Origin: Rhodocyclus gracilis
GTDB lineage: Bacteria > Pseudomonadota > Gammaproteobacteria > Burkholderiales > Rhodocyclaceae
Reading direction: 5' to 3'
NCBI RefSeq assembly: GCF_009617575.1
Contig: NZ_WIXJ01000003.1
Coordinates: forward strand, 124,001-188,000
Length of the DNA: 64,000 bases
The notes beneath the pieces are model-generated. The model was not told the origin of the DNA, made no database searches, and was given only the letters and a program-made list of their open reading frames with translations. Position numbers and translations under genes: made by a program. Positions 1-64,000 of the stretch are shown piece after piece; position 1 is the stretch's first letter; every line of letters starts with the position of its first letter.

Positions 1-659
1 TTGAGGGCTTTTTCGATCAGTTCCTTCGGCCGGCCGAGCAGGCTGCCATCGGCGATCTGCGCCAGCGTTTCGGCGTAGTCGGCCAGCAGCGGTGCGCTGG
101 TGTCGACCAGACGCGAGGCCCGCGAATAGGCGGCGGCGGCTTCGGTGAAGCGGCCGAGCGCCTTGTACGAGCGCGCCAGCGTCACCCAGCCGTCGGCGTC
201 GTCGGGTTTGTCCTTGAGGCGGGCAGCGAGCGTCTCGACGAGCGCCTGCACCTGCTGTTCGCCGGCGCGGGAAGCCGGTTGCGTCAGTTGCGGATCGAGC
301 GCGCGCGGTTCGCCGAGCAGGGCGTAGCCGGCGGCGGTGGCAATCGGCACGGCAAGGAGGATGGCCAGCGCGGTCTTGCGTCCGCCCGCTGCGGCGGTGG
401 GCGCCTCTTCGGTGCCCGTTTCGTCGAGCAGGCGACGCTGCAACTCGCTGCGCGCCTGTGCGAAATCGGCAGCGGAGAGCGTGCCTTCGCTGCGCTCCTG
501 TTCGAGGTCGGCCAGTTGGTCGCGCAGGATGGCGAGGTTGGCGCTGCGCCGGTCGGAGGCGTCGCTGGCGGCGCGCTGGCGCGGTCGCAGCAGGGGAATG
601 GCGAGAATAAGGAGAACGGCGACGAGCAGCGCCGCCGCGAGGAGGATGAATTCGGTCAT
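1..659 (-). CDS. ccmI: Cytochrome c maturation protein CcmI (partial, C-terminus off window)
   Basis: Reading the minus strand from the ATG at 659 gives 219 codons with no stop before the window edge. The protein starts MTEFILLAAALL, has a membrane segment at about residues 3-25, a cytoplasmic stretch rich in Asp/Glu/Arg, a second membrane segment at about 95-115, and then a TPR-like helical region (VTLARSYKALGRFTEAAAAY). This is the CcmI/CycH plan, in which the periplasmic TPR part holds apocytochrome c for haem ligation by CcmF/CcmH. The start overlaps the ccmH stop in an ATGA (656-659), so the gene is translationally coupled as the last ccm gene seen. The missing C-terminus lies outside the window. 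Confidence 0.88.
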   Translation of the reverse strand, partial: MTEFILLAAALLVAVLLILAIPLLRPRQRAASDASDRRSANLAILRDQLADLEQERSEGTLSAADFAQARSELQRRLLDETGTEEAPTAAAGGRKTALAILLAVPIATAAGYALLGEPRALDPQLTQPASRAGEQQVQALVETLAARLKDKPDDADGWVTLARSYKALGRFTEAAAAYSRASRLVDTSAPLLADYAETLAQIADGSLLGRPKELIEKAL

Positions 660-1180
660 GGGGTCGGGCCGGCGGATTCGTGCGGGGCGGGGGCGTTGGC
701 CGGCGTCGTCGGCGCCGCGTTTAACAGGGCGTTGGCACGCTGGGCTTCGTCGGCGGAGAGGGTATCGCGGGCGATGAGGCGGTTGCGCTGGCGCAGGGTG
801 CGGAAGAGTGCGAGGAGGCCGATCAGCAGGAGCAGCACCGGGCCGAACCAGAGCAGCAGCGTCGTGCTTTTGACCGGCGGCCGGTAGCGGACGAAGTCAC
901 CGTAGCGGCTGACCATGAAGTCCATGATCTCGGCGTCGCTCTTGCCCTCGTTGATCAGACCGCGAATTTCGCGGCGCAGATCGTTGGCGAGTTCAGCTTG
1001 CGACGCGGCGAGGGTTTCGTTCTGGCAGACGAGGCAGCGCAGCTCTTCCGAGATGGCGAGCAGGCGCTTTTCGACGGCTTCGTTGGCGGCCAGCGGCGCC
1101 GCCTCATTGGCCTGAACGTTCGCGCCGAGCGGCGAAAGCAGGCTCAGCGCGCAGAGCAGGGGGAGCAGCCAGCGCTTCAT
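656..1180 (-). CDS. ccmH: Cytochrome c maturation thiol reductase CcmH
   Basis: 174 aa. There is an N-terminal signal-like hydrophobic stretch (residues 3-24), then the family motif LRCLVCQ with the redox pair Cys49/Cys52, a short helical domain, and one membrane segment at about 107-126. The CcmH family reduces the apocytochrome CXXCH cysteines in the periplasm before haem attachment, working with CcmG and CcmF. About 40 residues rich in Ala and Pro follow the membrane helix as a cytoplasmic tail. The gene overlaps ccmG by ATGA (1177-1180) and ccmI by ATGA (656-659). The separate ccmH and ccmI genes show that this is the split arrangement, not the fused E. coli CcmH. Confidence 0.93.
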   Translation of the reverse strand: MKRWLLPLLCALSLLSPLGANVQANEAAPLAANEAVEKRLLAISEELRCLVCQNETLAASQAELANDLRREIRGLINEGKSDAEIMDFMVSRYGDFVRYRPPVKSTTLLLWFGPVLLLLIGLLALFRTLRQRNRLIARDTLSADEAQRANALLNAAPTTPANAPAPHESAGPTP

Positions 1181-1761
1181 TTCGACAGCTCCGCGACGAG
1201 CGGCAGGATCTTGCCGGTGATCGCCTCTTGCGTCAGCGGGCCGGTGTATTTGAAGCGGATGAGGCCCGCCTTGTCGATGACGTAGGTTTCGGGCACGCCG
1301 TAGACGCCGTAATCGATGCCGACGCGGCCATCGAGGTCGAGTGCGGTGAGGGTGTAGGGGTTGCCACGGCTTTCCAGCCAGCCGTTGGCGCGCTCGCGGG
1401 CGAGCTTTTCTTCCTCGTCGGCGCCGATGCGGCTCATGTCGACGCCGCCGTCACCGCGCAATTCCTTGTAGTTGAGGCCGATCAGCGGCACGGTCTGCGA
1501 CTTGCCGAGTTCGACGAGCACCGGGTGCTCCTGACGGCAGGTGACGCACCAGGAGGCCCAGACGTTCAGCAGCCAGACCTGACCGTGCAGATCGCGCGGC
1601 GAGAAGGTCTTGTCGGGCGCACCGAGTTGCTTCAGCGTGAAATTCGGCGCCGGCTTGCCGATCAGCGGCGAGGGCACGTCACGCGGATTGAGCGTCAGGC
1701 CGACGCCGAGCAGGACGATGAGGACGATAAAGCCGATCAGCGGCCAGAGGAACTTGTTCAT
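1177..1761 (-). CDS. ccmG: Thiol:disulfide interchange protein CcmG/DsbE
   Basis: 194 aa from the ATG at 1761. An upstream in-frame ATG at 1794 would only add 11 hydrophilic residues before the membrane anchor. One N-terminal membrane helix (residues 4-22) is followed by a periplasmic thioredoxin fold with WCVTC (Cys72, Cys75) and the family's acidic insert. CcmG delivers electrons to CcmH and apocytochrome c to keep haem-binding cysteines reduced. The gene lies 81 nt after ccmF and overlaps ccmH by ATGA. Confidence 0.93.
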   Translation of the reverse strand: MNKFLWPLIGFIVLIVLLGVGLTLNPRDVPSPLIGKPAPNFTLKQLGAPDKTFSPRDLHGQVWLLNVWASWCVTCRQEHPVLVELGKSQTVPLIGLNYKELRGDGGVDMSRIGADEEEKLARERANGWLESRGNPYTLTALDLDGRVGIDYGVYGVPETYVIDKAGLIRFKYTGPLTQEAITGKILPLVAELSK

Positions 1762-1842
1762 GCGGAAAATCTCCTGAAGCGAGCGTGGCGGCAAGGCGCT
1801 GTGCCGGCGGTCGTGCGCGGAGGCAAGAGCGTTGCCGTCATC

Positions 1843-3834
1843 TCAGGCGCGTTGCAGCAGAGTGTCGGCTGCCGGCGTGCTGGCGCGGGCGCGCACGCGG
1901 TAGCGACGGTCGAGCATGGCGAGCAGGCCGCCCAGCGCCATCAGCGCGCAGCCGCCCCAGATCCAGTCGACGAACGGTTTGTAATAGACACGGACGGCCC
2001 AGGCGCCTTCCGGGTTGTTGCGGTCGATCGGTTCGCCGAGCGAGACGTATACATCGCGCAGGAAGCCGGTATCGATGGCGGCCTCGGTCATCGGCATGGC
2101 CGACGAGGCGTAGGCGCGTTTCTCCGGCGTCAGCGTGCGCAGCACCTTGCCGTCGCGCGAGAGTTCAAGGTTGCCGGCCAGCGCCATGTAGTTGGGGCCG
2201 CGAACCTGCGTGACGCCCTTGAAAGTGAAGGTATAACCGGCCACCGTGACGGTATCGCCGACATCCATGCGTACGTCTTTTTCCAGCTCGTAGCCCTTGA
2301 CCATGGTGACGCCGACGACGAAGACGGCGATGCCAAGATGCGCCAGTTGCATGCCGTAGAAGCTGCGCGGCTGGCGGGCCAGCGCGGCACCGAGTGAGCC
2401 GCTACCGCGGGTCGCCTGCGCACGCTGGAAGATGCCGAGCGCTACGGTGAGGGCAATCCAGGCGGCGAGCAGCAGGCCGAGCGCGACCAGCGGCGACCAC
2501 GTGCCGTAGAGGAAGGGAATGGCGATGCCGACGACGGCGGCGACGGCAAAGGCGACGCGCAGCGTGCGGGCGATTTCAGCCGCCGAGGCGTTCTTCCAGC
2601 GGGCGAAGGGGCCGACCCCCATGAGGAAGAGCGCCGGCGCCATCAGCGGCGCGAAGACGGTGTTGAAGTACGGCGGGCCGACCGACAGCTTGCCGACGCC
2701 GAGCGCATCGACGGCCAGCGGGTAGAGCGTGCCGAGCAGCACCGACGCGCAGGCGACGACGAGCAGCACGTTGTTGGTGAGCAGCAGCGATTCGCGCGAG
2801 AAAAGTCCGAAGCGTCCGCCCAGCCCGACCTTCGGCGCGCGCCAGGCAAACAGCGCCAGCGAGGTGCCGATGACGGCAACGAGGAAGCCGAGGATGAAGA
2901 TGCCGCGCGCCGGATCGGTGGCGAAGGCGTGCACCGACGTCAGTACGCCCGAGCGGACGAGGAAGGTGCCGAGCAGCGAGAGCGAGAAGGCGGCAATCGC
3001 CAGCAGCACCGTCCAGTTCTTGAAGCTGCCGCGTTTTTCGGTGACGGCCAGCGAGTGCACCAGCGCCGTGCCGACGAGCCAGGGCATGAACGAGGCGTTC
3101 TCGACCGGATCCCAGAACCACCAGCCGCCCCAGCCGAGTTCGTAGTACGCCCACCACGAGCCGAGGGCAATGCCGATGGTCAGGAAGACCCACGCGGCAG
3201 TCGTCCACGGCCGCGACCAGCGCGCCCAGGCGGCGTCGAGGTTGCCCGAGAGCAGCGCGGCGACGGCGAAGGCGTAGGCCACCGAGAAGCCGACGTAGCC
3301 CATGTACAGCATCGGCGGGTGAATGACGAGTCCGGGGTCCTGCAGCAGCGGGTTGAGGTCGCGCCCTTCATCGGCGCCCGGCAGCAAGCGGTCGAAGGGG
3401 TTCGAGGTGATCAGGATGAAGAGCAGGAAGCCGGCGGCGACGAGGCCGAGCGTACCGAGAACGCGCGCGCGCATGTTGTCGGGCAGTTGCCGCGAAAAAA
3501 GCGCGACGGCCAGCGTCCACAGCACCAGCATCATCAGCCACAGCAGCAGCGAGCCTTCGTGTCCGCCCCAGACGCCGGCGACGCGGTAGGCCAGCGGCAG
3601 CAGCGAGTTGGAGTGCTCGGCGACGTAGCGCACCGAGAAGTCGTTGTTCACGAACGCCGAGGTCAGACAGCCGTAGGCGACGAAAATCAGGATGGCCTGC
3701 GCCACGGCGGCTGGCTGTGCCAGCGAAATCCACGCGGCGCGCTGGCGATGCGCGCCGATCAGGGGGAGGGTGCCGAGGATCAGCGACACGCAGAGCGCGG
3801 CGATCAGGGCGAAATGACCTAGTTCTGGAATCAT
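1843..3834 (-). CDS. ccmF: Haem lyase subunit CcmF
   Basis: 663 aa polytopic membrane protein. It carries the CcmF hallmark WGGHEGSLLLW near residue 90, HPPMLYMGY near 172, and the tryptophan-rich WWD segment at about 227-250 (GWGGWWFWDPVENASF), which presents haem for ligation to apocytochrome c in the periplasm. Conserved histidines at the family positions (for example His173 and His260) are present. Length matches the family (about 640-670). It follows ccmE by 11 nt in the ccm operon. Confidence 0.95.
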   Translation of the reverse strand: MIPELGHFALIAALCVSLILGTLPLIGAHRQRAAWISLAQPAAVAQAILIFVAYGCLTSAFVNNDFSVRYVAEHSNSLLPLAYRVAGVWGGHEGSLLLWLMMLVLWTLAVALFSRQLPDNMRARVLGTLGLVAAGFLLFILITSNPFDRLLPGADEGRDLNPLLQDPGLVIHPPMLYMGYVGFSVAYAFAVAALLSGNLDAAWARWSRPWTTAAWVFLTIGIALGSWWAYYELGWGGWWFWDPVENASFMPWLVGTALVHSLAVTEKRGSFKNWTVLLAIAAFSLSLLGTFLVRSGVLTSVHAFATDPARGIFILGFLVAVIGTSLALFAWRAPKVGLGGRFGLFSRESLLLTNNVLLVVACASVLLGTLYPLAVDALGVGKLSVGPPYFNTVFAPLMAPALFLMGVGPFARWKNASAAEIARTLRVAFAVAAVVGIAIPFLYGTWSPLVALGLLLAAWIALTVALGIFQRAQATRGSGSLGAALARQPRSFYGMQLAHLGIAVFVVGVTMVKGYELEKDVRMDVGDTVTVAGYTFTFKGVTQVRGPNYMALAGNLELSRDGKVLRTLTPEKRAYASSAMPMTEAAIDTGFLRDVYVSLGEPIDRNNPEGAWAVRVYYKPFVDWIWGGCALMALGGLLAMLDRRYRVRARASTPAADTLLQRA

Positions 3835-3845
3835 GCGGCGTCCGG

Positions 3846-4310
3846 TTACTGTTTCAGGGTGTGCGCGGCTTTTTCGTTGATCTCGCGGCTGCCGGCGTCA
3901 TTGATCGCTTTGGTAGCCTCCGGCGGCATGTAGTTCTCGTCGTGCTTGGCGAGGACTTCGCTGGCGACGAAGAGGCCGTCGGCACCGAGTTTGCCTTGCG
4001 CGACGACGCCTTTGCCTTCGCGGAAGAGGTCGGGAAGGATGCCCTTGTAGGCGACGGTCATGTCCTTGACCGTGTCGGTGATGACAAAGCGCACGGTGAC
4101 GCCGTCAGCGTCGCGCGACAGCGAGCCTTCCTTGACGAGGCCGCCGACGCGGAACAGGCGATCCTTCGGCGCTTCGCCGGTGGCCACCTGCGTCGGCGAG
4201 AAGAAGAAGACCAGATTGCTCTGGAAGGCGTTCAGCACCAGCGCGGCGGCGATGCCGAGCACGGCGAGGCCGCCGACAATCAGGGCGATACGTTGTTGAC
4301 GGGCTTTCAT
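3846..4310 (-). CDS. ccmE: Periplasmic haem chaperone CcmE
   Basis: 154 aa. A cytoplasmic N-terminus and single membrane anchor (residues 8-27) precede a beta-barrel OB-fold domain. The C-terminal motif [12 protein letters not shown] contains His123, the residue that binds haem covalently, and Tyr127, a haem-iron ligand. CcmE receives haem from CcmC and hands it to CcmF/CcmH. Start and ccmD stop overlap as ATGA at 4307-4310. Confidence 0.95.
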
Positions 4311-4510
4311 GCGCGGCTCCTCGGGGCTTGGCCGGTGCTGCGTCCGTCGGCGGCCAGTTGGCGGCGGATCTGCGCGATCAGGGTGCGTTGGCGGCGGGCG
4401 AGGAGAACAGGTTCGAGCGCCATGACGAGCGCCGTCGCCGCGACCGAGCCCCAGACGTAGAGTCCGTAGCCACCCATTGCCAGAAATTCGGAAAAACTGT
4501 TCCAGACCAT
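4307..4510 (-). CDS. ccmD: Haem exporter accessory protein CcmD
   Basis: 67 aa. The sequence [11 protein letters not shown] followed by one membrane helix and a basic cytoplasmic tail is the usual CcmD pattern. CcmD helps release holo-CcmE from the CcmABC complex. It sits between ccmC (57 nt upstream) and ccmE (4-base overlap), as in most ccm operons. Confidence 0.9.
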
Positions 4511-4567
4511 CGTGCCGGTTTCCTTGTCAGCGGGCGGCAGAAAACCGCCCGGTGTGTCTCGTGTCGT

Positions 4568-5320
4568 CTAGCGGGCTGCCGACGTCAGGCGCTGGCGGAC
4601 CCATTCGGTGCCGCGTTCGCGTTCGAGGATGATCGAGCGTACGCGCATCAGCGCGACGGCGATGCTGTACATCCAGAAGGCCAGCGCGCAGAGCAGCATG
4701 CCCCAGAGCATCGTCGTCGCCATCGACGGCGATTTGCTAAGACTGACGGAGGCACCCTGATGCAGGGTATTCCACCATTTCACCGAGAAATAAATGATCG
4801 GGATGTTCACCGCACCCACCAGCGCGAGAATGGCGCCGGCCTTGTCGGCGCGGCGCGGATCGTCGATCGCCGCCTGCAGCGCGATGAAGCCGATGTAGAG
4901 GAAGAAAAGGATCAGTTCGGAGGTCAGCCGCGCGTCCCACACCCACCAGGCGCCCCACATCGGCTTGCCCCAGAAGGCGCCGGTCCACAGCGCGAGGAGG
5001 GTGAGCAGCGCACCGGTCGGCGCCAGCGCGCTGGCCATCATGCCCGACAGACGCGTCTTGTAGATCAGGCCGATCGCCGCCCAGAAGGCCATCACCAGAT
5101 AGATGAACATCGACATCCACGCGGCCGGCACGTGCAGGAAGATGATGCGATAGCCCTCCCCCTGCTGCGCGTCGGTCGGCGCGACGAAGAAGCCGATATA
5201 CAGGCCGGCGGCGCCCAGTACGGCGGCAAGCGCCCAGAACCAGGGAATCATCTTGCCGGCAAGCGGGTAGAAGCTTTGCGGTGAAGCGAATTTGAACCAG
5301 TTGAGCAGACCGTTGTTCAT
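4568..5320 (-). CDS. ccmC: Haem transporter/handling protein CcmC
   Basis: 250 aa from the ATG at 5320 (MNNGLLNWFKFASP). The open frame extends upstream to 5518, but that part is basic and non-membrane and is not CcmC. Six membrane segments are predicted. The periplasmic WWD motif (WGAWWVWDARLTSE) sits between helices. CcmC loads haem onto CcmE. It follows ccmB after 94 nt with no obvious promoter. Confidence 0.94.
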   Translation of the reverse strand: MNNGLLNWFKFASPQSFYPLAGKMIPWFWALAAVLGAAGLYIGFFVAPTDAQQGEGYRIIFLHVPAAWMSMFIYLVMAFWAAIGLIYKTRLSGMMASALAPTGALLTLLALWTGAFWGKPMWGAWWVWDARLTSELILFFLYIGFIALQAAIDDPRRADKAGAILALVGAVNIPIIYFSVKWWNTLHQGASVSLSKSPSMATTMLWGMLLCALAFWMYSIAVALMRVRSIILERERGTEWVRQRLTSAAR

Positions 5321-5414
5321 TGCATCCTTACCTGCACTTGAGGCGAAGTGGCGAAGTGCGTCGCCGATGGGCGGGGGCCGACGAGCGCGCAGCGAGGCGT
5401 CATTCGCCGCTCCC

Positions 5415-6083
5415 CTATTCGAGCGCGATGCGCAGCGCGGCGGCGGTGGCCCACGGCGCGAAGAAGAGGCCACCGAGCGACAGGGCCGCCAGCACCGACA
5501 GGTGCGCCTGCGCAGCAATGCCGCCGGCCGTCGCGTCTACCGCTCCGGCGCCGAAGATCAACACGGGAATGTACAACGGCAGCACCAATAACGACAGCAG
5601 GACGCCGCCGCCGCGCAGGCCGAGCGTCAGCGCGGCGCCGATGGCGCCGATGGCGGAGAGCGCCGGCGTACCGATGGCGAGCGCCAGGACCAGGGTCCAC
5701 ACGGCGTCGCCGGGCAGGTCGAACTGCATGCCGATCAGCGGCGACAGCAGTGTCAGCGGCAACCCCGAGGAGAGCCAGTGCGCCAGCGTTTTGCCGAAGA
5801 CGGCGACGGCCAGCGGCTGCGGTGTCAGTGCCAGCTGTTCGAGCGTGCCGTCGCGGAAGTCGTCGGCAAAAAGGCGCGGCAGGGAGAGCATCGTTGCCAG
5901 TAGCGCGGCCACCCAGAGGACGCCGGGCGCCAGCCGCCGCAGCAGATCGGGTTCCGGCCCGACGCCAAGCGGGAAGAGGCTGACGACAATGATGAAGAAA
6001 AACAGTGCCGAGACGATATCCGCCTGCCGCCGCATGGCGAGGCGCAGGTCGCGGGCGACCACGGTTTTCAGCAGCGCCAGCAT
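5415..6083 (-). CDS. ccmB: Haem exporter ABC permease CcmB
   Basis: 222 aa with six hydrophobic segments. It starts MLALLKTVVARDLRLAMRR and contains the conserved FFFIIVVSLFPLGVGP and DDFRDGTLEQL stretches typical of CcmB. It is the membrane partner of the ATPase CcmA in the CcmABC complex that releases holo-CcmE. The start lies 1 nt after the ccmA stop (6085), implying coupling. Confidence 0.94.
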   Translation of the reverse strand: MLALLKTVVARDLRLAMRRQADIVSALFFFIIVVSLFPLGVGPEPDLLRRLAPGVLWVAALLATMLSLPRLFADDFRDGTLEQLALTPQPLAVAVFGKTLAHWLSSGLPLTLLSPLIGMQFDLPGDAVWTLVLALAIGTPALSAIGAIGAALTLGLRGGGVLLSLLVLPLYIPVLIFGAGAVDATAGGIAAQAHLSVLAALSLGGLFFAPWATAAALRIALE

Positions 6084-6084
6084 G

Positions 6085-6702
6085 TCAGTGACCCAGCCGT
6101 AATTCGCGGACCGTGCCCGCCGTCAGCGCCACGGCCTGGTGAGTGGTCAGGACGGCGAGACCGCCGCGTTGCAGGTGGGCGCCGATCAGTCCGGCGACCA
6201 TGGCGACGGCCGCGACATCGAGCGCGACGTACGGTTCGTCGAGCACCCACAGGGCACGCCGCTCGTGTACCAGCCGAGCCAGCGCAACGCGCCGTTTCTG
6301 CCCCTGCGAGAGATAGCGGCAGGGCAGGTCTTCGCGACCGGCGAGGCCGACCGTGGCGAGGGCGTCGAGCGCCGTTTCTTCGGCGAGCGATTCGCCCGCC
6401 AGATGCGCCGTCGTCAGTAGATTCTCCAGCGGCGTCAGTTCTTCCTTGATGGCGTTGTGGTGGCCGAGGTAACACAGTTCGGCGCGGAATTCGGCTCCCA
6501 ACTGGTTTGTCGGCTGGTCGCGCCAGCGGATCTCGCCCGTGGCAGGCGGCGTCAGGCCACAGATCATGCGCAGCAGACTGGTCTTGCCAGCGCCGTTGGC
6601 GCCGCCCAGCGACAGCAATTCGCCCGCCTCCAGCCGGAAGCCGACGCCAGCGAACAAGCGACGTTCGCCGCGCACGCATTCCAGGTTCGACGCTTCGAGC
6701 AT
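6085..6702 (-). CDS. ccmA: Haem exporter ATP-binding protein CcmA
   Basis: 205 aa from the ATG at 6702 (MLEASNLECVRGERRLF). The frame is open to 6813, but that extension is low-complexity and crosses the likely promoter. It has Walker A GANGAGKTS, the ABC signature LSQGQKRRVALARL and Walker B WVLDEPYVALD. The protein is short, as usual for CcmA. It is the first gene of the nine-gene ccm operon. Confidence 0.93.
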   Translation of the reverse strand: MLEASNLECVRGERRLFAGVGFRLEAGELLSLGGANGAGKTSLLRMICGLTPPATGEIRWRDQPTNQLGAEFRAELCYLGHHNAIKEELTPLENLLTTAHLAGESLAEETALDALATVGLAGREDLPCRYLSQGQKRRVALARLVHERRALWVLDEPYVALDVAAVAMVAGLIGAHLQRGGLAVLTTHQAVALTAGTVRELRLGH

Positions 6703-6770
6703 GCGGCAGGGGTCCGGGGAAGAGGGGGTGAAGGGGGAAGAAAAGGCGGGGGCGCGAGTGTGCAGCCGGC

Positions 6771-6798
6771 AGTTTAGCGGTGGATTGACGAGAGTCAA
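6771..6798 (-). promoter_or_regulatory. Putative sigma-70 promoter of the ccm operon
   Basis: On the minus strand TTGACT (6793-6798), 16 nt, then TAAACT (6771-6776). It lies about 70 nt upstream of the ccmA ATG and downstream of the bluB stop, so ccm can be transcribed independently of the B12 operon. Confidence 0.5.
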
Positions 6799-6832
6799 AA
6801 TCGGCAGCGGCACTGCCGTTGCCTGCCAACGC

Positions 6833-6855
6833 GCATGGCGGTACGTGCGCCATGC
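6833..6855 (-). terminator. Hairpin after bluB, possible weak terminator
   Basis: An 8-bp perfect stem (GCATGGCG/CGCCATGC) with a 7-nt loop begins about 16 nt past the bluB stop. There is no U-run, so it may be a weak terminator or a 3' end stabiliser rather than a classic intrinsic terminator. Confidence 0.35.
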
Positions 6856-6870
6856 CGCTGGCGTGTGTCC

Positions 6871-7602
6871 TCAGTAGGCAGGGGGCGTGGTCGTCTGCAG
6901 CGCGTCGGCGTCGGCCGGCCAGCGTTCGTCGAAGAGCAGCGAGGCGAGCGGCAGACGCTTGCCCCAGCCAGCGTCCTCGAACATCGGCCGCGGGTAGAAC
7001 TCGCGCACGCGGCCAATGCACAGCACGGCGAGCGGGCGCGCACCGGCGGGAAGTTCGAGCAGTGCGGCGAGCGCGTCGGGGTCGTAGAACGACACCCAGC
7101 CGAGGCCGACGCCTTCGGCGCGCGCTGCCAGCCACATGTTCTGGATGGCGCAGCCGAGCGAGGCGACGTCCATCTCGGGCAGCGTGCGCCGGCCGACGAT
7201 GTGCGCTTCGCGTCCCGGCATCAGGCAGGCGACGAGCACTTCGGCGCAGTCGAGGATGCCTTCGATCTTCACAGCGCGGAATTCGTCGTTGCGCGAGGGC
7301 AGCACTTCCGCCGTGCGTAGGCGCTCGGCTTCGACCAGCGCGTGGATGCGCTCGCGCTGTTCGCGGCTGCGGATGCGGATGAAGCGCCACGGCTGCATGT
7401 AGCCGACCGAGGGCGCCAGATGCGCGGCTTCGACCAGGCGTTCGAGCGTGCCCTCGGGCAGCGCGTCGGCGACGAAGTGGCGCATGTCGCGGCGCTCGCG
7501 CAGCGCACGCCACAATGCGGCGATCTCGGCGTCGCTGTAGCGGTCGGCGTTGTCCGCTGCCTCTTGCAGCACGGCGTCGTTGGCGGTGGGGGTGGAATTC
7601 AT
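6871..7602 (-). CDS. bluB: 5,6-dimethylbenzimidazole synthase BluB
   Basis: 243 aa nitroreductase-fold protein. The pattern RRDMRHF near the N-terminus, HLAPSVGYMQPWRFI, and the C-terminal GWVSFYDP and YPRPMFEDAGW are typical of BluB. This enzyme destroys reduced FMN with oxygen to make the lower ligand of B12. The oxygen need implies the cell makes its lower ligand under oxic or microoxic conditions. It is the last gene of the riboswitch-headed B12 operon, starting 12 nt after cbiA. Confidence 0.9.
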   Translation of the reverse strand: MNSTPTANDAVLQEAADNADRYSDAEIAALWRALRERRDMRHFVADALPEGTLERLVEAAHLAPSVGYMQPWRFIRIRSREQRERIHALVEAERLRTAEVLPSRNDEFRAVKIEGILDCAEVLVACLMPGREAHIVGRRTLPEMDVASLGCAIQNMWLAARAEGVGLGWVSFYDPDALAALLELPAGARPLAVLCIGRVREFYPRPMFEDAGWGKRLPLASLLFDERWPADADALQTTTPPAY

Positions 7603-7614
7603 TGGGAGTCTCGC

Positions 7615-8973
7615 TTACGGCAGGAACAGTTGCGCAGCGGCGCGCGGGTTGGACGGGAAGTAGAAGTGCATGTAGCTCGCCGTCAGCCGGCGCTGCCGGT
7701 AGATCGCTTCGCCCGGCCGGCCGTCGGCACGGACGGCCCGGGTGAACGGCGCCAGCGGCGTTTCGGCACGCGAATAATGGAAGCTGTGGCCGCGCAGTTC
7801 GTCGTCGGCAGTCGCTTCTCCGGCCGTCGTTTGGCCGGCGGCCGGCAGCCCGGCAGCACACATGCCGAGCGCGGCGAGCCGGCGCTGCATGAGGATCTCG
7901 CCGGGCAGCAGCCCGGCCATGGCGTGGCGTCGGCCCTCGTTGTCGGTGATGCCGGCGAACAGCGTCATCATGCCGCCGCATTCGGCGAGCAGCGGCTTGT
8001 CGGCGGCGACGTGTGCGGCCAGCGTCGACCACAGCGCGCACTGTGCGGCGAGGCGTTCGCCGTGCAGTTCGGGGTAGCCGCCGGGCAGCCACACCGCGTC
8101 GCACTCGGGCAGCGGCTCGCCGGCGAGCGGCGAGAAGAAGGTGAGCGTCGCGCCGAGCGCGCGCAGGCAGTCGAGGTTGGCCGGGTAGAGAAAGCAGAAG
8201 GCGGCGTCGCGGGCGACGGCGATGCGCCGGCCGGCCAGCGGCGTTGCGCCAGCGGTGGGCGCGGTCGCCGCAGGGTGCGGGAAATCCACCGGCGCCGGCA
8301 AGGTGGCTGCGCCCGTGGCGGCGAGCAGGTCGGCCAGGTGGTCGAGGCGCTCGTTCAGGCCGGCAATCTCGGCAGCAGGCAGGAGGCCAAGGTGGCGTTC
8401 AGGCAGGGCGCCATCGGCGTCACGCGGCAGCGCGCCGACCCAGGCGATGTCGTCCGGCAAGCCGGCGCGCAGCAGTTCGGCATGGCGTTCGCCGGCGACG
8501 CGGTTGGCCAGCGCGCCGACGAGCTTGGTCCCCGGCCGGTAGTGCTTGAGACCGTAGGCGATGGCGCCAAAGGTCGTCGACACCGAGGCGCCATTGATGA
8601 CGGCGAGGATTGGCAGACCAAAGCGTGCGGCGATGTCGGCCCCTGAGGGTTCGCCGTCGTAGAGGCCCATGACGCCTTCGACAAGGATCAGGTCGGCCTC
8701 TGCGGCGGCAGCGGCGAGCCGGGCGGCGCCATCGGCTTCCCCGCACATCCAGAGGTCTATGTTGTAGCAGTCGTGGCCGGTGGCAACGCGGTGAATCTGC
8801 GGGTCGAGAAAGTCCGGGCCACACTTGAAGACGCGCACGCGCCGTCCGAGCCGCGTGTGCAGACGGGCGAGCGCGGCGACGACGGTCGTCTTGCCCTGCC
8901 CGGAGGCCGGCGCGGTGATGAACAGTGCCGGGCAGCGCCGGGGCCCTGCAGGGGCGGAATGGCTCTCGGGCAT
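7615..8973 (-). CDS. cbiA: Cobyrinate a,c-diamide synthase (CbiA/CobB)
   Basis: 452 aa, the family's usual size. The N-terminal dethiobiotin-synthetase-like domain has a P-loop (TAPASGQGKTT) and FKCGPDFLDP. The C-terminal class I glutaminase-like domain has LPGGYPELH and the nucleophile in LLAECGGM. It amidates the a and c side chains of cobyrinate using ATP and glutamine. As almost no other corrin-ring gene is here, its job may be in salvage or the rest of the pathway lies elsewhere. It starts 6 nt after the ABC ATPase gene. Confidence 0.92.
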   Translation of the reverse strand: MPESHSAPAGPRRCPALFITAPASGQGKTTVVAALARLHTRLGRRVRVFKCGPDFLDPQIHRVATGHDCYNIDLWMCGEADGAARLAAAAAEADLILVEGVMGLYDGEPSGADIAARFGLPILAVINGASVSTTFGAIAYGLKHYRPGTKLVGALANRVAGERHAELLRAGLPDDIAWVGALPRDADGALPERHLGLLPAAEIAGLNERLDHLADLLAATGAATLPAPVDFPHPAATAPTAGATPLAGRRIAVARDAAFCFLYPANLDCLRALGATLTFFSPLAGEPLPECDAVWLPGGYPELHGERLAAQCALWSTLAAHVAADKPLLAECGGMMTLFAGITDNEGRRHAMAGLLPGEILMQRRLAALGMCAAGLPAAGQTTAGEATADDELRGHSFHYSRAETPLAPFTRAVRADGRPGEAIYRQRRLTASYMHFYFPSNPRAAAQLFLP

Positions 8974-8979
8974 GGCGGT

Positions 8980-9756
8980 TTAACAGGGGATGAAACAGCG
9001 CCGGCCGTCGACATCGATGGCCACGAGTGGATGCTGATAGAGCGCCGACAGGCGTTCGGCGGTGAGGATTTCGTCGGCCGGACCGAGTTCGGCGCGGCCG
9101 TCGCCGTAGAGTAACAGCGCGCGGTCGGCGTAGCGCAGGGCGAGGCCGGGGTCGTGCAGCGACATGACGACACCGGCGCCTTCGGCGGCGGCGCGGGCAA
9201 AGAGTTCGAGCAGGGCGATCTGGTGGTTGAGGTCGAGATGGGCGATCGGCTCGTCGAGCAGATAGAGCTGCGGCGCCTGCGCCAGCAGCGTTGCCATCGC
9301 CAGTCGCTGGCGTTCTCCGCCGGAGAGCGTGAGCACATCGCGCGCCTCGAAGCCTTTCAGCCCGACGGCGGCAAGGGCGGCGCGGGCAATGTCGGCATCG
9401 TCGGCGGATTCCCATTGCCAGCGCCCAAGGTGCGGGTGACGGCCGGTGAGGGCGATTTCGAGGGCCGTCGCGCCGAAGGCGTCTTCACGATGCTGCGCGA
9501 GCCAGCCGCGCTGGCGGGCGGCGCCACGCGGGCCGAGTTCGCCGTAGCCGTGACCGCCGACGAGAATCTGCCCTGCGGCGGCCGGACGCAGTCCGGCGAG
9601 CGTTGTCAGCAGGGTCGTCTTGCCGGCGCCATTGCGGCCGAGGATGGCCAGACGTTCGCCCGCTGCGACGGTGAAATCGAGGTCGGTGCAGACCGTTTTG
9701 CCGGCGATGCGCACGGCGAGGGCGCGCGTTTCGAGCAGGGGCGGTTGGGCGCTCAT
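8980..9756 (-). CDS. btuD: Cobalamin ABC transporter ATPase (BtuD-like)
   Basis: 258 aa ABC ATPase of the FecE/BtuD group. It has Walker A GRNGAGKTTLL, signature LSGGERQRLAMA, Walker B LYLLDEPIAHLDLNH and the H-loop SLHD. The B12 assignment comes from context, as it is encoded between btuC and cbiA behind a cobalamin riboswitch. By sequence alone an iron-siderophore transporter would look similar. Confidence 0.87.
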   Translation of the reverse strand: MSAQPPLLETRALAVRIAGKTVCTDLDFTVAAGERLAILGRNGAGKTTLLTTLAGLRPAAAGQILVGGHGYGELGPRGAARQRGWLAQHREDAFGATALEIALTGRHPHLGRWQWESADDADIARAALAAVGLKGFEARDVLTLSGGERQRLAMATLLAQAPQLYLLDEPIAHLDLNHQIALLELFARAAAEGAGVVMSLHDPGLALRYADRALLLYGDGRAELGPADEILTAERLSALYQHPLVAIDVDGRRCFIPC

Positions 9757-9758
9757 CG

Positions 9759-10748
9759 CTATCGCCTCGCCAGCGGCGCGCGCGCCAGCAAATAGAGGAA
9801 GACCGGCACGCCGATCAGCGCCGTCAGCACGCCTACCGGCAACTGTTGCGGGGCGACGACGGTGCGCGCCAGCGTGTCGGCGACGACCAGCAGGCTGCCG
9901 CCGGCGAGCGCGGCCGCCGGCAGGAGCAGGCGCTGGTCGTTACCGAGCGACAGGCGTACCAGATGCGGCACGATCAGGCCGATGAAGCCGATCGAGCCGG
10001 CGTAGGTGACGACGATGGCGGTCGCCAGCGAGGCGACAAGATAAACGCCGCGCCGCAGCCGCGTGATGGCGACGCCGAGCGTCAGCGCCGTGTCGGCGCC
10101 GCGCGCGAGGAGATTGAGTTCGCGCGCGAAGGGTAGCGCCACGAGCAGGATGACGACGAGCGCCAGCAGCGGCAGCGTCGGGTCGCCGCCTTGCGCGAGA
10201 TCGCCCATCAGCCAGAACAGCATGCCGTGCAGTTTTTGTTCGGGGGCGACCGACAAGGTCAGTGCGACGATGGCGCCGCAGCCGGAGGCGACGATGACGC
10301 CTGTCAGCAGCAGGCGCGTTTGCGTCCAGCCACCGTCGCCGTGCGCGAGGCCGAACACCAGCAACATGGCGGCCAGTGCGCCGAGGAAAGCGAGTCCGTT
10401 GATGCCGGCAGCCGTCAGGCCGAAGAGGATGGCCAGCATGGCCCCGACCCCGGCGCCGCCGGAAATGCCGAGCACGTAGGGATCGGCCAGCGGGTTGCGC
10501 AGCAGCACCTGCAGGAGCGCGCCGGCCAGCGCCAGCAGCGCACCACAGGCAAAACCGCCGAGCGCGCGCGGCAGACGCAGGCTGCGCACGACATCGATGC
10601 CCATGCCTGCGTCGGAGCCGACGAGGGCACGGAAAACATCGGACAAGGGAATATGGATGCTGCCCACCGACAGCGCCAACGCAATGCTCAGCAACGCCAG
10701 TCCGGCAAGGACGGCGAGGATGAGCACGGCGCGGCGGCGGGTGGGCAT
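9759..10748 (-). CDS. btuC: Cobalamin ABC transporter permease (BtuC/FecCD family)
   Basis: 329 aa with about nine or ten membrane helices. It has the FecCD landmarks RLPRALGGFACGALLALAGA, NPLADPYVLGISGGAG and GFIGLIVPHLVR. It forms the inner-membrane channel for the BtuD ATPase encoded 2 nt downstream. No periplasmic binding protein gene (btuF) is in the cluster, so the binding protein must be elsewhere. B12 specificity is inferred from the riboswitch and btuB. Confidence 0.87.
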   Translation of the reverse strand: MPTRRRAVLILAVLAGLALLSIALALSVGSIHIPLSDVFRALVGSDAGMGIDVVRSLRLPRALGGFACGALLALAGALLQVLLRNPLADPYVLGISGGAGVGAMLAILFGLTAAGINGLAFLGALAAMLLVFGLAHGDGGWTQTRLLLTGVIVASGCGAIVALTLSVAPEQKLHGMLFWLMGDLAQGGDPTLPLLALVVILLVALPFARELNLLARGADTALTLGVAITRLRRGVYLVASLATAIVVTYAGSIGFIGLIVPHLVRLSLGNDQRLLLPAAALAGGSLLVVADTLARTVVAPQQLPVGVLTALIGVPVFLYLLARAPLARR

Positions 10749-10757
10749 GGGTGGGGT

Positions 10758-12620
10758 TTACTTTTGCTGGTAGCGAACGCCGACAAACAGGCTGGCGCCG
10801 GGAGTGGCGTAGTCGCGCGCCAGTTCGTATTCCCGGTTGAAGACGTTGTTGGCGCGGGCAAACAGCGTCCATTCGCTATCGATGCGGCGTTCGGCGAACA
10901 GATTGACGAGACCGTAACCACCGAGCTTCTTGGTGTTGGCGGCGTCGTCGTAGCGCTTGCCGGACAGCTGCCATTCGCCGCCGAACTTGAGCGCACCGGA
11001 GGTCCAGGCGAGGTGTGTCTTCAACTGCTCGTCGGCACGGCGGGCGAGCTGTTTGCCGGTCGTGTCATCTCGCGCACGTTGCAGATCGAGCGAGACCCCG
11101 CCAGAGAAATCGCCGAAGTTGCCGCTGTAGGCGAGTGAGGTGCCGCTCAGGCTTGCCTTGTTGACATTGATGGGCACCGGCAACGAGGCGTCGATCAGGT
11201 CGCTGACCTTGTTCCGGAAATAGGTGGCCGCGAAGCTGTGCCCCGATTTCTCCCAGTTGATTCCAGCTTCGGCATTGCGGGCGGTTTCCGGCTTGAGGTT
11301 CGGGTTGCCGCCATAGCAGCCCCATCCGGGATAGCAGGTCAGCGGGAAATACAGGTTGTTGAAAGCCGGTGCCTTGAAAGCCGTTCCGTAAGAAATGTGC
11401 GCGCGCCAGTCCGCCGTGAACTGATAGCCGTAGGCGGCCGTGCCCGTCGTCTTGCCACCGAACTGCGAGTTGTCGTCGTGGCGCAGATTTGCTTGCAGGC
11501 GGTGATCGCCGAGATTGCCGCTCCAGCCGGCGAGCAGCGACTTGATGGTGCGTTCGGTGAGCGTGTAGGTCGAACTGCTGGTCAGATTCTGCTTCAGGTA
11601 CTCGGCGGCCAGGAGGGCTTTGCCGACGGGCAGGCGGATATCGTTCTGCCACGACGCTTGGTCCTGTTGGGTACGGTAAAGGCCGCTGGCAATGCCGTTG
11701 GTGAGCGTTGTCGCATCGTCCAGGCCGTGTCCGACGCGCAGCGTGCTGGTCCAGTCGTCAGTGAAGCGGTTGCGTGAGTAAAGTGAAACGCTACCGGTAT
11801 TCGAGCGGTTCGCGTCGTCAGTGCCTGGTCCGTTGTCGTATTTGTTGGTGCCGTTGGACGACAGGAAGTTGAGGCCGATCTCGTGTCCGGTCGCCGGGCG
11901 CACCGACACACCTCCACTGAAGGAACTGCGATAAAAGCCGTCGTGGTCTGCGTTGTACGAGGGATTGGCGGAATTGCGAATGGCGCTGAAGCCATTCGTC
12001 TCGTAGTAGCCCGCCTGCAGGCTGTAGGAGACGACATCGGTGCCGCCGGCGATGCCGACGTTGCTGTCGCTGGTGCCGTATGTGCCATAGCCGGTGCTGG
12101 CGTTGATGCGGGCCGGGCCTTCGCCGCGCTTCGTGAATATCTGGATTACGCCACCGATGGCGTCGGCGCCGTAGAGCGAGGACGCTGGGCCGCGCAGGAT
12201 TTCAATGCGTTCGATCTGCGACAGCGGCAGCCGGGAGAAATCGGGGGCGCCGCTACTGATCGAGCCGACGCGTTGGCCGTCGATCAGCAGCAGGGTGTGA
12301 TTGCTATTGGCGCCGCGGATGGAGATTGCGCTGAGCGTTCCGGGGCCGCCATTCGCCCAGTATTCAACTCCTGGTTGTTGGGCGAGCAGTTGCTCGACGC
12401 TCGTTTGCCCGGCTTGCTCGATCTGCTCGCGAGTGATGACGGTTACGTCGCTCAGCAGTTCGTTGCTGCGCGTTTCCTGGCGCGTCGCGGTAACGACAAC
12501 GGTGTCGCCTTCCGAGGCATACGCAGAGGCGGGAACGCACGCGGCGAGGGCGGCGGCGAGAGGGGCAAGGTGACACAGAGGTGCGCCGTGCGTGCGGCGC
12601 CGAGAGTTGTTGTGTTGCAT
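10758..12620 (-). CDS. btuB: TonB-dependent vitamin B12 outer-membrane receptor BtuB
   Basis: 620 aa from the ATG at 12620, preceded by GGGAGAAA as ribosome site. The frame is open to 12716 but that part belongs to the riboswitch leader. It has a signal peptide (about residues 1-32, ending SAYA), a TonB box region (DTVVVTATR), a plug domain with SIRGANSNHTLLLIDG and RGPASSLYGADAIGGVI, and then a 22-strand barrel of the BtuB type. The C-terminus ends VGVRYQQK, without the usual terminal aromatic residue. It is the first gene of the B12 operon. Confidence 0.92.
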   Translation of the reverse strand: MQHNNSRRRTHGAPLCHLAPLAAALAACVPASAYASEGDTVVVTATRQETRSNELLSDVTVITREQIEQAGQTSVEQLLAQQPGVEYWANGGPGTLSAISIRGANSNHTLLLIDGQRVGSISSGAPDFSRLPLSQIERIEILRGPASSLYGADAIGGVIQIFTKRGEGPARINASTGYGTYGTSDSNVGIAGGTDVVSYSLQAGYYETNGFSAIRNSANPSYNADHDGFYRSSFSGGVSVRPATGHEIGLNFLSSNGTNKYDNGPGTDDANRSNTGSVSLYSRNRFTDDWTSTLRVGHGLDDATTLTNGIASGLYRTQQDQASWQNDIRLPVGKALLAAEYLKQNLTSSSTYTLTERTIKSLLAGWSGNLGDHRLQANLRHDDNSQFGGKTTGTAAYGYQFTADWRAHISYGTAFKAPAFNNLYFPLTCYPGWGCYGGNPNLKPETARNAEAGINWEKSGHSFAATYFRNKVSDLIDASLPVPINVNKASLSGTSLAYSGNFGDFSGGVSLDLQRARDDTTGKQLARRADEQLKTHLAWTSGALKFGGEWQLSGKRYDDAANTKKLGGYGLVNLFAERRIDSEWTLFARANNVFNREYELARDYATPGASLFVGVRYQQK

Positions 12621-12724
12621 GGATGGTTTCTCCCTGATTCCGGCAGGCGTCCCCGCGTGCCGGATGATCACTATGGAAACCTCGGGAGAAACGTCGGTCA
12701 GTCGCAAGGACACCACGCTGCCAC

Positions 12725-12742
12725 CGTCGCCTCCCCGCGACG
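12725..12742 (-). other. Hairpin just downstream of the cobalamin riboswitch aptamer
   Basis: A perfect 6-bp inverted repeat CGTCGC/GCGACG around a GGGGAG loop, directly 3' of the aptamer and about 105 nt before the btuB start. It could be part of the expression platform. The GGGGAG loop is purine-rich but too far from the ATG to be the btuB ribosome site. Confidence 0.35.
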
Positions 12743-12744
12743 CT

Positions 12745-12930
12745 TCCGCTCAGCGTGCGAAGGCCGGTATCCGGGCTCGCGAGTCTTGATGCGTCGCCTT
12801 CCCAGGCTTGAGGCCCAGTGGCATATCGACGCACCCGCACTCGCTGACCGTTGCGGGGGCAGCGCAGGCTTTGCGTTCCTGTCGGACGCGCACCTGCTTC
12901 CCGTTTAACCGCGGCGAAAGACTTCGCGCG
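12745..12930 (-). ncRNA. Cobalamin riboswitch
   Basis: On the minus strand the hallmark segments appear in order: ACGGGAAGCAGGTG near 12890-12905, CCCCCGCAACGGTCAGC near 12845-12862, GCCACTG at 12816-12822, TGGGAAGGCGACGC near 12790-12806, then CCCGGATACCGGCC (the B12-box end) near 12762-12775. This is the class I cobalamin aptamer. Binding of adenosylcobalamin is expected to reduce expression of btuB and the genes behind it. Confidence 0.92.
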
Positions 12931-12977
12931 CGGCACCTTGCACGTTTTTTTGCCGCCATCAGGCAGCAAAGCGCGCA

Positions 12978-12983
12978 ATTATA
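12978..12983 (-). promoter_or_regulatory. Likely -10 element for the B12 operon transcript
   Basis: TATAAT reads on the minus strand about 50 nt before the riboswitch core. No good -35 is visible at 16-18 nt. The stretch between here and the divergent promoter at 13149 holds no other feature I can support. Confidence 0.45.
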
Positions 12984-13148
12984 GTCCGCGCGGGCAGTCT
13001 GAAACGTGTCACGCCTTCATTGTTGTGATGTTTTCGCGCCCGGCGTGGTATTTCGGCACGTTTACGTTGGCGTGAACTTGTACTCTCGCGAGTTGCCGGA
13101 AGGGTGCCGTCAGATCGATAAACAACTTTCAGAATGTCCGCTTACTCC

Positions 13149-13178
13149 TTGACCGTCCGGGTTTTTCCCCTCTATAGT
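13149..13178 (+). promoter_or_regulatory. Sigma-70 promoter upstream of the ZapB-like gene
   Basis: TTGACC (13149-13154), 18 nt, TATAGT (13173-13178). The expected transcription start near 13185 is adjacent to the ATG at 13186, so the first gene may be read from a leaderless mRNA. Confidence 0.55.
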
Positions 13179-13185
13179 CCGCGCC

Positions 13186-13434
13186 ATGATGACTGAACTC
13201 ACAGCACTCGAAAGCAAGATTGCGCAAGTGGTTGCCGTGTGCACGGCACTACGCGCGGAGAATGCGGATCTGGTGCGTCAACTCGCCGTGGCGGAAGCGG
13301 ATCGTGCGCGTGTGCTGCGGCGCATGGACGACGCCCGTGCGCGTCTGGAAGCCCTGGCCCTGCAACTGCCCGAGGCCGACGACGAAAAGAGCGATGACGC
13401 CACCGGCGCCTCGCTGCGAACCCATCGTGAGTGA
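13186..13434 (+). CDS. ZapB-like short coiled-coil protein
   Basis: 82 aa, almost entirely alpha-helical with heptad spacing (LTALESKIAQVVAVC, ALRAENADLVRQLAVAEADR, RRMDDARARLEALAL). Small coiled coils of this type (DUF904/TIGR02449) are commonly encoded directly in front of zapA in beta- and gammaproteobacteria, and are thought to act at the division septum like ZapB. A second ATG follows at 13189. zapA begins 10 nt after the stop. Confidence 0.72.
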   Translation: MMTELTALESKIAQVVAVCTALRAENADLVRQLAVAEADRARVLRRMDDARARLEALALQLPEADDEKSDDATGASLRTHRE

Positions 13435-13444
13435 AGGCCTGTCC

Positions 13445-13801
13445 ATGTCTGACGAAAGCCGTTTTCTGGATATTTCCCTGTTGGGCAAGGAGTATCGCGT
13501 TGCCTGTTCGCCCAGCGAGCGGGCAGCCCTGCAGGCCGCCGTGGCCCTGGTCGATGCGAAAATGCACGAAATCGCCGAGAAGACCAAGAGCAACATCGCT
13601 GAACGCATTGCCGTGATGGCCGCGCTCAACATTGCCCACGAGTTTCTTTCTTTCCGCGACGAGCAGGCGAATTCCGCGACCTCAGCCGAGGGAGTAGAGG
13701 ACGCAAATTCTGCTTTGGATTTGGCCGAAGCCCGTCGTAGAATCACCGAGATGGAGGCGCAGCTTGACGGGGTTCTCGGACCTCAGGACAGGTTGCTGTA
13801 G
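13445..13801 (+). CDS. zapA: Cell division protein ZapA
   Basis: 118 aa. The start at 13445 (MSDESRFLDISLLGKEYRV) fits the family; the frame upstream overlaps the previous gene. The N-terminal globular ZapA domain (SPSERAALQAAVALVDAKM) is followed by a long coiled coil. ZapA binds FtsZ and promotes Z-ring bundling. A 6S RNA gene follows, the same order as in E. coli. Confidence 0.9.
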   Translation: MSDESRFLDISLLGKEYRVACSPSERAALQAAVALVDAKMHEIAEKTKSNIAERIAVMAALNIAHEFLSFRDEQANSATSAEGVEDANSALDLAEARRRITEMEAQLDGVLGPQDRLL

Positions 13802-13847
13802 CAGATCGCCGACCGGCGTGTTGGCCGGGTGTGCCGCGATCTGATCG

Positions 13848-14035
13848 TCTCCGCCGAGTGTTCCCTGCGGTGTTCGTCAAGGCCATATATTCCTTGAACC
13901 AATGCTACTAGGCGTCGGTTGCTGACCGTTGAAACTGCTGTTGTGCCTGCCCTTCGTCGGGTGGACCTGAAGCAGGAGGAAAGCAGCCAATCTGAACCCA
14001 GGTTCAGGATGCCGGCCTAACGGCACAGGTGGGGA
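13848..14035 (+). ncRNA. ssrS: 6S RNA
   Basis: A non-coding stretch directly after zapA, the conserved place of ssrS. The ends 13848-13855 (TCTCCGCC) and 14028-14035 (GGTGGGGA) can form the closing stem with two G-U pairs. The TGTTCCCTGCGG segment near 13859 and the 3' segment through GGCCTAACGGCAC match the 6S layout of closing stem, large central bubble and terminal hairpin. About 188 nt, the usual size. 6S RNA sequesters the sigma-70 holoenzyme in stationary phase. Confidence 0.82.
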
Positions 14036-14047
14036 GCCAGTTTGCAA

Positions 14048-14087
14048 CAGCGCGGAAAGCCCGTCTTTCCGCGCTGTTTTGCTTTTT
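14048..14087 (+). terminator. Rho-independent terminator after 6S RNA
   Basis: A perfect 12-bp stem (CAGCGCGGAAAG with its complement), a 5-nt loop, then TTTTGCTTTTT. It is a strong intrinsic terminator closing the zapA-6S unit. Confidence 0.9.
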
Positions 14088-14191
14088 GGGAATGGTTTTA
14101 TTGCCAGTCGTGGCGGTACGACGGCATTTCCCCTCGCCATGCGAGCGCGCACGGCGCGTTTGCCGCGGGGCGCTGCGGTGAGAGGTGGTGT

Positions 14192-14992
14192 ATGAGTTGG
14201 GTGTTGGCGTATCTCGCGCTCGGCGCGTTTTCGGGCTTTTTCGCCGGCTTGCTGGGGATCGGTGGCGGTACGCTGATGACGCCCCTGCTGATGATGATGT
14301 TCGCCGCCCAGGCCGGCTTTCCCCCCGCCGAAACGCTGCATCTGGCGCTCGGCACGTCGATGGCGACGATTTTCTTCACTTCGATTTCCAGCCTGCGGAC
14401 CCACCATCAACACGGCGCCGTTCTCTGGCCGGTCGTCCTGACGATTACGCCCGGCATCCTGTTTGGCACCTTGCTCGGCACCCTGTTGGCGGCGCGCGTA
14501 CCGGCGCAGCCGCTGGCGGTGTTTTTTGCCTGCTTTGTCTGTTTCGTCGCCGTACAGATGTTGCTGAATTTCAAGCCCAAGCCGTCGCGGGAACTGCCGG
14601 GAAAGCTCGGCCTTTTCGGTGTGGGGACGGGGATTGGCGGTGTTTCGGCGCTGGTGGCCATTGGCGGCGGGGCGCTGACGGTGCCCTTCCTCTCCTGGTG
14701 CAATGTGCGCGTCCATAACGCCATCGGCACCTCCTCGGCGGTCGGTTTGCCGATCGCCATCGGTGCGTCGTTAGGCTACATATTCAATGGCTGGGGGCAT
14801 CCGGGCTTGCCGCAATGGAGCCTCGGTTTTGTCTATCTGCCGGCGCTCGCGTGCCTCGCCGGGGCCAGCGTGCTGGTTGCGCCCATTGGTGCGCGTCTGG
14901 CGCACCGTTTGCCGGTGGCGACCTTGAAGCGTGTCTTCGCGGTCTTGCTCGTCCTGCTGGCGGCGAAGATGCTGTTTGACGTCTTCGCCTAA
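14192..14992 (+). CDS. TauE/SafE family sulfite exporter-like permease
   Basis: 266 aa from the ATG at 14192, with AGAGG as ribosome site. The frame is open to 14042 but that part overlaps the terminator. About eight membrane helices with the family repeat GAFSGFFAGLLGIGGG near the N-terminus and VGTGIGGVSALVAIGGGAL in the second half. The family moves organic and inorganic sulfur anions (sulfite, sulfoacetate and others). Neighbours do not show the substrate. It stands alone on the plus strand, convergent with the crotonase gene. Confidence 0.85.
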   Translation: MSWVLAYLALGAFSGFFAGLLGIGGGTLMTPLLMMMFAAQAGFPPAETLHLALGTSMATIFFTSISSLRTHHQHGAVLWPVVLTITPGILFGTLLGTLLAARVPAQPLAVFFACFVCFVAVQMLLNFKPKPSRELPGKLGLFGVGTGIGGVSALVAIGGGALTVPFLSWCNVRVHNAIGTSSAVGLPIAIGASLGYIFNGWGHPGLPQWSLGFVYLPALACLAGASVLVAPIGARLAHRLPVATLKRVFAVLLVLLAAKMLFDVFA

Positions 14993-15009
14993 GGCGGGCG
15001 CAGTCTCTT

Positions 15010-15789
15010 TTAACAGCCGCGAAACTCGGGTTTGCGCTTTTCGAGGAAGGCGTGCAGGCCCTCCTGATAATCTGCGGTGTCGAGGAAGGCGAAGGATTGC
15101 CGTAGTTCGTCGGCGCTGAGCGGGGCGGGCTGTTGCAGGCGGCGCACCCATTGTTTGTGCCAGCGGGCGACGAGCGGCGCGCCGGCGGCGATGCGCTGCG
15201 TCGTTGCATCGACTTCGGCGGTGAGTTGGGCGTCGGGGACGACACGCGTGACGAGGCCGCGCGCCAGGGCTTCAGCGGCGGTGAGGATGCGTCCTTCGAG
15301 TAGCAGTTCGAGCGTCGTCGCCGGTCCGGCGATGGCGAGTACGCCCTGCATTTCCTCCGGGTACATCGAGAAACCGAGGCGATTGATCGGTACGCCGAAG
15401 CGCGCCGAGTCGCCACACAGGCGCAGATCGCACTGGCTGGCGATTTCCAGACCGCCGCCAATGCAGGCGCCGCGAATGGCGGCCAGTGTCGGATGCGGGC
15501 AGTCGGCAATCGCGCGCAGGGCGGCACCGACCGCGGCGTGGTAGGACTGCGCGCGTTCGAGCGTGTCGCGCGCATGCAGGAATTCTTCGATATCGCCTCC
15601 CGCCGCGAAGGCCTCGTCGCCGGCGCCGCGCACGACGACACAGCGCAAGCTGCTGTCGGCAGCGAGCGTTCGCAGTGTCGTGGCGAGCGACTGCCACATG
15701 GACAGATCGAGAGCGTTGCGTTTTTCCGGGTGGTCGAGCGTTACGGTGGCGATGCTGTCACGGCGAGTGCAGAGAATTTGTCCGCTCAT
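15010..15789 (-). CDS. Enoyl-CoA hydratase/isomerase (crotonase) family protein
   Basis: 259 aa. The oxyanion-hole segments GDEAFAAGGDIEEF and IRGACIGGGLEIASQCDLRL are clear. The Gln-Pro-Glu seen after this in many true enoyl-CoA hydratases is Val-Pro-Ile here (SARFGVPINRLG), so hydratase activity is not assured. Crotonases include decarboxylases and isomerases. The gene lies 18 nt behind the GntR regulator and divergent from the methylmalonyl-CoA mutase operon, so a role in propionyl- or branched-acyl-CoA metabolism is plausible but inferred. Confidence 0.8.
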   Translation of the reverse strand: MSGQILCTRRDSIATVTLDHPEKRNALDLSMWQSLATTLRTLAADSSLRCVVVRGAGDEAFAAGGDIEEFLHARDTLERAQSYHAAVGAALRAIADCPHPTLAAIRGACIGGGLEIASQCDLRLCGDSARFGVPINRLGFSMYPEEMQGVLAIAGPATTLELLLEGRILTAAEALARGLVTRVVPDAQLTAEVDATTQRIAAGAPLVARWHKQWVRRLQQPAPLSADELRQSFAFLDTADYQEGLHAFLEKRKPEFRGC

Positions 15790-15807
15790 CGTCTTAGGGG
15801 CTGAGTG

Positions 15808-16548
15808 TTATTCGGGGGCGCGCACGGGGCGGGCGCGTGCCAGCGCTTCGCGGCTGGCGAGAAGGTGTTTGCGCATGGCGACCTCGGCGGCGGCGGCGTC
15901 GCGCGTGCGCAGCGCCGCCATGATCGCGTGGTGCTCCGCCATCGATTCCTGCAGGCGGCCTTCGACGCCCAGGGAATGCAGGCGAGTCAGTTGCAGCACC
16001 TTGCGCAGGTCTTGCGCCAGTTGCAGCAGCCAGCGGTTGCCGGAAAGCTCCTGGATCTGCCGGTGGAAGTCCTGATTGGCTTCGAAAAAGCGGTCGATCT
16101 GCCCGGCGGCGGTGTACGCCTCCAGTTCGGCGTGCAGGACTTCGAGGCGGGCGAGGTCTTCGCTGCGCCATTTCTTGGCGGCTTCCCAGGCGCTGCGCCC
16201 TTCCAGCATCGCCATCAGCGGGAAGATGTCGTCGAGATCGCGTTCGGAGATTTCGGTTACGTAGCAGCCGCGACGCGGCTTGAGGGTGACCAGCCCTTCG
16301 GCGGCGAGTACTTTCAGCGCTTCGCGCAAGGGCGTGCGGCTGATGCCGTAGGCAACGACCAGGGCTTGTTCGTCGATCCATTCGCCCGGCGCCAGCTCAT
16401 GCGAGAAGATGCGCTGACGCAGCCTTTCGGCGACTTCCTGGTAGAGCGCGGTCCGGGCGATGCGGCCGTTGGGCGGTGTCGCGTCGGCGGGTACCTTCCG
16501 GGTATTTTCGGCGGCGACCGCTTCCGTTTGGGTTGGCCTTGCATTCAT
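15808..16548 (-). CDS. GntR-family (FadR/FCD type) transcriptional regulator
   Basis: 246 aa. N-terminal winged helix with GEWIDEQALVVAYGISRTPLREALKVLAAEGLV, then an all-helical FCD ligand domain with the expected metal-site residues (DFHRQIQ near residue 145 and HHAIMAAL). FCD regulators respond to small acids. The gene is divergent from mcm-meaB-pccBA and leads the crotonase gene, so it may control one or both as a propionate-type sensor. That is inference. Confidence 0.88.
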   Translation of the reverse strand: MNARPTQTEAVAAENTRKVPADATPPNGRIARTALYQEVAERLRQRIFSHELAPGEWIDEQALVVAYGISRTPLREALKVLAAEGLVTLKPRRGCYVTEISERDLDDIFPLMAMLEGRSAWEAAKKWRSEDLARLEVLHAELEAYTAAGQIDRFFEANQDFHRQIQELSGNRWLLQLAQDLRKVLQLTRLHSLGVEGRLQESMAEHHAIMAALRTRDAAAAEVAMRKHLLASREALARARPVRAPE

Positions 16549-16568
16549 AATTATGGATACAGTATTAT
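16547..16568. promoter_or_regulatory. Candidate operator for the GntR regulator
   Basis: An AT-rich imperfect palindrome in GC-rich surroundings, ATAAT...ATTAT arms with an inner GATA-N6-TATC element running just past the right arm, covering the regulator's -10 region and start codon. This fits autorepression. No matching second copy was seen nearer to mcm. Confidence 0.4.
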
Positions 16569-16587
16569 CAAGCGTTTAGGGTGTCAA
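16559..16587 (-). promoter_or_regulatory. Promoter of the GntR-crotonase unit
   Basis: TTGACA (16582-16587 on the minus strand), 17 nt, TACTGT (16559-16564). The expected start is only about 4 nt before the regulator's ATG at 16548, so the message would have almost no leader. Confidence 0.5.
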
Positions 16588-16862
16588 GCCCGCGCGTCGG
16601 CGGTGAAATCCCGTCCGTTTCGCGTCTGTTCTAGCCCTTTTGGGTGCCGAAGAGGGCAGCGAGTGTGCGCTGGCGGCACAATGTCATGGCTGTCCGGCAG
16701 GGCTCGTTCGTTATCGGTCATTTGCTTTAAGTGGATTCGCGCCACGTCGCGCCGTTCTTTCGGCGCGCGTGCGTTTTGGCGGTGCCGCCCCGCGCCATCG
16801 CGAGGTGTTCGTGCGGTTTGTTTTTCTGTGCATTGCAGACTCGTTTTCCTGAAAGGTACGTC
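16588..16862 (+). other. Upstream region of the propionyl-CoA operon
   Basis: About 275 nt of non-coding DNA before mcm. Apart from the GAAAGG ribosome site just before the ATG at 16863, I see no convincing promoter, riboswitch or repeat. The stretch from 16800 is T-rich compared with its surroundings (for example GTTTGTTTTTC). Confidence 0.4.
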
Positions 16863-19025
16863 ATGTCTCAGCCCAGCAATCCCGGTCAGCTTGATTCTTC
16901 GCAACTCGACGCCTGGAAAAAGGCAGCCGCCAAATCGGCGCCCGGCGGCGATGTCGAAGCGTTGACCTGGATGTCGCCCGAAGGGATTGCGGTGAAGCCG
17001 CTCTATACCAAGGCGGATGTGGCCGAGCTGCCGAATGCCGATACGCTGCCGGGCTTTGCGCCCTACGTGCGCGGGCCGCAGGCGACGATGTACTCGGTGC
17101 GTCCGTGGACGATCCGTCAGTACGCCGGCTTCTCGACGGCGGAAGCGTCCAACGCGTTTTATCGCAAGGCGCTGGCGGCTGGCGGTCAGGGCGTGTCGGT
17201 CGCTTTCGACCTGGCGACGCACCGTGGCTACGACTCGGACCACCCGCGCGTGACCGGTGACGTCGGCAAGGCCGGTGTGGCGATCGATTCGATCGAGGAC
17301 ATGAAGATCCTCTTCGACAACATCCCGCTCGACAAAGTCTCGGTGTCGATGACCATGAACGGCGCCGTGCTGCCCGTGCTGGCGGGCTATATCGTTGCCG
17401 CCGAAGAGCAGGGCGTGCCGCGCGAGAAGCTGTCGGGGACCATCCAGAACGACATCCTCAAGGAGTTCATGGTCCGCAATACTTATATCTATCCGCCGAC
17501 GCCGTCTATGCGGATCATTGCGGACATCTTCAAGTACACCTCGGCGAACATGCCGAAGTTCAACTCGATCTCGATTTCCGGCTATCACATCCAGGAAGCC
17601 GGGGCGAATCAGGCAATTGAACTGGCTTTCACGCTGGCCGACGGTCTGGAATACGTACGTACCGGTATCGCCTCGGGGCTTGATGTCGACGAGTTCGCCG
17701 GTCGTCTGTCGTTCTTCTTCGCCATCGGCATGAACTTCTACATGGAAGTCGCCAAGCTGCGGGCGGCGCGTCTGCTGTGGCACCGCATCATGACCCGCTT
17801 CTCGCCGAAGAATCCGAAGTCGATGATGTTGCGCACGCACTGTCAGACCTCGGGCTGGTCGCTCACCGAGCAGGATCCGTACAACAACGTCGTGCGTACG
17901 ACCATCGAGGCGATGGCCGCGGTGTTCGGCGGCACGCAGTCGCTGCACACCAATGCGCTGGACGAAGCGATTGCCCTGCCGACGGAATTCTCCTCGCGCA
18001 TCGCCCGCAACACCCAGCTCGTGATTCAGGAAGAAACCGCCATCACCAAGGTGGTCGATCCCTGGGGTGGCTCCTACATGATGGAATCGCTGACGCAGGA
18101 CATCGCCGATCGGGCCTGGGCCCTCATCGAAGAAGTCGAGACGATGGGTGGTATGACCAAGGCCGTCGAATCCGGCTGGGCGAAGATGAAGGTCGAAGAA
18201 TGTGCCGCCGAAAAGCAGGCGCGTATCGACTCCGGCAAGGACGTCATCGTCGGCGTGAACAAATACCGGCTGGAAAAAGAAGCGCCCATCGAGATTCTCG
18301 ATATCGACAACAACGCCGTGCGCGAAGCGCAAATCGCCCGGCTGCAACAGATTCGCGCCACGCGCGACGCGGCGGCGGTCGAAGCGGCCTTGGCCGATCT
18401 CACCAACTGTGCGGCTGGCGGTGAGGGCAATCTTCTCGATCTGGCCGTCAAGGCCATTCGCCTGCGTGCCACCGTCGGTGAAATTTCCGACGCGCTGGAA
18501 AAGGTCTGGGGCCGTTTCCGGGCGACGACGCAGACGGTTTCCGGGGTTTATGGTGCCGTGCTCGAAGACGACAACGACTGGCAGTCGCTGAAGGCGGAAG
18601 TCGACGCCTTCGCTGAAGAACATGGCCGCCGGCCGCGCGTGATGATCGCCAAGCTCGGTCAGGACGGTCACGACCGTGGCGCGAAGGTGGTTGCCAGCGC
18701 CTTCGCCGACCTCGGCTTCGATATCGACGTCGGCCCGCTCTTCCAGACGCCCGAAGAAGCCGCACGCCAGGCCATCGAAAACGACGTGCACGCCATCGGC
18801 ATGTCGACGCTCGCCGCCGGCCACAAGACGCTGGCGCCGCAACTGATTCAGGCGCTCAAGGACCAGGGGGCCGACGACATCATCGTCTTCGTCGGCGGTG
18901 TCGTGCCGGCGCAGGATTACGCCTTCCTCTTCAAGTCCGGCGTCCGCGCCGTGTTCGGTCCGGGAACGCGCATCGAAGATTCGGCACGGCGCGTGCTCGA
19001 CGAAATCCGCACGCTGCACGACTAG
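16863..19025 (+). CDS. mcm: Methylmalonyl-CoA mutase, single-chain B12-dependent
   Basis: 720 aa from the ATG at 16863, chosen because [15 protein letters not shown] matches the family start and a ribosome site precedes it. The N-terminal TIM barrel holds the substrate signature ([20 protein letters not shown], residues 75-94). The C-terminal Rossmann domain has the base-off B12 motif DGHDRG at 601-606, with His603 as the lower cobalt ligand. It interconverts methylmalonyl-CoA and succinyl-CoA. Length matches the homodimeric/large-subunit form. It heads the operon with meaB, pccB and pccA. Confidence 0.95.
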
Positions 19026-19040
19026 ACCGGCGCCACCGCC

Positions 19041-20039
19041 GTGTGCGAGACCTCGTCATCGCTGCTGCCGCAGGACCAGGCGCTGGTCGACGGCGTGCTG
19101 GCGCGTGAACGTCGCGCGCTGGCCAAGACGATCACGCTCATCGAGTCGACCCGCGCCGAGCATCAGGAACGCGCGCGGGCGGTCATCGCCGCCCTGCTGC
19201 CGCAGAGCGGGCGCTCGATCCGGGTCGGCATTTCCGGCTCGCCGGGGGCGGGCAAGTCGACCTTCATCGAAGCGCTCGGCACCTTCCTGATCGATGCCGG
19301 GCACCGGCTGGCCGTGCTCGCCGTCGATCCCTCCTCGACGATTTCGGGTGGCTCGATCCTCGGCGACAAGACGCGCATGGAAAGTCTCTGCCAGCGTGAG
19401 GAAGCCTTCATTCGTCCGAGCCCGTCGGCCGGTAGCCTCGGTGGCGTCGCCGAGCGCACGCGCGAGGCCATTCTGGTGTGCGAGGCGGCGGGCTTTGACG
19501 TCATCATCGTCGAGACGGTCGGTGTCGGCCAGAGCGAGACGACGGTGGCCGGCATGGTGGACGCCTTCGTCCTCCTGCAACTGCCCAACGCTGGCGACGA
19601 ATTGCAGGCGATCAAAAAGGGCATCGTCGAAATCGCCGACCTCGTTGTCATCAACAAGGCCGACATCGATCCGCGCGCAGCGGCTATTGCCCGCAGCCAG
19701 ATGCAGATGGCGATGATGATGCTGCGTCCCGCCAGTCACCACTGGCGGCCGCCGGTGCTGACGATCTCGGCACTCAAAAAGGAAGGCATCGCAGCCTTCT
19801 GGGACGAAATCGACCGGTATCAGGCCACGCTCCTCGCCGCAGGCGAGTTTGAAGCGCGCCGTCGCCGGCAGTCGCTCGACTGGATGTGGGCGCAGATCGA
19901 TTCCGGCTTGCGTCAACGTTTTCGCGCGCACCCGGCGGTGCGCGCTTCTCTCGAATCCCTCTCCGTCGCGGTGGCAAGCGGGCGCACAACGCCTTCTTCT
20001 GCTGCGAAAATCCTGCTCGACCACCTGCAGAGCCGCTGA
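19041..20039 (+). CDS. meaB: MeaB/ArgK-type GTPase chaperone of methylmalonyl-CoA mutase
   Basis: 332 aa from a GTG at 19041, 15 nt after mcm. It has G1 GSPGAGKST (residues 66-74), the G3-region [10 protein letters not shown] and G4 NKAD, in the order of the MeaB/ArgK G3E GTPases. MeaB guards the mutase against inactivation and gates loading of adenosylcobalamin. Adjacency to mcm supports that role over the old ArgK kinase name. An ATG alternative does not occur before the conserved core. Confidence 0.92.
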
Positions 20040-20076
20040 ACCCGCACTTCGAATCCGAATTACTAGGGAGCACTCC

Positions 20077-21609
<1,533 letters not shown>

Positions 21610-21629
21610 GCCGCGAGAGGACTGGACCC

Positions 21630-23618
<1,989 letters not shown>

Positions 23619-23641
23619 GCCGCGAAAGTCACCTCGCTGCG

Positions 23642-23674
23642 CACCAACGCCGCCTGCGGGCGGCGTTGGTGTTT
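23642..23674. terminator. Terminator hairpin between pccA and the convergent small gene
   Basis: A perfect 13-bp GC-rich stem (CACCAACGCCGCC with its complement), a 4-nt loop and a short TTT on the plus side. It can serve both the pcc operon and the opposing gene. No other feature is seen in 23675-23781. Confidence 0.65.
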
Positions 23675-23781
23675 CTGGCGTGCGGCTTGTGTTTAGGCCG
23701 TGGCTGGGCGGCCTGCAATTTGGCGGACGAACTCCCCGCGAACTCTGGGCGAGTCCCATCCACCCTATCCAGGCGCCTTAT

Positions 23782-24108
23782 CTAGGCGCGGTGGTAGCTC
23801 AGCCAGAACGATTCGCGACAGGTGCTGGCGAAGCTCTGGCGCGCCGGCACGATAGCCGTCGCGGCGGCGCTATCGCCCAGTACCTCGTAGCTGATCCAGC
23901 ATTCGGCGCAGGCCGCTTCGCTGGGGAAAGCGTCCTGTTCGACGGTTTTCCGGACGATCACGCCGTTGTCGAAGCAATAGGTGTGCGTTTCCTTGCGCAC
24001 CTCGAAGCCCTGATCCAGCCAGGATTCGGCGGTCTGCGTCTGGCGCACGATGGCGACCGGGCTGCTCAGCGCGTGAATGGCGCTGACGTAGCTGACCAGC
24101 CGGTCCAT
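23782..24108 (-). CDS. Hypothetical protein, 108 aa
   Basis: I do not recognise this family. The protein is soluble-looking, with no signal peptide or membrane segment. It has three cysteines in the middle (CFDNGVIVRK and a CAEC-type pair, EAACAECWISYEVLG) and one near the end. Composition and codon use match its neighbours, so it is likely a real gene. It is the last of three minus-strand genes (lgt, VOC protein, this one), starting 27 nt after the VOC stop, so it may be co-transcribed with them. Confidence 0.6.
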   Translation of the reverse strand: MDRLVSYVSAIHALSSPVAIVRQTQTAESWLDQGFEVRKETHTYCFDNGVIVRKTVEQDAFPSEAACAECWISYEVLGDSAAATAIVPARQSFASTCRESFWLSYHRA

Positions 24109-24135
24109 CGGGCTCCTCCGGTCGCGTCCGCGCGC

Positions 24136-24618
24136 TTAAGCGTGGCTTGCCGCCAGTTGCGCGAAGGCGGCGACGACTTCCGCCGGCGCTTGCACGAGCT
24201 CGATCAGCACGCCTTCGCCGGCAATCGGGAATTCGTCGTTCGCCTTCGGGTGCAGGAAGGTGATGTCAAAGCCGGCGGCGCCCCGGCGAATGCCGCCGGG
24301 GGCGAAGCGCACGCCTTGCGCCGTCAGCCATTCGACGGCGGCGGGCAGGTCGTCGATCCACAGGCCGACGTGGTTGAGCGGCGTGGCGTGTACGGCGGGC
24401 TTCTTGTCGGCATCGAGCGGCTGCATCAGGTCGACTTCGACCTTGAAGGGGCCGCTGCCGATGGCGGCGATGTCCTCGTCGACGTTCTCGCGCTCGCTGA
24501 CGAAATTGCCGGTGATCTCCAGCCCCAGCATGTCGATCCAGAGCCGGCGCAGGCGGGTCTTGTCCGGGCCGCCGATGGCGATTTGCTGGATACCGAGAAC
24601 CTTGAACGGGCGCTTCAT
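24136..24618 (-). CDS. VOC-fold protein, candidate methylmalonyl-CoA epimerase
   Basis: 160 aa, two VOC half-motifs. The second half resembles methylmalonyl-CoA epimerase: [11 protein letters not shown] (His83) and FLHPK...[10 protein letters not shown] (Glu140). At the first metal position, where epimerases have His in a DHVA motif, this protein has Gln12 (IQQIAIGG), and at the second, Asp63 or Glu61 stands where Gln is usual. So it may be an epimerase with altered ligands or another VOC enzyme (a lactoylglutathione-lyase annotation is common for such proteins). Location next to mcm/pcc favours the epimerase. Start overlaps lgt by ATGA (24615-24618). Confidence 0.65.
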
Positions 24619-25415
24619 TGTGACTCCTTGCGAGCGGAATAGATAAAGAGAGCGATGCCGATGACGATCATCGGCAAGGACAGCCATTGCCCCATGCTGA
24701 TCGTGTAGGACTGGCCGAAAATGCCGTCGTCGGGTGTGCGGAAATATTCGGCGACGAAGCGGAAAACGCCGTAGCCGATGAGAAAGAACGCCGACACCGC
24801 GCCACAGGGGCGCTCGCGCCGGGCGAACAGCCAGAGCAGGCAAAACAGCGTGATGCCTTCGAGCCCCGCCTGATACAGCTGCGACGGATGACGTGGCAAC
24901 AGGTCGACCTGCGGGAAAACCATCGCCCAGGGCAGGCTGGGGTCGGCGACGCGTCCCCACAGTTCGCCATTGATGAAATTGCCGAGCCGCCCGGCGGCGA
25001 GGCCGAGGGGCACCAGCGGGGCGATGAAATCGGTGATCTCCAGCCAGCGGCGCCCCGTTTTGCGCGCGTAGAGCGTCATCGCCACCAAGACGCCGAGGAA
25101 ACCGCCGTGAAAGGACATGCCGCCCTTCCAGACGGCGAGCATTTCCAGCGGATTGGCGAAGTAGTAGCCGGGGTCGTAGAAAACGATCTGGCCAAGTCGA
25201 CCGCCGATGACGACGCCGAGGACGCCGTAAAAGAGCAGATCGTCGAGTTGCGTGACCGACCAGCCGGCGCGCACCAGTCCGGGGTGGTTCTGGATGCGCA
25301 GACGCCCCAACCACCAGAACTGGATGAAGGCGAGGAGGTACATGAGACCGTACCAGCGCACCGCCAGCGGGCCGAGCGAAAAGGCGATGGGGTCGAACTG
25401 CGGATGAACGAGCAT
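24615..25415 (-). CDS. lgt: Phosphatidylglycerol-prolipoprotein diacylglyceryl transferase
   Basis: 266 aa from the ATG at 25415 ([23 protein letters not shown]); 12 residues upstream in frame are basic and unlikely to be translated. Seven membrane helices. The Lgt signature [22 protein letters not shown] and [12 protein letters not shown] are present. It adds diacylglycerol to the lipobox cysteine of prolipoproteins, such as the LivK lipoprotein in this window. Confidence 0.95.
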
Positions 25416-25561
25416 GCGGGCGGGGTGTCGAAACGCGCGCCGTCGCCGCATTGGGCGAGTCGCGTCGTTCGGCCAGGAAAGAATGCCGGAATTTTAACGC
25501 AGAGCGGGGCTGGCCGTCCGACCCCGCGTCCCACCGTCCGTCTTTGAGTTTCTGCCCCGTC

Positions 25562-27373
25562 ATGTCTTCGATCACTCCCGCCGTGCCCGATCTCACGCCA
25601 GTTTCCGTGTCGCCGGTGTCTCGTGATGCCTCTGCTGACGTTTCGCCTGCTTCTCCCGCTTCGGCGGCGGAGACGGCTGCCGAGCGAGTGGCGAACGCCG
25701 GGGCAGAGAAGGCAGCGTGGAAAGGCGCGGAGATAGCCGCAGAAAAAGGCGCAGGGAAGGTCGCGGAGCACGCGCGCGCCTCCCGTCGCCTCGTCTGCGC
25801 CGTCGCGCTCATCGCCGTGCTGGGCTTGTGTGTCGTCAGCAGTTACTTCCTGCGTCTCGCAGACGGCGTCAAGGTGACGAGCGTCAGCATCGGCGGTACT
25901 CCGGCGACCATTTTTGCGCCGGCCTCCGGTCTGCGGGCGCCGGTGGTGGTGATCGCGCACGGCTTTGCCGGCTCGCAACAGCTGATGCAGTCCTTCGCCA
26001 TGACGCTGGCGCATCAGGGCTACGTCGCGCTGTCCTTCGATTTTCCCGGCCATGGCCGCAATCCGCGTCCGCTGGCGGGCGGCAATAGCGACCTTGATGC
26101 CAGCACCCGCGCGCTCCTGAGCTCGCTCAGCGAGGTCGTCGATTACGCGCGCACGCTGCCGCAAGGCGACGGACATCTCGCCCTCGTCGGTCATTCGATG
26201 GCGTCGGACATCGTCATCCGCTACGCCCGCGAACATAGCGATGTGGATGCGACGGTCGCCGTGTCGGCGTTTTCGCATGCGGTGGACGCAACGCGACCGA
26301 AGAATCTGCTGATCGTCTACGGCGCGCTGGAGCCGGAAATGCTGCACGACGAAGGGCGGCGCATGTTGGCGCAGTCGCTGCCCTCGGCGCGCATGGAGGA
26401 TGCGCCGCTGCGCAGCACGCTCGGCGATTTCCCGCAGGGGACGGCGCGCCGTCTGGTATTCGCGCAAGGGGTCGAGCACGTGGCTGTGATCTTCAGCCGC
26501 GAGACCCTGTCGGAAACCGCCGACTGGTTCAACCACGCCTTCGCCCGATCCGGCAGCCCCTTCGTCGATGCCCGCGGCGGCGTGATCGGCTTGCTCTATC
26601 TGTCCCTGTTGCTGCTCGCCTGGCCGCTCGCGCAACTGCTGCCGCGTCTGTCGCCGACGCCGCTGGGCGCGTCGCTGTCCTGGCGCGAGGCGCTGCCGGT
26701 GATCCTGCTGCCGGCGGTGGCGACGCCGCTTTTGCTGGCGCATACCTCGACGGACGTCTTGCCCTTGCTCCTCGGCGGCTATCTGGTGCAGCACTTCGCG
26801 CTATACGGCGTGCTGACGGCACTGACGGCCTGGTGGGTGGTGCGCCGCCGACCGGGGGGCACTCTGTCGCCCTCCGCATCGTCGGCTGTCGCGCCGCTCG
26901 TGTCGCGCGTCACGTCCTCCTTCTCACGCCACGGGCCGTGGGCCTTGTGCGTGTCGACGCTGCTGGCGACCGGCTATTGCCTTTTTGCCGTCGGCTTGCC
27001 GACGGGCGCCTGGGTCTCGAATTTCCTGCCAGAGAGTGGCCGGGCGCCGCTCATCGCCGCGTTGCTGGCGGGCGCCTTGCCGTATTTCGTCGTCGATGAA
27101 TGGGTGACGCGTGGCGTGCAACAGCGGCGCGGCGTGCATTTCGCCAGCAAGCTCGCCTTCATCGTTTCGCTGATGCTGGCGGTGCTGGTGAACGTGTCGA
27201 CGCTGTTTTTCCTCGTCATCATCATTCCGGTGATCCTCGCGCTCTTTCTGTTTTATGGCCTGATCAGCGAGTGGGCGTATCGGCGGAGCGGTCAGCCGCT
27301 GGTGGGGGCCATCGCCAGCGCTGTCACTTTCGCCTGGTTCACCGCCGTCAGTTTTCCGGTCATGCAGAGGTAA
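25562..27373 (+). CDS. Alpha/beta hydrolase fused to a C-terminal multi-spanning membrane domain
   Basis: 603 aa from the ATG at 25562 (the frame is open from 25451). A hydrophilic Ala/Glu-rich N-terminus (to about 75) precedes a membrane helix (77-97) and a periplasm-facing alpha/beta hydrolase domain with oxyanion motif HGFAG (133-137), nucleophile elbow GHSMA (Ser212) and a likely catalytic His in GVEHVAVIF. From about residue 345 onward there are roughly six or more hydrophobic helices. The substrate is unknown. A membrane-anchored esterase or lipase is the cautious call. It stands alone, divergent from lgt and before ilvD. Confidence 0.75.
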
Positions 27374-27501
27374 TGCGCCGGCCATGTCGTAGTCCTCGAC
27401 ACGGGGGCCGCCGCCCCGGCGGGCGCTGAGTTCGGTAGAATTCGGGCTTCCCCGCGCCGCGCTGCTGCCGCGCCAATGACATATTGTTTCGGAGTTCAGC
27501 C

Positions 27502-29355
27502 ATGCCTGCCTATCGTTCCCGCACCTCGACCCACGGTCGCAACATGGCCGGCGCGCGCGCTTTGTGGCGTGCCACCGGCGTCAAGGAAGGCGATTTCGGC
27601 AAGCCGATCATTGCCGTCGTCAATTCCTTCACGCAGTTCGTGCCGGGGCACGTGCATCTGAAGGATCTCGGCCAGCTGGTGGCGCGCGAGATCGAGGCGG
27701 CCGGCGGCATCGCCAAGGAATTCAACACCATCGCCATCGACGACGGCATCGCCATGGGCCACGACGGCATGCTCTATTCGCTGCCTTCTCGCGACCTGAT
27801 CGCCGACTCGGTCGAGTACATGGTCAACGCGCACTGCGCCGACGCCATGGTGTGCATCTCCAACTGCGACAAGATCACGCCGGGAATGCTGATGGCGGCG
27901 ATGCGCGTGAACATCCCGACGATCTTCGTCTCCGGTGGGCCGATGGAGGCCGGCAAGGTCGAATGGCAGGGCAAGACCATCGCCGTCGACCTGATCGACG
28001 CCATGATCAAGGCCGGCGACAGCAAGGTGTCCGATGCCGAACTCGATCAGTTCGAACGCTCCGCCTGCCCGACCTGCGGCTCGTGCTCCGGCATGTTCAC
28101 CGCCAATTCGATGAACTGCCTGACCGAAGCCCTTGGCCTCTCGCTGCCCGGCAACGGCACCATCGTCGCCACGCACTTCGACCGCAAGGGGCTCTTCCTC
28201 GAAGCTGGCCGCCGCATCGTCGAACTCTGTCAGCGCTGGTACGAACAGGACGACGCGACGGTACTGCCGCGCGCCATCGCCGGCCGCGCCGCCTTTGAAA
28301 ACGCCATGGCGCTCGACGTGGCGATGGGCGGTTCGACCAATACCGTGTTGCACCTGCTGGCGGCGGCGCAGGAAGCCGGCGTCGATTTCACCATGGCCGA
28401 CATCGACCGCATCTCGCGCCGCGTGCCCTGCCTGTGCAAGGTGGCACCGGCGACGCAGCAGTACCACATCGAGGATGTGCATCGTGCCGGCGGCGTCTTC
28501 GGCATTCTTGGCGAACTCGACCGGGCCGGCCTCTTGCATCGCGATACGCCGACCGTTCACACCAAGACGCTCGGCGAGGCGCTCGATGTCTGGGATGCGA
28601 TGCGCGCCCACGATCTGCGCATTTTCGAGTTTTACCGCGCCGCGCCCGGCGGTGTGCCGACGCAGCAGGCGTTTTCGCAGGAGCGGCGCTATCCGGAGCT
28701 GGATCTGGATCGTACGCAGGGCTGCATTCGCGATTTCGCCAACGCCTATACCCGCGAGGGCGGCCTTGCCGTGCTCTACGGCAACATTGCCGAAAACGGC
28801 TGTATCGTCAAAACCGCCGGCGTCGACGCCAGCATCTGGCACTTCTCCGGGCGTGCCCGCGTCTTCGAGAGCCAGGATGCGGCGGTCGAAGCGATTCTGG
28901 GCGATACGGTCGTTGCCGGCGACGTCGTCGTCATTCGCTACGAAGGGCCAAAGGGCGGGCCGGGCATGCAGGAAATGCTCTACCCGACTTCCTTCCTCAA
29001 GTCGAAGGGGCTCGGCAAAGCCTGCGCCTTGCTCACCGACGGCCGTTTCTCCGGTGGCACATCGGGCCTGTCGATTGGCCACGCCTCCCCGGAAGCCGCC
29101 GATGGCGGCGCCATCGGCCTCGTCGAGGAAGGCGACACGATCGAGATCGACATCCCCAATCGCAGCATCCGGCTCGCCGTCGCCGACGAAGAACTGGCGC
29201 GTCGGCGCACGCAGATGGAAGCGCGCGGCGACGCCGCCTGGCAGCCACTCAAGCGGCAACGCGTCGTCTCGCCGGCACTGCAAGCCTACGCGCTGATGGC
29301 GACCTCCGCCGACCGCGGCGCCGTGCGTGACGTGACGCAGATTCGCCGCCGCTAG
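27502..29355 (+). CDS. ilvD: Dihydroxy-acid dehydratase IlvD
   Basis: 617 aa from the ATG at 27502 with CGGAG upstream. The Fe-S ligand motifs [11 protein letters not shown] and [15 protein letters not shown] are present, as is the C-terminal [20 protein letters not shown]. It dehydrates dihydroxy acids in valine, isoleucine and pantothenate synthesis. The length is that of the E. coli-type [4Fe-4S] enzyme. Likely monocistronic. Confidence 0.96.
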
Positions 29356-29615
29356 ACGGTCGCGCTTCGCTAAGCTCTGCTGAAGTTCTCCAGAGTTCTC
29401 TGACGTTCGCTCCCGCTGCACCCGCTACGCAGCTTATTGAGCCCTCCGCGGTGTTGCGTGCCTGACGCCTTCGGGCGTCGGCGCGCCGGCAGAGCCGCTG
29501 GCGTAATACGACCACTCCGGCACGGTCGAGTACGCCGGCGGGAACTCCCCCTGGCTCGCTACCGTCGACGAAAAAGCGTGGGTATTTCCCCGCGCCGTCA
29601 CTGACGGAGCCGCCG

Positions 29616-31763
<2,148 letters not shown>

Positions 31764-31802
31764 TATCCGCGCGTTTCAAACCTATTACTTACGGAGTTCT
31801 CG

Positions 31803-32144
31803 ATGAAAGCCATTTACGTTTCGCTACTCGTCGCGGCCGGCCTCGTTTCGGCCAGCGCACAAGCAGCCGACGAATCCGCGCTCGCCCAGACCAAGGGTTG
31901 TCTGGCCTGCCACAATCCGGAAAAGAAGGTCGTTGGCCCGGCGTACGGTTGGGTTGCGAAGAAGTACGCCGGCCAAGCCGGTGCAGAAGCCAAGCTCGTC
32001 GCCAAGGTGATGGCGGGCGGCCAAGGCGTCTGGGCGAAGCAACTGGGCGCCGAGATCCCGATGCCGGCTAATAACGTGACCAAGGAAGAAGCAACGCGCC
32101 TGGTCAAGTGGGTGCTGAGCCTGAAGCAAATCGATTACAAGTGA
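31803..32144 (+). CDS. Small class I cytochrome c (c551/c552-like)
   Basis: 113 aa. Signal peptide 1-21 (cut after AQA), haem motif CLACH (Cys33, Cys36, His37), and a likely sixth ligand Met87 in EIPMPANN. Mature size of about 92 aa fits a periplasmic electron shuttle. The name c551 is by fold, the redox partner is unknown. Its maturation needs the Ccm system encoded at the left of the window. ACGGAG is the ribosome site and a strong terminator follows. Confidence 0.92.
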   Translation: MKAIYVSLLVAAGLVSASAQAADESALAQTKGCLACHNPEKKVVGPAYGWVAKKYAGQAGAEAKLVAKVMAGGQGVWAKQLGAEIPMPANNVTKEEATRLVKWVLSLKQIDYK

Positions 32145-32161
32145 GCCCGTTTCGCTTGTAG

Positions 32162-32188
32162 AAGCCGGCCTCGGGCCGGCTTTTTTTT
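32162..32188 (+). terminator. Rho-independent terminator after the cytochrome c gene
   Basis: A 9-bp stem AAGCCGGCC/GGCCGGCTT with a 3-nt loop, then a run of Ts (TTTTTT). Classic intrinsic terminator. Confidence 0.93.
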
Positions 32189-32190
32189 GG

Positions 32191-32206
32191 GCACCGATTT
32201 TGTGCG
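32191..32206. promoter_or_regulatory. NtrC-like site 1 upstream of livK
   Basis: GCACCGATTTTGTGCG: GCAC-N7-GTGC half-sites with the spacing of NtrC enhancer boxes. An identical 16-mer follows at 32246, 55 bp downstream. Confidence 0.45.
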
Positions 32207-32245
32207 CCCTGTTTGGAATGGCCCTGCATTGCGTTGGTTTTTGGC

Positions 32246-32261
32246 GCACCGATTTTGTGCG
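32246..32261. promoter_or_regulatory. NtrC-like site 2 upstream of livK
   Basis: Second exact copy of the 16-mer found at 32191, 133 nt before the livK ATG. No good sigma-54 promoter (GG-N10-GC) was found between it and livK. TGGCCCTGCATTGC near 32219 has 9 rather than 10 nt between GG and GC. Confidence 0.45.
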
Positions 32262-32393
32262 TCATGATTTCTGCGTTATTTGTCGATGAATGCCCCTGTT
32301 CGTCGTATTGACAAGGCATCACCCGCTCCGCAGAATCGGCCGCTGAATTTCATTTTCCTTCATCGAATCACCCTTTCCCCTGGAGGTAACGTC

Positions 32394-33626
32394 ATGCCGT
32401 TCTCGCGTGTTACTCGCATGTCCCTCGCTGTTGCCGCTGCCTTGGCGCTCGCCGCCTGTGGCGACAAGAAGGAAGAACCGGCCGCGCAGGCTGCCGCTCC
32501 CGCTACGCCGGCCGCGCAGCCGGAAGTGACGGTGAAGCTCGGCCACATCGCGCCGCTCACCGGCCCACAGGCTCACCTTGGCAAGGACAACGAAAACGGC
32601 GCGCGTCTGGCGGTCGACGAGTTGAACGCCAAGGGCCTCGAAATCGGCGGAGCCAAGGTCAAGTTCGAGCTCCTCGCCGAAGACGACCAGGCAGACCCGA
32701 AGCAAGGCACCATCGTTGCCCAGAAGCTGGTGGACGCGAAGGTTAACGGCGTCATCGGCCACCTCAACTCGGGCACGACGCTGCCGGCCTCGAAGATCTA
32801 CGCCGATGCCGGAATCCCGCAAATCTCCGGTTCGGCGACCAATCCGAAGTACACGCAGCAAGGCTTTGCCACGGCGTTCCGTGTCATGGCCAATGACGTA
32901 CAGCAAGGCCACGCACTCGGCGAATTCGCCGCGCAGGCCATCAAGGCGAAGACGGTCGCCATCATCGACGACCGCACCGCCTACGGCCAAGGGCTGGCGG
33001 ATGAGTTCGAAAAGGCGGTCCTCGCCAACGGCGGCAAGGTGCTGGCACGTGAATTCACCAACGACAAGGCGACCGATTTCGCTGCCATCCTGACCAAGAT
33101 CAAGTCGAAGAAGCCCGAAGTCGTCTTCTACGGCGGTATGGATTCGCAAGGTGGTCCGATGGTCAAGCAGCTGAAGTCGCTGGGCCTGAAATCGGTCTTC
33201 CTGACGGGGGACGGTGGCTGCACGCCCGAACTGATCAAGCTCGCCGGCGCGGCGGCCGAAGGCCAGTACTGCTCGCTGCCGGGTGTGCCTCTGGAAAAGA
33301 TGGCGGGCGGTAAGGAATTCGGTGACAAGTTCACGGCCAAGTACGGCCAGATCCAGTTGTACGCACCGTATGTCTACGACTCCGTGATGGTCATGGCCGA
33401 CGCCATGAAGCGCGCCAACTCGGTCGAGCCGGCCAAGTACCTGCCGGAAATCGGCAAGACCGAGTATCAGGGCGTGACCTCGAAGATCGTCTTTGACGGC
33501 AACGGCGACCTGAAGAACGGCGCGATCTCCCTGTATCAGGTCAAGGACGGCAAGTGGGAATACCTGCAAACGATCGGTGGCGATGCCGCTGCTGATGCCG
33601 CCGCTCCTGCTGGCGACAAGAAGTAA
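32394..33626 (+). CDS. livK: Branched-chain amino acid ABC transporter substrate-binding lipoprotein
   Basis: 410 aa from the ATG at 32394, with a strong TGGAGGT site. The frame is open from 32280, but that part has no signal. Lipoprotein signal with LAAC, Cys22 as the lipidated residue, followed by a Lys/Glu/Ala/Pro-rich linker. The periplasmic-binding fold type I follows (VKLGHIAPLTGPQAHLGKDNENGARLA). It presents Leu/Ile/Val or a related substrate to LivHM. An Ala/Pro-rich tail ends in GDKK. The lipoprotein form is less common than the free periplasmic LivK. Confidence 0.9.
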   Translation: MPFSRVTRMSLAVAAALALAACGDKKEEPAAQAAAPATPAAQPEVTVKLGHIAPLTGPQAHLGKDNENGARLAVDELNAKGLEIGGAKVKFELLAEDDQADPKQGTIVAQKLVDAKVNGVIGHLNSGTTLPASKIYADAGIPQISGSATNPKYTQQGFATAFRVMANDVQQGHALGEFAAQAIKAKTVAIIDDRTAYGQGLADEFEKAVLANGGKVLAREFTNDKATDFAAILTKIKSKKPEVVFYGGMDSQGGPMVKQLKSLGLKSVFLTGDGGCTPELIKLAGAAAEGQYCSLPGVPLEKMAGGKEFGDKFTAKYGQIQLYAPYVYDSVMVMADAMKRANSVEPAKYLPEIGKTEYQGVTSKIVFDGNGDLKNGAISLYQVKDGKWEYLQTIGGDAAADAAAPAGDKK

Positions 33627-33641
33627 GACGCTGCCTGTTTG

Positions 33642-33673
33642 ACGCGAACGGCGCCTTCGGGCGCCGTTCGCGT
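33642..33673 (+). other. Strong UUCG hairpin between livK and livH
   Basis: A perfect 14-bp stem around a TTCG tetraloop, 16 nt after the livK stop, without a U-run. It is probably a 3' stabiliser and partial terminator that keeps livK mRNA in excess over the membrane-component message, as seen in many binding-protein operons. Confidence 0.65.
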
Positions 33674-33769
33674 ATCATTGCGCCCCGGTTACGCTTCGCG
33701 TCACATTCCCTTCTTTTTTTGTAACTTTCCGGTTTTTCCGGCTTTACCGACGATTGGCCACCGCCACCG

Positions 33770-34693
33770 ATGGACATTTTTATTCAGCAAGTCATCAACG
33801 GTCTCGTCCTCGGCAGCATCTATGCGCTTGTGGCGCTAGGCTACACGATGGTTTACGGCATCATGGGTTTGATCAACTTCGCACACGGCGAAGTGGTCAT
33901 GATCGGCGCCATGGTGGCGCTGACCGTCATCAGCATGCTCTCCGACAGCGGTTTGCCGGGCATCGTCATCGCCTTGATCGGCCTTGGCGCGGCCCTGCCC
34001 GTTTGCATGGGAACGGGTTTTGCCATTGAGCGCATCGCCTACCGGCCGCTGCGTCGCGCGCCAAAACTGGCGCCGCTGATCACCGCCATTGGCGTGTCGA
34101 TCGTGCTGCAAAACCTCGCCATGCTGATCTGGGGGCGTAACTATCACGCTTTCCCGCCGATTCTGCCGACGTCGGAACACGAAATTTTCGGCGCGACGAT
34201 CACTGGCCTGCAGATTGCCATCATCGTCATCGCCGCCCTGATGATGGCCGGCCTCATTCTGCTGGTGCAGCGTACCAAGCTCGGCCGCGCCATGCGGGCG
34301 ACGGCGGAAAATCCGCCGATTGCCCAGTTGATGGGCGTCGACATCAACCGCGTCATTTCGCTGACCTTCGTCATCGGTTCGGCGCTGGCAGCGGTTGCCG
34401 GGCTCATGGTCAGCGCCAATTATTCGATTGCCCACTATTACATGGGCTTCATCCTTGGCCTCAAGGCGTTTACGGCGGCGGTGCTCGGCGGCATCGGCAA
34501 CATCGCCGGTGCGATGCTCGGCGGCATTCTGCTGGGACTCATCGAGTCGCTGGGGGCGGGTTACATCGGTGATCTCACCGGTGGTTTTCTCGGGAGTCAT
34601 TACCAGGACGTGTTTGCTTTCTTCGTTCTCATTTGTGTACTCGTCTTCCGTCCCTCGGGGCTGGTCGGCGAAAAGGTGGCGGAGCGCGCATGA
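33770..34693 (+). CDS. livH: Branched-chain amino acid ABC transporter permease LivH
   Basis: 307 aa with about eight membrane helices. LivH features: NGLVLGSIYALVALGYTMVYGIMGLINFAHGE at the N-terminus, the EAA-like region ATAENPPIAQLMGVDINRVI, and AAVLGGIGNIAGAMLGG. Forms the channel with LivM. Stop overlaps the livM start in ATGA (34690-34693). Confidence 0.94.
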   Translation: MDIFIQQVINGLVLGSIYALVALGYTMVYGIMGLINFAHGEVVMIGAMVALTVISMLSDSGLPGIVIALIGLGAALPVCMGTGFAIERIAYRPLRRAPKLAPLITAIGVSIVLQNLAMLIWGRNYHAFPPILPTSEHEIFGATITGLQIAIIVIAALMMAGLILLVQRTKLGRAMRATAENPPIAQLMGVDINRVISLTFVIGSALAAVAGLMVSANYSIAHYYMGFILGLKAFTAAVLGGIGNIAGAMLGGILLGLIESLGAGYIGDLTGGFLGSHYQDVFAFFVLICVLVFRPSGLVGEKVAERA

Positions 34694-35769
34694 TCGACTT
34701 TGCTGCCCTCAAGCGCGATCGTCGCGCGGCCCTCGCGGCTACGGCCGGCCTGGGTGTTCTGCTGGCGCTGGCGCCCTTCCTCATCGGTGCGGCGGCGGGC
34801 GCCACGTGGTTGCGCATTCTCGACTTTGCGCTGCTCTACATCATGCTGGCGCTCGGCCTGAATATCGTCGTCGGCTTCGCCGGCCTGCTCGACATGGGTT
34901 ACATCGCCTTCTATGGCGTGGGTGCCTATCTCTATGCCTTGCTGGCGAGTCCGCACTTCGGCCTGCATTGGCCGGTGTGGGCGATCCTGCCGACTGGCGC
35001 ACTGGTCGCCGGCCTTTTCGGGGTGTTGCTGGGCGCGCCGACGCTGCGTTTGCGCGGTGACTATCTGGCCATCGTGACGCTGGGTTTCGGCGAGATCATC
35101 CGCATCTTCCTCAACAACCTGAACGCGCCGATCAACATCACCAACGGCCCGCAAGGGATTTCCGGCATCGACCCGATTCACTTCGGCAGTGTCTCGCTGG
35201 CCAAGCCCATCGATATTTTCGGGTTTTCCCTGCCGTCGCTGCACGCGTATTACTACCTCTTCCTGCTGCTCGCGCTCGGCATCGTTTTCGTCACCATCCG
35301 GCTGGAGAATTCGCGCATCGGCCGCGCCTGGGTGGCGATCCGCGAGGACGAAATCGCAGCCAAGGCTTGCGGCATCAACACGCGCAACATCAAGCTGCTC
35401 GCGTTCGCCATGGGCGCCTCCTTCGGCGGCGTCGCCGGTGGGCTGTTTGCCGGCTTCCAGGCCTTCGTCAGCCCCGAGTCCTTCAGCCTGATGGAGTCGG
35501 TCATGGTGTTGTGCATGGTGGTGCTCGGCGGCATGGGCAACATTTTCGGCGTCATTCTCGGCGGCGCGCTGCTGACCATCCTGCCGGAAGTGTTCCGTCA
35601 TAGCGCCGGACCGGTGCAGCAGGCGATCTTCGGCAAGGTTCTGCTCGACCCCGAAGCCTTGCGCATGTTGCTGTTCGGGCTGGCGCTCATTGTCGTCATG
35701 CTTTATCGGCCCGCCGGTCTGTGGCCGTCGACTCGTCGCCGGCAGGAGTTCAAGGGGAGCGCAGCATGA
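34690..35769 (+). CDS. livM: Branched-chain amino acid ABC transporter permease LivM
   Basis: 359 aa from the ATG at 34690. LivM hallmarks: ALGLNIVVGFAGLLDMGYIAFYGVGAY, then the coupling segment AWVAIREDEIAAKACGINTRNIKLLAF and VVLGGMGNIFGVILGGA. Roughly ten membrane helices. Coupled by 4-base overlaps to livH before it and livG after it (35766-35769). Confidence 0.94.
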   Translation: MIDFAALKRDRRAALAATAGLGVLLALAPFLIGAAAGATWLRILDFALLYIMLALGLNIVVGFAGLLDMGYIAFYGVGAYLYALLASPHFGLHWPVWAILPTGALVAGLFGVLLGAPTLRLRGDYLAIVTLGFGEIIRIFLNNLNAPINITNGPQGISGIDPIHFGSVSLAKPIDIFGFSLPSLHAYYYLFLLLALGIVFVTIRLENSRIGRAWVAIREDEIAAKACGINTRNIKLLAFAMGASFGGVAGGLFAGFQAFVSPESFSLMESVMVLCMVVLGGMGNIFGVILGGALLTILPEVFRHSAGPVQQAIFGKVLLDPEALRMLLFGLALIVVMLYRPAGLWPSTRRRQEFKGSAA

Positions 35770-36537
35770 GCGGAGTCGGCGAAATCCTTCTTGAGGCAAA
35801 GAACATCGGCAAGCACTTCGGCGGCGTTCGCGCGCTGCGCGACGTGTCGCTGACGATTCGCCGGGGCGAAATCTACGGTTTGATCGGCCCCAACGGTGCC
35901 GGCAAGACGACCTTCTTCAACTGTCTGACCGGGCTCTACACGCCGAATGGCGGCGAGTTGATGTTCGACGGCAAGAAGCTGCAGGCGAGCGCACCGCACA
36001 AGGCGGCGCAGCGCGGTATCGCGCGCACGTTCCAGAACATTCGCCTGTTCGGCAACATGACCGCCATGGAGAACATCATGGTCGGCCGCCACGTGCGGAC
36101 GCGTACCGGGGTGATCGGCGCCGTGCTGCGCGATGCGCGGACGCGCGCCGAAGAAGCGGCGATCCGCCGGCGGGCTGAGGAGTTGCTGCACTACGTCGAC
36201 ATTGCGGATCGTGCCGACGATCTGGCGCGCAACCTTTCCTACGGGGATCAGCGCCGTCTGGAGATCGCCCGTGCGCTGGCGACCGACCCGCAACTGCTGG
36301 CGCTCGACGAGCCGGCGGCCGGGATGAATGGCACGGAAACCGAAGAACTGCGCGTGCTCATCGAGGGCATCCGTAACGACGGCGTGACGGTGCTGCTCAT
36401 CGAGCACGACGTCAAACTGGTCATGGGGCTGTGCGACCGTGTCGCCGTGCTCGACTATGGCGCCAAAATCTGCGAGGACGTGCCGGCCGTGGTGCAGCAC
36501 GATCCGCGCGTCATCGAAGCATATCTGGGAGGCGCCG

Positions 36538-36545
<8 letters not shown>
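35766..36545 (+). CDS. livG: Branched-chain amino acid ABC transporter ATPase LivG
   Basis: 259 aa. Walker A GPNGAGKTTFF, the LivG feature RTFQNIRLFGNMTAMENIMVG, a signature helix with LSYGDQRRLEIARALATDP, Walker B LLALDEPAAGMN, and H-loop IEHDV. Energises the LivHM channel together with LivF. Confidence 0.94.
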
Positions 36546-37242
<697 letters not shown>

Positions 37243-37306
37243 GCGAGATTGCCGCGCGGCAGCCGCCGCGCAGGGGGCGCTCAGGCGAACGCACAGGTGG
37301 TTGCGC

Positions 37307-38473
37307 TCAGAAATCCATGGCGTCGGCGAAACACAACGCGGCCAGCTGCGCTCTATTGAGCCGGTCGGCGCTGATGCCGAGTGCTTCGGCGCGAGCCGCG
37401 AGTGTCGGCCGGTCGTTCCCCTCGCAGGCCAGCGCCAGTGCGAGGAAGGGCGCGTAAGCGCCGCCACGGCCGAGCAGGGCGTCACCGATGGGCGTCGGCA
37501 GATGCATCGCCGCCAGCGCTTTTCCCATGCTGACGCCGAGCAGCGCGTCGAGGAGCGAGAAGGCGCCGGTGATGAACAGGCTGTCGTACTCCTGCGGCTC
37601 GACCCGGCCGTGCGCCAGCAACTCCATCAGGCGCGCGCGTGTCAGCGAGGTGTGCGTCAGCGCCTGCGCCGCGTGTGAGTGGCTCGCCGAGGCGAGCAGC
37701 AGCGACAGCCATTTGTTCAGCTTTTCGTAGCCGAGGATCGAGACGGCATGGCGGAAAGACTGGATTTCGCAGGACAGTCCGAAGCTGGCCGAATTCATGT
37801 GGCGCAGCAGTCGATAGGTCAGCGTGACGTCTTGCTTTAGCGCCGTTTCGATTTCGCGGATGTCGGCATTGCTGCGCACGAGATTGAGGACGCGGATGAT
37901 GTGCGCCTGATCCGGGCTGAGGTCTTGCGTCGGCGCGATGCTCGGCGAGGTGAAGAACCAACTGGCCGCGGCGGTGGCGCCAGCGTTCAGCGCACTCTTG
38001 AACTGTGCTTCGTCGGCAACTTCCATGACAAGCGGCGTGCTACCGTGCGGCAGCGCGCGCACCTGCGCGCTCAGCTCGTCCGGCGTGAGTTCGCCGGCAT
38101 TGAAGGCATGGTACTGAATCGGTGCGAAGAGTTGGGTGTTGTCCGCTGGCGAGCCGCCGTGGACGAGGCAGAGCGCCGGCTGGCGGCGGCTCAGGGCGGC
38201 GGTCAGCGCGCTGGCGCGTCCGTCGCTGAAGGCGGCGCCAGGAAACTCCAGGGCGACATTGTCGGGGATGTCCCATTCCAGCAGTCGGGCGTCTGCGTTC
38301 GGGCAGGCAACAAGGAGCGGGCGTTCGCCCTGCGGCAGGTTGCCCGTGAGCGCCGTGAGCATACGCACCGCCTCGCTCGTGCCTTCTGCACCGGGGTGCA
38401 GGCACAGGCGCAGCGCAACGATGCGGTGCTGCCGGTCGATGAGTGGCTGGCGGGTGATCAGAACGTCAGGCAT
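37307..38473 (-). CDS. HDOD-domain signalling protein with degenerate EAL-like N-terminus
   Basis: 388 aa. The first ~190 residues look like a YuxH-type EAL remnant (starting VLITRQPLIDRQHRIVAL), but the EAL catalytic triplet and metal-binding acids are not apparent, so cyclic-di-GMP hydrolysis is not expected. From about 195 an HDOD domain follows (SNADIREIETALKQDVTLTYRLLRHMNSASFG). HDOD proteins act in signalling and motility control. It is convergent with livF and upstream of the flavin reductase gene, which starts on the same strand further right. Confidence 0.8.
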   Translation of the reverse strand: MPDVLITRQPLIDRQHRIVALRLCLHPGAEGTSEAVRMLTALTGNLPQGERPLLVACPNADARLLEWDIPDNVALEFPGAAFSDGRASALTAALSRRQPALCLVHGGSPADNTQLFAPIQYHAFNAGELTPDELSAQVRALPHGSTPLVMEVADEAQFKSALNAGATAAASWFFTSPSIAPTQDLSPDQAHIIRVLNLVRSNADIREIETALKQDVTLTYRLLRHMNSASFGLSCEIQSFRHAVSILGYEKLNKWLSLLLASASHSHAAQALTHTSLTRARLMELLAHGRVEPQEYDSLFITGAFSLLDALLGVSMGKALAAMHLPTPIGDALLGRGGAYAPFLALALACEGNDRPTLAARAEALGISADRLNRAQLAALCFADAMDF

Positions 38474-38482
38474 GGGCGGGGC

Positions 38483-39523
38483 TCAGAGAGTGGGCGGCGC
38501 ACTGGCACCGGCGTGGGCAGGGGTGAAAGCGTCGGCGAAGAATTCGTGCTCCGGCAGGTGGCCTTGCTCGATCAGATCGCGGCGAGCCGCGTCGACCATG
38601 GCTGGCGAGCCGCAGACGTAGGCTTGATAGGCGGAGAGGTCGGGCAGATCGGCGAGCGCCGCGCGGTGCACCAGACCCAGTCGTCCCGTCCAGTGATCAG
38701 CAGCGCAGGCTTCCGACAGCACCAGGACGTAACGGATGTGCGCGTGCTTTGCCGCCCAGTGTTCGGGGAGGTCGCCGAGGTAGAGGTCTGCCCGTCGCCG
38801 ACCTCCCCAGTAGAGAGCGATCGGTCGCGAAAGTCCGCGCGCAATCGCCTGTTCGACGATGGATTTGATCGGCGCGAAACCAGCACCGCCAGCGATCAGC
38901 AGCAGCGGCTTGTCGGAGTCTTCGCGCAGATAGAAGCTGCCGTGCGGGCCGTTGATGCGCAGGATGTCGCGTTCGGCGAGGCGGGAAAAGACGCGCTCGG
39001 TAAACACACCGCCGTCAACATGGCGGATGTGCAGTTGCAGGAGTGTGCCGTCAGCGGGGGCGTTAGCCAGCGAGTAGCTGCGCCGCCGGCCGTCAGCCAG
39101 CAGGATGTCGATATACTGGCCAGCGAAAAAATCGAGGCGCTCGCTGGCCGGCAGTTTCAACTCGACAATCATGATGTCCGGTGCAGCCCGTTGCAGGCGA
39201 TGCACGCGTGCCGGCAGCGTGCGTGGCGGGATGTCGCGGCTCGTGCTGGCCGTGCGTACGGCGACGACGAGATCGCTGCGGGCGTACGCGCGGCAGAGGA
39301 GGACGCTGCCGGCAGCGCGATCCGCAGCGCTCAAGGCCTGCTCGCGCACGGCGCCATGCTCGACGGTGCCGGCAAGAACCTTGCCCCGACAGGCGCCGCA
39401 GACGCCGTCGCGGCAGCCGTGCGGCAGGAAGACGCCCTGACGCAGCGCGGTATCGAGGATCGTTTCGTCGGGCGCGGCGAAAAACTGCTGGCCGCCGGGC
39501 TGGATACTGACCGCAAACTGCAT
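38483..39523 (-). CDS. 2Fe-2S ferredoxin / FAD / NAD(P)H oxidoreductase (AscD/RfbI-like)
   Basis: 346 aa from the ATG at 39523. N-terminal plant-type ferredoxin domain with Cys37, Cys42, Cys45 and Cys77 (CRDGVCGAC), then an FAD domain (RRRSYSLANAP) and an NAD(P) domain (LLLIAGGAGFAPIKSIVE). This layout matches CDP-6-deoxyglucoseen reductases and the reductases of aromatic oxygenases. No sugar or aromatic gene is adjacent, so a general electron-transfer role is the safer reading. Nine nt before the HDOD gene. Confidence 0.85.
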   Translation of the reverse strand: MQFAVSIQPGGQQFFAAPDETILDTALRQGVFLPHGCRDGVCGACRGKVLAGTVEHGAVREQALSAADRAAGSVLLCRAYARSDLVVAVRTASTSRDIPPRTLPARVHRLQRAAPDIMIVELKLPASERLDFFAGQYIDILLADGRRRSYSLANAPADGTLLQLHIRHVDGGVFTERVFSRLAERDILRINGPHGSFYLREDSDKPLLLIAGGAGFAPIKSIVEQAIARGLSRPIALYWGGRRRADLYLGDLPEHWAAKHAHIRYVLVLSEACAADHWTGRLGLVHRAALADLPDLSAYQAYVCGSPAMVDAARRDLIEQGHLPEHEFFADAFTPAHAGASAPPTL

Positions 39524-39561
39524 CGAGCCTCCGTCTGCCCTGAATCCGGTAAAATCCGCCG

Positions 39562-40443
39562 GTGCAGAACTTGTTGATTGTCGGATGCGGCGATGTGGCT
39601 CGCCGCGCCTTGCCCACCCTGACATCTCGCTACCGCGTGCTGGCGCTGTTGCGCGATCCGGCCAAGTGCGCCCTGTGGCGGGCCGCCGGCGCGATTCCGG
39701 TGCCCGGCGATCTGGATGCTCCGCGTAGCCTTGCGCGCATTGCCGGTCTGGCGGATCTCGTGCTGCATCTGGCGCCACCTGGCGACAGTGGCGTCATTGA
39801 TTTACGCACTCGTCGTTTAATTTCAGCACTTTCGCATAGTCGCAGCTTACCACGCCGCCTCGTGTACATAAGCACCAGCGGCGTCTATGGCGACTGTGCT
39901 GGCGCGCTGATCGACGAAACGCGAGAGGCGCGTCCGCAAACCCCACGAGCCTGTCGGCGTCTTGATGCCGAGCAGCAATTGCGTGCTTTCGGACGGCGCC
40001 ACCAGTTGAATGTCAGCATCCTGCGTGCGCCCGGCATCTATGCCGCCGACCGGCTGCCGCTGGAGCGTTTGCGGGCGGGGATGCCGGTCTTGCTGGCGGA
40101 GGATGACGTGTTTACCAACCACATCCACGCCGACGATCTCGCGGCTATGGCGGTGGCTGCGTTGCGGCGCGCTTTGCCCGGCCGCGTTTACAATGCGTGC
40201 GACGATGCGCCGACGAAGATGGCCGATTATTTCGACATCGTCGCTGATCGCTTCGGTGTGCCGCGCGCGCCGCGTCTGGCGCGTGACGAGGCGCGGCAGC
40301 GCCTGTCGCCGGCCTCGTGGTCGTTCATGAGCGAATCGCGCCGCCTCGTCAACCGGCGCATCAAGAAGGAACTCCAGATCCGTCTGCGTCACCCTCGTGT
40401 CGAGGATGGCGTGCTGGCGGCCTGGCATGAAAGGAATCCGTAA
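39562..40443 (+). CDS. NAD(P)-binding SDR-type epimerase/dehydratase (YeeZ-like)
   Basis: 293 aa from a GTG at 39562. Rossmann start LLIVGCGDVARR, then LVYISTSGVYGD. The active-site YxxxK of extended SDRs is not in place: the segment is PRACRRLDAEQQL, so catalysis may differ or be lost. The C-terminal FTNHIHADDLAAM resembles sugar epimerases. The stop and the hemJ start share bases (TAATG, 40441-40445), so the two are coupled. Confidence 0.78.
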   Translation: MQNLLIVGCGDVARRALPTLTSRYRVLALLRDPAKCALWRAAGAIPVPGDLDAPRSLARIAGLADLVLHLAPPGDSGVIDLRTRRLISALSHSRSLPRRLVYISTSGVYGDCAGALIDETREARPQTPRACRRLDAEQQLRAFGRRHQLNVSILRAPGIYAADRLPLERLRAGMPVLLAEDDVFTNHIHADDLAAMAVAALRRALPGRVYNACDDAPTKMADYFDIVADRFGVPRAPRLARDEARQRLSPASWSFMSESRRLVNRRIKKELQIRLRHPRVEDGVLAAWHERNP

Positions 40444-40856
40444 TGCTTGTCGTCAAGGCCCTGCACATTTCGATGGTCATCGCCTGGTTTGCCGGTTTGT
40501 TCTATCTGCCGCGCATTTTCGTCAATCTGGCCATGGTCGATGGCGCCAGCTCCGAGCGCGACCGACTGCTGCTGATGGCGGGCAAGCTCTTTCGCTTCAT
40601 GACGCCCTTGGGCGTCCTGGCGGTCGCCTTCGGGCTCTGGTTGTGGCTGGGCTACGGGTTCGCCGGGGGCTGGCTGCACGCCAAGATGGCACTCGTCGCC
40701 GTGCTCGTGATCTACCACCTGTATTGCGGGCGTCTGCTGGCCGCGTTTCGCGCCGGGCGCAACGTGCGCGGCCACGTCTGGTTTCGCTGGTTCAACGAGA
40801 TGCCGGTGCTGCTGATGTTTGCCATCGTCTTCCTGGTCGTGCTCAAGCCTTTCTGA
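40443..40856 (+). CDS. hemJ: Protoporphyrinogen oxidase HemJ
   Basis: 137 aa, four membrane helices. The N-terminal KALHISMVIAWFAGLFYLPRIFV carries the conserved His, and HAKMALV the conserved Lys, of the HemJ/UPF0093 family. HemJ oxidises protoporphyrinogen IX in haem synthesis in the inner membrane. It fits the window's haem-rich context (ccm, cytochrome c). Confidence 0.88.
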   Translation: MLVVKALHISMVIAWFAGLFYLPRIFVNLAMVDGASSERDRLLLMAGKLFRFMTPLGVLAVAFGLWLWLGYGFAGGWLHAKMALVAVLVIYHLYCGRLLAAFRAGRNVRGHVWFRWFNEMPVLLMFAIVFLVVLKPF

Positions 40857-41017
40857 GCGTTAAAGTTTTCTACTTCGCCCCTTAACTTACCGTCAGGGCT
40901 ATCGCTGACGCTGCCCCGGCGTAACGCCGCCCCGGCCATAAGGCGGCGCCTTCCTTTTCCCCACGGGCCGGTGGCGCAGCGCGCCACGCCCGCCAACCCC
41001 GAAAGCGAGTCTTCGCC

Positions 41018-42160
41018 GTGGAAAAATTTTTTGCCAGTTGCCCGCGTGGCCTGGAAGCCCTGCTGGTCGAGGATCTCGCTGCCTGTGGCGCTCGTGACAT
41101 CACTACCTTGCCGGGCGGCGCGCATTTTTGCGGCGACTGGGCGTCCTGTTACGCGGCGAACCTGCATTCGCGTATCGCCACGCGCATTGTCTGGCGGGTT
41201 GCGGATGGCGCGTATGCGCGCGAGGATGACATCTATCAGCTGGCGCTGGCGGTGCCGTGGTCCCGCCTCTTTGTTGCCGAACGGACGATTCGCGTCGACG
41301 TGACGGCCGTCAAGAGTCCGCTGAAAAGCCTCGAATTCATCACCCTGCGCATCAAGGATGCCGTCTGCGACCGCTTCCGCCAGGAGGCCAACGCGCGGCC
41401 GAGCGTCGACACGCGGACGCCGGATGTGCGGATTTCCGCCTTCCTGACAGCGGATCGCTGCACGCTGTATGTCGACACCTCCGGCGCGCCGCTGTACCAG
41501 CGGGGTTTGCGTCAGAAGTCGGTCGAGGCGCCGCTCAAGGAAAACCTCGCCGCCGGGATTCTGCGGCTGTCGGGCTGGCAGCCGGGAACGCCTTTGCTCG
41601 ACCCGATGTGTGGCAGCGGCACCTTCCTGCTCGAAGCGGCGCAGCGGGCCTTGAACGTGGCGCCGGGAGCGCGGCGCGAATTCGGCTTCATGCGCCTGTC
41701 GGGCTTCGACGCCGCTGCGTGGACGAAACTGCTGGCCGCGGCGCGTGCCGCCGAGCGCCCGGCGGCGCCCGCCCAGCTCTTTGGCGCCGACCGCGATCCG
41801 GTGGCCGTGCGTGCGGCGCTGGCCAATCTCGACCGCGCCGGCCTGCTCGATGCCGTGGAGTTGATCACCGAAGACGTGCTCGACGTCGCCGCGCCGACGT
41901 CGGCGGGCGTCATGATCGCCAACCCGCCGTACGGCGAACGGCTGTCGGAGCTTGAAGACCTGGCGGCGTTTTACCCGCAGTTGGGCAGCGCGCTCAAGCG
42001 CAATTTTGCCGGCTGGAACTGCTATTTCTTTACCGCCGATACGCGCATGCCGAAACTGATGCGCCTGTCGCCGAGCCGCAAGACGCCGCTCTTCAATGGC
42101 GCGCTCGAATGCCGTCTCTACGAGTTCAAGATGGTGGCGGGCAGCAATCGCCCCGCGTAG
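41018..42160 (+). CDS. rlmL: RlmL-like 23S rRNA guanine-N2 methyltransferase (THUMP + MTase)
   Basis: 380 aa from a GTG at 41018. N-terminal ferredoxin-like/THUMP region (FFASCPRGLEALLVEDL), a SAM site DPMCGSGTFLLEAAQ and catalytic NPPYGERL. In E. coli RlmL is fused to RlmK (about 700 aa); here only the RlmL half exists, the short form. It should modify G2445 of 23S rRNA. Preceded by 160 nt with no clear promoter. Confidence 0.85.
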   Translation: MEKFFASCPRGLEALLVEDLAACGARDITTLPGGAHFCGDWASCYAANLHSRIATRIVWRVADGAYAREDDIYQLALAVPWSRLFVAERTIRVDVTAVKSPLKSLEFITLRIKDAVCDRFRQEANARPSVDTRTPDVRISAFLTADRCTLYVDTSGAPLYQRGLRQKSVEAPLKENLAAGILRLSGWQPGTPLLDPMCGSGTFLLEAAQRALNVAPGARREFGFMRLSGFDAAAWTKLLAAARAAERPAAPAQLFGADRDPVAVRAALANLDRAGLLDAVELITEDVLDVAAPTSAGVMIANPPYGERLSELEDLAAFYPQLGSALKRNFAGWNCYFFTADTRMPKLMRLSPSRKTPLFNGALECRLYEFKMVAGSNRPA

Positions 42161-42286
42161 GCGCGCATTGAGGCGCGCTGGGCCGCGTTAGTCACCTTCA
42201 GCTTGAGCGATTTGCCCCGTGGGTTTCCGCGTGCGTCGGAGTACGGGGGGCTGGCTTGCGGCTAGGCGGGGCCGCGCCGCAGCCCT

Positions 42287-43420
42287 CTAGACGAGCCCGA
42301 GCTGGTCGAAGCCCGGTGAGGGCTCACTCGCGCGCGCGCTGCCGGCGAGCTTGATCTGCAAGCGCAGATCGTTGACGGAGTCGGCATGGCGCAAGGCGTC
42401 TTCGTAGCCGATAAGGTCGGCGGTGTACAGGTCGAAGAGCGCCTGATCGAAGGTCTGCATGCCGAGTTCGCGCGATTTCTTCATCGCTTCCTTGAGGCTG
42501 TGCACCTCGCCCTTGAAGATCAGATCGGCGACGAAAGGTGAGTTGAGCAGGATTTCGATGGCGGCGACGCGGCCCTCGCCGTCAAGACGTGGCAGCAGGC
42601 GCTGCGAGACGAAGGCGCGCAGGTTGAGCGACAGATCCATCAGCAACTGCGCCCGCCGCTCCTCGGGGAAGAAATTGATGATGCGGTCGATGGCCTGATT
42701 GGCGCTGTTCGCGTGCAGCGTCGCCAGACACAGGTGGCCGGTCTCGGCGAAGGCGATGGCGTAGTCCATGGTCTCGCGGTCGCGGATTTCGCCCATCAGG
42801 ATGACGTCGGGCGCCTGACGCAGCGTGTTCTTCAGGGCGGCACCCCAGGAGTCGGTATCGACGCCGATTTCGCGCTGCGTGACGATGCAGTTCAGATGCG
42901 CGTGCACGTACTCGATCGGGTCTTCGAGCGTGATGATGTGGCCGAAGCTGTGTCGGTTGCGGTGGTCGACCAGCGCTGCCAGCGAGGTCGTCTTGCCCGT
43001 CCCCGTGCCGCCAACGAAGATCACCAGCCCGCGCGTACTCAGGGCGGTGTCCTTCAGCACGGCCGGCAATTGCAGGGCATCGAGCGTCGGGATCGCCGTG
43101 TTGATGGTGCGGCAGACGAGCGCAACGCGCCCCTGCTGGACCAGCGCATTGATGCGAAAACGGCCGATGTCCTCGGGGGCGATGGCGAAATTGCATTCCT
43201 TGCTGGTCGCGAACTCGGCGGCCTGTCGCTCGTTCATCAGCGCGCGCGCCAGCGCGGCGGTATCGCTGGGCGAAAGTGGCGTCTCGCTCTGTGGCCGGAT
43301 GGCGCCGTCGCGTTTGATCGCCGGCGGGAAGCCGGCAGTGAGAAAGAGGTCGGAGCCACCCACGGCCGTCATCTGGCGTAGCAGCGGGTGGAGGAAGGCG
43401 AGAGCCTGATCGTGCGTCAC
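42287..43420 (-). CDS. pilU: Type IV pilus retraction ATPase PilU
   Basis: 377 aa. It has PAS-like N-terminal and RecA-like C-terminal domains, Walker A GGTGTGKTTS, Asp-box LEDPIEYVH, Walker B EIRDRETM and the His-box HLCLATLHANSANQA. Compared with PilT the C-terminus is longer (SARASEPSPGFDQLGLV). PilU helps PilT retract pili under load. 39 nt behind pilT. Confidence 0.92.
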   Translation of the reverse strand: MTHDQALAFLHPLLRQMTAVGGSDLFLTAGFPPAIKRDGAIRPQSETPLSPSDTAALARALMNERQAAEFATSKECNFAIAPEDIGRFRINALVQQGRVALVCRTINTAIPTLDALQLPAVLKDTALSTRGLVIFVGGTGTGKTTSLAALVDHRNRHSFGHIITLEDPIEYVHAHLNCIVTQREIGVDTDSWGAALKNTLRQAPDVILMGEIRDRETMDYAIAFAETGHLCLATLHANSANQAIDRIINFFPEERRAQLLMDLSLNLRAFVSQRLLPRLDGEGRVAAIEILLNSPFVADLIFKGEVHSLKEAMKKSRELGMQTFDQALFDLYTADLIGYEDALRHADSVNDLRLQIKLAGSARASEPSPGFDQLGLV

Positions 43421-43459
43421 GGGAATGCCTTTCGCGCGCGGTGGCGCCGGGCGGCGCGC

Positions 43460-44506
43460 TCAGGCGCCGGGGAAACTGTCTTTGTTGACGGCTTTGCTGC
43501 GCGCTTCGGCGGGCGTGACGCGCTGCCGGCGCACGAGGTCGAGCAGGGACTGGTCGAGCGTCTGCATGCCGAACTGCTGCCCGGTCTGGATTGCCGAGTA
43601 CATCTGTGCCGTCTTGTTTTCGCGGATCAGGTTACGGATGGCAGGCGTGGTGATCATGATTTCGTGGGCAGCGACACGACCGTCGCCCTCGCGTGTTTTG
43701 AGCAGCGTCTGCGCGATCACGGCGCGCAGCGACTCGGAGAGCATCGTTCGCACCATTTCCTTTTCGGCGGCGGGAAAGACGTCGACGATGCGATCAACGG
43801 TTTTTGCGGCGCTCGACGTGTGCAGTGTGCCGAATACCAGATGGCCGGTCTCGGCGGCCGAGAGCGCCAGCCGGATCGTCTCCAGATCGCGCATTTCACC
43901 GACCAGAATGACGTCGGGGTCTTCGCGCAAGGCCGAACGCAGCGCGTTGCTGAACGACCGCGTGTGCGGGCCGACTTCACGCTGGTTGATCAGGCACTTC
44001 TTCGGCTCGTGCACGAATTCGATGGGGTCTTCGACGGTCAGGATATGGCCGAAGGCCTTTTCGTTGACGTGATCGACCATCGCCGCCAGCGTCGTCGATT
44101 TGCCTGAGCCGGTCGGCCCGGTGACGAGGACGAGGCCGCGCGGGGACTCGGCAATATCGGCAAAGATGCGCGGACAGCCCAACTCCTCAAGGCTTTGCAC
44201 CGTCACCGGAATGGTGCGGAAGACGGCGCCGGCACCGCGCTGCTGGACGAAGGCGTTCACGCGGAAACGCGCGAGGCCGGGGATGGCGAAGGAGAAATCG
44301 CACTCCAGCGTCGCTTCGTACTGCTTGCGCTGGGCGTCGTTCATGATGTCGTACACCAGCGCATGCACGTCCTGATGCGACATCGCCGGCAGGTTGATGC
44401 GGCGGACGTCGCCGTGCACGCGGATCATTGGCGGCATGCCGGCCGACAGGTGCAGGTCGGAGGCAGCATTTTTGACACCGAAAGCGAGAAGTTCGGAGAT
44501 TTCCAT
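43460..44506 (-). CDS. pilT: Type IV pilus retraction ATPase PilT
   Basis: 348 aa. Starts MEISELLAFGVKNAASDLHLSAG, the standard PilT start. Walker A GPTGSGKSTT, Asp-box VEDPIEFVHE, Walker B EMRDLETI, His-box HLVFGTLHTSSAAKT and the AIRNLIRE motif near the C-terminus needed for retraction. Divergent from yggS, with 95 nt between the two start codons. Confidence 0.96.
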   Translation of the reverse strand: MEISELLAFGVKNAASDLHLSAGMPPMIRVHGDVRRINLPAMSHQDVHALVYDIMNDAQRKQYEATLECDFSFAIPGLARFRVNAFVQQRGAGAVFRTIPVTVQSLEELGCPRIFADIAESPRGLVLVTGPTGSGKSTTLAAMVDHVNEKAFGHILTVEDPIEFVHEPKKCLINQREVGPHTRSFSNALRSALREDPDVILVGEMRDLETIRLALSAAETGHLVFGTLHTSSAAKTVDRIVDVFPAAEKEMVRTMLSESLRAVIAQTLLKTREGDGRVAAHEIMITTPAIRNLIRENKTAQMYSAIQTGQQFGMQTLDQSLLDLVRRQRVTPAEARSKAVNKDSFPGA

Positions 44507-44601
44507 CGGGCGGGTTTTCCTCGGAAAGGGGCGATGCCGCCCGCGGCAGGACGGGACATGGCGCGGTGCTATACTCGCGCCATCCCTTGCGCCGCCTGAT
44601 T

Positions 44602-45309
44602 ATGACTAGAATCGCCGCCAACCTGCAAGCCGTGCGCCAGCGCATCGCTGCTGCCGAACATGCCTTTTCTCGTGCGCCGGGATCGGTGCGTTTGCTGGCG
44701 GTGAGCAAGACCTGGCCCGCCGAGTGTGTGCGCGAAGCGCTCGATGCCGGTCAGCTCGCTTTTGGCGAAAGCTACGTGCAGGAGTCGCTGGCGAAGATCG
44801 CCTCGCCGCTGCTGGAAACCCCCGCGCTGGCGCCGATCGAGTGGCACTTCATCGGTCCGCTGCAAAGCAACAAGACGCGTCAGGTCAGTGAGCACTTCGC
44901 CTGGGCGCATTCGGTGGATCGCCTGAAGATCGCCGAGCGCCTGTCGGCGCAGCGTCCTGCGGTCTTGCCGCCCCTGTCGGTGTGTCTGCAAGTCAACGTC
45001 AGTGGCGAAGCCAGCAAGAGCGGCGTTGCGCCGGCGGAAGTACGTGACCTCGCCCGTCGCCTCGCCGACTTGCCGCGCCTGCATCTGCGCGGCTTGATGG
45101 CGATTCCGGCGCCGGGCGACGACTTTGCCGCGCAGCGCGCGCCGTTTGCTCAGGTTCGCGAGCTGTACGAGCAACTGCGTGGCGACGGGCTGGCGCTCGA
45201 TACGCTGTCGATGGGCATGTCGCATGACATCGAGGCGGCCATCGCCGAGGGGGCGACTCTGGTGCGCGTTGGCAGCGCAATTTTTGGTGCTCGCCCGGTG
45301 TCGGGCTGA
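44602..45309 (+). CDS. yggS: PLP homeostasis protein YggS/PLPBP
   Basis: 235 aa from the ATG at 44602. PLP lysine in LLAVSKTWP (about residue 36) and the family signatures FGESYVQE and HFIGPLQSNKTR. Binds pyridoxal phosphate and keeps vitamin B6 and amino acid pools balanced. First gene of yggS-proC-yggT-yggU, an order widely conserved next to pilT. Confidence 0.93.
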   Translation: MTRIAANLQAVRQRIAAAEHAFSRAPGSVRLLAVSKTWPAECVREALDAGQLAFGESYVQESLAKIASPLLETPALAPIEWHFIGPLQSNKTRQVSEHFAWAHSVDRLKIAERLSAQRPAVLPPLSVCLQVNVSGEASKSGVAPAEVRDLARRLADLPRLHLRGLMAIPAPGDDFAAQRAPFAQVRELYEQLRGDGLALDTLSMGMSHDIEAAIAEGATLVRVGSAIFGARPVSG

Positions 45310-45334
45310 GCGCCGCTATTACGGAAATCCACTC

Positions 45335-46159
45335 ATGAAAATTACCTTTGTCGGCGGCGGCAACATGGCGACCGCTCTGATCGGCGGCTTGCTGAAAACC
45401 GGACAGGCGCCGGAGAAGCTCTCTGTGATCGAAATCTCGCCGGAAGGGCGGGCTCGTCTGGAACAGAACTTCGGCGTGCGCACCTACGCGGCGCCCGAGG
45501 CGGCGGCGCTTGCCGGCGATGTCGTGCTGCTGGCGGTGAAGCCGCAGCATGCGCGCGAGGTTTGCGCCACGCTGGCGCCCTTTCTCGGTGAGACCGTGCT
45601 GGTGAGCATTGCCGCTGGCATTCGCGTTGCCGATCTGTCGCGCTGGCTCGGTGGTCACTCGCGCGTGGTGCGCGCCATGCCGAACACGCCGGCGCTGATC
45701 GGTGCGGGCGTCACCGGCTTGTACGCGTCGGCAGCGGTGACGCCGCACGAGCGTGCGCTGGCCGAGCGCATTCTGGCAGCGGCCGGCGAAACGCTGTGGG
45801 TGCGCGACGAGACACAGATCGACGCGGTGACGGCAGTTTCCGGTAGTGGCCCGGCGTATCTCTTCCTGCTGGTCGAAGCGATGCAGCAGGCGGCGAGCGA
45901 GTTGGGCCTCAGCGCCGAGGCGGGACGTCGGCTGGCGGTCGGCACCGTGCTGGGCGCGGCGCAGTTGGCGGCGCAGACCGGCGAGCCGGCCAGCGTCCTG
46001 CGTGAGCGCGTGACGTCCAAGGGCGGCACGACCGCTGCCGCTCTGGCCGTCATGGCGGAGCGTTGCGTCAAGGAAGGCATCGTCGCCGGCGTGCTCGCCG
46101 CCGATGAGCGCAGCCGCGAACTGGGCGACCAGTTGGGCCATCAAGGCGAGGCGGCATGA
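45335..46159 (+). CDS. proC: Pyrroline-5-carboxylate reductase
   Basis: 274 aa from the ATG at 45335. NAD(P) site FVGGGNMATALIGG, VKPQH, RAMPNTPA, and the C-terminal signature TAVSGSGPAYLFLLVEA. Last step of proline synthesis. 25 nt after yggS; stop overlaps yggT by ATGA. Confidence 0.95.
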   Translation: MKITFVGGGNMATALIGGLLKTGQAPEKLSVIEISPEGRARLEQNFGVRTYAAPEAAALAGDVVLLAVKPQHAREVCATLAPFLGETVLVSIAAGIRVADLSRWLGGHSRVVRAMPNTPALIGAGVTGLYASAAVTPHERALAERILAAAGETLWVRDETQIDAVTAVSGSGPAYLFLLVEAMQQAASELGLSAEAGRRLAVGTVLGAAQLAAQTGEPASVLRERVTSKGGTTAAALAVMAERCVKEGIVAGVLAADERSRELGDQLGHQGEAA

Positions 46160-46701
46160 GCGCCCTGTCGCAGGCGGGGATGTTCCTGCTCGACACGCTG
46201 CTCGGCTTTTTCAGCGCGGCCTTGCTGCTGCGCTTTTTCATGCAGGCGTTTCGCGTTTCGTTCGCCAACCAGATCGGCGCTTTCGTCGTGCAATTGACGA
46301 ACTGGCTGGTCAAGCCCTTGCGGCGTGTCCTGCCGGGATTGTTTGGCTTCGATCTGGCGAGCCTCCTGCCGGTGCTGGTGGCGCAGATGCTCCTGGTGCT
46401 GGCGACGGTGGCCTTGCGCGGCGGGCTGGTGGCCATACCGCCCGAAACGCTGGCGCTAGTCGTCATCTGGCAGGGCGTGCTGGCAACGTTGCGGCTGACG
46501 CTCTACCTGCTCGTCGGCGCTTTGCTGGTGCAGGCGATACTCTCGTGGGTGGCGCCGTACTCGCCACTGGCGCAACCGCTGGCGCAGGTGACGCGCCCCA
46601 TCCTTGGGCCGATCCGTCGGGTCGTGCCGCCGGTCGCCGGCATCGATCTGTCGCCCTTGCTGGCGCTGGTGATCGTTCAGCTTCTGCTGTTTTTCCTCTG
46701 A
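46156..46701 (+). CDS. yggT: YggT-family membrane protein
   Basis: 181 aa, two copies of the YggT unit, each with paired membrane helices (LLLRFFMQAFRVSFANQIGAF...LTNWLVKPLRR and LLVQAILSWVAPYSPLA...TRPILGPIRR). Related to CCB proteins of plastids. Function in bacteria not settled; linked to osmotic stress and division in some species. Overlaps proC by 4 nt and the next gene by 1 nt. Confidence 0.9.
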   Translation: MSALSQAGMFLLDTLLGFFSAALLLRFFMQAFRVSFANQIGAFVVQLTNWLVKPLRRVLPGLFGFDLASLLPVLVAQMLLVLATVALRGGLVAIPPETLALVVIWQGVLATLRLTLYLLVGALLVQAILSWVAPYSPLAQPLAQVTRPILGPIRRVVPPVAGIDLSPLLALVIVQLLLFFL

Positions 46702-47033
46702 TGACCGCTTGGCTGCAAAACGCGGCCGCCGAGTCGGAGTGTGATAGCGCGCGGTTGCGCGTCATCCTGACCCTGCATATTCAGCCGGGAGCGAAGAAAA
46801 GCGAGGTCGCCGGCGAGCACGGTGATGCGCTGAAAATCCGGCTGGCGGCGCCGCCGGTCGACGGGCGGGCCAATGCCGCGCTTCTCGACTTTCTCGCCGC
46901 GCGCCTGGCGCTGCCGAAGGCGGCGCTGACGCTGAAGAGCGGCCAATCGAGCCGGCGCAAACGCGTCGAAGTCGTCAGCGCTGCCGGTGGCCTGACGCCA
47001 GCGTCCGTGGCGGCGCGTCTGCTCGGCAACTAG
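46701..47033 (+). CDS. yggU: DUF167/YggU-family protein
   Basis: 110 aa from the ATG at 46701 (TGATG overlap with yggT). DUF167 core LHIQPGAKKSEVAGEHGDALKIRLAAPPVDGRANAALL with the usual terminal GLTP. Function unknown. A weak GC hairpin with a short T-run lies about 25-50 nt after the stop (47056-47084). Confidence 0.9.
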   Translation: MTAWLQNAAAESECDSARLRVILTLHIQPGAKKSEVAGEHGDALKIRLAAPPVDGRANAALLDFLAARLALPKAALTLKSGQSSRRKRVEVVSAAGGLTPASVAARLLGN

Positions 47034-47171
47034 CGTACGGCGGCGGAACGGTCCGGCCCGGCCCGTTTTGCCGGGCGATCTTTTCCTTGCGCCATCCCTT
47101 GGCCGTTCGGCCGGCAGGCGAGCGGCGAGTGCTTGCTCGTGCCGGCCGCCTCCTGCGGGGAACGCTCCGGC

Positions 47172-48419
47172 CTAGCGCTGGAAGACGACGCGGCCGCCGA
47201 CGAGCGTGCTGTGCACGCGTCCTTGTACCTCGCGGCCGATGAACGGCGTGTTCTTGCCGCGGCTGCGCAGGGCGTCGGCGCTGACTTGCCAGCGCGCCTC
47301 CGGGTCGAAGAGGCAGATATCGGCGGCGTCGCCGGGCGTCAGCGCACCGGCACTCACGCCGAGGATGGCGGCCGAATCGCAGGTGATGCGTGCCAGCGCG
47401 ACGGGTAGTGGCGTCGCCGTCTCGCGCGCCCATTGCAGGGTGAGCGGCAGCAGAAGTTCGAGCGCCGTCGCTCCTGGCGCGGCTTCGGCGAAGGGCAGTT
47501 GCTTGCCGTCTTCGTCGACGGGCGTGTGGTCGGAGCTGATGGCGGCGACACCGGCGGCGACGGCGGCGCGCAGGGCGTCGCGGTCAGCGGCGCTGCGCAG
47601 CGGGGGGTCGAAGCGGGCGTTGCTGTCGAAGAAGCCGATATCGCTATCCGAGAGGTGCAGGTGATAGATCGAGACGTCGCAGGTGACGGCCATCTTCGCC
47701 TGTTGTGCGGCGCGGATCAGCGCGATACCGGCGGCGGAGGAGATTCGCGCCAGATGCAGGCTGGCGCCCGTCGCCCGTGCGAGTTCGAGGCTGGAGGCGA
47801 TGGCGACGGTCTCGGCGCAGACCGGGATGCCCGCCAGACCGAGACGCGAGGCGACTTCTCCATCGTGGGCGACGCCGTCGGCGGCGATCTGGTGGTCTTG
47901 CGGCTGCAGGCGGATGGCGTAACCGAACGTGGTGGCGTACTGCATCGCCCGCAGCAGCACCAGGCGGTCGGGGATCGGCTTTTTCGCCTGCGAGAAGCCG
48001 ATGCAGCCGGCGCGGCTGAGCGTGTGCATTTCCGCGAGGCGCTCGCCGGCGAGTTGGGTGGTCAGCGCGCCAATCGGGTAGACGCGGGCCAGACCGGCAG
48101 CGGCGCTGCGCCGGACGAGGCGCTCCACCAGCCCGGGTTCGTCGAGCGGCGGGCTGGTGTCGGGCGGGCAGGCGAGCGAGGTGACGCCGCCGGCGACGGC
48201 AGCGGCCAGCTCGGTTTCGATGCCGGAGAGGCGCGTCGACAGGTCGACCAGGCCAGGGCAGACGACGAGGCCGCGTGCATCCAGGGTGTGCTCCGCTGTG
48301 AAACCGGCTGGAGCCTTGCCGATGGCGGCGATGCGACCGTCGGCGATGAAGAGGTCGAGCGTCGCGTCGATGCCGTTTTTCGGGTCGATGAGGCGGCCGT
48401 TGGTGATGTGTGTGCGCAT
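47172..48419 (-). CDS. pyrX: Non-catalytic dihydroorotase homologue (PyrX/PyrC')
   Basis: 415 aa amidohydrolase fold. Where active type I dihydroorotases have the metal-binding HxH (DMHVHLREPG), this has VDLSTRLSG, so the first metal site is lost. Further ligand regions are also changed. Such proteins bind aspartate transcarbamoylase as a structural partner in Pseudomonas and relatives. Directly after pyrB (48424), 4 nt apart. A true pyrC must be elsewhere in the genome. Confidence 0.88.
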   Translation of the reverse strand: MRTHITNGRLIDPKNGIDATLDLFIADGRIAAIGKAPAGFTAEHTLDARGLVVCPGLVDLSTRLSGIETELAAAVAGGVTSLACPPDTSPPLDEPGLVERLVRRSAAAGLARVYPIGALTTQLAGERLAEMHTLSRAGCIGFSQAKKPIPDRLVLLRAMQYATTFGYAIRLQPQDHQIAADGVAHDGEVASRLGLAGIPVCAETVAIASSLELARATGASLHLARISSAAGIALIRAAQQAKMAVTCDVSIYHLHLSDSDIGFFDSNARFDPPLRSAADRDALRAAVAAGVAAISSDHTPVDEDGKQLPFAEAAPGATALELLLPLTLQWARETATPLPVALARITCDSAAILGVSAGALTPGDAADICLFDPEARWQVSADALRSRGKNTPFIGREVQGRVHSTLVGGRVVFQR

Positions 48420-48423
48420 GTTT

Positions 48424-49383
48424 TCAGTTCCCCGCCAGAATGCTCATGACCGCCATGCGAACGGCGATACCGAAGGTGACTTGCGGCAGGATCACGGCCT
48501 GCGCGCCGTCAGCGACGCCCGAGTCGATCTCGACGCCGCGGTTCATCGGTCCGGGGTGCATGACGATGGCGTCGGGTTTGGCGAGAGCCAGCATCGCCGG
48601 CGTCAGCCCGTAGCAGCGGAAATACTCGCCGGCCGAGGGCAGCAGGGCGCCATTCATGCGCTCGTTTTGCAGTCGTAGCATGATGACCACGTCGGCGTCG
48701 CGCAGACCGTCGGCGAGGTCGTGGCAGACGCGCACGCCCATCGATTCGACCGCCGAGGGCAGCAGTGTTTGCGGGCCGACGGCGCGGATTTCGCCGGTGC
48801 CGAGTGTAGTCAGCGCGTGGATGTCGGAGCGGGCGACGCGGGAGTGCAGGATGTCGCCGACGATGGCGACCGTCAGTGGCGAGAAATCCTTCTTGTAGTG
48901 ACGGATCGTGTACATGTCGAGCAGGCCCTGCGTCGGGTGCGCGTGGCGACCGTCGCCGGCGTTGACGACGTGCACGTCGGTGCGGCCGACGCGGTGCAGG
49001 TGCTCGGTGATGAGGTAGGGCGCGCCCGACGAGGCGTGGCGGACGACGAACATGTCGGCGTGCATGGCGACGAGGTTGTCGATGGTGTCGAGCAGCGTCT
49101 CGCCCTTGGCCGTCGACGAGCGCGAGACGTCGAGGTTGATGACGTCGGCCGACAGGCGCTTGGCGGCGATTTCGAAGGTCGTGCGCGTGCGCGTCGAGTT
49201 TTCGAAGAAGAGGTTGAAGACGCTCTTGCCGCGCAGGAGCGGCACTTTCTTCACATCGCGGTCGGAGATTTCGAGGAAGCTCGACGCCGTGTCGAGAATC
49301 TGCGTGATGACGTCGCGTGGCAGACCGTCGGTCGACAGCAGGTGCGTGAGTTCGCCGGCGGCGTTGAGTTGCGGGTTATGCAT
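48424..49383 (-). CDS. pyrB: Aspartate carbamoyltransferase catalytic chain
   Basis: 319 aa from the ATG at 49383. Carbamoyl phosphate loop [33 protein letters not shown], and [11 protein letters not shown] for aspartate binding. Second step of pyrimidine synthesis. Overlaps pyrR by 8 nt and is followed by pyrX, with which it should form the PyrB-PyrX complex. Confidence 0.95.
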
Positions 49384-49882
49384 GACGGGCAAGCCTCCAC
49401 GCCAGAAGTCCATCATCGTTCGCTTCAAGGATCAGCTCTTCGCTGTCGCTGAGCGCCGCCTGCCAGGTGCAGAATTGCGGCTCGATAGGCAGTTCGCGAC
49501 CGCCACGGTCGGCGAGCACCGCGAGATCGATGCGCGCCGGACGCCCGTAGTCGAAAAGTTCGTTGATTGCGGCCCGCGTCGTGCGCCCGGTGTAGAGCAC
49601 GTCATCGACGAGGATCAGCGGGCGGCCTTCGACGGAAAACGGGATCGACGTCGGCCGCACCTGCGGGTGCAGGCCTTTCTCGCCGAAGTCGTCGCGGTAA
49701 AACGAGACGTCGATGAGACCGATCTCTTCTTCGAGGCCGAGCAGTTGGCGCAGCCGGCGCGCAATCCAGACACCGCCGCTATGGATGCCGATGAGTGCCG
49801 TGTCGGCGGCGAGATGGGGCGCGATCAGTGACGCGAGTTGCGCACAGTGCGCCTCGGCGTCGGGAAGGTCAGCGGGAAGCAT
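49376..49882 (-). CDS. pyrR: PyrR bifunctional regulator/uracil phosphoribosyltransferase
   Basis: 168 aa from the ATG at 49882. PRPP motif [18 protein letters not shown] and a type I PRTase fold ([14 protein letters not shown]). In Firmicutes PyrR is an RNA-binding attenuator; in proteobacteria its regulatory role is less clear. It may act as uracil phosphoribosyltransferase or regulate pyrB by RNA binding. The frame extends upstream to 50059, but that part overlaps ruvX. Confidence 0.88.
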
Positions 49883-49931
49883 GGTCGGGAAGTCCTGTGG
49901 GGGCCGGCAGGCGTGGCCGTTCCGGCGTCGT

Positions 49932-50411
49932 TCAAGTCGTGGGTGGCGTAAGAGGGCTGGCGGGCGCGGGGTGCGCGTCGAAGTACGATTGCAGGATGAT
50001 CTGCGCGGCGACAGCGTCGATGCGCCCTCGGGCGTTGCGAGCATTGACACCGTTGTCACGCAGGCGCCCGGCCGCTTCGACGGAGCTCAGGCGTTCGTCC
50101 ACATAGTCTACCGCCAGAGCAAAGCGACCGCGCAGCTGATTGCCAAAGCGGCGGCAGCGCAGGGTCATGGCGTGCTCTTCGCCGTCGAGCGACAGGGGCA
50201 GGCCGACGACCAGCTGGCTCGGCTGCCATTCCTCGATCAGCGCGGCAATGGCGGCGAAGCGCTCGGCGTTGGCGGCGCTGTCGATGACCGTCAGCGGGTG
50301 GGCGTGACCGAGCAGCGACTCGCCGACGGCGACGCCAATGCGGCGTTCGCCGAAGTCGAAGGCGAGGACGGCTCCCATGCGCGGATTGGCGGTGGCGTGC
50401 GACTCAGGCAT
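49932..50411 (-). CDS. ruvX: RuvX/YqgF pre-16S rRNA nuclease
   Basis: 159 aa from the ATG at 50411 (another ATG at 50378 gives MGAVLAF). RNase H fold with [23 protein letters not shown] and the conserved DERLSS. Processes the 5' end of 16S rRNA. Overlaps yqgE by 8 nt, the common yqgE-yqgF pair. Confidence 0.92.
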
Positions 50412-50964
50412 GCCCGGCGGCGCCGGCAAGACGGGTGAAATCGATGCCGAGGATTTCCAGCGCCGAGGCGAGCCGGGTTTCGCTTGGCTGATCGAAGAGC
50501 ACGGCCTCGTTGGCCGGGGCGGTGAGCCAGGCGTTTTCGCCCAGCTCCTGTTCGAGCTGGCCGGCGGACCAGCCGGCGTAGCCTAGCGCGATGATCAGGT
50601 CTTTCGGTTCGCCGTTCCTGGCGGCCGATTGCAGGATGTCGCGCGAGCTCGTCAGACCGATGCGCTCATTGACGACGAGGGTCGATTGCCAGTGCCCCAC
50701 CGGCCGGTGCAATACGAAACCGCGATCGGTCTGCACCGGGCCGCCAAAGTACACGGGCTGACCGGCCAACTCGTCGACAGCGAGGGGCGTTTCCAGCTTC
50801 TCGAAGAGCGAGGCAAGGCTCATGTCCGTCGGACGATTGACGATGAGGCCCAGCGCGCCGCGTTCGTTGTGCTCCGCAATGTAGACGAGCGCGCGGGCGA
50901 AATACGGATCGCCCATCGCCGGCATGGCGATCAGGAAGTGGTCGGTGAGGTCGATGCTCTGCAT
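50404..50964 (-). CDS. yqgE: UPF0301/YqgE-family protein
   Basis: 186 aa. Family pattern [53 protein letters not shown] and [16 protein letters not shown]. Function unknown. First of the yqgE-ruvX-pyrR-pyrB-pyrX string. 88 nt separate it from the rnf operon end, with a GC-rich imperfect hairpin (about 51020-51048) that could act as a weak terminator. Confidence 0.92.
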
Positions 50965-51052
50965 GGGGGCATTCTATCGGCGACCTCGCCGGAGTCAAAG
51001 GAGTCGGCGTCGCAGCAAGGGCCCGCCGCCGCCGCGCGGCCCTCCTTCGTCC

Positions 51053-51247
51053 TCAGTGCTCGGCGCTCTTGCAGTTGCTGCCCGAGCTGCAGTCCTTTTT
51101 GAGGCTGCCGCAGCCGCAGCAGCCTTCCTGACGAAAAGGACCGAGTTCGGGATGCGTCGCGGCAAAGTGCCGGTAGATGCGCTGCACGAGGATCATGCCG
51201 ACGAGCAGCGAGAAGATCGCGCTGACGGTGACGAGGTAGGTGAGCAT
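51053..51247 (-). CDS. Small Cys-rich membrane protein, NqrM-like
   Basis: 64 aa from the ATG at 51247. One membrane helix (about residues 4-22) then a cytoplasmic tail with Cys43, Cys44, Cys46, Cys53 and Cys59 (EGCCGCGSLKKDCSSGSNC). The architecture resembles NqrM, the small Cys-rich factor that helps build the iron centre of Na+-NQR, the relative of Rnf. It starts 1 nt after the rnfA stop, so it is part of the rnf operon. Role as an Rnf maturation factor is inference. Confidence 0.7.
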   Translation of the reverse strand: MLTYLVTVSAIFSLLVGMILVQRIYRHFAATHPELGPFRQEGCCGCGSLKKDCSSGSNCKSAEH

Positions 51248-51248
51248 T

Positions 51249-51830
51249 TCAGCCTCCGAGTCCCGCAAAGCCCATGAAGCCGAGCGACAGGATGCCAGCG
51301 AGCATCAGCGTCAGCGCCGTGCCCTGCATCATGTCGGGAACGTTGGACAGTTGCACGCGTTCGCGGACGCTGGCGAGCATCACCAGCGCCAGCGTGAAGC
51401 CGGCGCCGCCGCCGAGGGCGAACGTCATCGACTGCGCGAAATCGTAGTCGCGCGCCGTCTGGAAGAGCGCGACACCGAGCACGGCGCAGTTGGTCGTGAT
51501 CAGCGGCAGGTAGATGCCCATGGCGCGGAAGAGGGCGGGGCTGCGTTTCTTGACGAACATTTCGACCAGTTGCACGGCCGAAGCGATGACGACGATGTAG
51601 CAGATGAGGCGCAGGAACTCCAGATGCAGCATGGAGAGGATGATGTTCAGCACGTAGGCCGACAGCGAGGCGATGACGATGACGAAGGTCGTCGCCAGAC
51701 CGAGCGGGAAGGCGAGGCTGACGCTATGCGTTACGCCGAGGAAGGGGCACATGCCGAGAAACATCGCCAGCACGAAATTGCCCGAGAGGATCGTGCTGAG
51801 CAGGATTTGCCCGAGAGATTCACGCACCAT
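51249..51830 (-). CDS. rnfA: Electron transport complex subunit RnfA
   Basis: 193 aa from the ATG at 51830 with AAGGAG upstream. Six membrane helices; GNFVLAMFLGMCPFLGV and LPLITTNCAVLGVALF hold the cysteines that bind the intramembrane 2Fe-2S cluster shared with RnfE. Overlaps the rnfE end by 11 nt. Confidence 0.94.
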   Translation of the reverse strand: MVRESLGQILLSTILSGNFVLAMFLGMCPFLGVTHSVSLAFPLGLATTFVIVIASLSAYVLNIILSMLHLEFLRLICYIVVIASAVQLVEMFVKKRSPALFRAMGIYLPLITTNCAVLGVALFQTARDYDFAQSMTFALGGGAGFTLALVMLASVRERVQLSNVPDMMQGTALTLMLAGILSLGFMGFAGLGG

Positions 51831-52473
51831 GCTGGACTCCTTCCGCAGATGCGGCGGCCAGACGGGCCTTGCGCGCGCGCCACAGCGCGAACACCAGCAG
51901 CCAGCCGCCCATGACAAAGAAACCGCCCGGTGGCAGCACCATCACCACCCAGGGCTGGAAGTGTTCGCCGAACAGCGAGAGGCCAAAGAACGTGCCGTTA
52001 CCGAGAATTTCCCGCACGCCGCCGATCATCGTCAGGCCGAGCGTGAAGCCAAGACCCATGCCGGTGGCGTTGACCGTCGCCGGCCAGGGCGAGACCTTGG
52101 CTGCGTGCGCTTCGGCGCGGCCGAGCACCAGGCAATTGGCGACGATCAGCTGGATATAGGCGCCGAGCGCTTCGTACAGCGACAGACTGAGCGCCTGAAT
52201 GGCGTAGTCGGTGACGGTCACGAAGGTGGCAATGATGCCGATGTAGCTGGCGATGCGCACTTCCTTCGGGATGGCGTGGCGCAGCAGCGACACCAGCCAG
52301 CAGGAGGCGGCGAGCACGAAGGTCGTCGCCAGTCCCATGGAGATCGAGTTGATCGCCGAGACGGTGACGGCCATAGTCGGGCACATGCCGAGGACCATGA
52401 CGAAGATCGGGTTGCGCTCCCACAGTCCTTCGGTGAACTCCTCCCAGGTCGAGGGAACATTGGTGTTCATCAT
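51820..52473 (-). CDS. rnfE: Electron transport complex subunit RnfE
   Basis: 217 aa. Inverted-topology homologue of RnfA: ERNPIFVMVLGMCPTMAV and LIVANCLVLGRAEAHA with the paired cysteines. Six membrane helices. Two adjacent ATGs (52473 and 52470) are possible starts; the first overlaps rnfG as ATGA. Confidence 0.94.
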   Translation of the reverse strand: MMNTNVPSTWEEFTEGLWERNPIFVMVLGMCPTMAVTVSAINSISMGLATTFVLAASCWLVSLLRHAIPKEVRIASYIGIIATFVTVTDYAIQALSLSLYEALGAYIQLIVANCLVLGRAEAHAAKVSPWPATVNATGMGLGFTLGLTMIGGVREILGNGTFFGLSLFGEHFQPWVVMVLPPGGFFVMGGWLLVFALWRARKARLAAASAEGVQHGA

Positions 52474-53156
52474 GGTTTCGTCCTCAGTTGTTCGAGGTTG
52501 GGTACGAGGCGGGGCAGCAGGGCTTGTGCGGAATCGTTGATGCCACGGCCGACGGCGCGCGAGGTCACGGTGGCACCGGCGATGGCGTCAATCTGCCAGG
52601 GCTGCGTCTTGCTGCCGTGCTTGACCGTCTTCACCTCGTTGGCCAGCGCCGACAGATCGGCGTTGAGCTTGACGTCGAGTTCCTTGAAGTTGGCAAGGAA
52701 GTCCTTGTCGATCAGGATCTTGTCGCCAATGCCCGGCGTTTCGCGCATGGAGACGACGCCGATGCCGGTGATGCACTGGCACTCCGGCGAGTAGCCGAAG
52801 AGAACGCGGACGATGTCGGCGTAGCCCTTGGCGGCGGCCTCGGCGGCGATGCCGGCGAGCGCGTTGTTTTCGTCGTAGGCCGCGTAGAACTTGACGGCGC
52901 CGGCCGGCGGATCGCCCGCCTTGACGGGTTCGATACGGGCGCCGGGCAGGGCGTAGAACTCGCTGACCGTCTTGGCGTGCGGAATCACCTTGAAGACGGC
53001 GCGTTCGAGGGCGATGCGCTTGTTGTCAGCCACCGCCGAGAGCGTGCCCTGGTAGGAGCCGACGATGATCAGACCGCAGACGGCGGAAACGAGGCCCAGC
53101 GCCTTGATCATGGCGCCGGTTGGCGTGGCTTGTTGAGCGGAATTGGGCGTGTTCAT
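52470..53156 (-). CDS. rnfG: Electron transport complex subunit RnfG
   Basis: 228 aa. One N-terminal membrane helix (residues 18-36) and a periplasmic FMN domain; the FMN-accepting threonine lies in AGATVTSRAV. Carries electrons on the outer face of the membrane. Starts in ATGA overlap with rnfD. Confidence 0.94.
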   Translation of the reverse strand: MNTPNSAQQATPTGAMIKALGLVSAVCGLIIVGSYQGTLSAVADNKRIALERAVFKVIPHAKTVSEFYALPGARIEPVKAGDPPAGAVKFYAAYDENNALAGIAAEAAAKGYADIVRVLFGYSPECQCITGIGVVSMRETPGIGDKILIDKDFLANFKELDVKLNADLSALANEVKTVKHGSKTQPWQIDAIAGATVTSRAVGRGINDSAQALLPRLVPNLEQLRTKP

Positions 53157-54316
53157 GCGTCGGCCCCGTCTTTCTTGCGCGAAAAGCGCGAGGTGCGCGT
53201 CGGAGCGCGGGTGATTTCCGGTGCAATGAAGTCAGGGTCCAGCGTGAAGCTGGCCGGACGCTTCTGCCGGTTGAATACACCCTTGCCGAACGGCGTCGGT
53301 TGCGAGATGCGTTCGATCAGCGGCATCGAGGCGTTGCCGATGAGGATGGCGTACATGACGCCTTCCGGCAGGCCGCTGTAGTAGCGGATGACGACCGTCA
53401 GCACGCCGATCAGCACGCCGTACAGCACCATGCCGCGCGGCGTCACCGGCGAACTCACCATGTCGGTCGCCATGTAGATGGCGCCGATGATCAGCCCGCC
53501 CGAGAAGAGCATGAAGAGCGGATTCGGGTAATGCTCCGGATTGATCGAGTAGAGGACGAGCGCCAGCGCCGTCGCGCTGCCCAGAATGGACGCCGGAATG
53601 CGCCAGTCGAGGAAGCGTCGGGCGGCGAGATAGGCACCGCAGAGCAGGATCAGCAGGGGCGCCGGGCCGACCGCCATGTGCCCGGACAGCGAGGTCAGCA
53701 GATCGACAGCATTGGCCAGCACGCCTTCGAACTTCCATTTCGCCAGCGGCGTCGCGCCGGCCAGCGCATCGAGCTGACGCTCATGCAGCCAGACGCTGAC
53801 GTCGGCCGGCATCATCAGCGGCATGGCCAGCGAGGAGGGAACGAACTCGCTGAAACGGCCGGGCAGGAAGGACGGCGTGTAGGTGGCGATGGCCGTGGGG
53901 AAGGCCGCCTGAACGAACGCCCGGCCGACGAGCGCCGGATTGAAGACGTTAAAGCCGATGCCGCCGAAAATGGCCTTGCCCAGCGCAATCGCTACCGCGC
54001 CGGCGACGAAGCCCATCCACAGAGGGAAACCGGGCGGCAGCGACAGCGCCAGCAGGATGCCGGTGATCGTCGCCGACCAGTCGGCGAGGCGGCCGGCCTG
54101 CGTGCCGGTGGCGAGAAAGAAACGCTCCGTCAGCAGGCAGGCGCCCGTGACGACGATCAGCAAGGCGGCGGCCGAGATGCCGTACTGGAAGATGAAGAAA
54201 GCGCAGACCGGCAGCAAGGAGTAGACGACGTTGCGCATGATCTGCTCAACGCTGCGGGGCGCCTTGACGTGCGGGGCGCTGCGAATCTCGACGGTGGGTG
54301 TCATTTTGCTGCTCAT
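53153..54316 (-). CDS. rnfD: Electron transport complex subunit RnfD
   Basis: 387 aa from the ATG at 54316 (frame open to 54538, which lies inside rnfC). About ten membrane helices. FMN-attachment motif LAGATPLAKWK, and GGIGFNVFNPALVGRAF typical of RnfD/NqrB. Forms much of the ion path. Overlaps rnfC by ATGA. Confidence 0.94.
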   Translation of the reverse strand: MSSKMTPTVEIRSAPHVKAPRSVEQIMRNVVYSLLPVCAFFIFQYGISAAALLIVVTGACLLTERFFLATGTQAGRLADWSATITGILLALSLPPGFPLWMGFVAGAVAIALGKAIFGGIGFNVFNPALVGRAFVQAAFPTAIATYTPSFLPGRFSEFVPSSLAMPLMMPADVSVWLHERQLDALAGATPLAKWKFEGVLANAVDLLTSLSGHMAVGPAPLLILLCGAYLAARRFLDWRIPASILGSATALALVLYSINPEHYPNPLFMLFSGGLIIGAIYMATDMVSSPVTPRGMVLYGVLIGVLTVVIRYYSGLPEGVMYAILIGNASMPLIERISQPTPFGKGVFNRQKRPASFTLDPDFIAPEITRAPTRTSRFSRKKDGADA

Positions 54317-55686
54317 TTGGCCGATTTCTCCCGCAGAACCTGCTTGGCGACGCGGAATTGCTGGACCAGCGGGATGTTCGACGGGCACACGTAGGTGCAG
54401 CAACCGCACTCGAAACACTCGCCGAGGAAGTAGCCTTCCGCCATCGCGTCGTATTCGCGCTTGGCCGCCAGCATGCCGAGTTGCGAGGGGTTGAGCCCCA
54501 TCGGGCAGGCACCGACGCATTCGCCGCACTTGATGCACGGGTAGGTGGTGACGTTCTCACGCTGCGCGAGGTCTTCGCCACGGAAGACCAGCACGCCGGA
54601 GACGCCCTTGGTGATCGGGATGTCGAGCGAGGGCAGCGCTTGCCCCATCATTGGTCCGCCGAGAATGACCTGCCGCGCGTCGTTCATGCCGGCCGGTGCG
54701 CCGGCGTAGTCGAGGATGAAGCGCAGCGGCGTGCCGAGCGGCACACGGTAGTCGCCGGGGCGGCTGACGCCGGGGCCGGTGATTGTCACCACGCGCTCGG
54801 TCAGGCCGCGTCCGCTGGGCAGGAGACGGCCGAGCGCCGCCAGCGTGCCGACGTTGTTGACCACCATGCCGAGCGAAATCGGCAGCTTGCCCGAGGGGAC
54901 TTCGACGCCGAACAGCGCCATCAGCAGCATCTTTTCCGAGCCCTGCGGATACTTGGTCGGCACGGCTTCGACGAAGATGGCGCCGTCGGGCTGGCCTGCA
55001 GCTTCGTGACGGGCAATCGCCGCCTTGATGGCGGCGACTGCGGCTGGTTTGTTGTCTTCGACGCCGATGATCGCGCGCACGGCGCCCGTGGCGCGCAGCC
55101 CGTAGCGGATACCGGCGATCAGGTCGTCGGCTTCCTCGACCATGACGCGATGGTCACAGGTGAGGTAGGGCTCGCATTCGCAGCCGTTGACGACCAGCGT
55201 ATGCGCCTTGGCGCCCGCCGGGATGGCGAGCTTGGCGTAGGTCGGGAAGGCGGCGCCGCCCAGGCCCACCATGCCGCTGTCGCGGATCGCCTGGCGCAAC
55301 TCGTCGCTGCTGGCCTTGGCAAGATCACGCGGATTGGCGCAGAGGTCTTCCTGGCTGGAGCCGGGATGAACGCGGATGACGATGGCCGGCGCCCACGGGC
55401 CGCGGGCGCTCGGCCGCAGTTCGATGGCTTCGACGACGCCGGTGGCCGGCGCGTGATGCGGCACCGACAGGCCATCGTCGGCGCGGGCGATGAGTTGCCC
55501 GCGCTGAACTTCTTCGCCGACACGCACGACTGGCAGCGCCGGCTTGCCGATGTGCTGCGACAGCGGCACGACCAGTCGCGGCGCGAACGGCAGGCGCCGG
55601 ATCGGCGTGTCCGCCGTCAGCTTGCACGACGGCGGGTGAATGCCGCGCTCGAAGGCTTCGTTGCGGAAATAGGATAGAAAATTCAT
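54313..55686 (-). CDS. rnfC: Electron transport complex subunit RnfC
   Basis: 457 aa from the ATG at 55686 (MNFLSYFR; an alternative ATG at 55716 adds 10 residues). Biotinyl-like N-terminal region, Rossmann part with GLGGAAFPTYAK for FMN/NADH, and two C-terminal 4Fe-4S motifs, CIKCGECVGACP and CFECGCCTYVCP. Site of NAD reduction in Rnf. 107 nt after the nifJ stop. Lacks the long Ala/Lys-rich tail of gammaproteobacterial RnfC. Confidence 0.94.
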   Translation of the reverse strand: MNFLSYFRNEAFERGIHPPSCKLTADTPIRRLPFAPRLVVPLSQHIGKPALPVVRVGEEVQRGQLIARADDGLSVPHHAPATGVVEAIELRPSARGPWAPAIVIRVHPGSSQEDLCANPRDLAKASSDELRQAIRDSGMVGLGGAAFPTYAKLAIPAGAKAHTLVVNGCECEPYLTCDHRVMVEEADDLIAGIRYGLRATGAVRAIIGVEDNKPAAVAAIKAAIARHEAAGQPDGAIFVEAVPTKYPQGSEKMLLMALFGVEVPSGKLPISLGMVVNNVGTLAALGRLLPSGRGLTERVVTITGPGVSRPGDYRVPLGTPLRFILDYAGAPAGMNDARQVILGGPMMGQALPSLDIPITKGVSGVLVFRGEDLAQRENVTTYPCIKCGECVGACPMGLNPSQLGMLAAKREYDAMAEGYFLGECFECGCCTYVCPSNIPLVQQFRVAKQVLREKSAK

Positions 55687-55793
55687 GGCTCGCTTCGCGG
55701 CCGCGAGTAACGACACCCGCCGGGCGCAGGATGGCGGACCATCCTGTCCCGGCGCGGGCGGCGCCTCGCCGGCCTCTCCGGTTCAGTACCGCG

Positions 55794-58700
55794 TCAATTG
55801 AACTTCGCGGCGCGCGCGATCAGCTTGTCGATGCCGGCCTCGCTGGTGTTCCAGGGCGTTCCCGGATGGATGCAGCCGGCCGTGCACTTCTCGGCGGCCT
55901 TGACGAGATCGGCGAACTTGCCGCCCTTGGCGTCGGCGACGACAGCCTGCTTCTGGTCGTTGTAGGCAAAGACCTTCGGCGCGATGTTCATGCATTCGTC
56001 GCAGGCGGTGCATTCCGGGCTGTCGATCCAGATCGCCTCGTAGCCATCGGCGGCGACCGCGGCGGTTGCCGTAGCGACCGGAGCGACCGTCGTGGCCGTG
56101 GCCGCAGCGACGGGAGCCACCGCGGCGGAGACGCCGAGGCTTTCGCTGATGCGACGGATGAGGTCCGTCCGGACGCGTTCGGCAACGGCTTCGGCATCTT
56201 CCGGCGTGCGCGTCAGACCGGCGACGTCCTTCAGCTGACGCCAGTAGCGCAGGCGTTCTTCGGCGGCCAGCACCAACTCTTCGGCGACCAGCAGTCGCGT
56301 CAGCTGATTCTTGCGGTCGGTCGCCCAGATGAAGGGGTACTTGCCTTCGCGTTCGTCGGCGTCCATTTCGAGGAATTCCGCGAGCTGGATCATGTCGCCG
56401 TTCCACGTCTCGGCCGGGGCGCGCTTGAACTGCTTGCCGAAGCGGGCTTCCGTCGCGGCGAAATCGGCAAAGGTCATCGGCAGCGTCAGGGTGCGCTCGG
56501 CGCCCTTCGGGTCGACATAGCGCAGCGTGTAGGTCGGCCAGTCAGTTTCCAGCGACGGGTTGCCTTCGAGGCTGACGCATTCGCTGAAGGTCGTGCCGGC
56601 GTCCGGATCGAACTTGAACAGCGGGTAGGCGCGGCCTTCGACAGCGAGCTTGCTTTGTGCAGTCGTGCGGTCATCGCCGACACCGTGTTCCGGCGGGCAG
56701 ACGGCGTAGATGTTGAAGAGCGCCGGACGGCGGCTGTTCAGGCCGTCGATGAAGCCTTCGAGCAGGTGGTTCACGTTGGCGACGGTGCTCTGCATGACGT
56801 AGGCGGTGCGGTGCGCCATGCCGATCAGCGAGATTTCCTTGCGTGCTTCGCTCTTGCCCTTCTTCGCCTTGCCGAACGGTGCCATGTCGGACACCTGGCT
56901 GATGAAGCCGGAGGTGCAGGCCTGGCCGCCGGTGTTGGAGTACACCTGCGTATCGACCACCAGTACCTTGATCGGCATGCCGGACATCATGGCGCGCGAC
57001 AGATTCTGGAAGCCGATGTCGTACATGGCGCCGTCACCGCCCAGGCTGACGACCGGCGGGCAGAGGTGCCATTCGTCCTCGCTGAACTGGTTCCAGTTGA
57101 AGCGGCGGAAGAAGTCCTCGTGCTTCTCGGCCGAGTACTGGCCGGCGAGTTCGAGTTCGGCCATGCGCACAGCCTTGAAGCCTTCGGCCATCTTCGCCAT
57201 GTGGCCTTCGAAGATGCCCATGGCGACGGACGGCGAATCCTGGAAGAGGTGCGAGGTCCACGGGAAGGGGTAGGGGCTGAAGGGGTAGGTCGAGGCCCAG
57301 ACCGAGGTGCAGCCGGTCGAGTTGATCATGCCCATTTCCGCGCGGCCCTTCTTGCTCGGGCCTTCGACGTAGCGCCAGCGCAGATCCTTGAGCTTCTCGA
57401 GCAGTTGCGCGACCCAGCGTACCCACTGCGGATCGAGCGGGCGCGAGGGTTTGTCGGCCATGACTTGCGCCGAGAGTTCGGCCAGCGTCAGATCGCGGTC
57501 GCTGGCGGCATCGACGGCGGCAACCATGGCGCGCGTGTCGGCGATGTCGATCGACTCGGTGAGCTTCATGCGCAGGTGCTTTTCGAGGCTGGCGATCAGC
57601 GTGTCGAGGCGGTCGACGAATGTCTTGACGCGCGGTTGCATCAGCGCCGTGACGGTCGAGGTGAAGAGGTGGATGGCCGTCTTTTCACCGCAACCCAGGC
57701 AGGCGCCGTCGCCGCAGGTCATCGAGTTGTAGTTGCGCTTGTCGAGCAGCAGCGTGTCGAGCGCGCCAATCTTTTCGTCGAGGCTGTCGATGCGGGAGAA
57801 CTGGGCCGGCGTCGTCGGCAGGTCCATCCACAGGCTCCAGTCGCGCTTCATCTTGGCGATGGTGTCGTCGGTTTGCGTCGTCATCGCCAGCGCTTGGTCG
57901 TCGCAGACTTCGACGCACAGGCCGCAGGCCTTGCAGGTGTAGGGATTGACGGTGATCGAGAAGAGACCGCCGCTGCCCTTGGCCTTCTTCTCACGCTGCG
58001 ACCAGTAGGGCTTGGTGGTGGCGAACTTGAAGTCGCCGACCTGCGCGCGCAGCCAGCCGAGTTCTTCGGCGGTCTTTTCGCGTTCGGCTTCCGGCGCTTC
58101 GGCGAGCGTCGCGGCGATGGCCGTTTCGAGGGCGGCGGCGATGTTGGCGCCGTCGCTGGCGATCTGTTCGCGCAGCTTCTTTTCCAGCGTGCGCACGGCG
58201 CGGCGCAGGAAGCGCGTCGGCTGGCCGCCGGTTTCGATACGGCTGATCGCCGTCGCAAAGACGTCGGCGATGGTCGACACGAGGCCGGGGATGGCGCTGT
58301 CCGGGCAGACCGTGTAGCACTTGCCGCAGGCGGTGCAGTTCTCGGCGGTCCACTCCGGCTGCTCAAAGCGAATGCCGGTCATGTCGCGGAAGACGCCCGT
58401 CGCGGCCGGCATGATCGACATGCCGATGAACGGATCGACGAGGTTGTCCGAGCCGTGGCCGGTGGCGTAGAAATGGCCGGTCTGTTCCCAGAAACGGTGG
58501 ATGTCGAGCTGGCGGCCGTCGCCTTGCGGTTGCAGCTTGAGCAGGGCCGGCAGGCCGGCTTCCTTGACGGCGCCGCCCTTGCGCGTGACGCCGACGACCT
58601 TTTCGGTGATCTCGGTCAGTTCGCGGAAGCCGCGCTCGACGACGCGCAGGTTGTTGGCGACAACGCTCTTACCCTTGCTGCCGAACTTCGCTTGCAGCTG

Positions 58701-60728
58701 GTCTTCGATGGCCTTGAACAGCGACTCTTCGCTCAGCTTGGCGTTCTGCATCACCGGGCTGGCAGCGAAGAAGGCGCCCTGGAAGGCGATGCCCTGCATC
58801 CGCAGTTGCAGTTCGGCACTACCGGCTTCGTCGCGGGCGATCTGGAAGGCGTCGAGATAGAAGACGCGGATGTCCTGTTCGACGATCTGCTTTTGCGCCC
58901 ACAGCGGGAAGTGCGCCCAGGTGTCGGCGCCGAGGTTGGACTGGATGATGAAAACGCCGCCCTTCTTCAGGCCGGAGAGCGGGTTGCTGTGGCCGAAAAC
59001 GGAGGGGTCGGGCGAGAGAACGACGTCGACGAAGAGGTATTCGCTGTTGACGCGGATCGGTTCCGGCGCGGCCGACAGGTAGTAGGTCGTCGGCTGGCCC
59101 TTCTTTTCGGAGCCGTACTTCGGATTCGCCTTGATGTCGTAACCGAGCAGCTCAAACAGGGTGACGGCGAGGTTCTTGCCGGTGGTGATGGCGCCCCAGC
59201 CGCCGATCGAGTGCATGCGCACGGTGATCGCGCCCTGCGGCAGCAGGTTCGGGTTTTCCGAGCCGCGCACCGACAGTTCCTTGATGCGCGGGTAGGCAGC
59301 GACGATTTCCTGCTGGTGGATTTCGTCCTTCGGATTGAGCGGTTCGCGCTGGAAGTCGACGGAGAGGTAGAAGAACTTGCGTTGGGCGCCGTCCGGCAGC
59401 ATGTTTTCGATGGCGCCGATGATGGCTTCCGGCTGCATGTCGCGCGAACCGAGGCCATAGCAGCCGGAGTACAGGCGCGGCATGTCGCCGGGGCCGTAGG
59501 CGGCGTAGTCGGTGTAGGCGCTGCTGCCGCCGGCGAGACCGTTTTCCATGCACTTGACGACGGTGGCGCGCACTTCGCGCATCAGCGGCAAGTCTTCGGA
59601 GAGAGGCTGGTCGGTACGTTCGAGGACGGCAACGCCCTTCTTGCCGCGCAGCACATGGCCGAGCAGGTCGCCGGGGAAGGGGCGGAACATGGTGATGTTG
59701 ACCACGCCGACCTTGAGACCACGCGTTGCACGCAGGTAGTCGGCGACGGCTTCGGCCTGCACCAGCATCGAACCCATGCCGACGATCAGGTAGTCGGCAT
59801 CGGCGGCGGCGTAGGCGGAAACGCGGTTATAGCGACGGCCGGTCAGCTCGGCGTACTCGGCCATGCACTTTTCGGAGAGGTCCGAGATGTGGGCGAAGAA
59901 ATAGGGGCGCTGCGCGGCGACCGCCTGCATGTAGGCGTCCTGATTTTGCACGACGCCGGAGACCATCGGCGCGTCGACGTCCCAGATGGCCGGCACGCGG
60001 CGGCGCGTCGGGCCATAGATCATCTGCTGCGCCGGCGTCGGCGTGTCGATGATGTCGTCCGGGCGGCCGAGGAATTCGGCGACGAGTTCGCGCTCGGGCA
60101 GGCGGGCCGATTCGATCAGGTGCGTCGTCAGGAAGCCGTCCTGACCGACGATGGCCGGCGTCAGCGACAGTTCGGCGGTCTTGCGTGCGATCAGATTGAG
60201 GTCGGCGGCTTCCTGCGCGTTCTTCGCCATCACCTGAATGAAGCCGGTGTCGTCGACGCAGTGGTAGTCGTCGTGGCTGCAGTGCACGTTCAGGCTGGTC
60301 TTGGTGATGGCGCGGCAGCCCATGTTCAGCACGTAGGGCAGGCGTTTGCCGACGGCACCGTAGAGCGACTCGTGCATGAAGGCGACGCCTTGTGCCGATG
60401 AGAAGTTGACGGCGCGCAGGCCGGTCATCGCCATGCCGGCGGTGACGCCGGCGGCGGCGTGTTCGGACTCCGGCTCGATGAAGATCAGCGGCCGTTCGGA
60501 GACGTTGAGATGGCCGGCGGCGACCTCTTCCGCCCAGTATTCGCCCATCTGCGTCGACGGCGTGATCGGGTAGGCGCCCGCGGCGTCGGACGCTTCGCGT
60601 TCGACGTGGATGACCGCGCTGTTGCCGTCAACGGCTTCGCGCACGCCGGGGTATTTCACCGACTGGCCTTCCTTGGTGCCCGAGGTGCTACTTTCCAGTA
60701 ACGAGAAATGAAACAGCTTCTTCAACAT
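55794..60728 (-). CDS. nifJ: Giant pyruvate:ferredoxin oxidoreductase with fused ferredoxin domain
   Basis: 1644 aa against about 1170-1200 for usual NifJ. Order: pyrimidine-binding and middle domains (about 25-420), gamma-like domain (about 490-690), two 4Fe-4S motifs (Cys798-Cys808 and Cys932-Cys942) separated by about 124 residues instead of about 45, proximal-cluster cysteines Cys1005, Cys1010, Cys1013 and Cys1271, TPP site GDG (1231-1233) with NTGG (1265-1268), an Ala/Val/Thr-rich linker (about 1534-1560), and a C-terminal single-cluster ferredoxin domain (Cys1573, Cys1576, Cys1579 and Cys1615 or Cys1619). It oxidises pyruvate (or a related 2-oxoacid) to acetyl-CoA and CO2. It lies inside the rnf operon, 108 nt after rnfB. 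Confidence 0.93.
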   Translation of the reverse strand: MLKKLFHFSLLESSTSGTKEGQSVKYPGVREAVDGNSAVIHVEREASDAAGAYPITPSTQMGEYWAEEVAAGHLNVSERPLIFIEPESEHAAAGVTAGMAMTGLRAVNFSSAQGVAFMHESLYGAVGKRLPYVLNMGCRAITKTSLNVHCSHDDYHCVDDTGFIQVMAKNAQEAADLNLIARKTAELSLTPAIVGQDGFLTTHLIESARLPERELVAEFLGRPDDIIDTPTPAQQMIYGPTRRRVPAIWDVDAPMVSGVVQNQDAYMQAVAAQRPYFFAHISDLSEKCMAEYAELTGRRYNRVSAYAAADADYLIVGMGSMLVQAEAVADYLRATRGLKVGVVNITMFRPFPGDLLGHVLRGKKGVAVLERTDQPLSEDLPLMREVRATVVKCMENGLAGGSSAYTDYAAYGPGDMPRLYSGCYGLGSRDMQPEAIIGAIENMLPDGAQRKFFYLSVDFQREPLNPKDEIHQQEIVAAYPRIKELSVRGSENPNLLPQGAITVRMHSIGGWGAITTGKNLAVTLFELLGYDIKANPKYGSEKKGQPTTYYLSAAPEPIRVNSEYLFVDVVLSPDPSVFGHSNPLSGLKKGGVFIIQSNLGADTWAHFPLWAQKQIVEQDIRVFYLDAFQIARDEAGSAELQLRMQGIAFQGAFFAASPVMQNAKLSEESLFKAIEDQLQAKFGSKGKSVVANNLRVVERGFRELTEITEKVVGVTRKGGAVKEAGLPALLKLQPQGDGRQLDIHRFWEQTGHFYATGHGSDNLVDPFIGMSIMPAATGVFRDMTGIRFEQPEWTAENCTACGKCYTVCPDSAIPGLVSTIADVFATAISRIETGGQPTRFLRRAVRTLEKKLREQIASDGANIAAALETAIAATLAEAPEAEREKTAEELGWLRAQVGDFKFATTKPYWSQREKKAKGSGGLFSITVNPYTCKACGLCVEVCDDQALAMTTQTDDTIAKMKRDWSLWMDLPTTPAQFSRIDSLDEKIGALDTLLLDKRNYNSMTCGDGACLGCGEKTAIHLFTSTVTALMQPRVKTFVDRLDTLIASLEKHLRMKLTESIDIADTRAMVAAVDAASDRDLTLAELSAQVMADKPSRPLDPQWVRWVAQLLEKLKDLRWRYVEGPSKKGRAEMGMINSTGCTSVWASTYPFSPYPFPWTSHLFQDSPSVAMGIFEGHMAKMAEGFKAVRMAELELAGQYSAEKHEDFFRRFNWNQFSEDEWHLCPPVVSLGGDGAMYDIGFQNLSRAMMSGMPIKVLVVDTQVYSNTGGQACTSGFISQVSDMAPFGKAKKGKSEARKEISLIGMAHRTAYVMQSTVANVNHLLEGFIDGLNSRRPALFNIYAVCPPEHGVGDDRTTAQSKLAVEGRAYPLFKFDPDAGTTFSECVSLEGNPSLETDWPTYTLRYVDPKGAERTLTLPMTFADFAATEARFGKQFKRAPAETWNGDMIQLAEFLEMDADEREGKYPFIWATDRKNQLTRLLVAEELVLAAEERLRYWRQLKDVAGLTRTPEDAEAVAERVRTDLIRRISESLGVSAAVAPVAAATATTVAPVATATAAVAADGYEAIWIDSPECTACDECMNIAPKVFAYNDQKQAVVADAKGGKFADLVKAAEKCTAGCIHPGTPWNTSEAGIDKLIARAAKFN

Positions 60729-60836
60729 GGCAGGATGCTCCGGATCAATGAATGCGGTGATTTCCCCGGCACAGGGGCGCGTGCAACGCCGGCCGGTGTG
60801 TCGGGGAGAGAAGAATGGGCATGGGCGACGCTGGCG

Positions 60837-61718
60837 TCAGGAATGCAGCAGCGGCAGATCGTTGGTGCGCAGGATGCGGCGGGCGGCCATACCCTTGATC
60901 GGGCGGTCTGGCGTCGCGTACCAGACGATGGCGCCGGAGGCGCAGCGCTCGATGTCGGAGCGTTTCGCCTGATCGCGTCGCGCCGGGTCGATGACGGCGA
61001 GGTTCTGGTCGATGCGGATGAGATCGGGGGCGGCATCGGCAACGCATTTGCCGCAGGCCGTGCAGGCCACTTCGCAGGCCGCTTCGGCGACGTCGCCTTC
61101 CGCGCGGTTCTTGCAGGCGACCCAGAGTGCGTGTTTGACGGACTCAATGGAGAAGAGGCCTTTCGGGCAGGCGTCGACACAATCGCCACAGGCGGTGCAT
61201 TTTTCAGCATCGACAACCGGCAGGCCGTGGGCGTCGAGGGCCAGCGCGCCAAACTGGCAGACGCTGACACAGTCGCCAAGGCCGAGGCAGCCCCATGCGC
61301 ATTCCTTGCCGCCACCGCCCACGACCGTCGCGGCGCGGCAGGTCTTCAGGCCGGCGTAGCGGGCGCGCAGGAAAGCGACGTGGCGTCCGCCGCCACAGGC
61401 GAGGCGGGCGATCTTGCGCTCGATGCTGCCGGCGTCAACGCCGAGCAGATTGGCGATGTCTTCGCGTTGCTTCGGCGAACTGACCGTGCATTGCGCCGGC
61501 ACGACTTCGCCGTCGACGGCCTTTTCGGCAAAGGCGCGGCAGCCGGCTTGCCCGCAGGCACCACAGTTTGATTTGGGGAGCAGGTCTTCGACCTCGCCGA
61601 TGCGGGGGTCTTCCCAGACGTAGAGCTTGCGATTGGCAGCCGCCAGCATCGCCGCCAGGAAAATTCCCAGGGCCGCCATGAAGCCGCCTGCCACCGCCAG
61701 TGTCGATACCGATTCCAT
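60837..61718 (-). CDS. rnfB: Electron transport complex subunit RnfB, long multi-cluster form
   Basis: 293 aa from the ATG at 61718 (MESVSTLAVAGGF); E. coli RsxB has 192. A membrane anchor (about residues 5-27) and the NCGACGQAGC cluster (Cys52, 55, 60, 77) are followed by CAWGCLGLGDCVSVC (from Cys140), CTACGDCVDACP (174-184) and EVACTACGKC (Cys219-225), so at least four Fe-S clusters. This long type is known from anaerobes. RnfB takes electrons from reduced ferredoxin. First gene of the operon, followed by nifJ. Confidence 0.93.
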   Translation of the reverse strand: MESVSTLAVAGGFMAALGIFLAAMLAAANRKLYVWEDPRIGEVEDLLPKSNCGACGQAGCRAFAEKAVDGEVVPAQCTVSSPKQREDIANLLGVDAGSIERKIARLACGGGRHVAFLRARYAGLKTCRAATVVGGGGKECAWGCLGLGDCVSVCQFGALALDAHGLPVVDAEKCTACGDCVDACPKGLFSIESVKHALWVACKNRAEGDVAEAACEVACTACGKCVADAAPDLIRIDQNLAVIDPARRDQAKRSDIERCASGAIVWYATPDRPIKGMAARRILRTNDLPLLHS

Positions 61719-62009
61719 TGCGCGCTCCACCCCGATGCGCAGACGGCATGGGGTTCCATGTTTTCGCCAACAACAAGTGACACGCTCGCGACGCACATCC
61801 CGCCGGGCCGATATTGCGGCGCAGCAGTCGGGGTGTTGATTCGCGATCTTGCCCGGTCTCTTCGTCCGCCACCTTTAGGGCACGGGCCGCGAGACCGGTC
61901 ACGGCGCGGCCGGGGTATGGTCCGGCCTGCATGGCGGGAAGCGGCTTGCGGCATCCCGGGACTGAGACGCGACGGACTTCTGTGGGTCCGCAACGTTCGT
62001 GAGGCGTGC
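61719..62009 (-). other. Long untranslated leader of the rnf operon
   Basis: About 285 nt between the predicted promoter and the rnfB ATG. GC-rich with several imperfect inverted repeats, such as GGCCGCGCCGTGACCGG facing CCGCGGCC-type segments around 61875-61915. I do not recognise a riboswitch class. Only short minus-strand frames are open here. Confidence 0.35.
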
Positions 62010-62038
62010 ATTATAGAAATTTCGTCGCATTGCAACAA
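62010..62038 (-). promoter_or_regulatory. Sigma-70 promoter of the rnfB-nifJ operon
   Basis: On the minus strand TTGTTG (62033-62038), 17 nt, TATAAT (62010-62015). The perfect -10 stands out in GC-rich DNA. Expected start near 62003. The rest of the gap to the photolyase start (62039-62249) shows no other feature I can support. Confidence 0.6.
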
Positions 62039-62249
62039 CCCGGCATTTTGGTCGGGTTTTCCGCGTGGCAAGAGCACGTTGGCGTAGCGCCTGATGACAT
62101 CGGCGCGTGACGTTGGTCTCCGTTGCCGCCGCTGTCATTGCTGGCCGTGGCGCGCGGCGCGAGGTGCGACGAGATGCGCGCGGCCGATACTCTCGCCGAT
62201 AATGCTGGCCGTTGAATGCGCGTTTTTTTTGCTGAATGTGGTGGATACG

Positions 62250-63758
62250 ATGTCTGATCAGTCTTCTTTGCCCCGGCTGGATGCTGCCCTCGTCTGGTTT
62301 CGTCGCGATTTGCGCGACGTCGACAACACTGCGCTGGCGGAGGCCTTGCGGCGGGCGCGGCGTGTTTACTGTGTGTTCGTGTTTGATCGCGACATTCTCG
62401 ATATCTTGCCGCGCAAGGCGGATCGGCGCGTCGAGTTCATCCACGCCAGCGTCGTTGAGTTGGCGGCGGCCTTGCGCGCGCGCGGTGGCGGCCTGATCGT
62501 GCGCGAGGCGAGCGCGCGTGATGAGATCCCCCGTCTGGCGCGTGAACTGGGCGTTGCGGCAGTGTTCGCCAACCGCGATTACGAGCCGGCGGCCAAGGCG
62601 CGCGATGCGGCGGTGGCGGCGCGTTTGCAGGCTGACGGCATCGCCTTCGAGGATTTCAAGGATCAGGTGATCTTCGATGGCGCCGAAGTGCTGACGCAGG
62701 GCGGGCGGCCGTACGGGGTATTCACGCCGTATCGCACGGCCTGGCTCAAGCGGCTGGGCGAGGACGATCTGCGCGCGGCCGACGCTGGCGCGGAATGCGG
62801 GACGCTTTGTGCGCCAGCGCTGCCCCCCTTGCCGACACTGGTCGACTTGGGCTTTGCGCCGACCGGGCTCGCCGACTTGGGCATTCAGCCGGGGATGCAG
62901 GGGGCGCGTGCGACGCTGGCGGCGTTTCTGCCGCGACTGGCCCGCTACCACGAGCAGCGTGATTTCCCGGCAGTGCGCGGCGTGTCTTACCTGTCGGTGC
63001 ATCTGCGCTTCGGAACGGTGTCGATCCGCCATTTGGTGTCGCTGGCCAATGCCGTGCGTCTGGGGCGTGGCGGCGAGTATGGGCTGGCCTCGACGGCGGA
63101 GGCAGCCGAAGGCGGGCGGGTCTGGTTGAGCGAGCTGGTCTGGCGTGATTTCTACTTCATGATCCTCGATCACTTTCCGCAGGTCGTCGCGCGGGCCTTC
63201 AAGCCGGAATGCGATGCCGTCGTGTGGGAGACGGGGGCCGCCGCCGAGGCTGATTTTGCTGCGTGGTGTGCGGGGCGCACGGGCTATCCACTGGTCGATG
63301 CGGCGATGCGGCAGCTGGCGCACAGCGGCTACATGCACAACCGTCTGCGCATGGTCGTTGCCGCTTTTCTCTGCAAGGATCTCGGCATCGACTGGCGGCG
63401 AGGCGAGGCTTTTTTTGCCGAGCACCTCAATGACTTCGATCTGGCGGCCAACAATGGCGGCTGGCAGTGGTCGGCGTCGACGGGCTGTGATGCGCAGCCG
63501 TGGTTCCGCATTTTCAATCCGGTCACGCAGTCGCAGCGCTTCGATCCGGAGGGGCGTTTCATCCGCCGCTATGTGCCGGAGTTGAACGCCGTCCCTGTGC
63601 GTCATCTGCATGCGCCCTGGCTGATGTCGGCGGCCGAGCAGTCGGCGTGCGGCGTCGTCATCGGTCGCGACTATCCCGCGCCCTGCGTTGATCACGCGGC
63701 GGCGCGTACGCGCACCTTGGCGCGTTATGGCGTCCTCAAGGCGGCGGCTGGTGAGTGA
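62250..63758 (+). CDS. phrB: Deoxyribodipyrimidine photolyase (CPD class I)
   Basis: 502 aa from the ATG at 62250 with GGTGGA upstream; an in-frame ATG at 62202 is a less likely start. N-terminal antenna domain (ALVWFRRDLRDVDNTAL) and a FAD domain with WLSELVWRDFYFMIL, GYPLVDAAMRQL, NDFDLAANNGGWQWSASTGCDAQP and FNPVTQSQRFDPEG. Repairs UV-made cyclobutane pyrimidine dimers with light. Divergent from the rnf operon. Confidence 0.94.
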   Translation: MSDQSSLPRLDAALVWFRRDLRDVDNTALAEALRRARRVYCVFVFDRDILDILPRKADRRVEFIHASVVELAAALRARGGGLIVREASARDEIPRLARELGVAAVFANRDYEPAAKARDAAVAARLQADGIAFEDFKDQVIFDGAEVLTQGGRPYGVFTPYRTAWLKRLGEDDLRAADAGAECGTLCAPALPPLPTLVDLGFAPTGLADLGIQPGMQGARATLAAFLPRLARYHEQRDFPAVRGVSYLSVHLRFGTVSIRHLVSLANAVRLGRGGEYGLASTAEAAEGGRVWLSELVWRDFYFMILDHFPQVVARAFKPECDAVVWETGAAAEADFAAWCAGRTGYPLVDAAMRQLAHSGYMHNRLRMVVAAFLCKDLGIDWRRGEAFFAEHLNDFDLAANNGGWQWSASTGCDAQPWFRIFNPVTQSQRFDPEGRFIRRYVPELNAVPVRHLHAPWLMSAAEQSACGVVIGRDYPAPCVDHAAARTRTLARYGVLKAAAGE

Positions 63759-63923
63759 GGTGGGGCGGGCGTTCCGGTCGGAGTGTGGATGGTCCGCTCA
63801 GTAGGTAACTGGCTCGCCAGCGGAAGGGGGGCTGTTTGCACCGAGGGCGGTGGCGGTCGGCCTGTCGACTAAGCTCGCCACTTTGTTATTCGATCGAGGC
63901 ATAACAACATAATCCGAAAGACT

Positions 63924-63951
63924 TTGGCGTTATAGATGGCCTGCGTATAGT
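63924..63951 (+). promoter_or_regulatory. Putative promoter of the gene at the right edge
   Basis: TTGGCG (63924-63929), 16 nt, TATAGT (63946-63951), preceded by an AT-rich tract (63884-63920) with TTATTC and ATAACAACATAAT segments, unusual in this GC-rich window and possibly an activator site. 63759-63883 shows nothing else. Confidence 0.45.
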
Positions 63952-63983
63952 GGCCGCTCATTCCGCCCGTCAGGAGTCTTTCC

Positions 63984-64000
63984 ATGCTTCGATCTTGCCG
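63984..64000 (+). CDS. Start of an unidentified gene (only about 5 codons in window)
   Basis: An ATG at 63984 with CAGGAG at 63971-63976 at proper spacing, 30 nt after a promoter-like pair. Only MLRSC and part of the next codon are visible, so no identity can be given. Confidence 0.5.

Follow-up and report, generated by a model that had tools for sequence, protein, structure and literature searches.

A pyruvate:ferredoxin oxidoreductase (PFOR) gene situated between rnfB2 and rnfC2 of the rnf2 (rnfBCDGEA) cluster was reported in 2014 for the Solemya velum symbiont (PMC4287430). In the window studied here, the whole analysed stretch of 64,000 nucleotides from the 2.93 Mb genome of the photosynthetic bacterium Rhodocyclus gracilis, PFOR is found at the same place in the same Rnf order, between rnfB and rnfC of rnfBCDGEA, and the idea that pyruvate feeds Rnf is shared as well. 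Going by the available text of the 2014 report, the gene order and the first inference drawn from it are known from the S. velum symbiont; compared by description, the same text makes no mention of a fused ferredoxin, a wider spread or a second branch (PMC4287430). These three features were not found in open-licence papers either, a scope outside which most subscription papers and supplements lie. The role of the extra Rnf clusters of Allochromatium vinosum was called 'entirely unclear' (PMC3368242), and for Endoriftia the direction of the RNF and PFOR isoforms was given as unknown (PMC11636981), both in the accessible passages of these papers.

The operon occupies positions 51053-61718 of the window on one strand (-) and consists of rnfB, a PFOR-type gene, rnfC, rnfD, rnfG, rnfE, rnfA and a small Cys-rich gene (Table 1). 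The order, strand and coordinates given in the original prediction were confirmed, and the Rnf and PFOR domains score over the curated Pfam cut-offs. The junctions from rnfC onward measure -4, -4, -4, -11 and +1 nt, so that their earlier description as mostly overlapping is correct. PFOR is separated from rnfB by 108 nt and from rnfC by 107 nt. A promoter and terminator scan revealed no terminator-like match on the coding strand in these two long gaps; the scan returned 12 terminator-like matches vs 7.5 expected, and a single promoter-like match vs 0.9 expected, located outside the operon. The rnf and PFOR genes are predicted to be co-transcribed, though the two gaps around PFOR speak against a single unit.

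Table 1 Features of the PFOR-rnf operon (positions in the window)
Feature	Position	Strand	Basis
rnfB, 293 aa	60837..61718	-	Pfam domains; Acetobacterium/clostridial-type; 20 conserved Cys
PFOR-type 2-oxoacid oxidoreductase with fused C-terminal ferredoxin, 1644 aa	55794..60728	-	Pfam, NCBIfam, comparison with solved structures
PFOR insert, residues 823-917	57978..58262	-	Alignment and model
PFOR linker, residues 1521-1563	56040..56168	-	Alignment and model
PFOR ferredoxin-I-like [4Fe-4S] domain, residues 1564-1644	55797..56039	-	Pfam, invariant Cys, Foldseek
rnfC	54313..55686	-	Pfam; TIGR01945, 465.9 bits (cut-off 245.95 bits)
rnfD	53153..54316	-	Pfam, NCBIfam
rnfG, conserved GAT motif	52470..53156	-	Pfam
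rnfE, conserved Cys31 and Cys114	51820..52473	-	Pfam, NCBIfam
rnfA, conserved Cys28 and Cys115	51249..51830	-	Pfam
Small Cys-rich protein, 64 aa, hydrophobic N-terminus	51053..51247	-	Conserved within the operon

PFOR loci were collected at more than 50 % identity to the window PFOR. The search found 133 loci, and after 12 duplicates had been set aside 121 were left, a number in which L059 and L060, two contig pieces of one gene of genome G025, are counted twice. One or more rnf genes were found beside PFOR at 120 of the 121 distinct loci. Since the loci were found via a protein search and not by position, this linkage is not due to chance, and the arrangement is not peculiar to one genome. 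The complete order rnfB-PFOR-rnfCDGEA-small gene is present at 77/121 loci; L037 shows the full order plus a second PFOR gene ahead. At 12/121 loci rnfB-PFOR-rnfCDGEA was found with the small gene undetected, while the remaining rnf-linked loci, apart from L153 and L210, carry at least a shorter part of the same order. At 2/121 loci (L153 and L210) rnfB follows rnfA, indicating that the position of PFOR between rnfB and rnfC, to which importance had been attached, is not essential.

The PFOR of the window is 88 % identical to that of Rhodocyclus genome G059 and the Rhodocyclus tenuis 2761 record. In a sample of the family an orthologue was found in 28/150 genomes, picked at an identity of at least 66 % from 85 genomes with any match. 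The order sample gave matches at E <= 1e-80 in 17/399 genomes, all at least 57 % identical; the class sample matches in 31/369, with 21 counted as orthologues (identity at least 55 %); and the phylum sample matches in 46/398, with 3 orthologues, all of the same order. Among the best 80 of 589 confirmed stretches are records of Sulfuritalea, Sulfurisoma, Rhodoferax antarcticus, Gallionellaceae and Thiobacillaceae, and also Ectothiorhodospira, Thiothrix, Sedimenticola, Thiodiazotropha, Venteria and Rhodoblastus acidophilus. When a tree was built from the alpha-domain region of PFOR, the named groups separated, with an unresolved deep branching and flagged long branches; the group of the window-type enzymes (PFOR1) is weakly supported (54/87). 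Neighbouring genes were counted at the 79 loci whose sequence extends 2.5 kb or more past rnfA, the longer of twin loci being kept. Genes for PEP synthase (ppsA) follow the operon on the same strand at 19/79 loci and an FNR-like gene (ferredoxin-NADP reductase relatives, scoring below the cut-offs) at 27/79, and the two were never found together after the operon at these 79 loci. A LysR gene lies divergently upstream at 24/79 loci. None of the three genes was found at L034 or L121, the Rhodocyclus loci that were checked.

With 1644 residues the PFOR protein exceeds the solved PFORs (1171-1232 residues) by more than 400 residues. The POR_N, PFOR_II, POR and TPP domains and the internal cluster Cys are all present, placing the protein in the PFOR superfamily, and Moorella PFOR can be aligned to residues 30-823 and 1228-1378. 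The giant gene had been named nifJ, but it does not encode an ordinary NifJ: it reaches 407 of the 911 bits of the NifJ equivalog model TIGR02176, far under the cut-off, and carries extra domains. Residues 823-917 form an insert of ~95 residues, mostly helical, between two internal [4Fe-4S] motifs, and have no counterpart in the solved PFORs compared. The C-terminal ~80 residues constitute a ferredoxin I-type [4Fe-4S] domain (Pfam Fer4_13), which matches the ferredoxin I entries 1dax/1fxr at E = 5.3e-7 and the fold of Desulfovibrio africanus ferredoxin I (1fxr_A; Foldseek E 0.085, prob 1.00, rmsd 1.4, 58 columns). Among 112 full-length sequences 16 cluster Cys are invariant in total, namely the four of the ferredoxin (1573, 1576, 1579 and 1615), the eight of the two internal motifs and Cys 1010, 1013, 1140 and 1344.

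Thr56, Glu89, Arg139 and Asn1265, presumably the catalytic residues, are likewise invariant in 112 sequences, consistent with pyruvate as substrate. Although it misses the cut-off for classical NifJ, the enzyme probably interconverts pyruvate and acetyl-CoA. The linker preceding the ferredoxin is rich in Ala, Pro and Gly and varies in length and sequence; its block 1521-1560 is 23 % conserved, and positions 1500-1567 span 52 to 102 residues in the 112 full-length sequences. A structure model of residues 480-1644 has a mean pLDDT of 70 and a pTM of 0.56, for which reason ferredoxin docking and domain placement were not read from it; most of the linker has a pLDDT below 50, and the ferredoxin domain mostly 60-86. 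Invariant ferredoxin Cys behind a variable, low-confidence linker is the pattern of a tethered carrier.

The fused ferredoxin domain is present at 117/121 loci, and all 117 are rnf-linked. Of the four loci that lack it, three (L057, L060 and L151) are truncated by the end of a contig. The fourth is L169, which alone among the 121 PFOR loci has no rnf neighbours. Its PFOR matches the query up to residue 1505, where a stop codon follows, so that linker and ferredoxin are gone, and in its genome no close RnfB was found (best matches 31-35 % over about 90 residues); L169 is a single case, derived from a MAG that may be misassembled. In the other PFOR groups compared, the ferredoxin domain was found at 0/16 loci. 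A rnf neighbourhood alone does not require the domain, since in L037 and L068 a main-type rnf cluster has PFOR2 as a neighbour, and PFOR3 of genome G109 (L238) follows a classical rnfABCDGE cluster, in each case without it.

The family sample holds the domain in 32/150 genomes, the 28 with PFOR1 and 4 others, where it is located on open frames of 720-811 aa, classed as KorB-like because they match about residues 1152-1643. A second branch was found in which PFOR, 24-31 % identical, lacks a fused ferredoxin. The order rnfB-PFOR-rnfCDGEA is present at 5/6 loci of this branch (L229-L233), L235 being cut by a contig end after PFOR. At all six loci a ferredoxin domain adjoins rnfB; in L231 it has an open frame of its own, while at the others it forms part of a KorB-type protein, and further up a KorA-type gene (2-oxoacid oxidoreductase alpha subunit) is found at 6/6. 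Across the two branches the domain thus changes partner and stays with rnfB.

Each of the six Rnf subunits (A, B, C, D, G and E) has domains scoring over the Pfam cut-offs. The cut-offs of the NCBIfam subfamilies are reached by RnfC, RnfD and RnfE, just missed by RnfA (229.1 of 229.3 bits) and RnfB (66.8 of 68.7 bits), and missed by RnfG (87.2 of 102 bits). Compared with solved RnfB proteins, the RnfB of the window scores 170 bits with 9eri, 145 bits with 7zc6 and 45 bits with 8ahx, which we take to be the Acetobacterium woodii, Clostridium tetanomorphum and Azotobacter vinelandii proteins, respectively. By these scores it groups with 9eri and 7zc6 (Acetobacterium/clostridial-type) and not with 8ahx. 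Cys pairs in RnfA and RnfE and the (S)GAT flavin motifs in RnfD and RnfG are hallmarks of Rnf. Conservation of the Cys pairs in 99-100 % of RnfA (Cys28/115, 95 sequences) and RnfE (Cys31/114, 93 sequences), and of GAT in more than 95 % of 71 RnfG and its AT in more than 95 % of 100 RnfD sequences, makes the encoded complex look functional. In RnfB, 20 Cys are kept in 99-100 % of 107 sequences. Two further rnf clusters are present in the same genome, on contigs C25 and C11.

Cys46, Cys53 and Cys59 of the small protein encoded at the end of the operon are kept in 99-100 % of 79 sequences; the gene is short and was missed at some loci by the larger search, though found by the smaller one. It had been designated nqrM-like, a name which received no backing from the profiles: the protein of the window matches no Pfam family at E <= 1, and NCBIfam gave weak, unrelated matches only, with no NqrM (3 members) at E <= 10, a negative behind which the HMMER filters may hide weak matches.

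A PFOR gene inside rnf that brings its own tethered ferredoxin suggests that carbon metabolism is wired to the membrane potential in a dedicated way. Judged from the sequences, the operon is likely to form one working unit of PFOR, tethered ferredoxin, a dedicated clostridial-type Rnf, NAD(H) and ion movement. PFOR would exchange electrons with pyruvate or with acetyl-CoA and CO2, and its clusters would pass them to its own [4Fe-4S] ferredoxin on the flexible tether. The ferredoxin would hand electrons to RnfB, or take them from it, and the flavins and clusters of Rnf would exchange them with NAD(H) while ions move. We infer pyruvate as the substrate and an electron path from the PFOR clusters over the tethered [4Fe-4S] cluster, RnfB and Rnf to NAD. 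The dedicated PFOR-Rnf unit of the original prediction is in agreement with the conserved linkage and gains a possible physical basis in the fused ferredoxin; its pyruvate-to-NAD direction is taken up below.

It could also be that PFOR feeds the common ferredoxin pool, the cluster being passive, long inherited or jointly transferred, with no special contact to Rnf. The operon may indeed have moved as a block, as the grouping of the PFOR of Rhodoblastus, a member of the Rhodoblastaceae, with Rhodoferax PFOR (100/96, alpha-domain tree) indicates, and the FNR-like gene that follows at 27/79 loci is another possible ferredoxin user. However, the fused ferredoxin is found in 117/117 rnf-linked loci at which the gene end is seen and is absent in the unlinked gene, and the gene order is kept from Rhodocyclus to Thiothrix. 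Passive clustering is considered unlikely. A still less probable explanation is that the enzyme acts on another 2-oxoacid (e.g. 2-oxoglutarate, or an aryl or branched-chain one) and that the link to Rnf serves that pathway. The low score with the NifJ equivalog model (407 of 911 bits) would fit this, as would the second branch, where a KorB-type protein next to a 2-oxoacid oxidoreductase alpha subunit bears the ferredoxin. The best solved relatives, however, are pyruvate enzymes (6cin and 1b0p), the conserved Thr and Arg are presumably the pyruvate-binding residues of solved PFOR, and PEP synthase genes occur as neighbours. That PFOR supplies reduced ferredoxin to nitrogenase, the NifJ role, and adjoins rnf because both serve nitrogen fixation is very improbable: the genome does have nifH, but nifH occurs in 10/28 PFOR1 genomes vs 49/122 others (family sample; Fisher p = 0.83; G001 and G056, PFOR1 genomes with partial nifH matches, scored negative), and the rnf cluster situated about 14 kb away from its own nifH (C25:80433) is a different one, at about 62.9-66.6 kb of C25.

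With no association between PFOR1 and nifH (10/28 vs 49/122), a role in nitrogen fixation was rejected; the nifH genes of the genome that score over the cut-off are on contigs C25 and C27, not C21, and the operon is not a nif-linked Rnf1. The same family sample of 150 genomes was used for nifH, aceE and the ferredoxin domain, and 78 of its genomes for isocitrate lyase. Replacement of pyruvate dehydrogenase was rejected as well, as aceE (E <= 1e-100) was found in 27/28 PFOR1 genomes, missing in G055, so that PFOR is mostly an addition. PFOR also appears not to replace the glyoxylate bypass: isocitrate lyase (E <= 1e-60) is present in 24/28 genomes with PFOR vs 46/50 without (p = 0.45), the latter hand-picked from the 122 others.

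The direction in which the proposed PFOR-Rnf unit mainly works is less clear. The potentials involved are about -500 and -320 mV, and on these values the reaction is near enough to reversible to run both ways. The PEP synthase genes at 19/79 loci favour gradient-driven pyruvate synthesis, and the pyruvate-to-NAD direction given in the original prediction was not borne out by these neighbours, which lean the other way. A highly expressed PFOR, which may or may not be of the window type, was read as pyruvate synthase by the authors of the Kentron study (PMC6593406). For the oxidation direction speaks the RnfB, which is of the acetogen type. Complexes with this type of RnfB run from ferredoxin to NAD in acetogens. 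Counting against synthesis are also the two Rhodocyclus loci, where neither ppsA nor the FNR-like gene comes after the operon, and isocitrate lyase, which is about equally frequent in genomes with and without this PFOR. The reading of the S. velum symbiont authors, in the available text of their report, favours oxidation too, with pyruvate feeding Rnf (PMC4287430). Taken by itself, ion-gradient-driven synthesis of pyruvate from acetyl-CoA and CO2, in the light or with an electron acceptor, has about an even chance of being the main use, and pyruvate oxidation with ion export a chance somewhat short of even; we think synthesis slightly more likely.

A more specific proposal is held tentatively. 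PFOR and Rnf may form a supercomplex that acts mainly as a gradient-driven pyruvate synthase, its ferredoxin swinging between PFOR and RnfB. Light or respiration would build the ion gradient, Rnf would drive electrons uphill from NADH to the captive ferredoxin, and PFOR would fix CO2 onto acetyl-CoA. To our knowledge, ferredoxin is not reduced directly in bacteria that have a respiratory chain or a type II reaction centre; the supercomplex, if real, would explain a pyruvate synthase in such bacteria, and low-potential electrons would be shielded from oxygen and the general pool. Placed in an rnf operon, a PFOR that has its ferredoxin built in offers a concrete, testable wire from central carbon metabolism to the membrane gradient. 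Cultured phototrophs and sulfur oxidisers carry the operon and would allow its deletion, and it could serve to examine if low-potential electrons pass through a channel instead of a pool.

Several known systems share parts of this arrangement. In Thioflavicoccus and tubeworm symbionts an rTCA-associated rnfABCDGE has been described (PMC6315080), in which Rnf is likewise placed with ferredoxin-dependent carboxylases. In the available text this rnf is described with korABCD, Hdr-Flx and pntAB, a PFOR inside rnf is not mentioned and the word 'pyruvate' has 0 occurrences (PMC6315080). Classical NifJ/PFOR enzymes (D. africanus 1b0p and M. thermoacetica 6cin) share domain order, fold family, TPP-site and cluster motifs with the window PFOR, which differs by its extra length, helical insert and tethered ferredoxin; classical PFOR genes of the survey group apart from the window-type PFOR in the alpha-domain tree. 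The RnfB type is common to the window operon and the Rnf of Acetobacterium woodii and Clostridium tetanomorphum (9eri and 7zc6), although the window RnfB is shorter than that of 9eri (293 vs 333 residues). The acetogen rnf order is C-D-G-E-A with B at an end, as in the window, where, unlike in acetogens, PFOR is inserted. Pyruvate:NADP+ oxidoreductase of Euglena and Cryptosporidium is a PFOR with a C-terminally fused electron acceptor domain. There the partner is an NADP flavoprotein reductase, whereas in the window it is a small [4Fe-4S] ferredoxin together with a membrane ion pump.

At locus L169 the PFOR is without both its tethered ferredoxin domain and its Rnf partner. The PFOR encoded there shares 74% identity with that of the window and stops short of the linker and the ferredoxin domain. 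Rnf genes were not found adjoining this PFOR gene, nor was a close RnfB found in the L169 genome. Two members carry a broken PFOR gene, L058 and L150, as indicated by an in-frame TAG for genome G001 and by two frames in L150. These are either pseudogenes or sequencing errors.

A gene for a small Cys-rich protein follows rnfA in 79 of the 121 loci (77 with the full gene order, plus L037 and L059). The window's copy gave no family match, and it may be an assembly factor for the Rnf complex of this operon.

Locations of the features discussed
Feature	Location	Description
Small conserved protein	window 51053-51247	hydrophobic start, motif like RRFAxxHPELGPFREE, Cys cluster
PFOR of L169	L169:2247-6644	
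Classical rnf, PFOR-like and Kor-like genes	L238:6441-15305	genome G109
Separate ferredoxin frame	L231:12649-12942	98 residues
aceE and POR_N gene	G000:C26:74460-78027	window's genome
Second nifH-type gene	G000:C27:22021-22839	window's genome, over cut-off

A second, divergent rnfB-PFOR-rnf layout occurs in L229-L233 and L235, with KorA and KorB upstream of rnfB. The same ferredoxin domain as in the window's PFOR is carried on KorB in these loci, except in L231, where it forms an open frame of its own directly after the KorB frame, either a distinct gene or the result of a frameshift. The PFOR gamma-domain profile detected no gamma domain in the PFOR-like protein of L229-L231, L233 and L235.

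In L238, from the same genus as the window, rnfABCDGE in classical order precedes a 1136-aa PFOR-like frame, in which no internal ferredoxin region was detected, and then Kor-like genes. A second long PFOR family (L061-L068; ~36% identical, frames of 1500-1900 aa), from the same bacterial family as the window, was found to have no tethered ferredoxin domain, and adjoins the main rnf-PFOR cluster in L037 and L068. Elsewhere in the window's genome aceE adjoins a separate, KorA-like POR_N gene, and the two are similarly close in genome G066. The second nifH-type gene perhaps belongs to an alternative nitrogenase.

In L224-L228 the PFOR is divided over two proteins, PorA-PorG (~660-690 aa) and ferredoxin-PorB, possibly resembling the state that preceded gene fusion. 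Compared with classical NifJ, the first half of this split PFOR is nearer to the window's PFOR (~39-43%).
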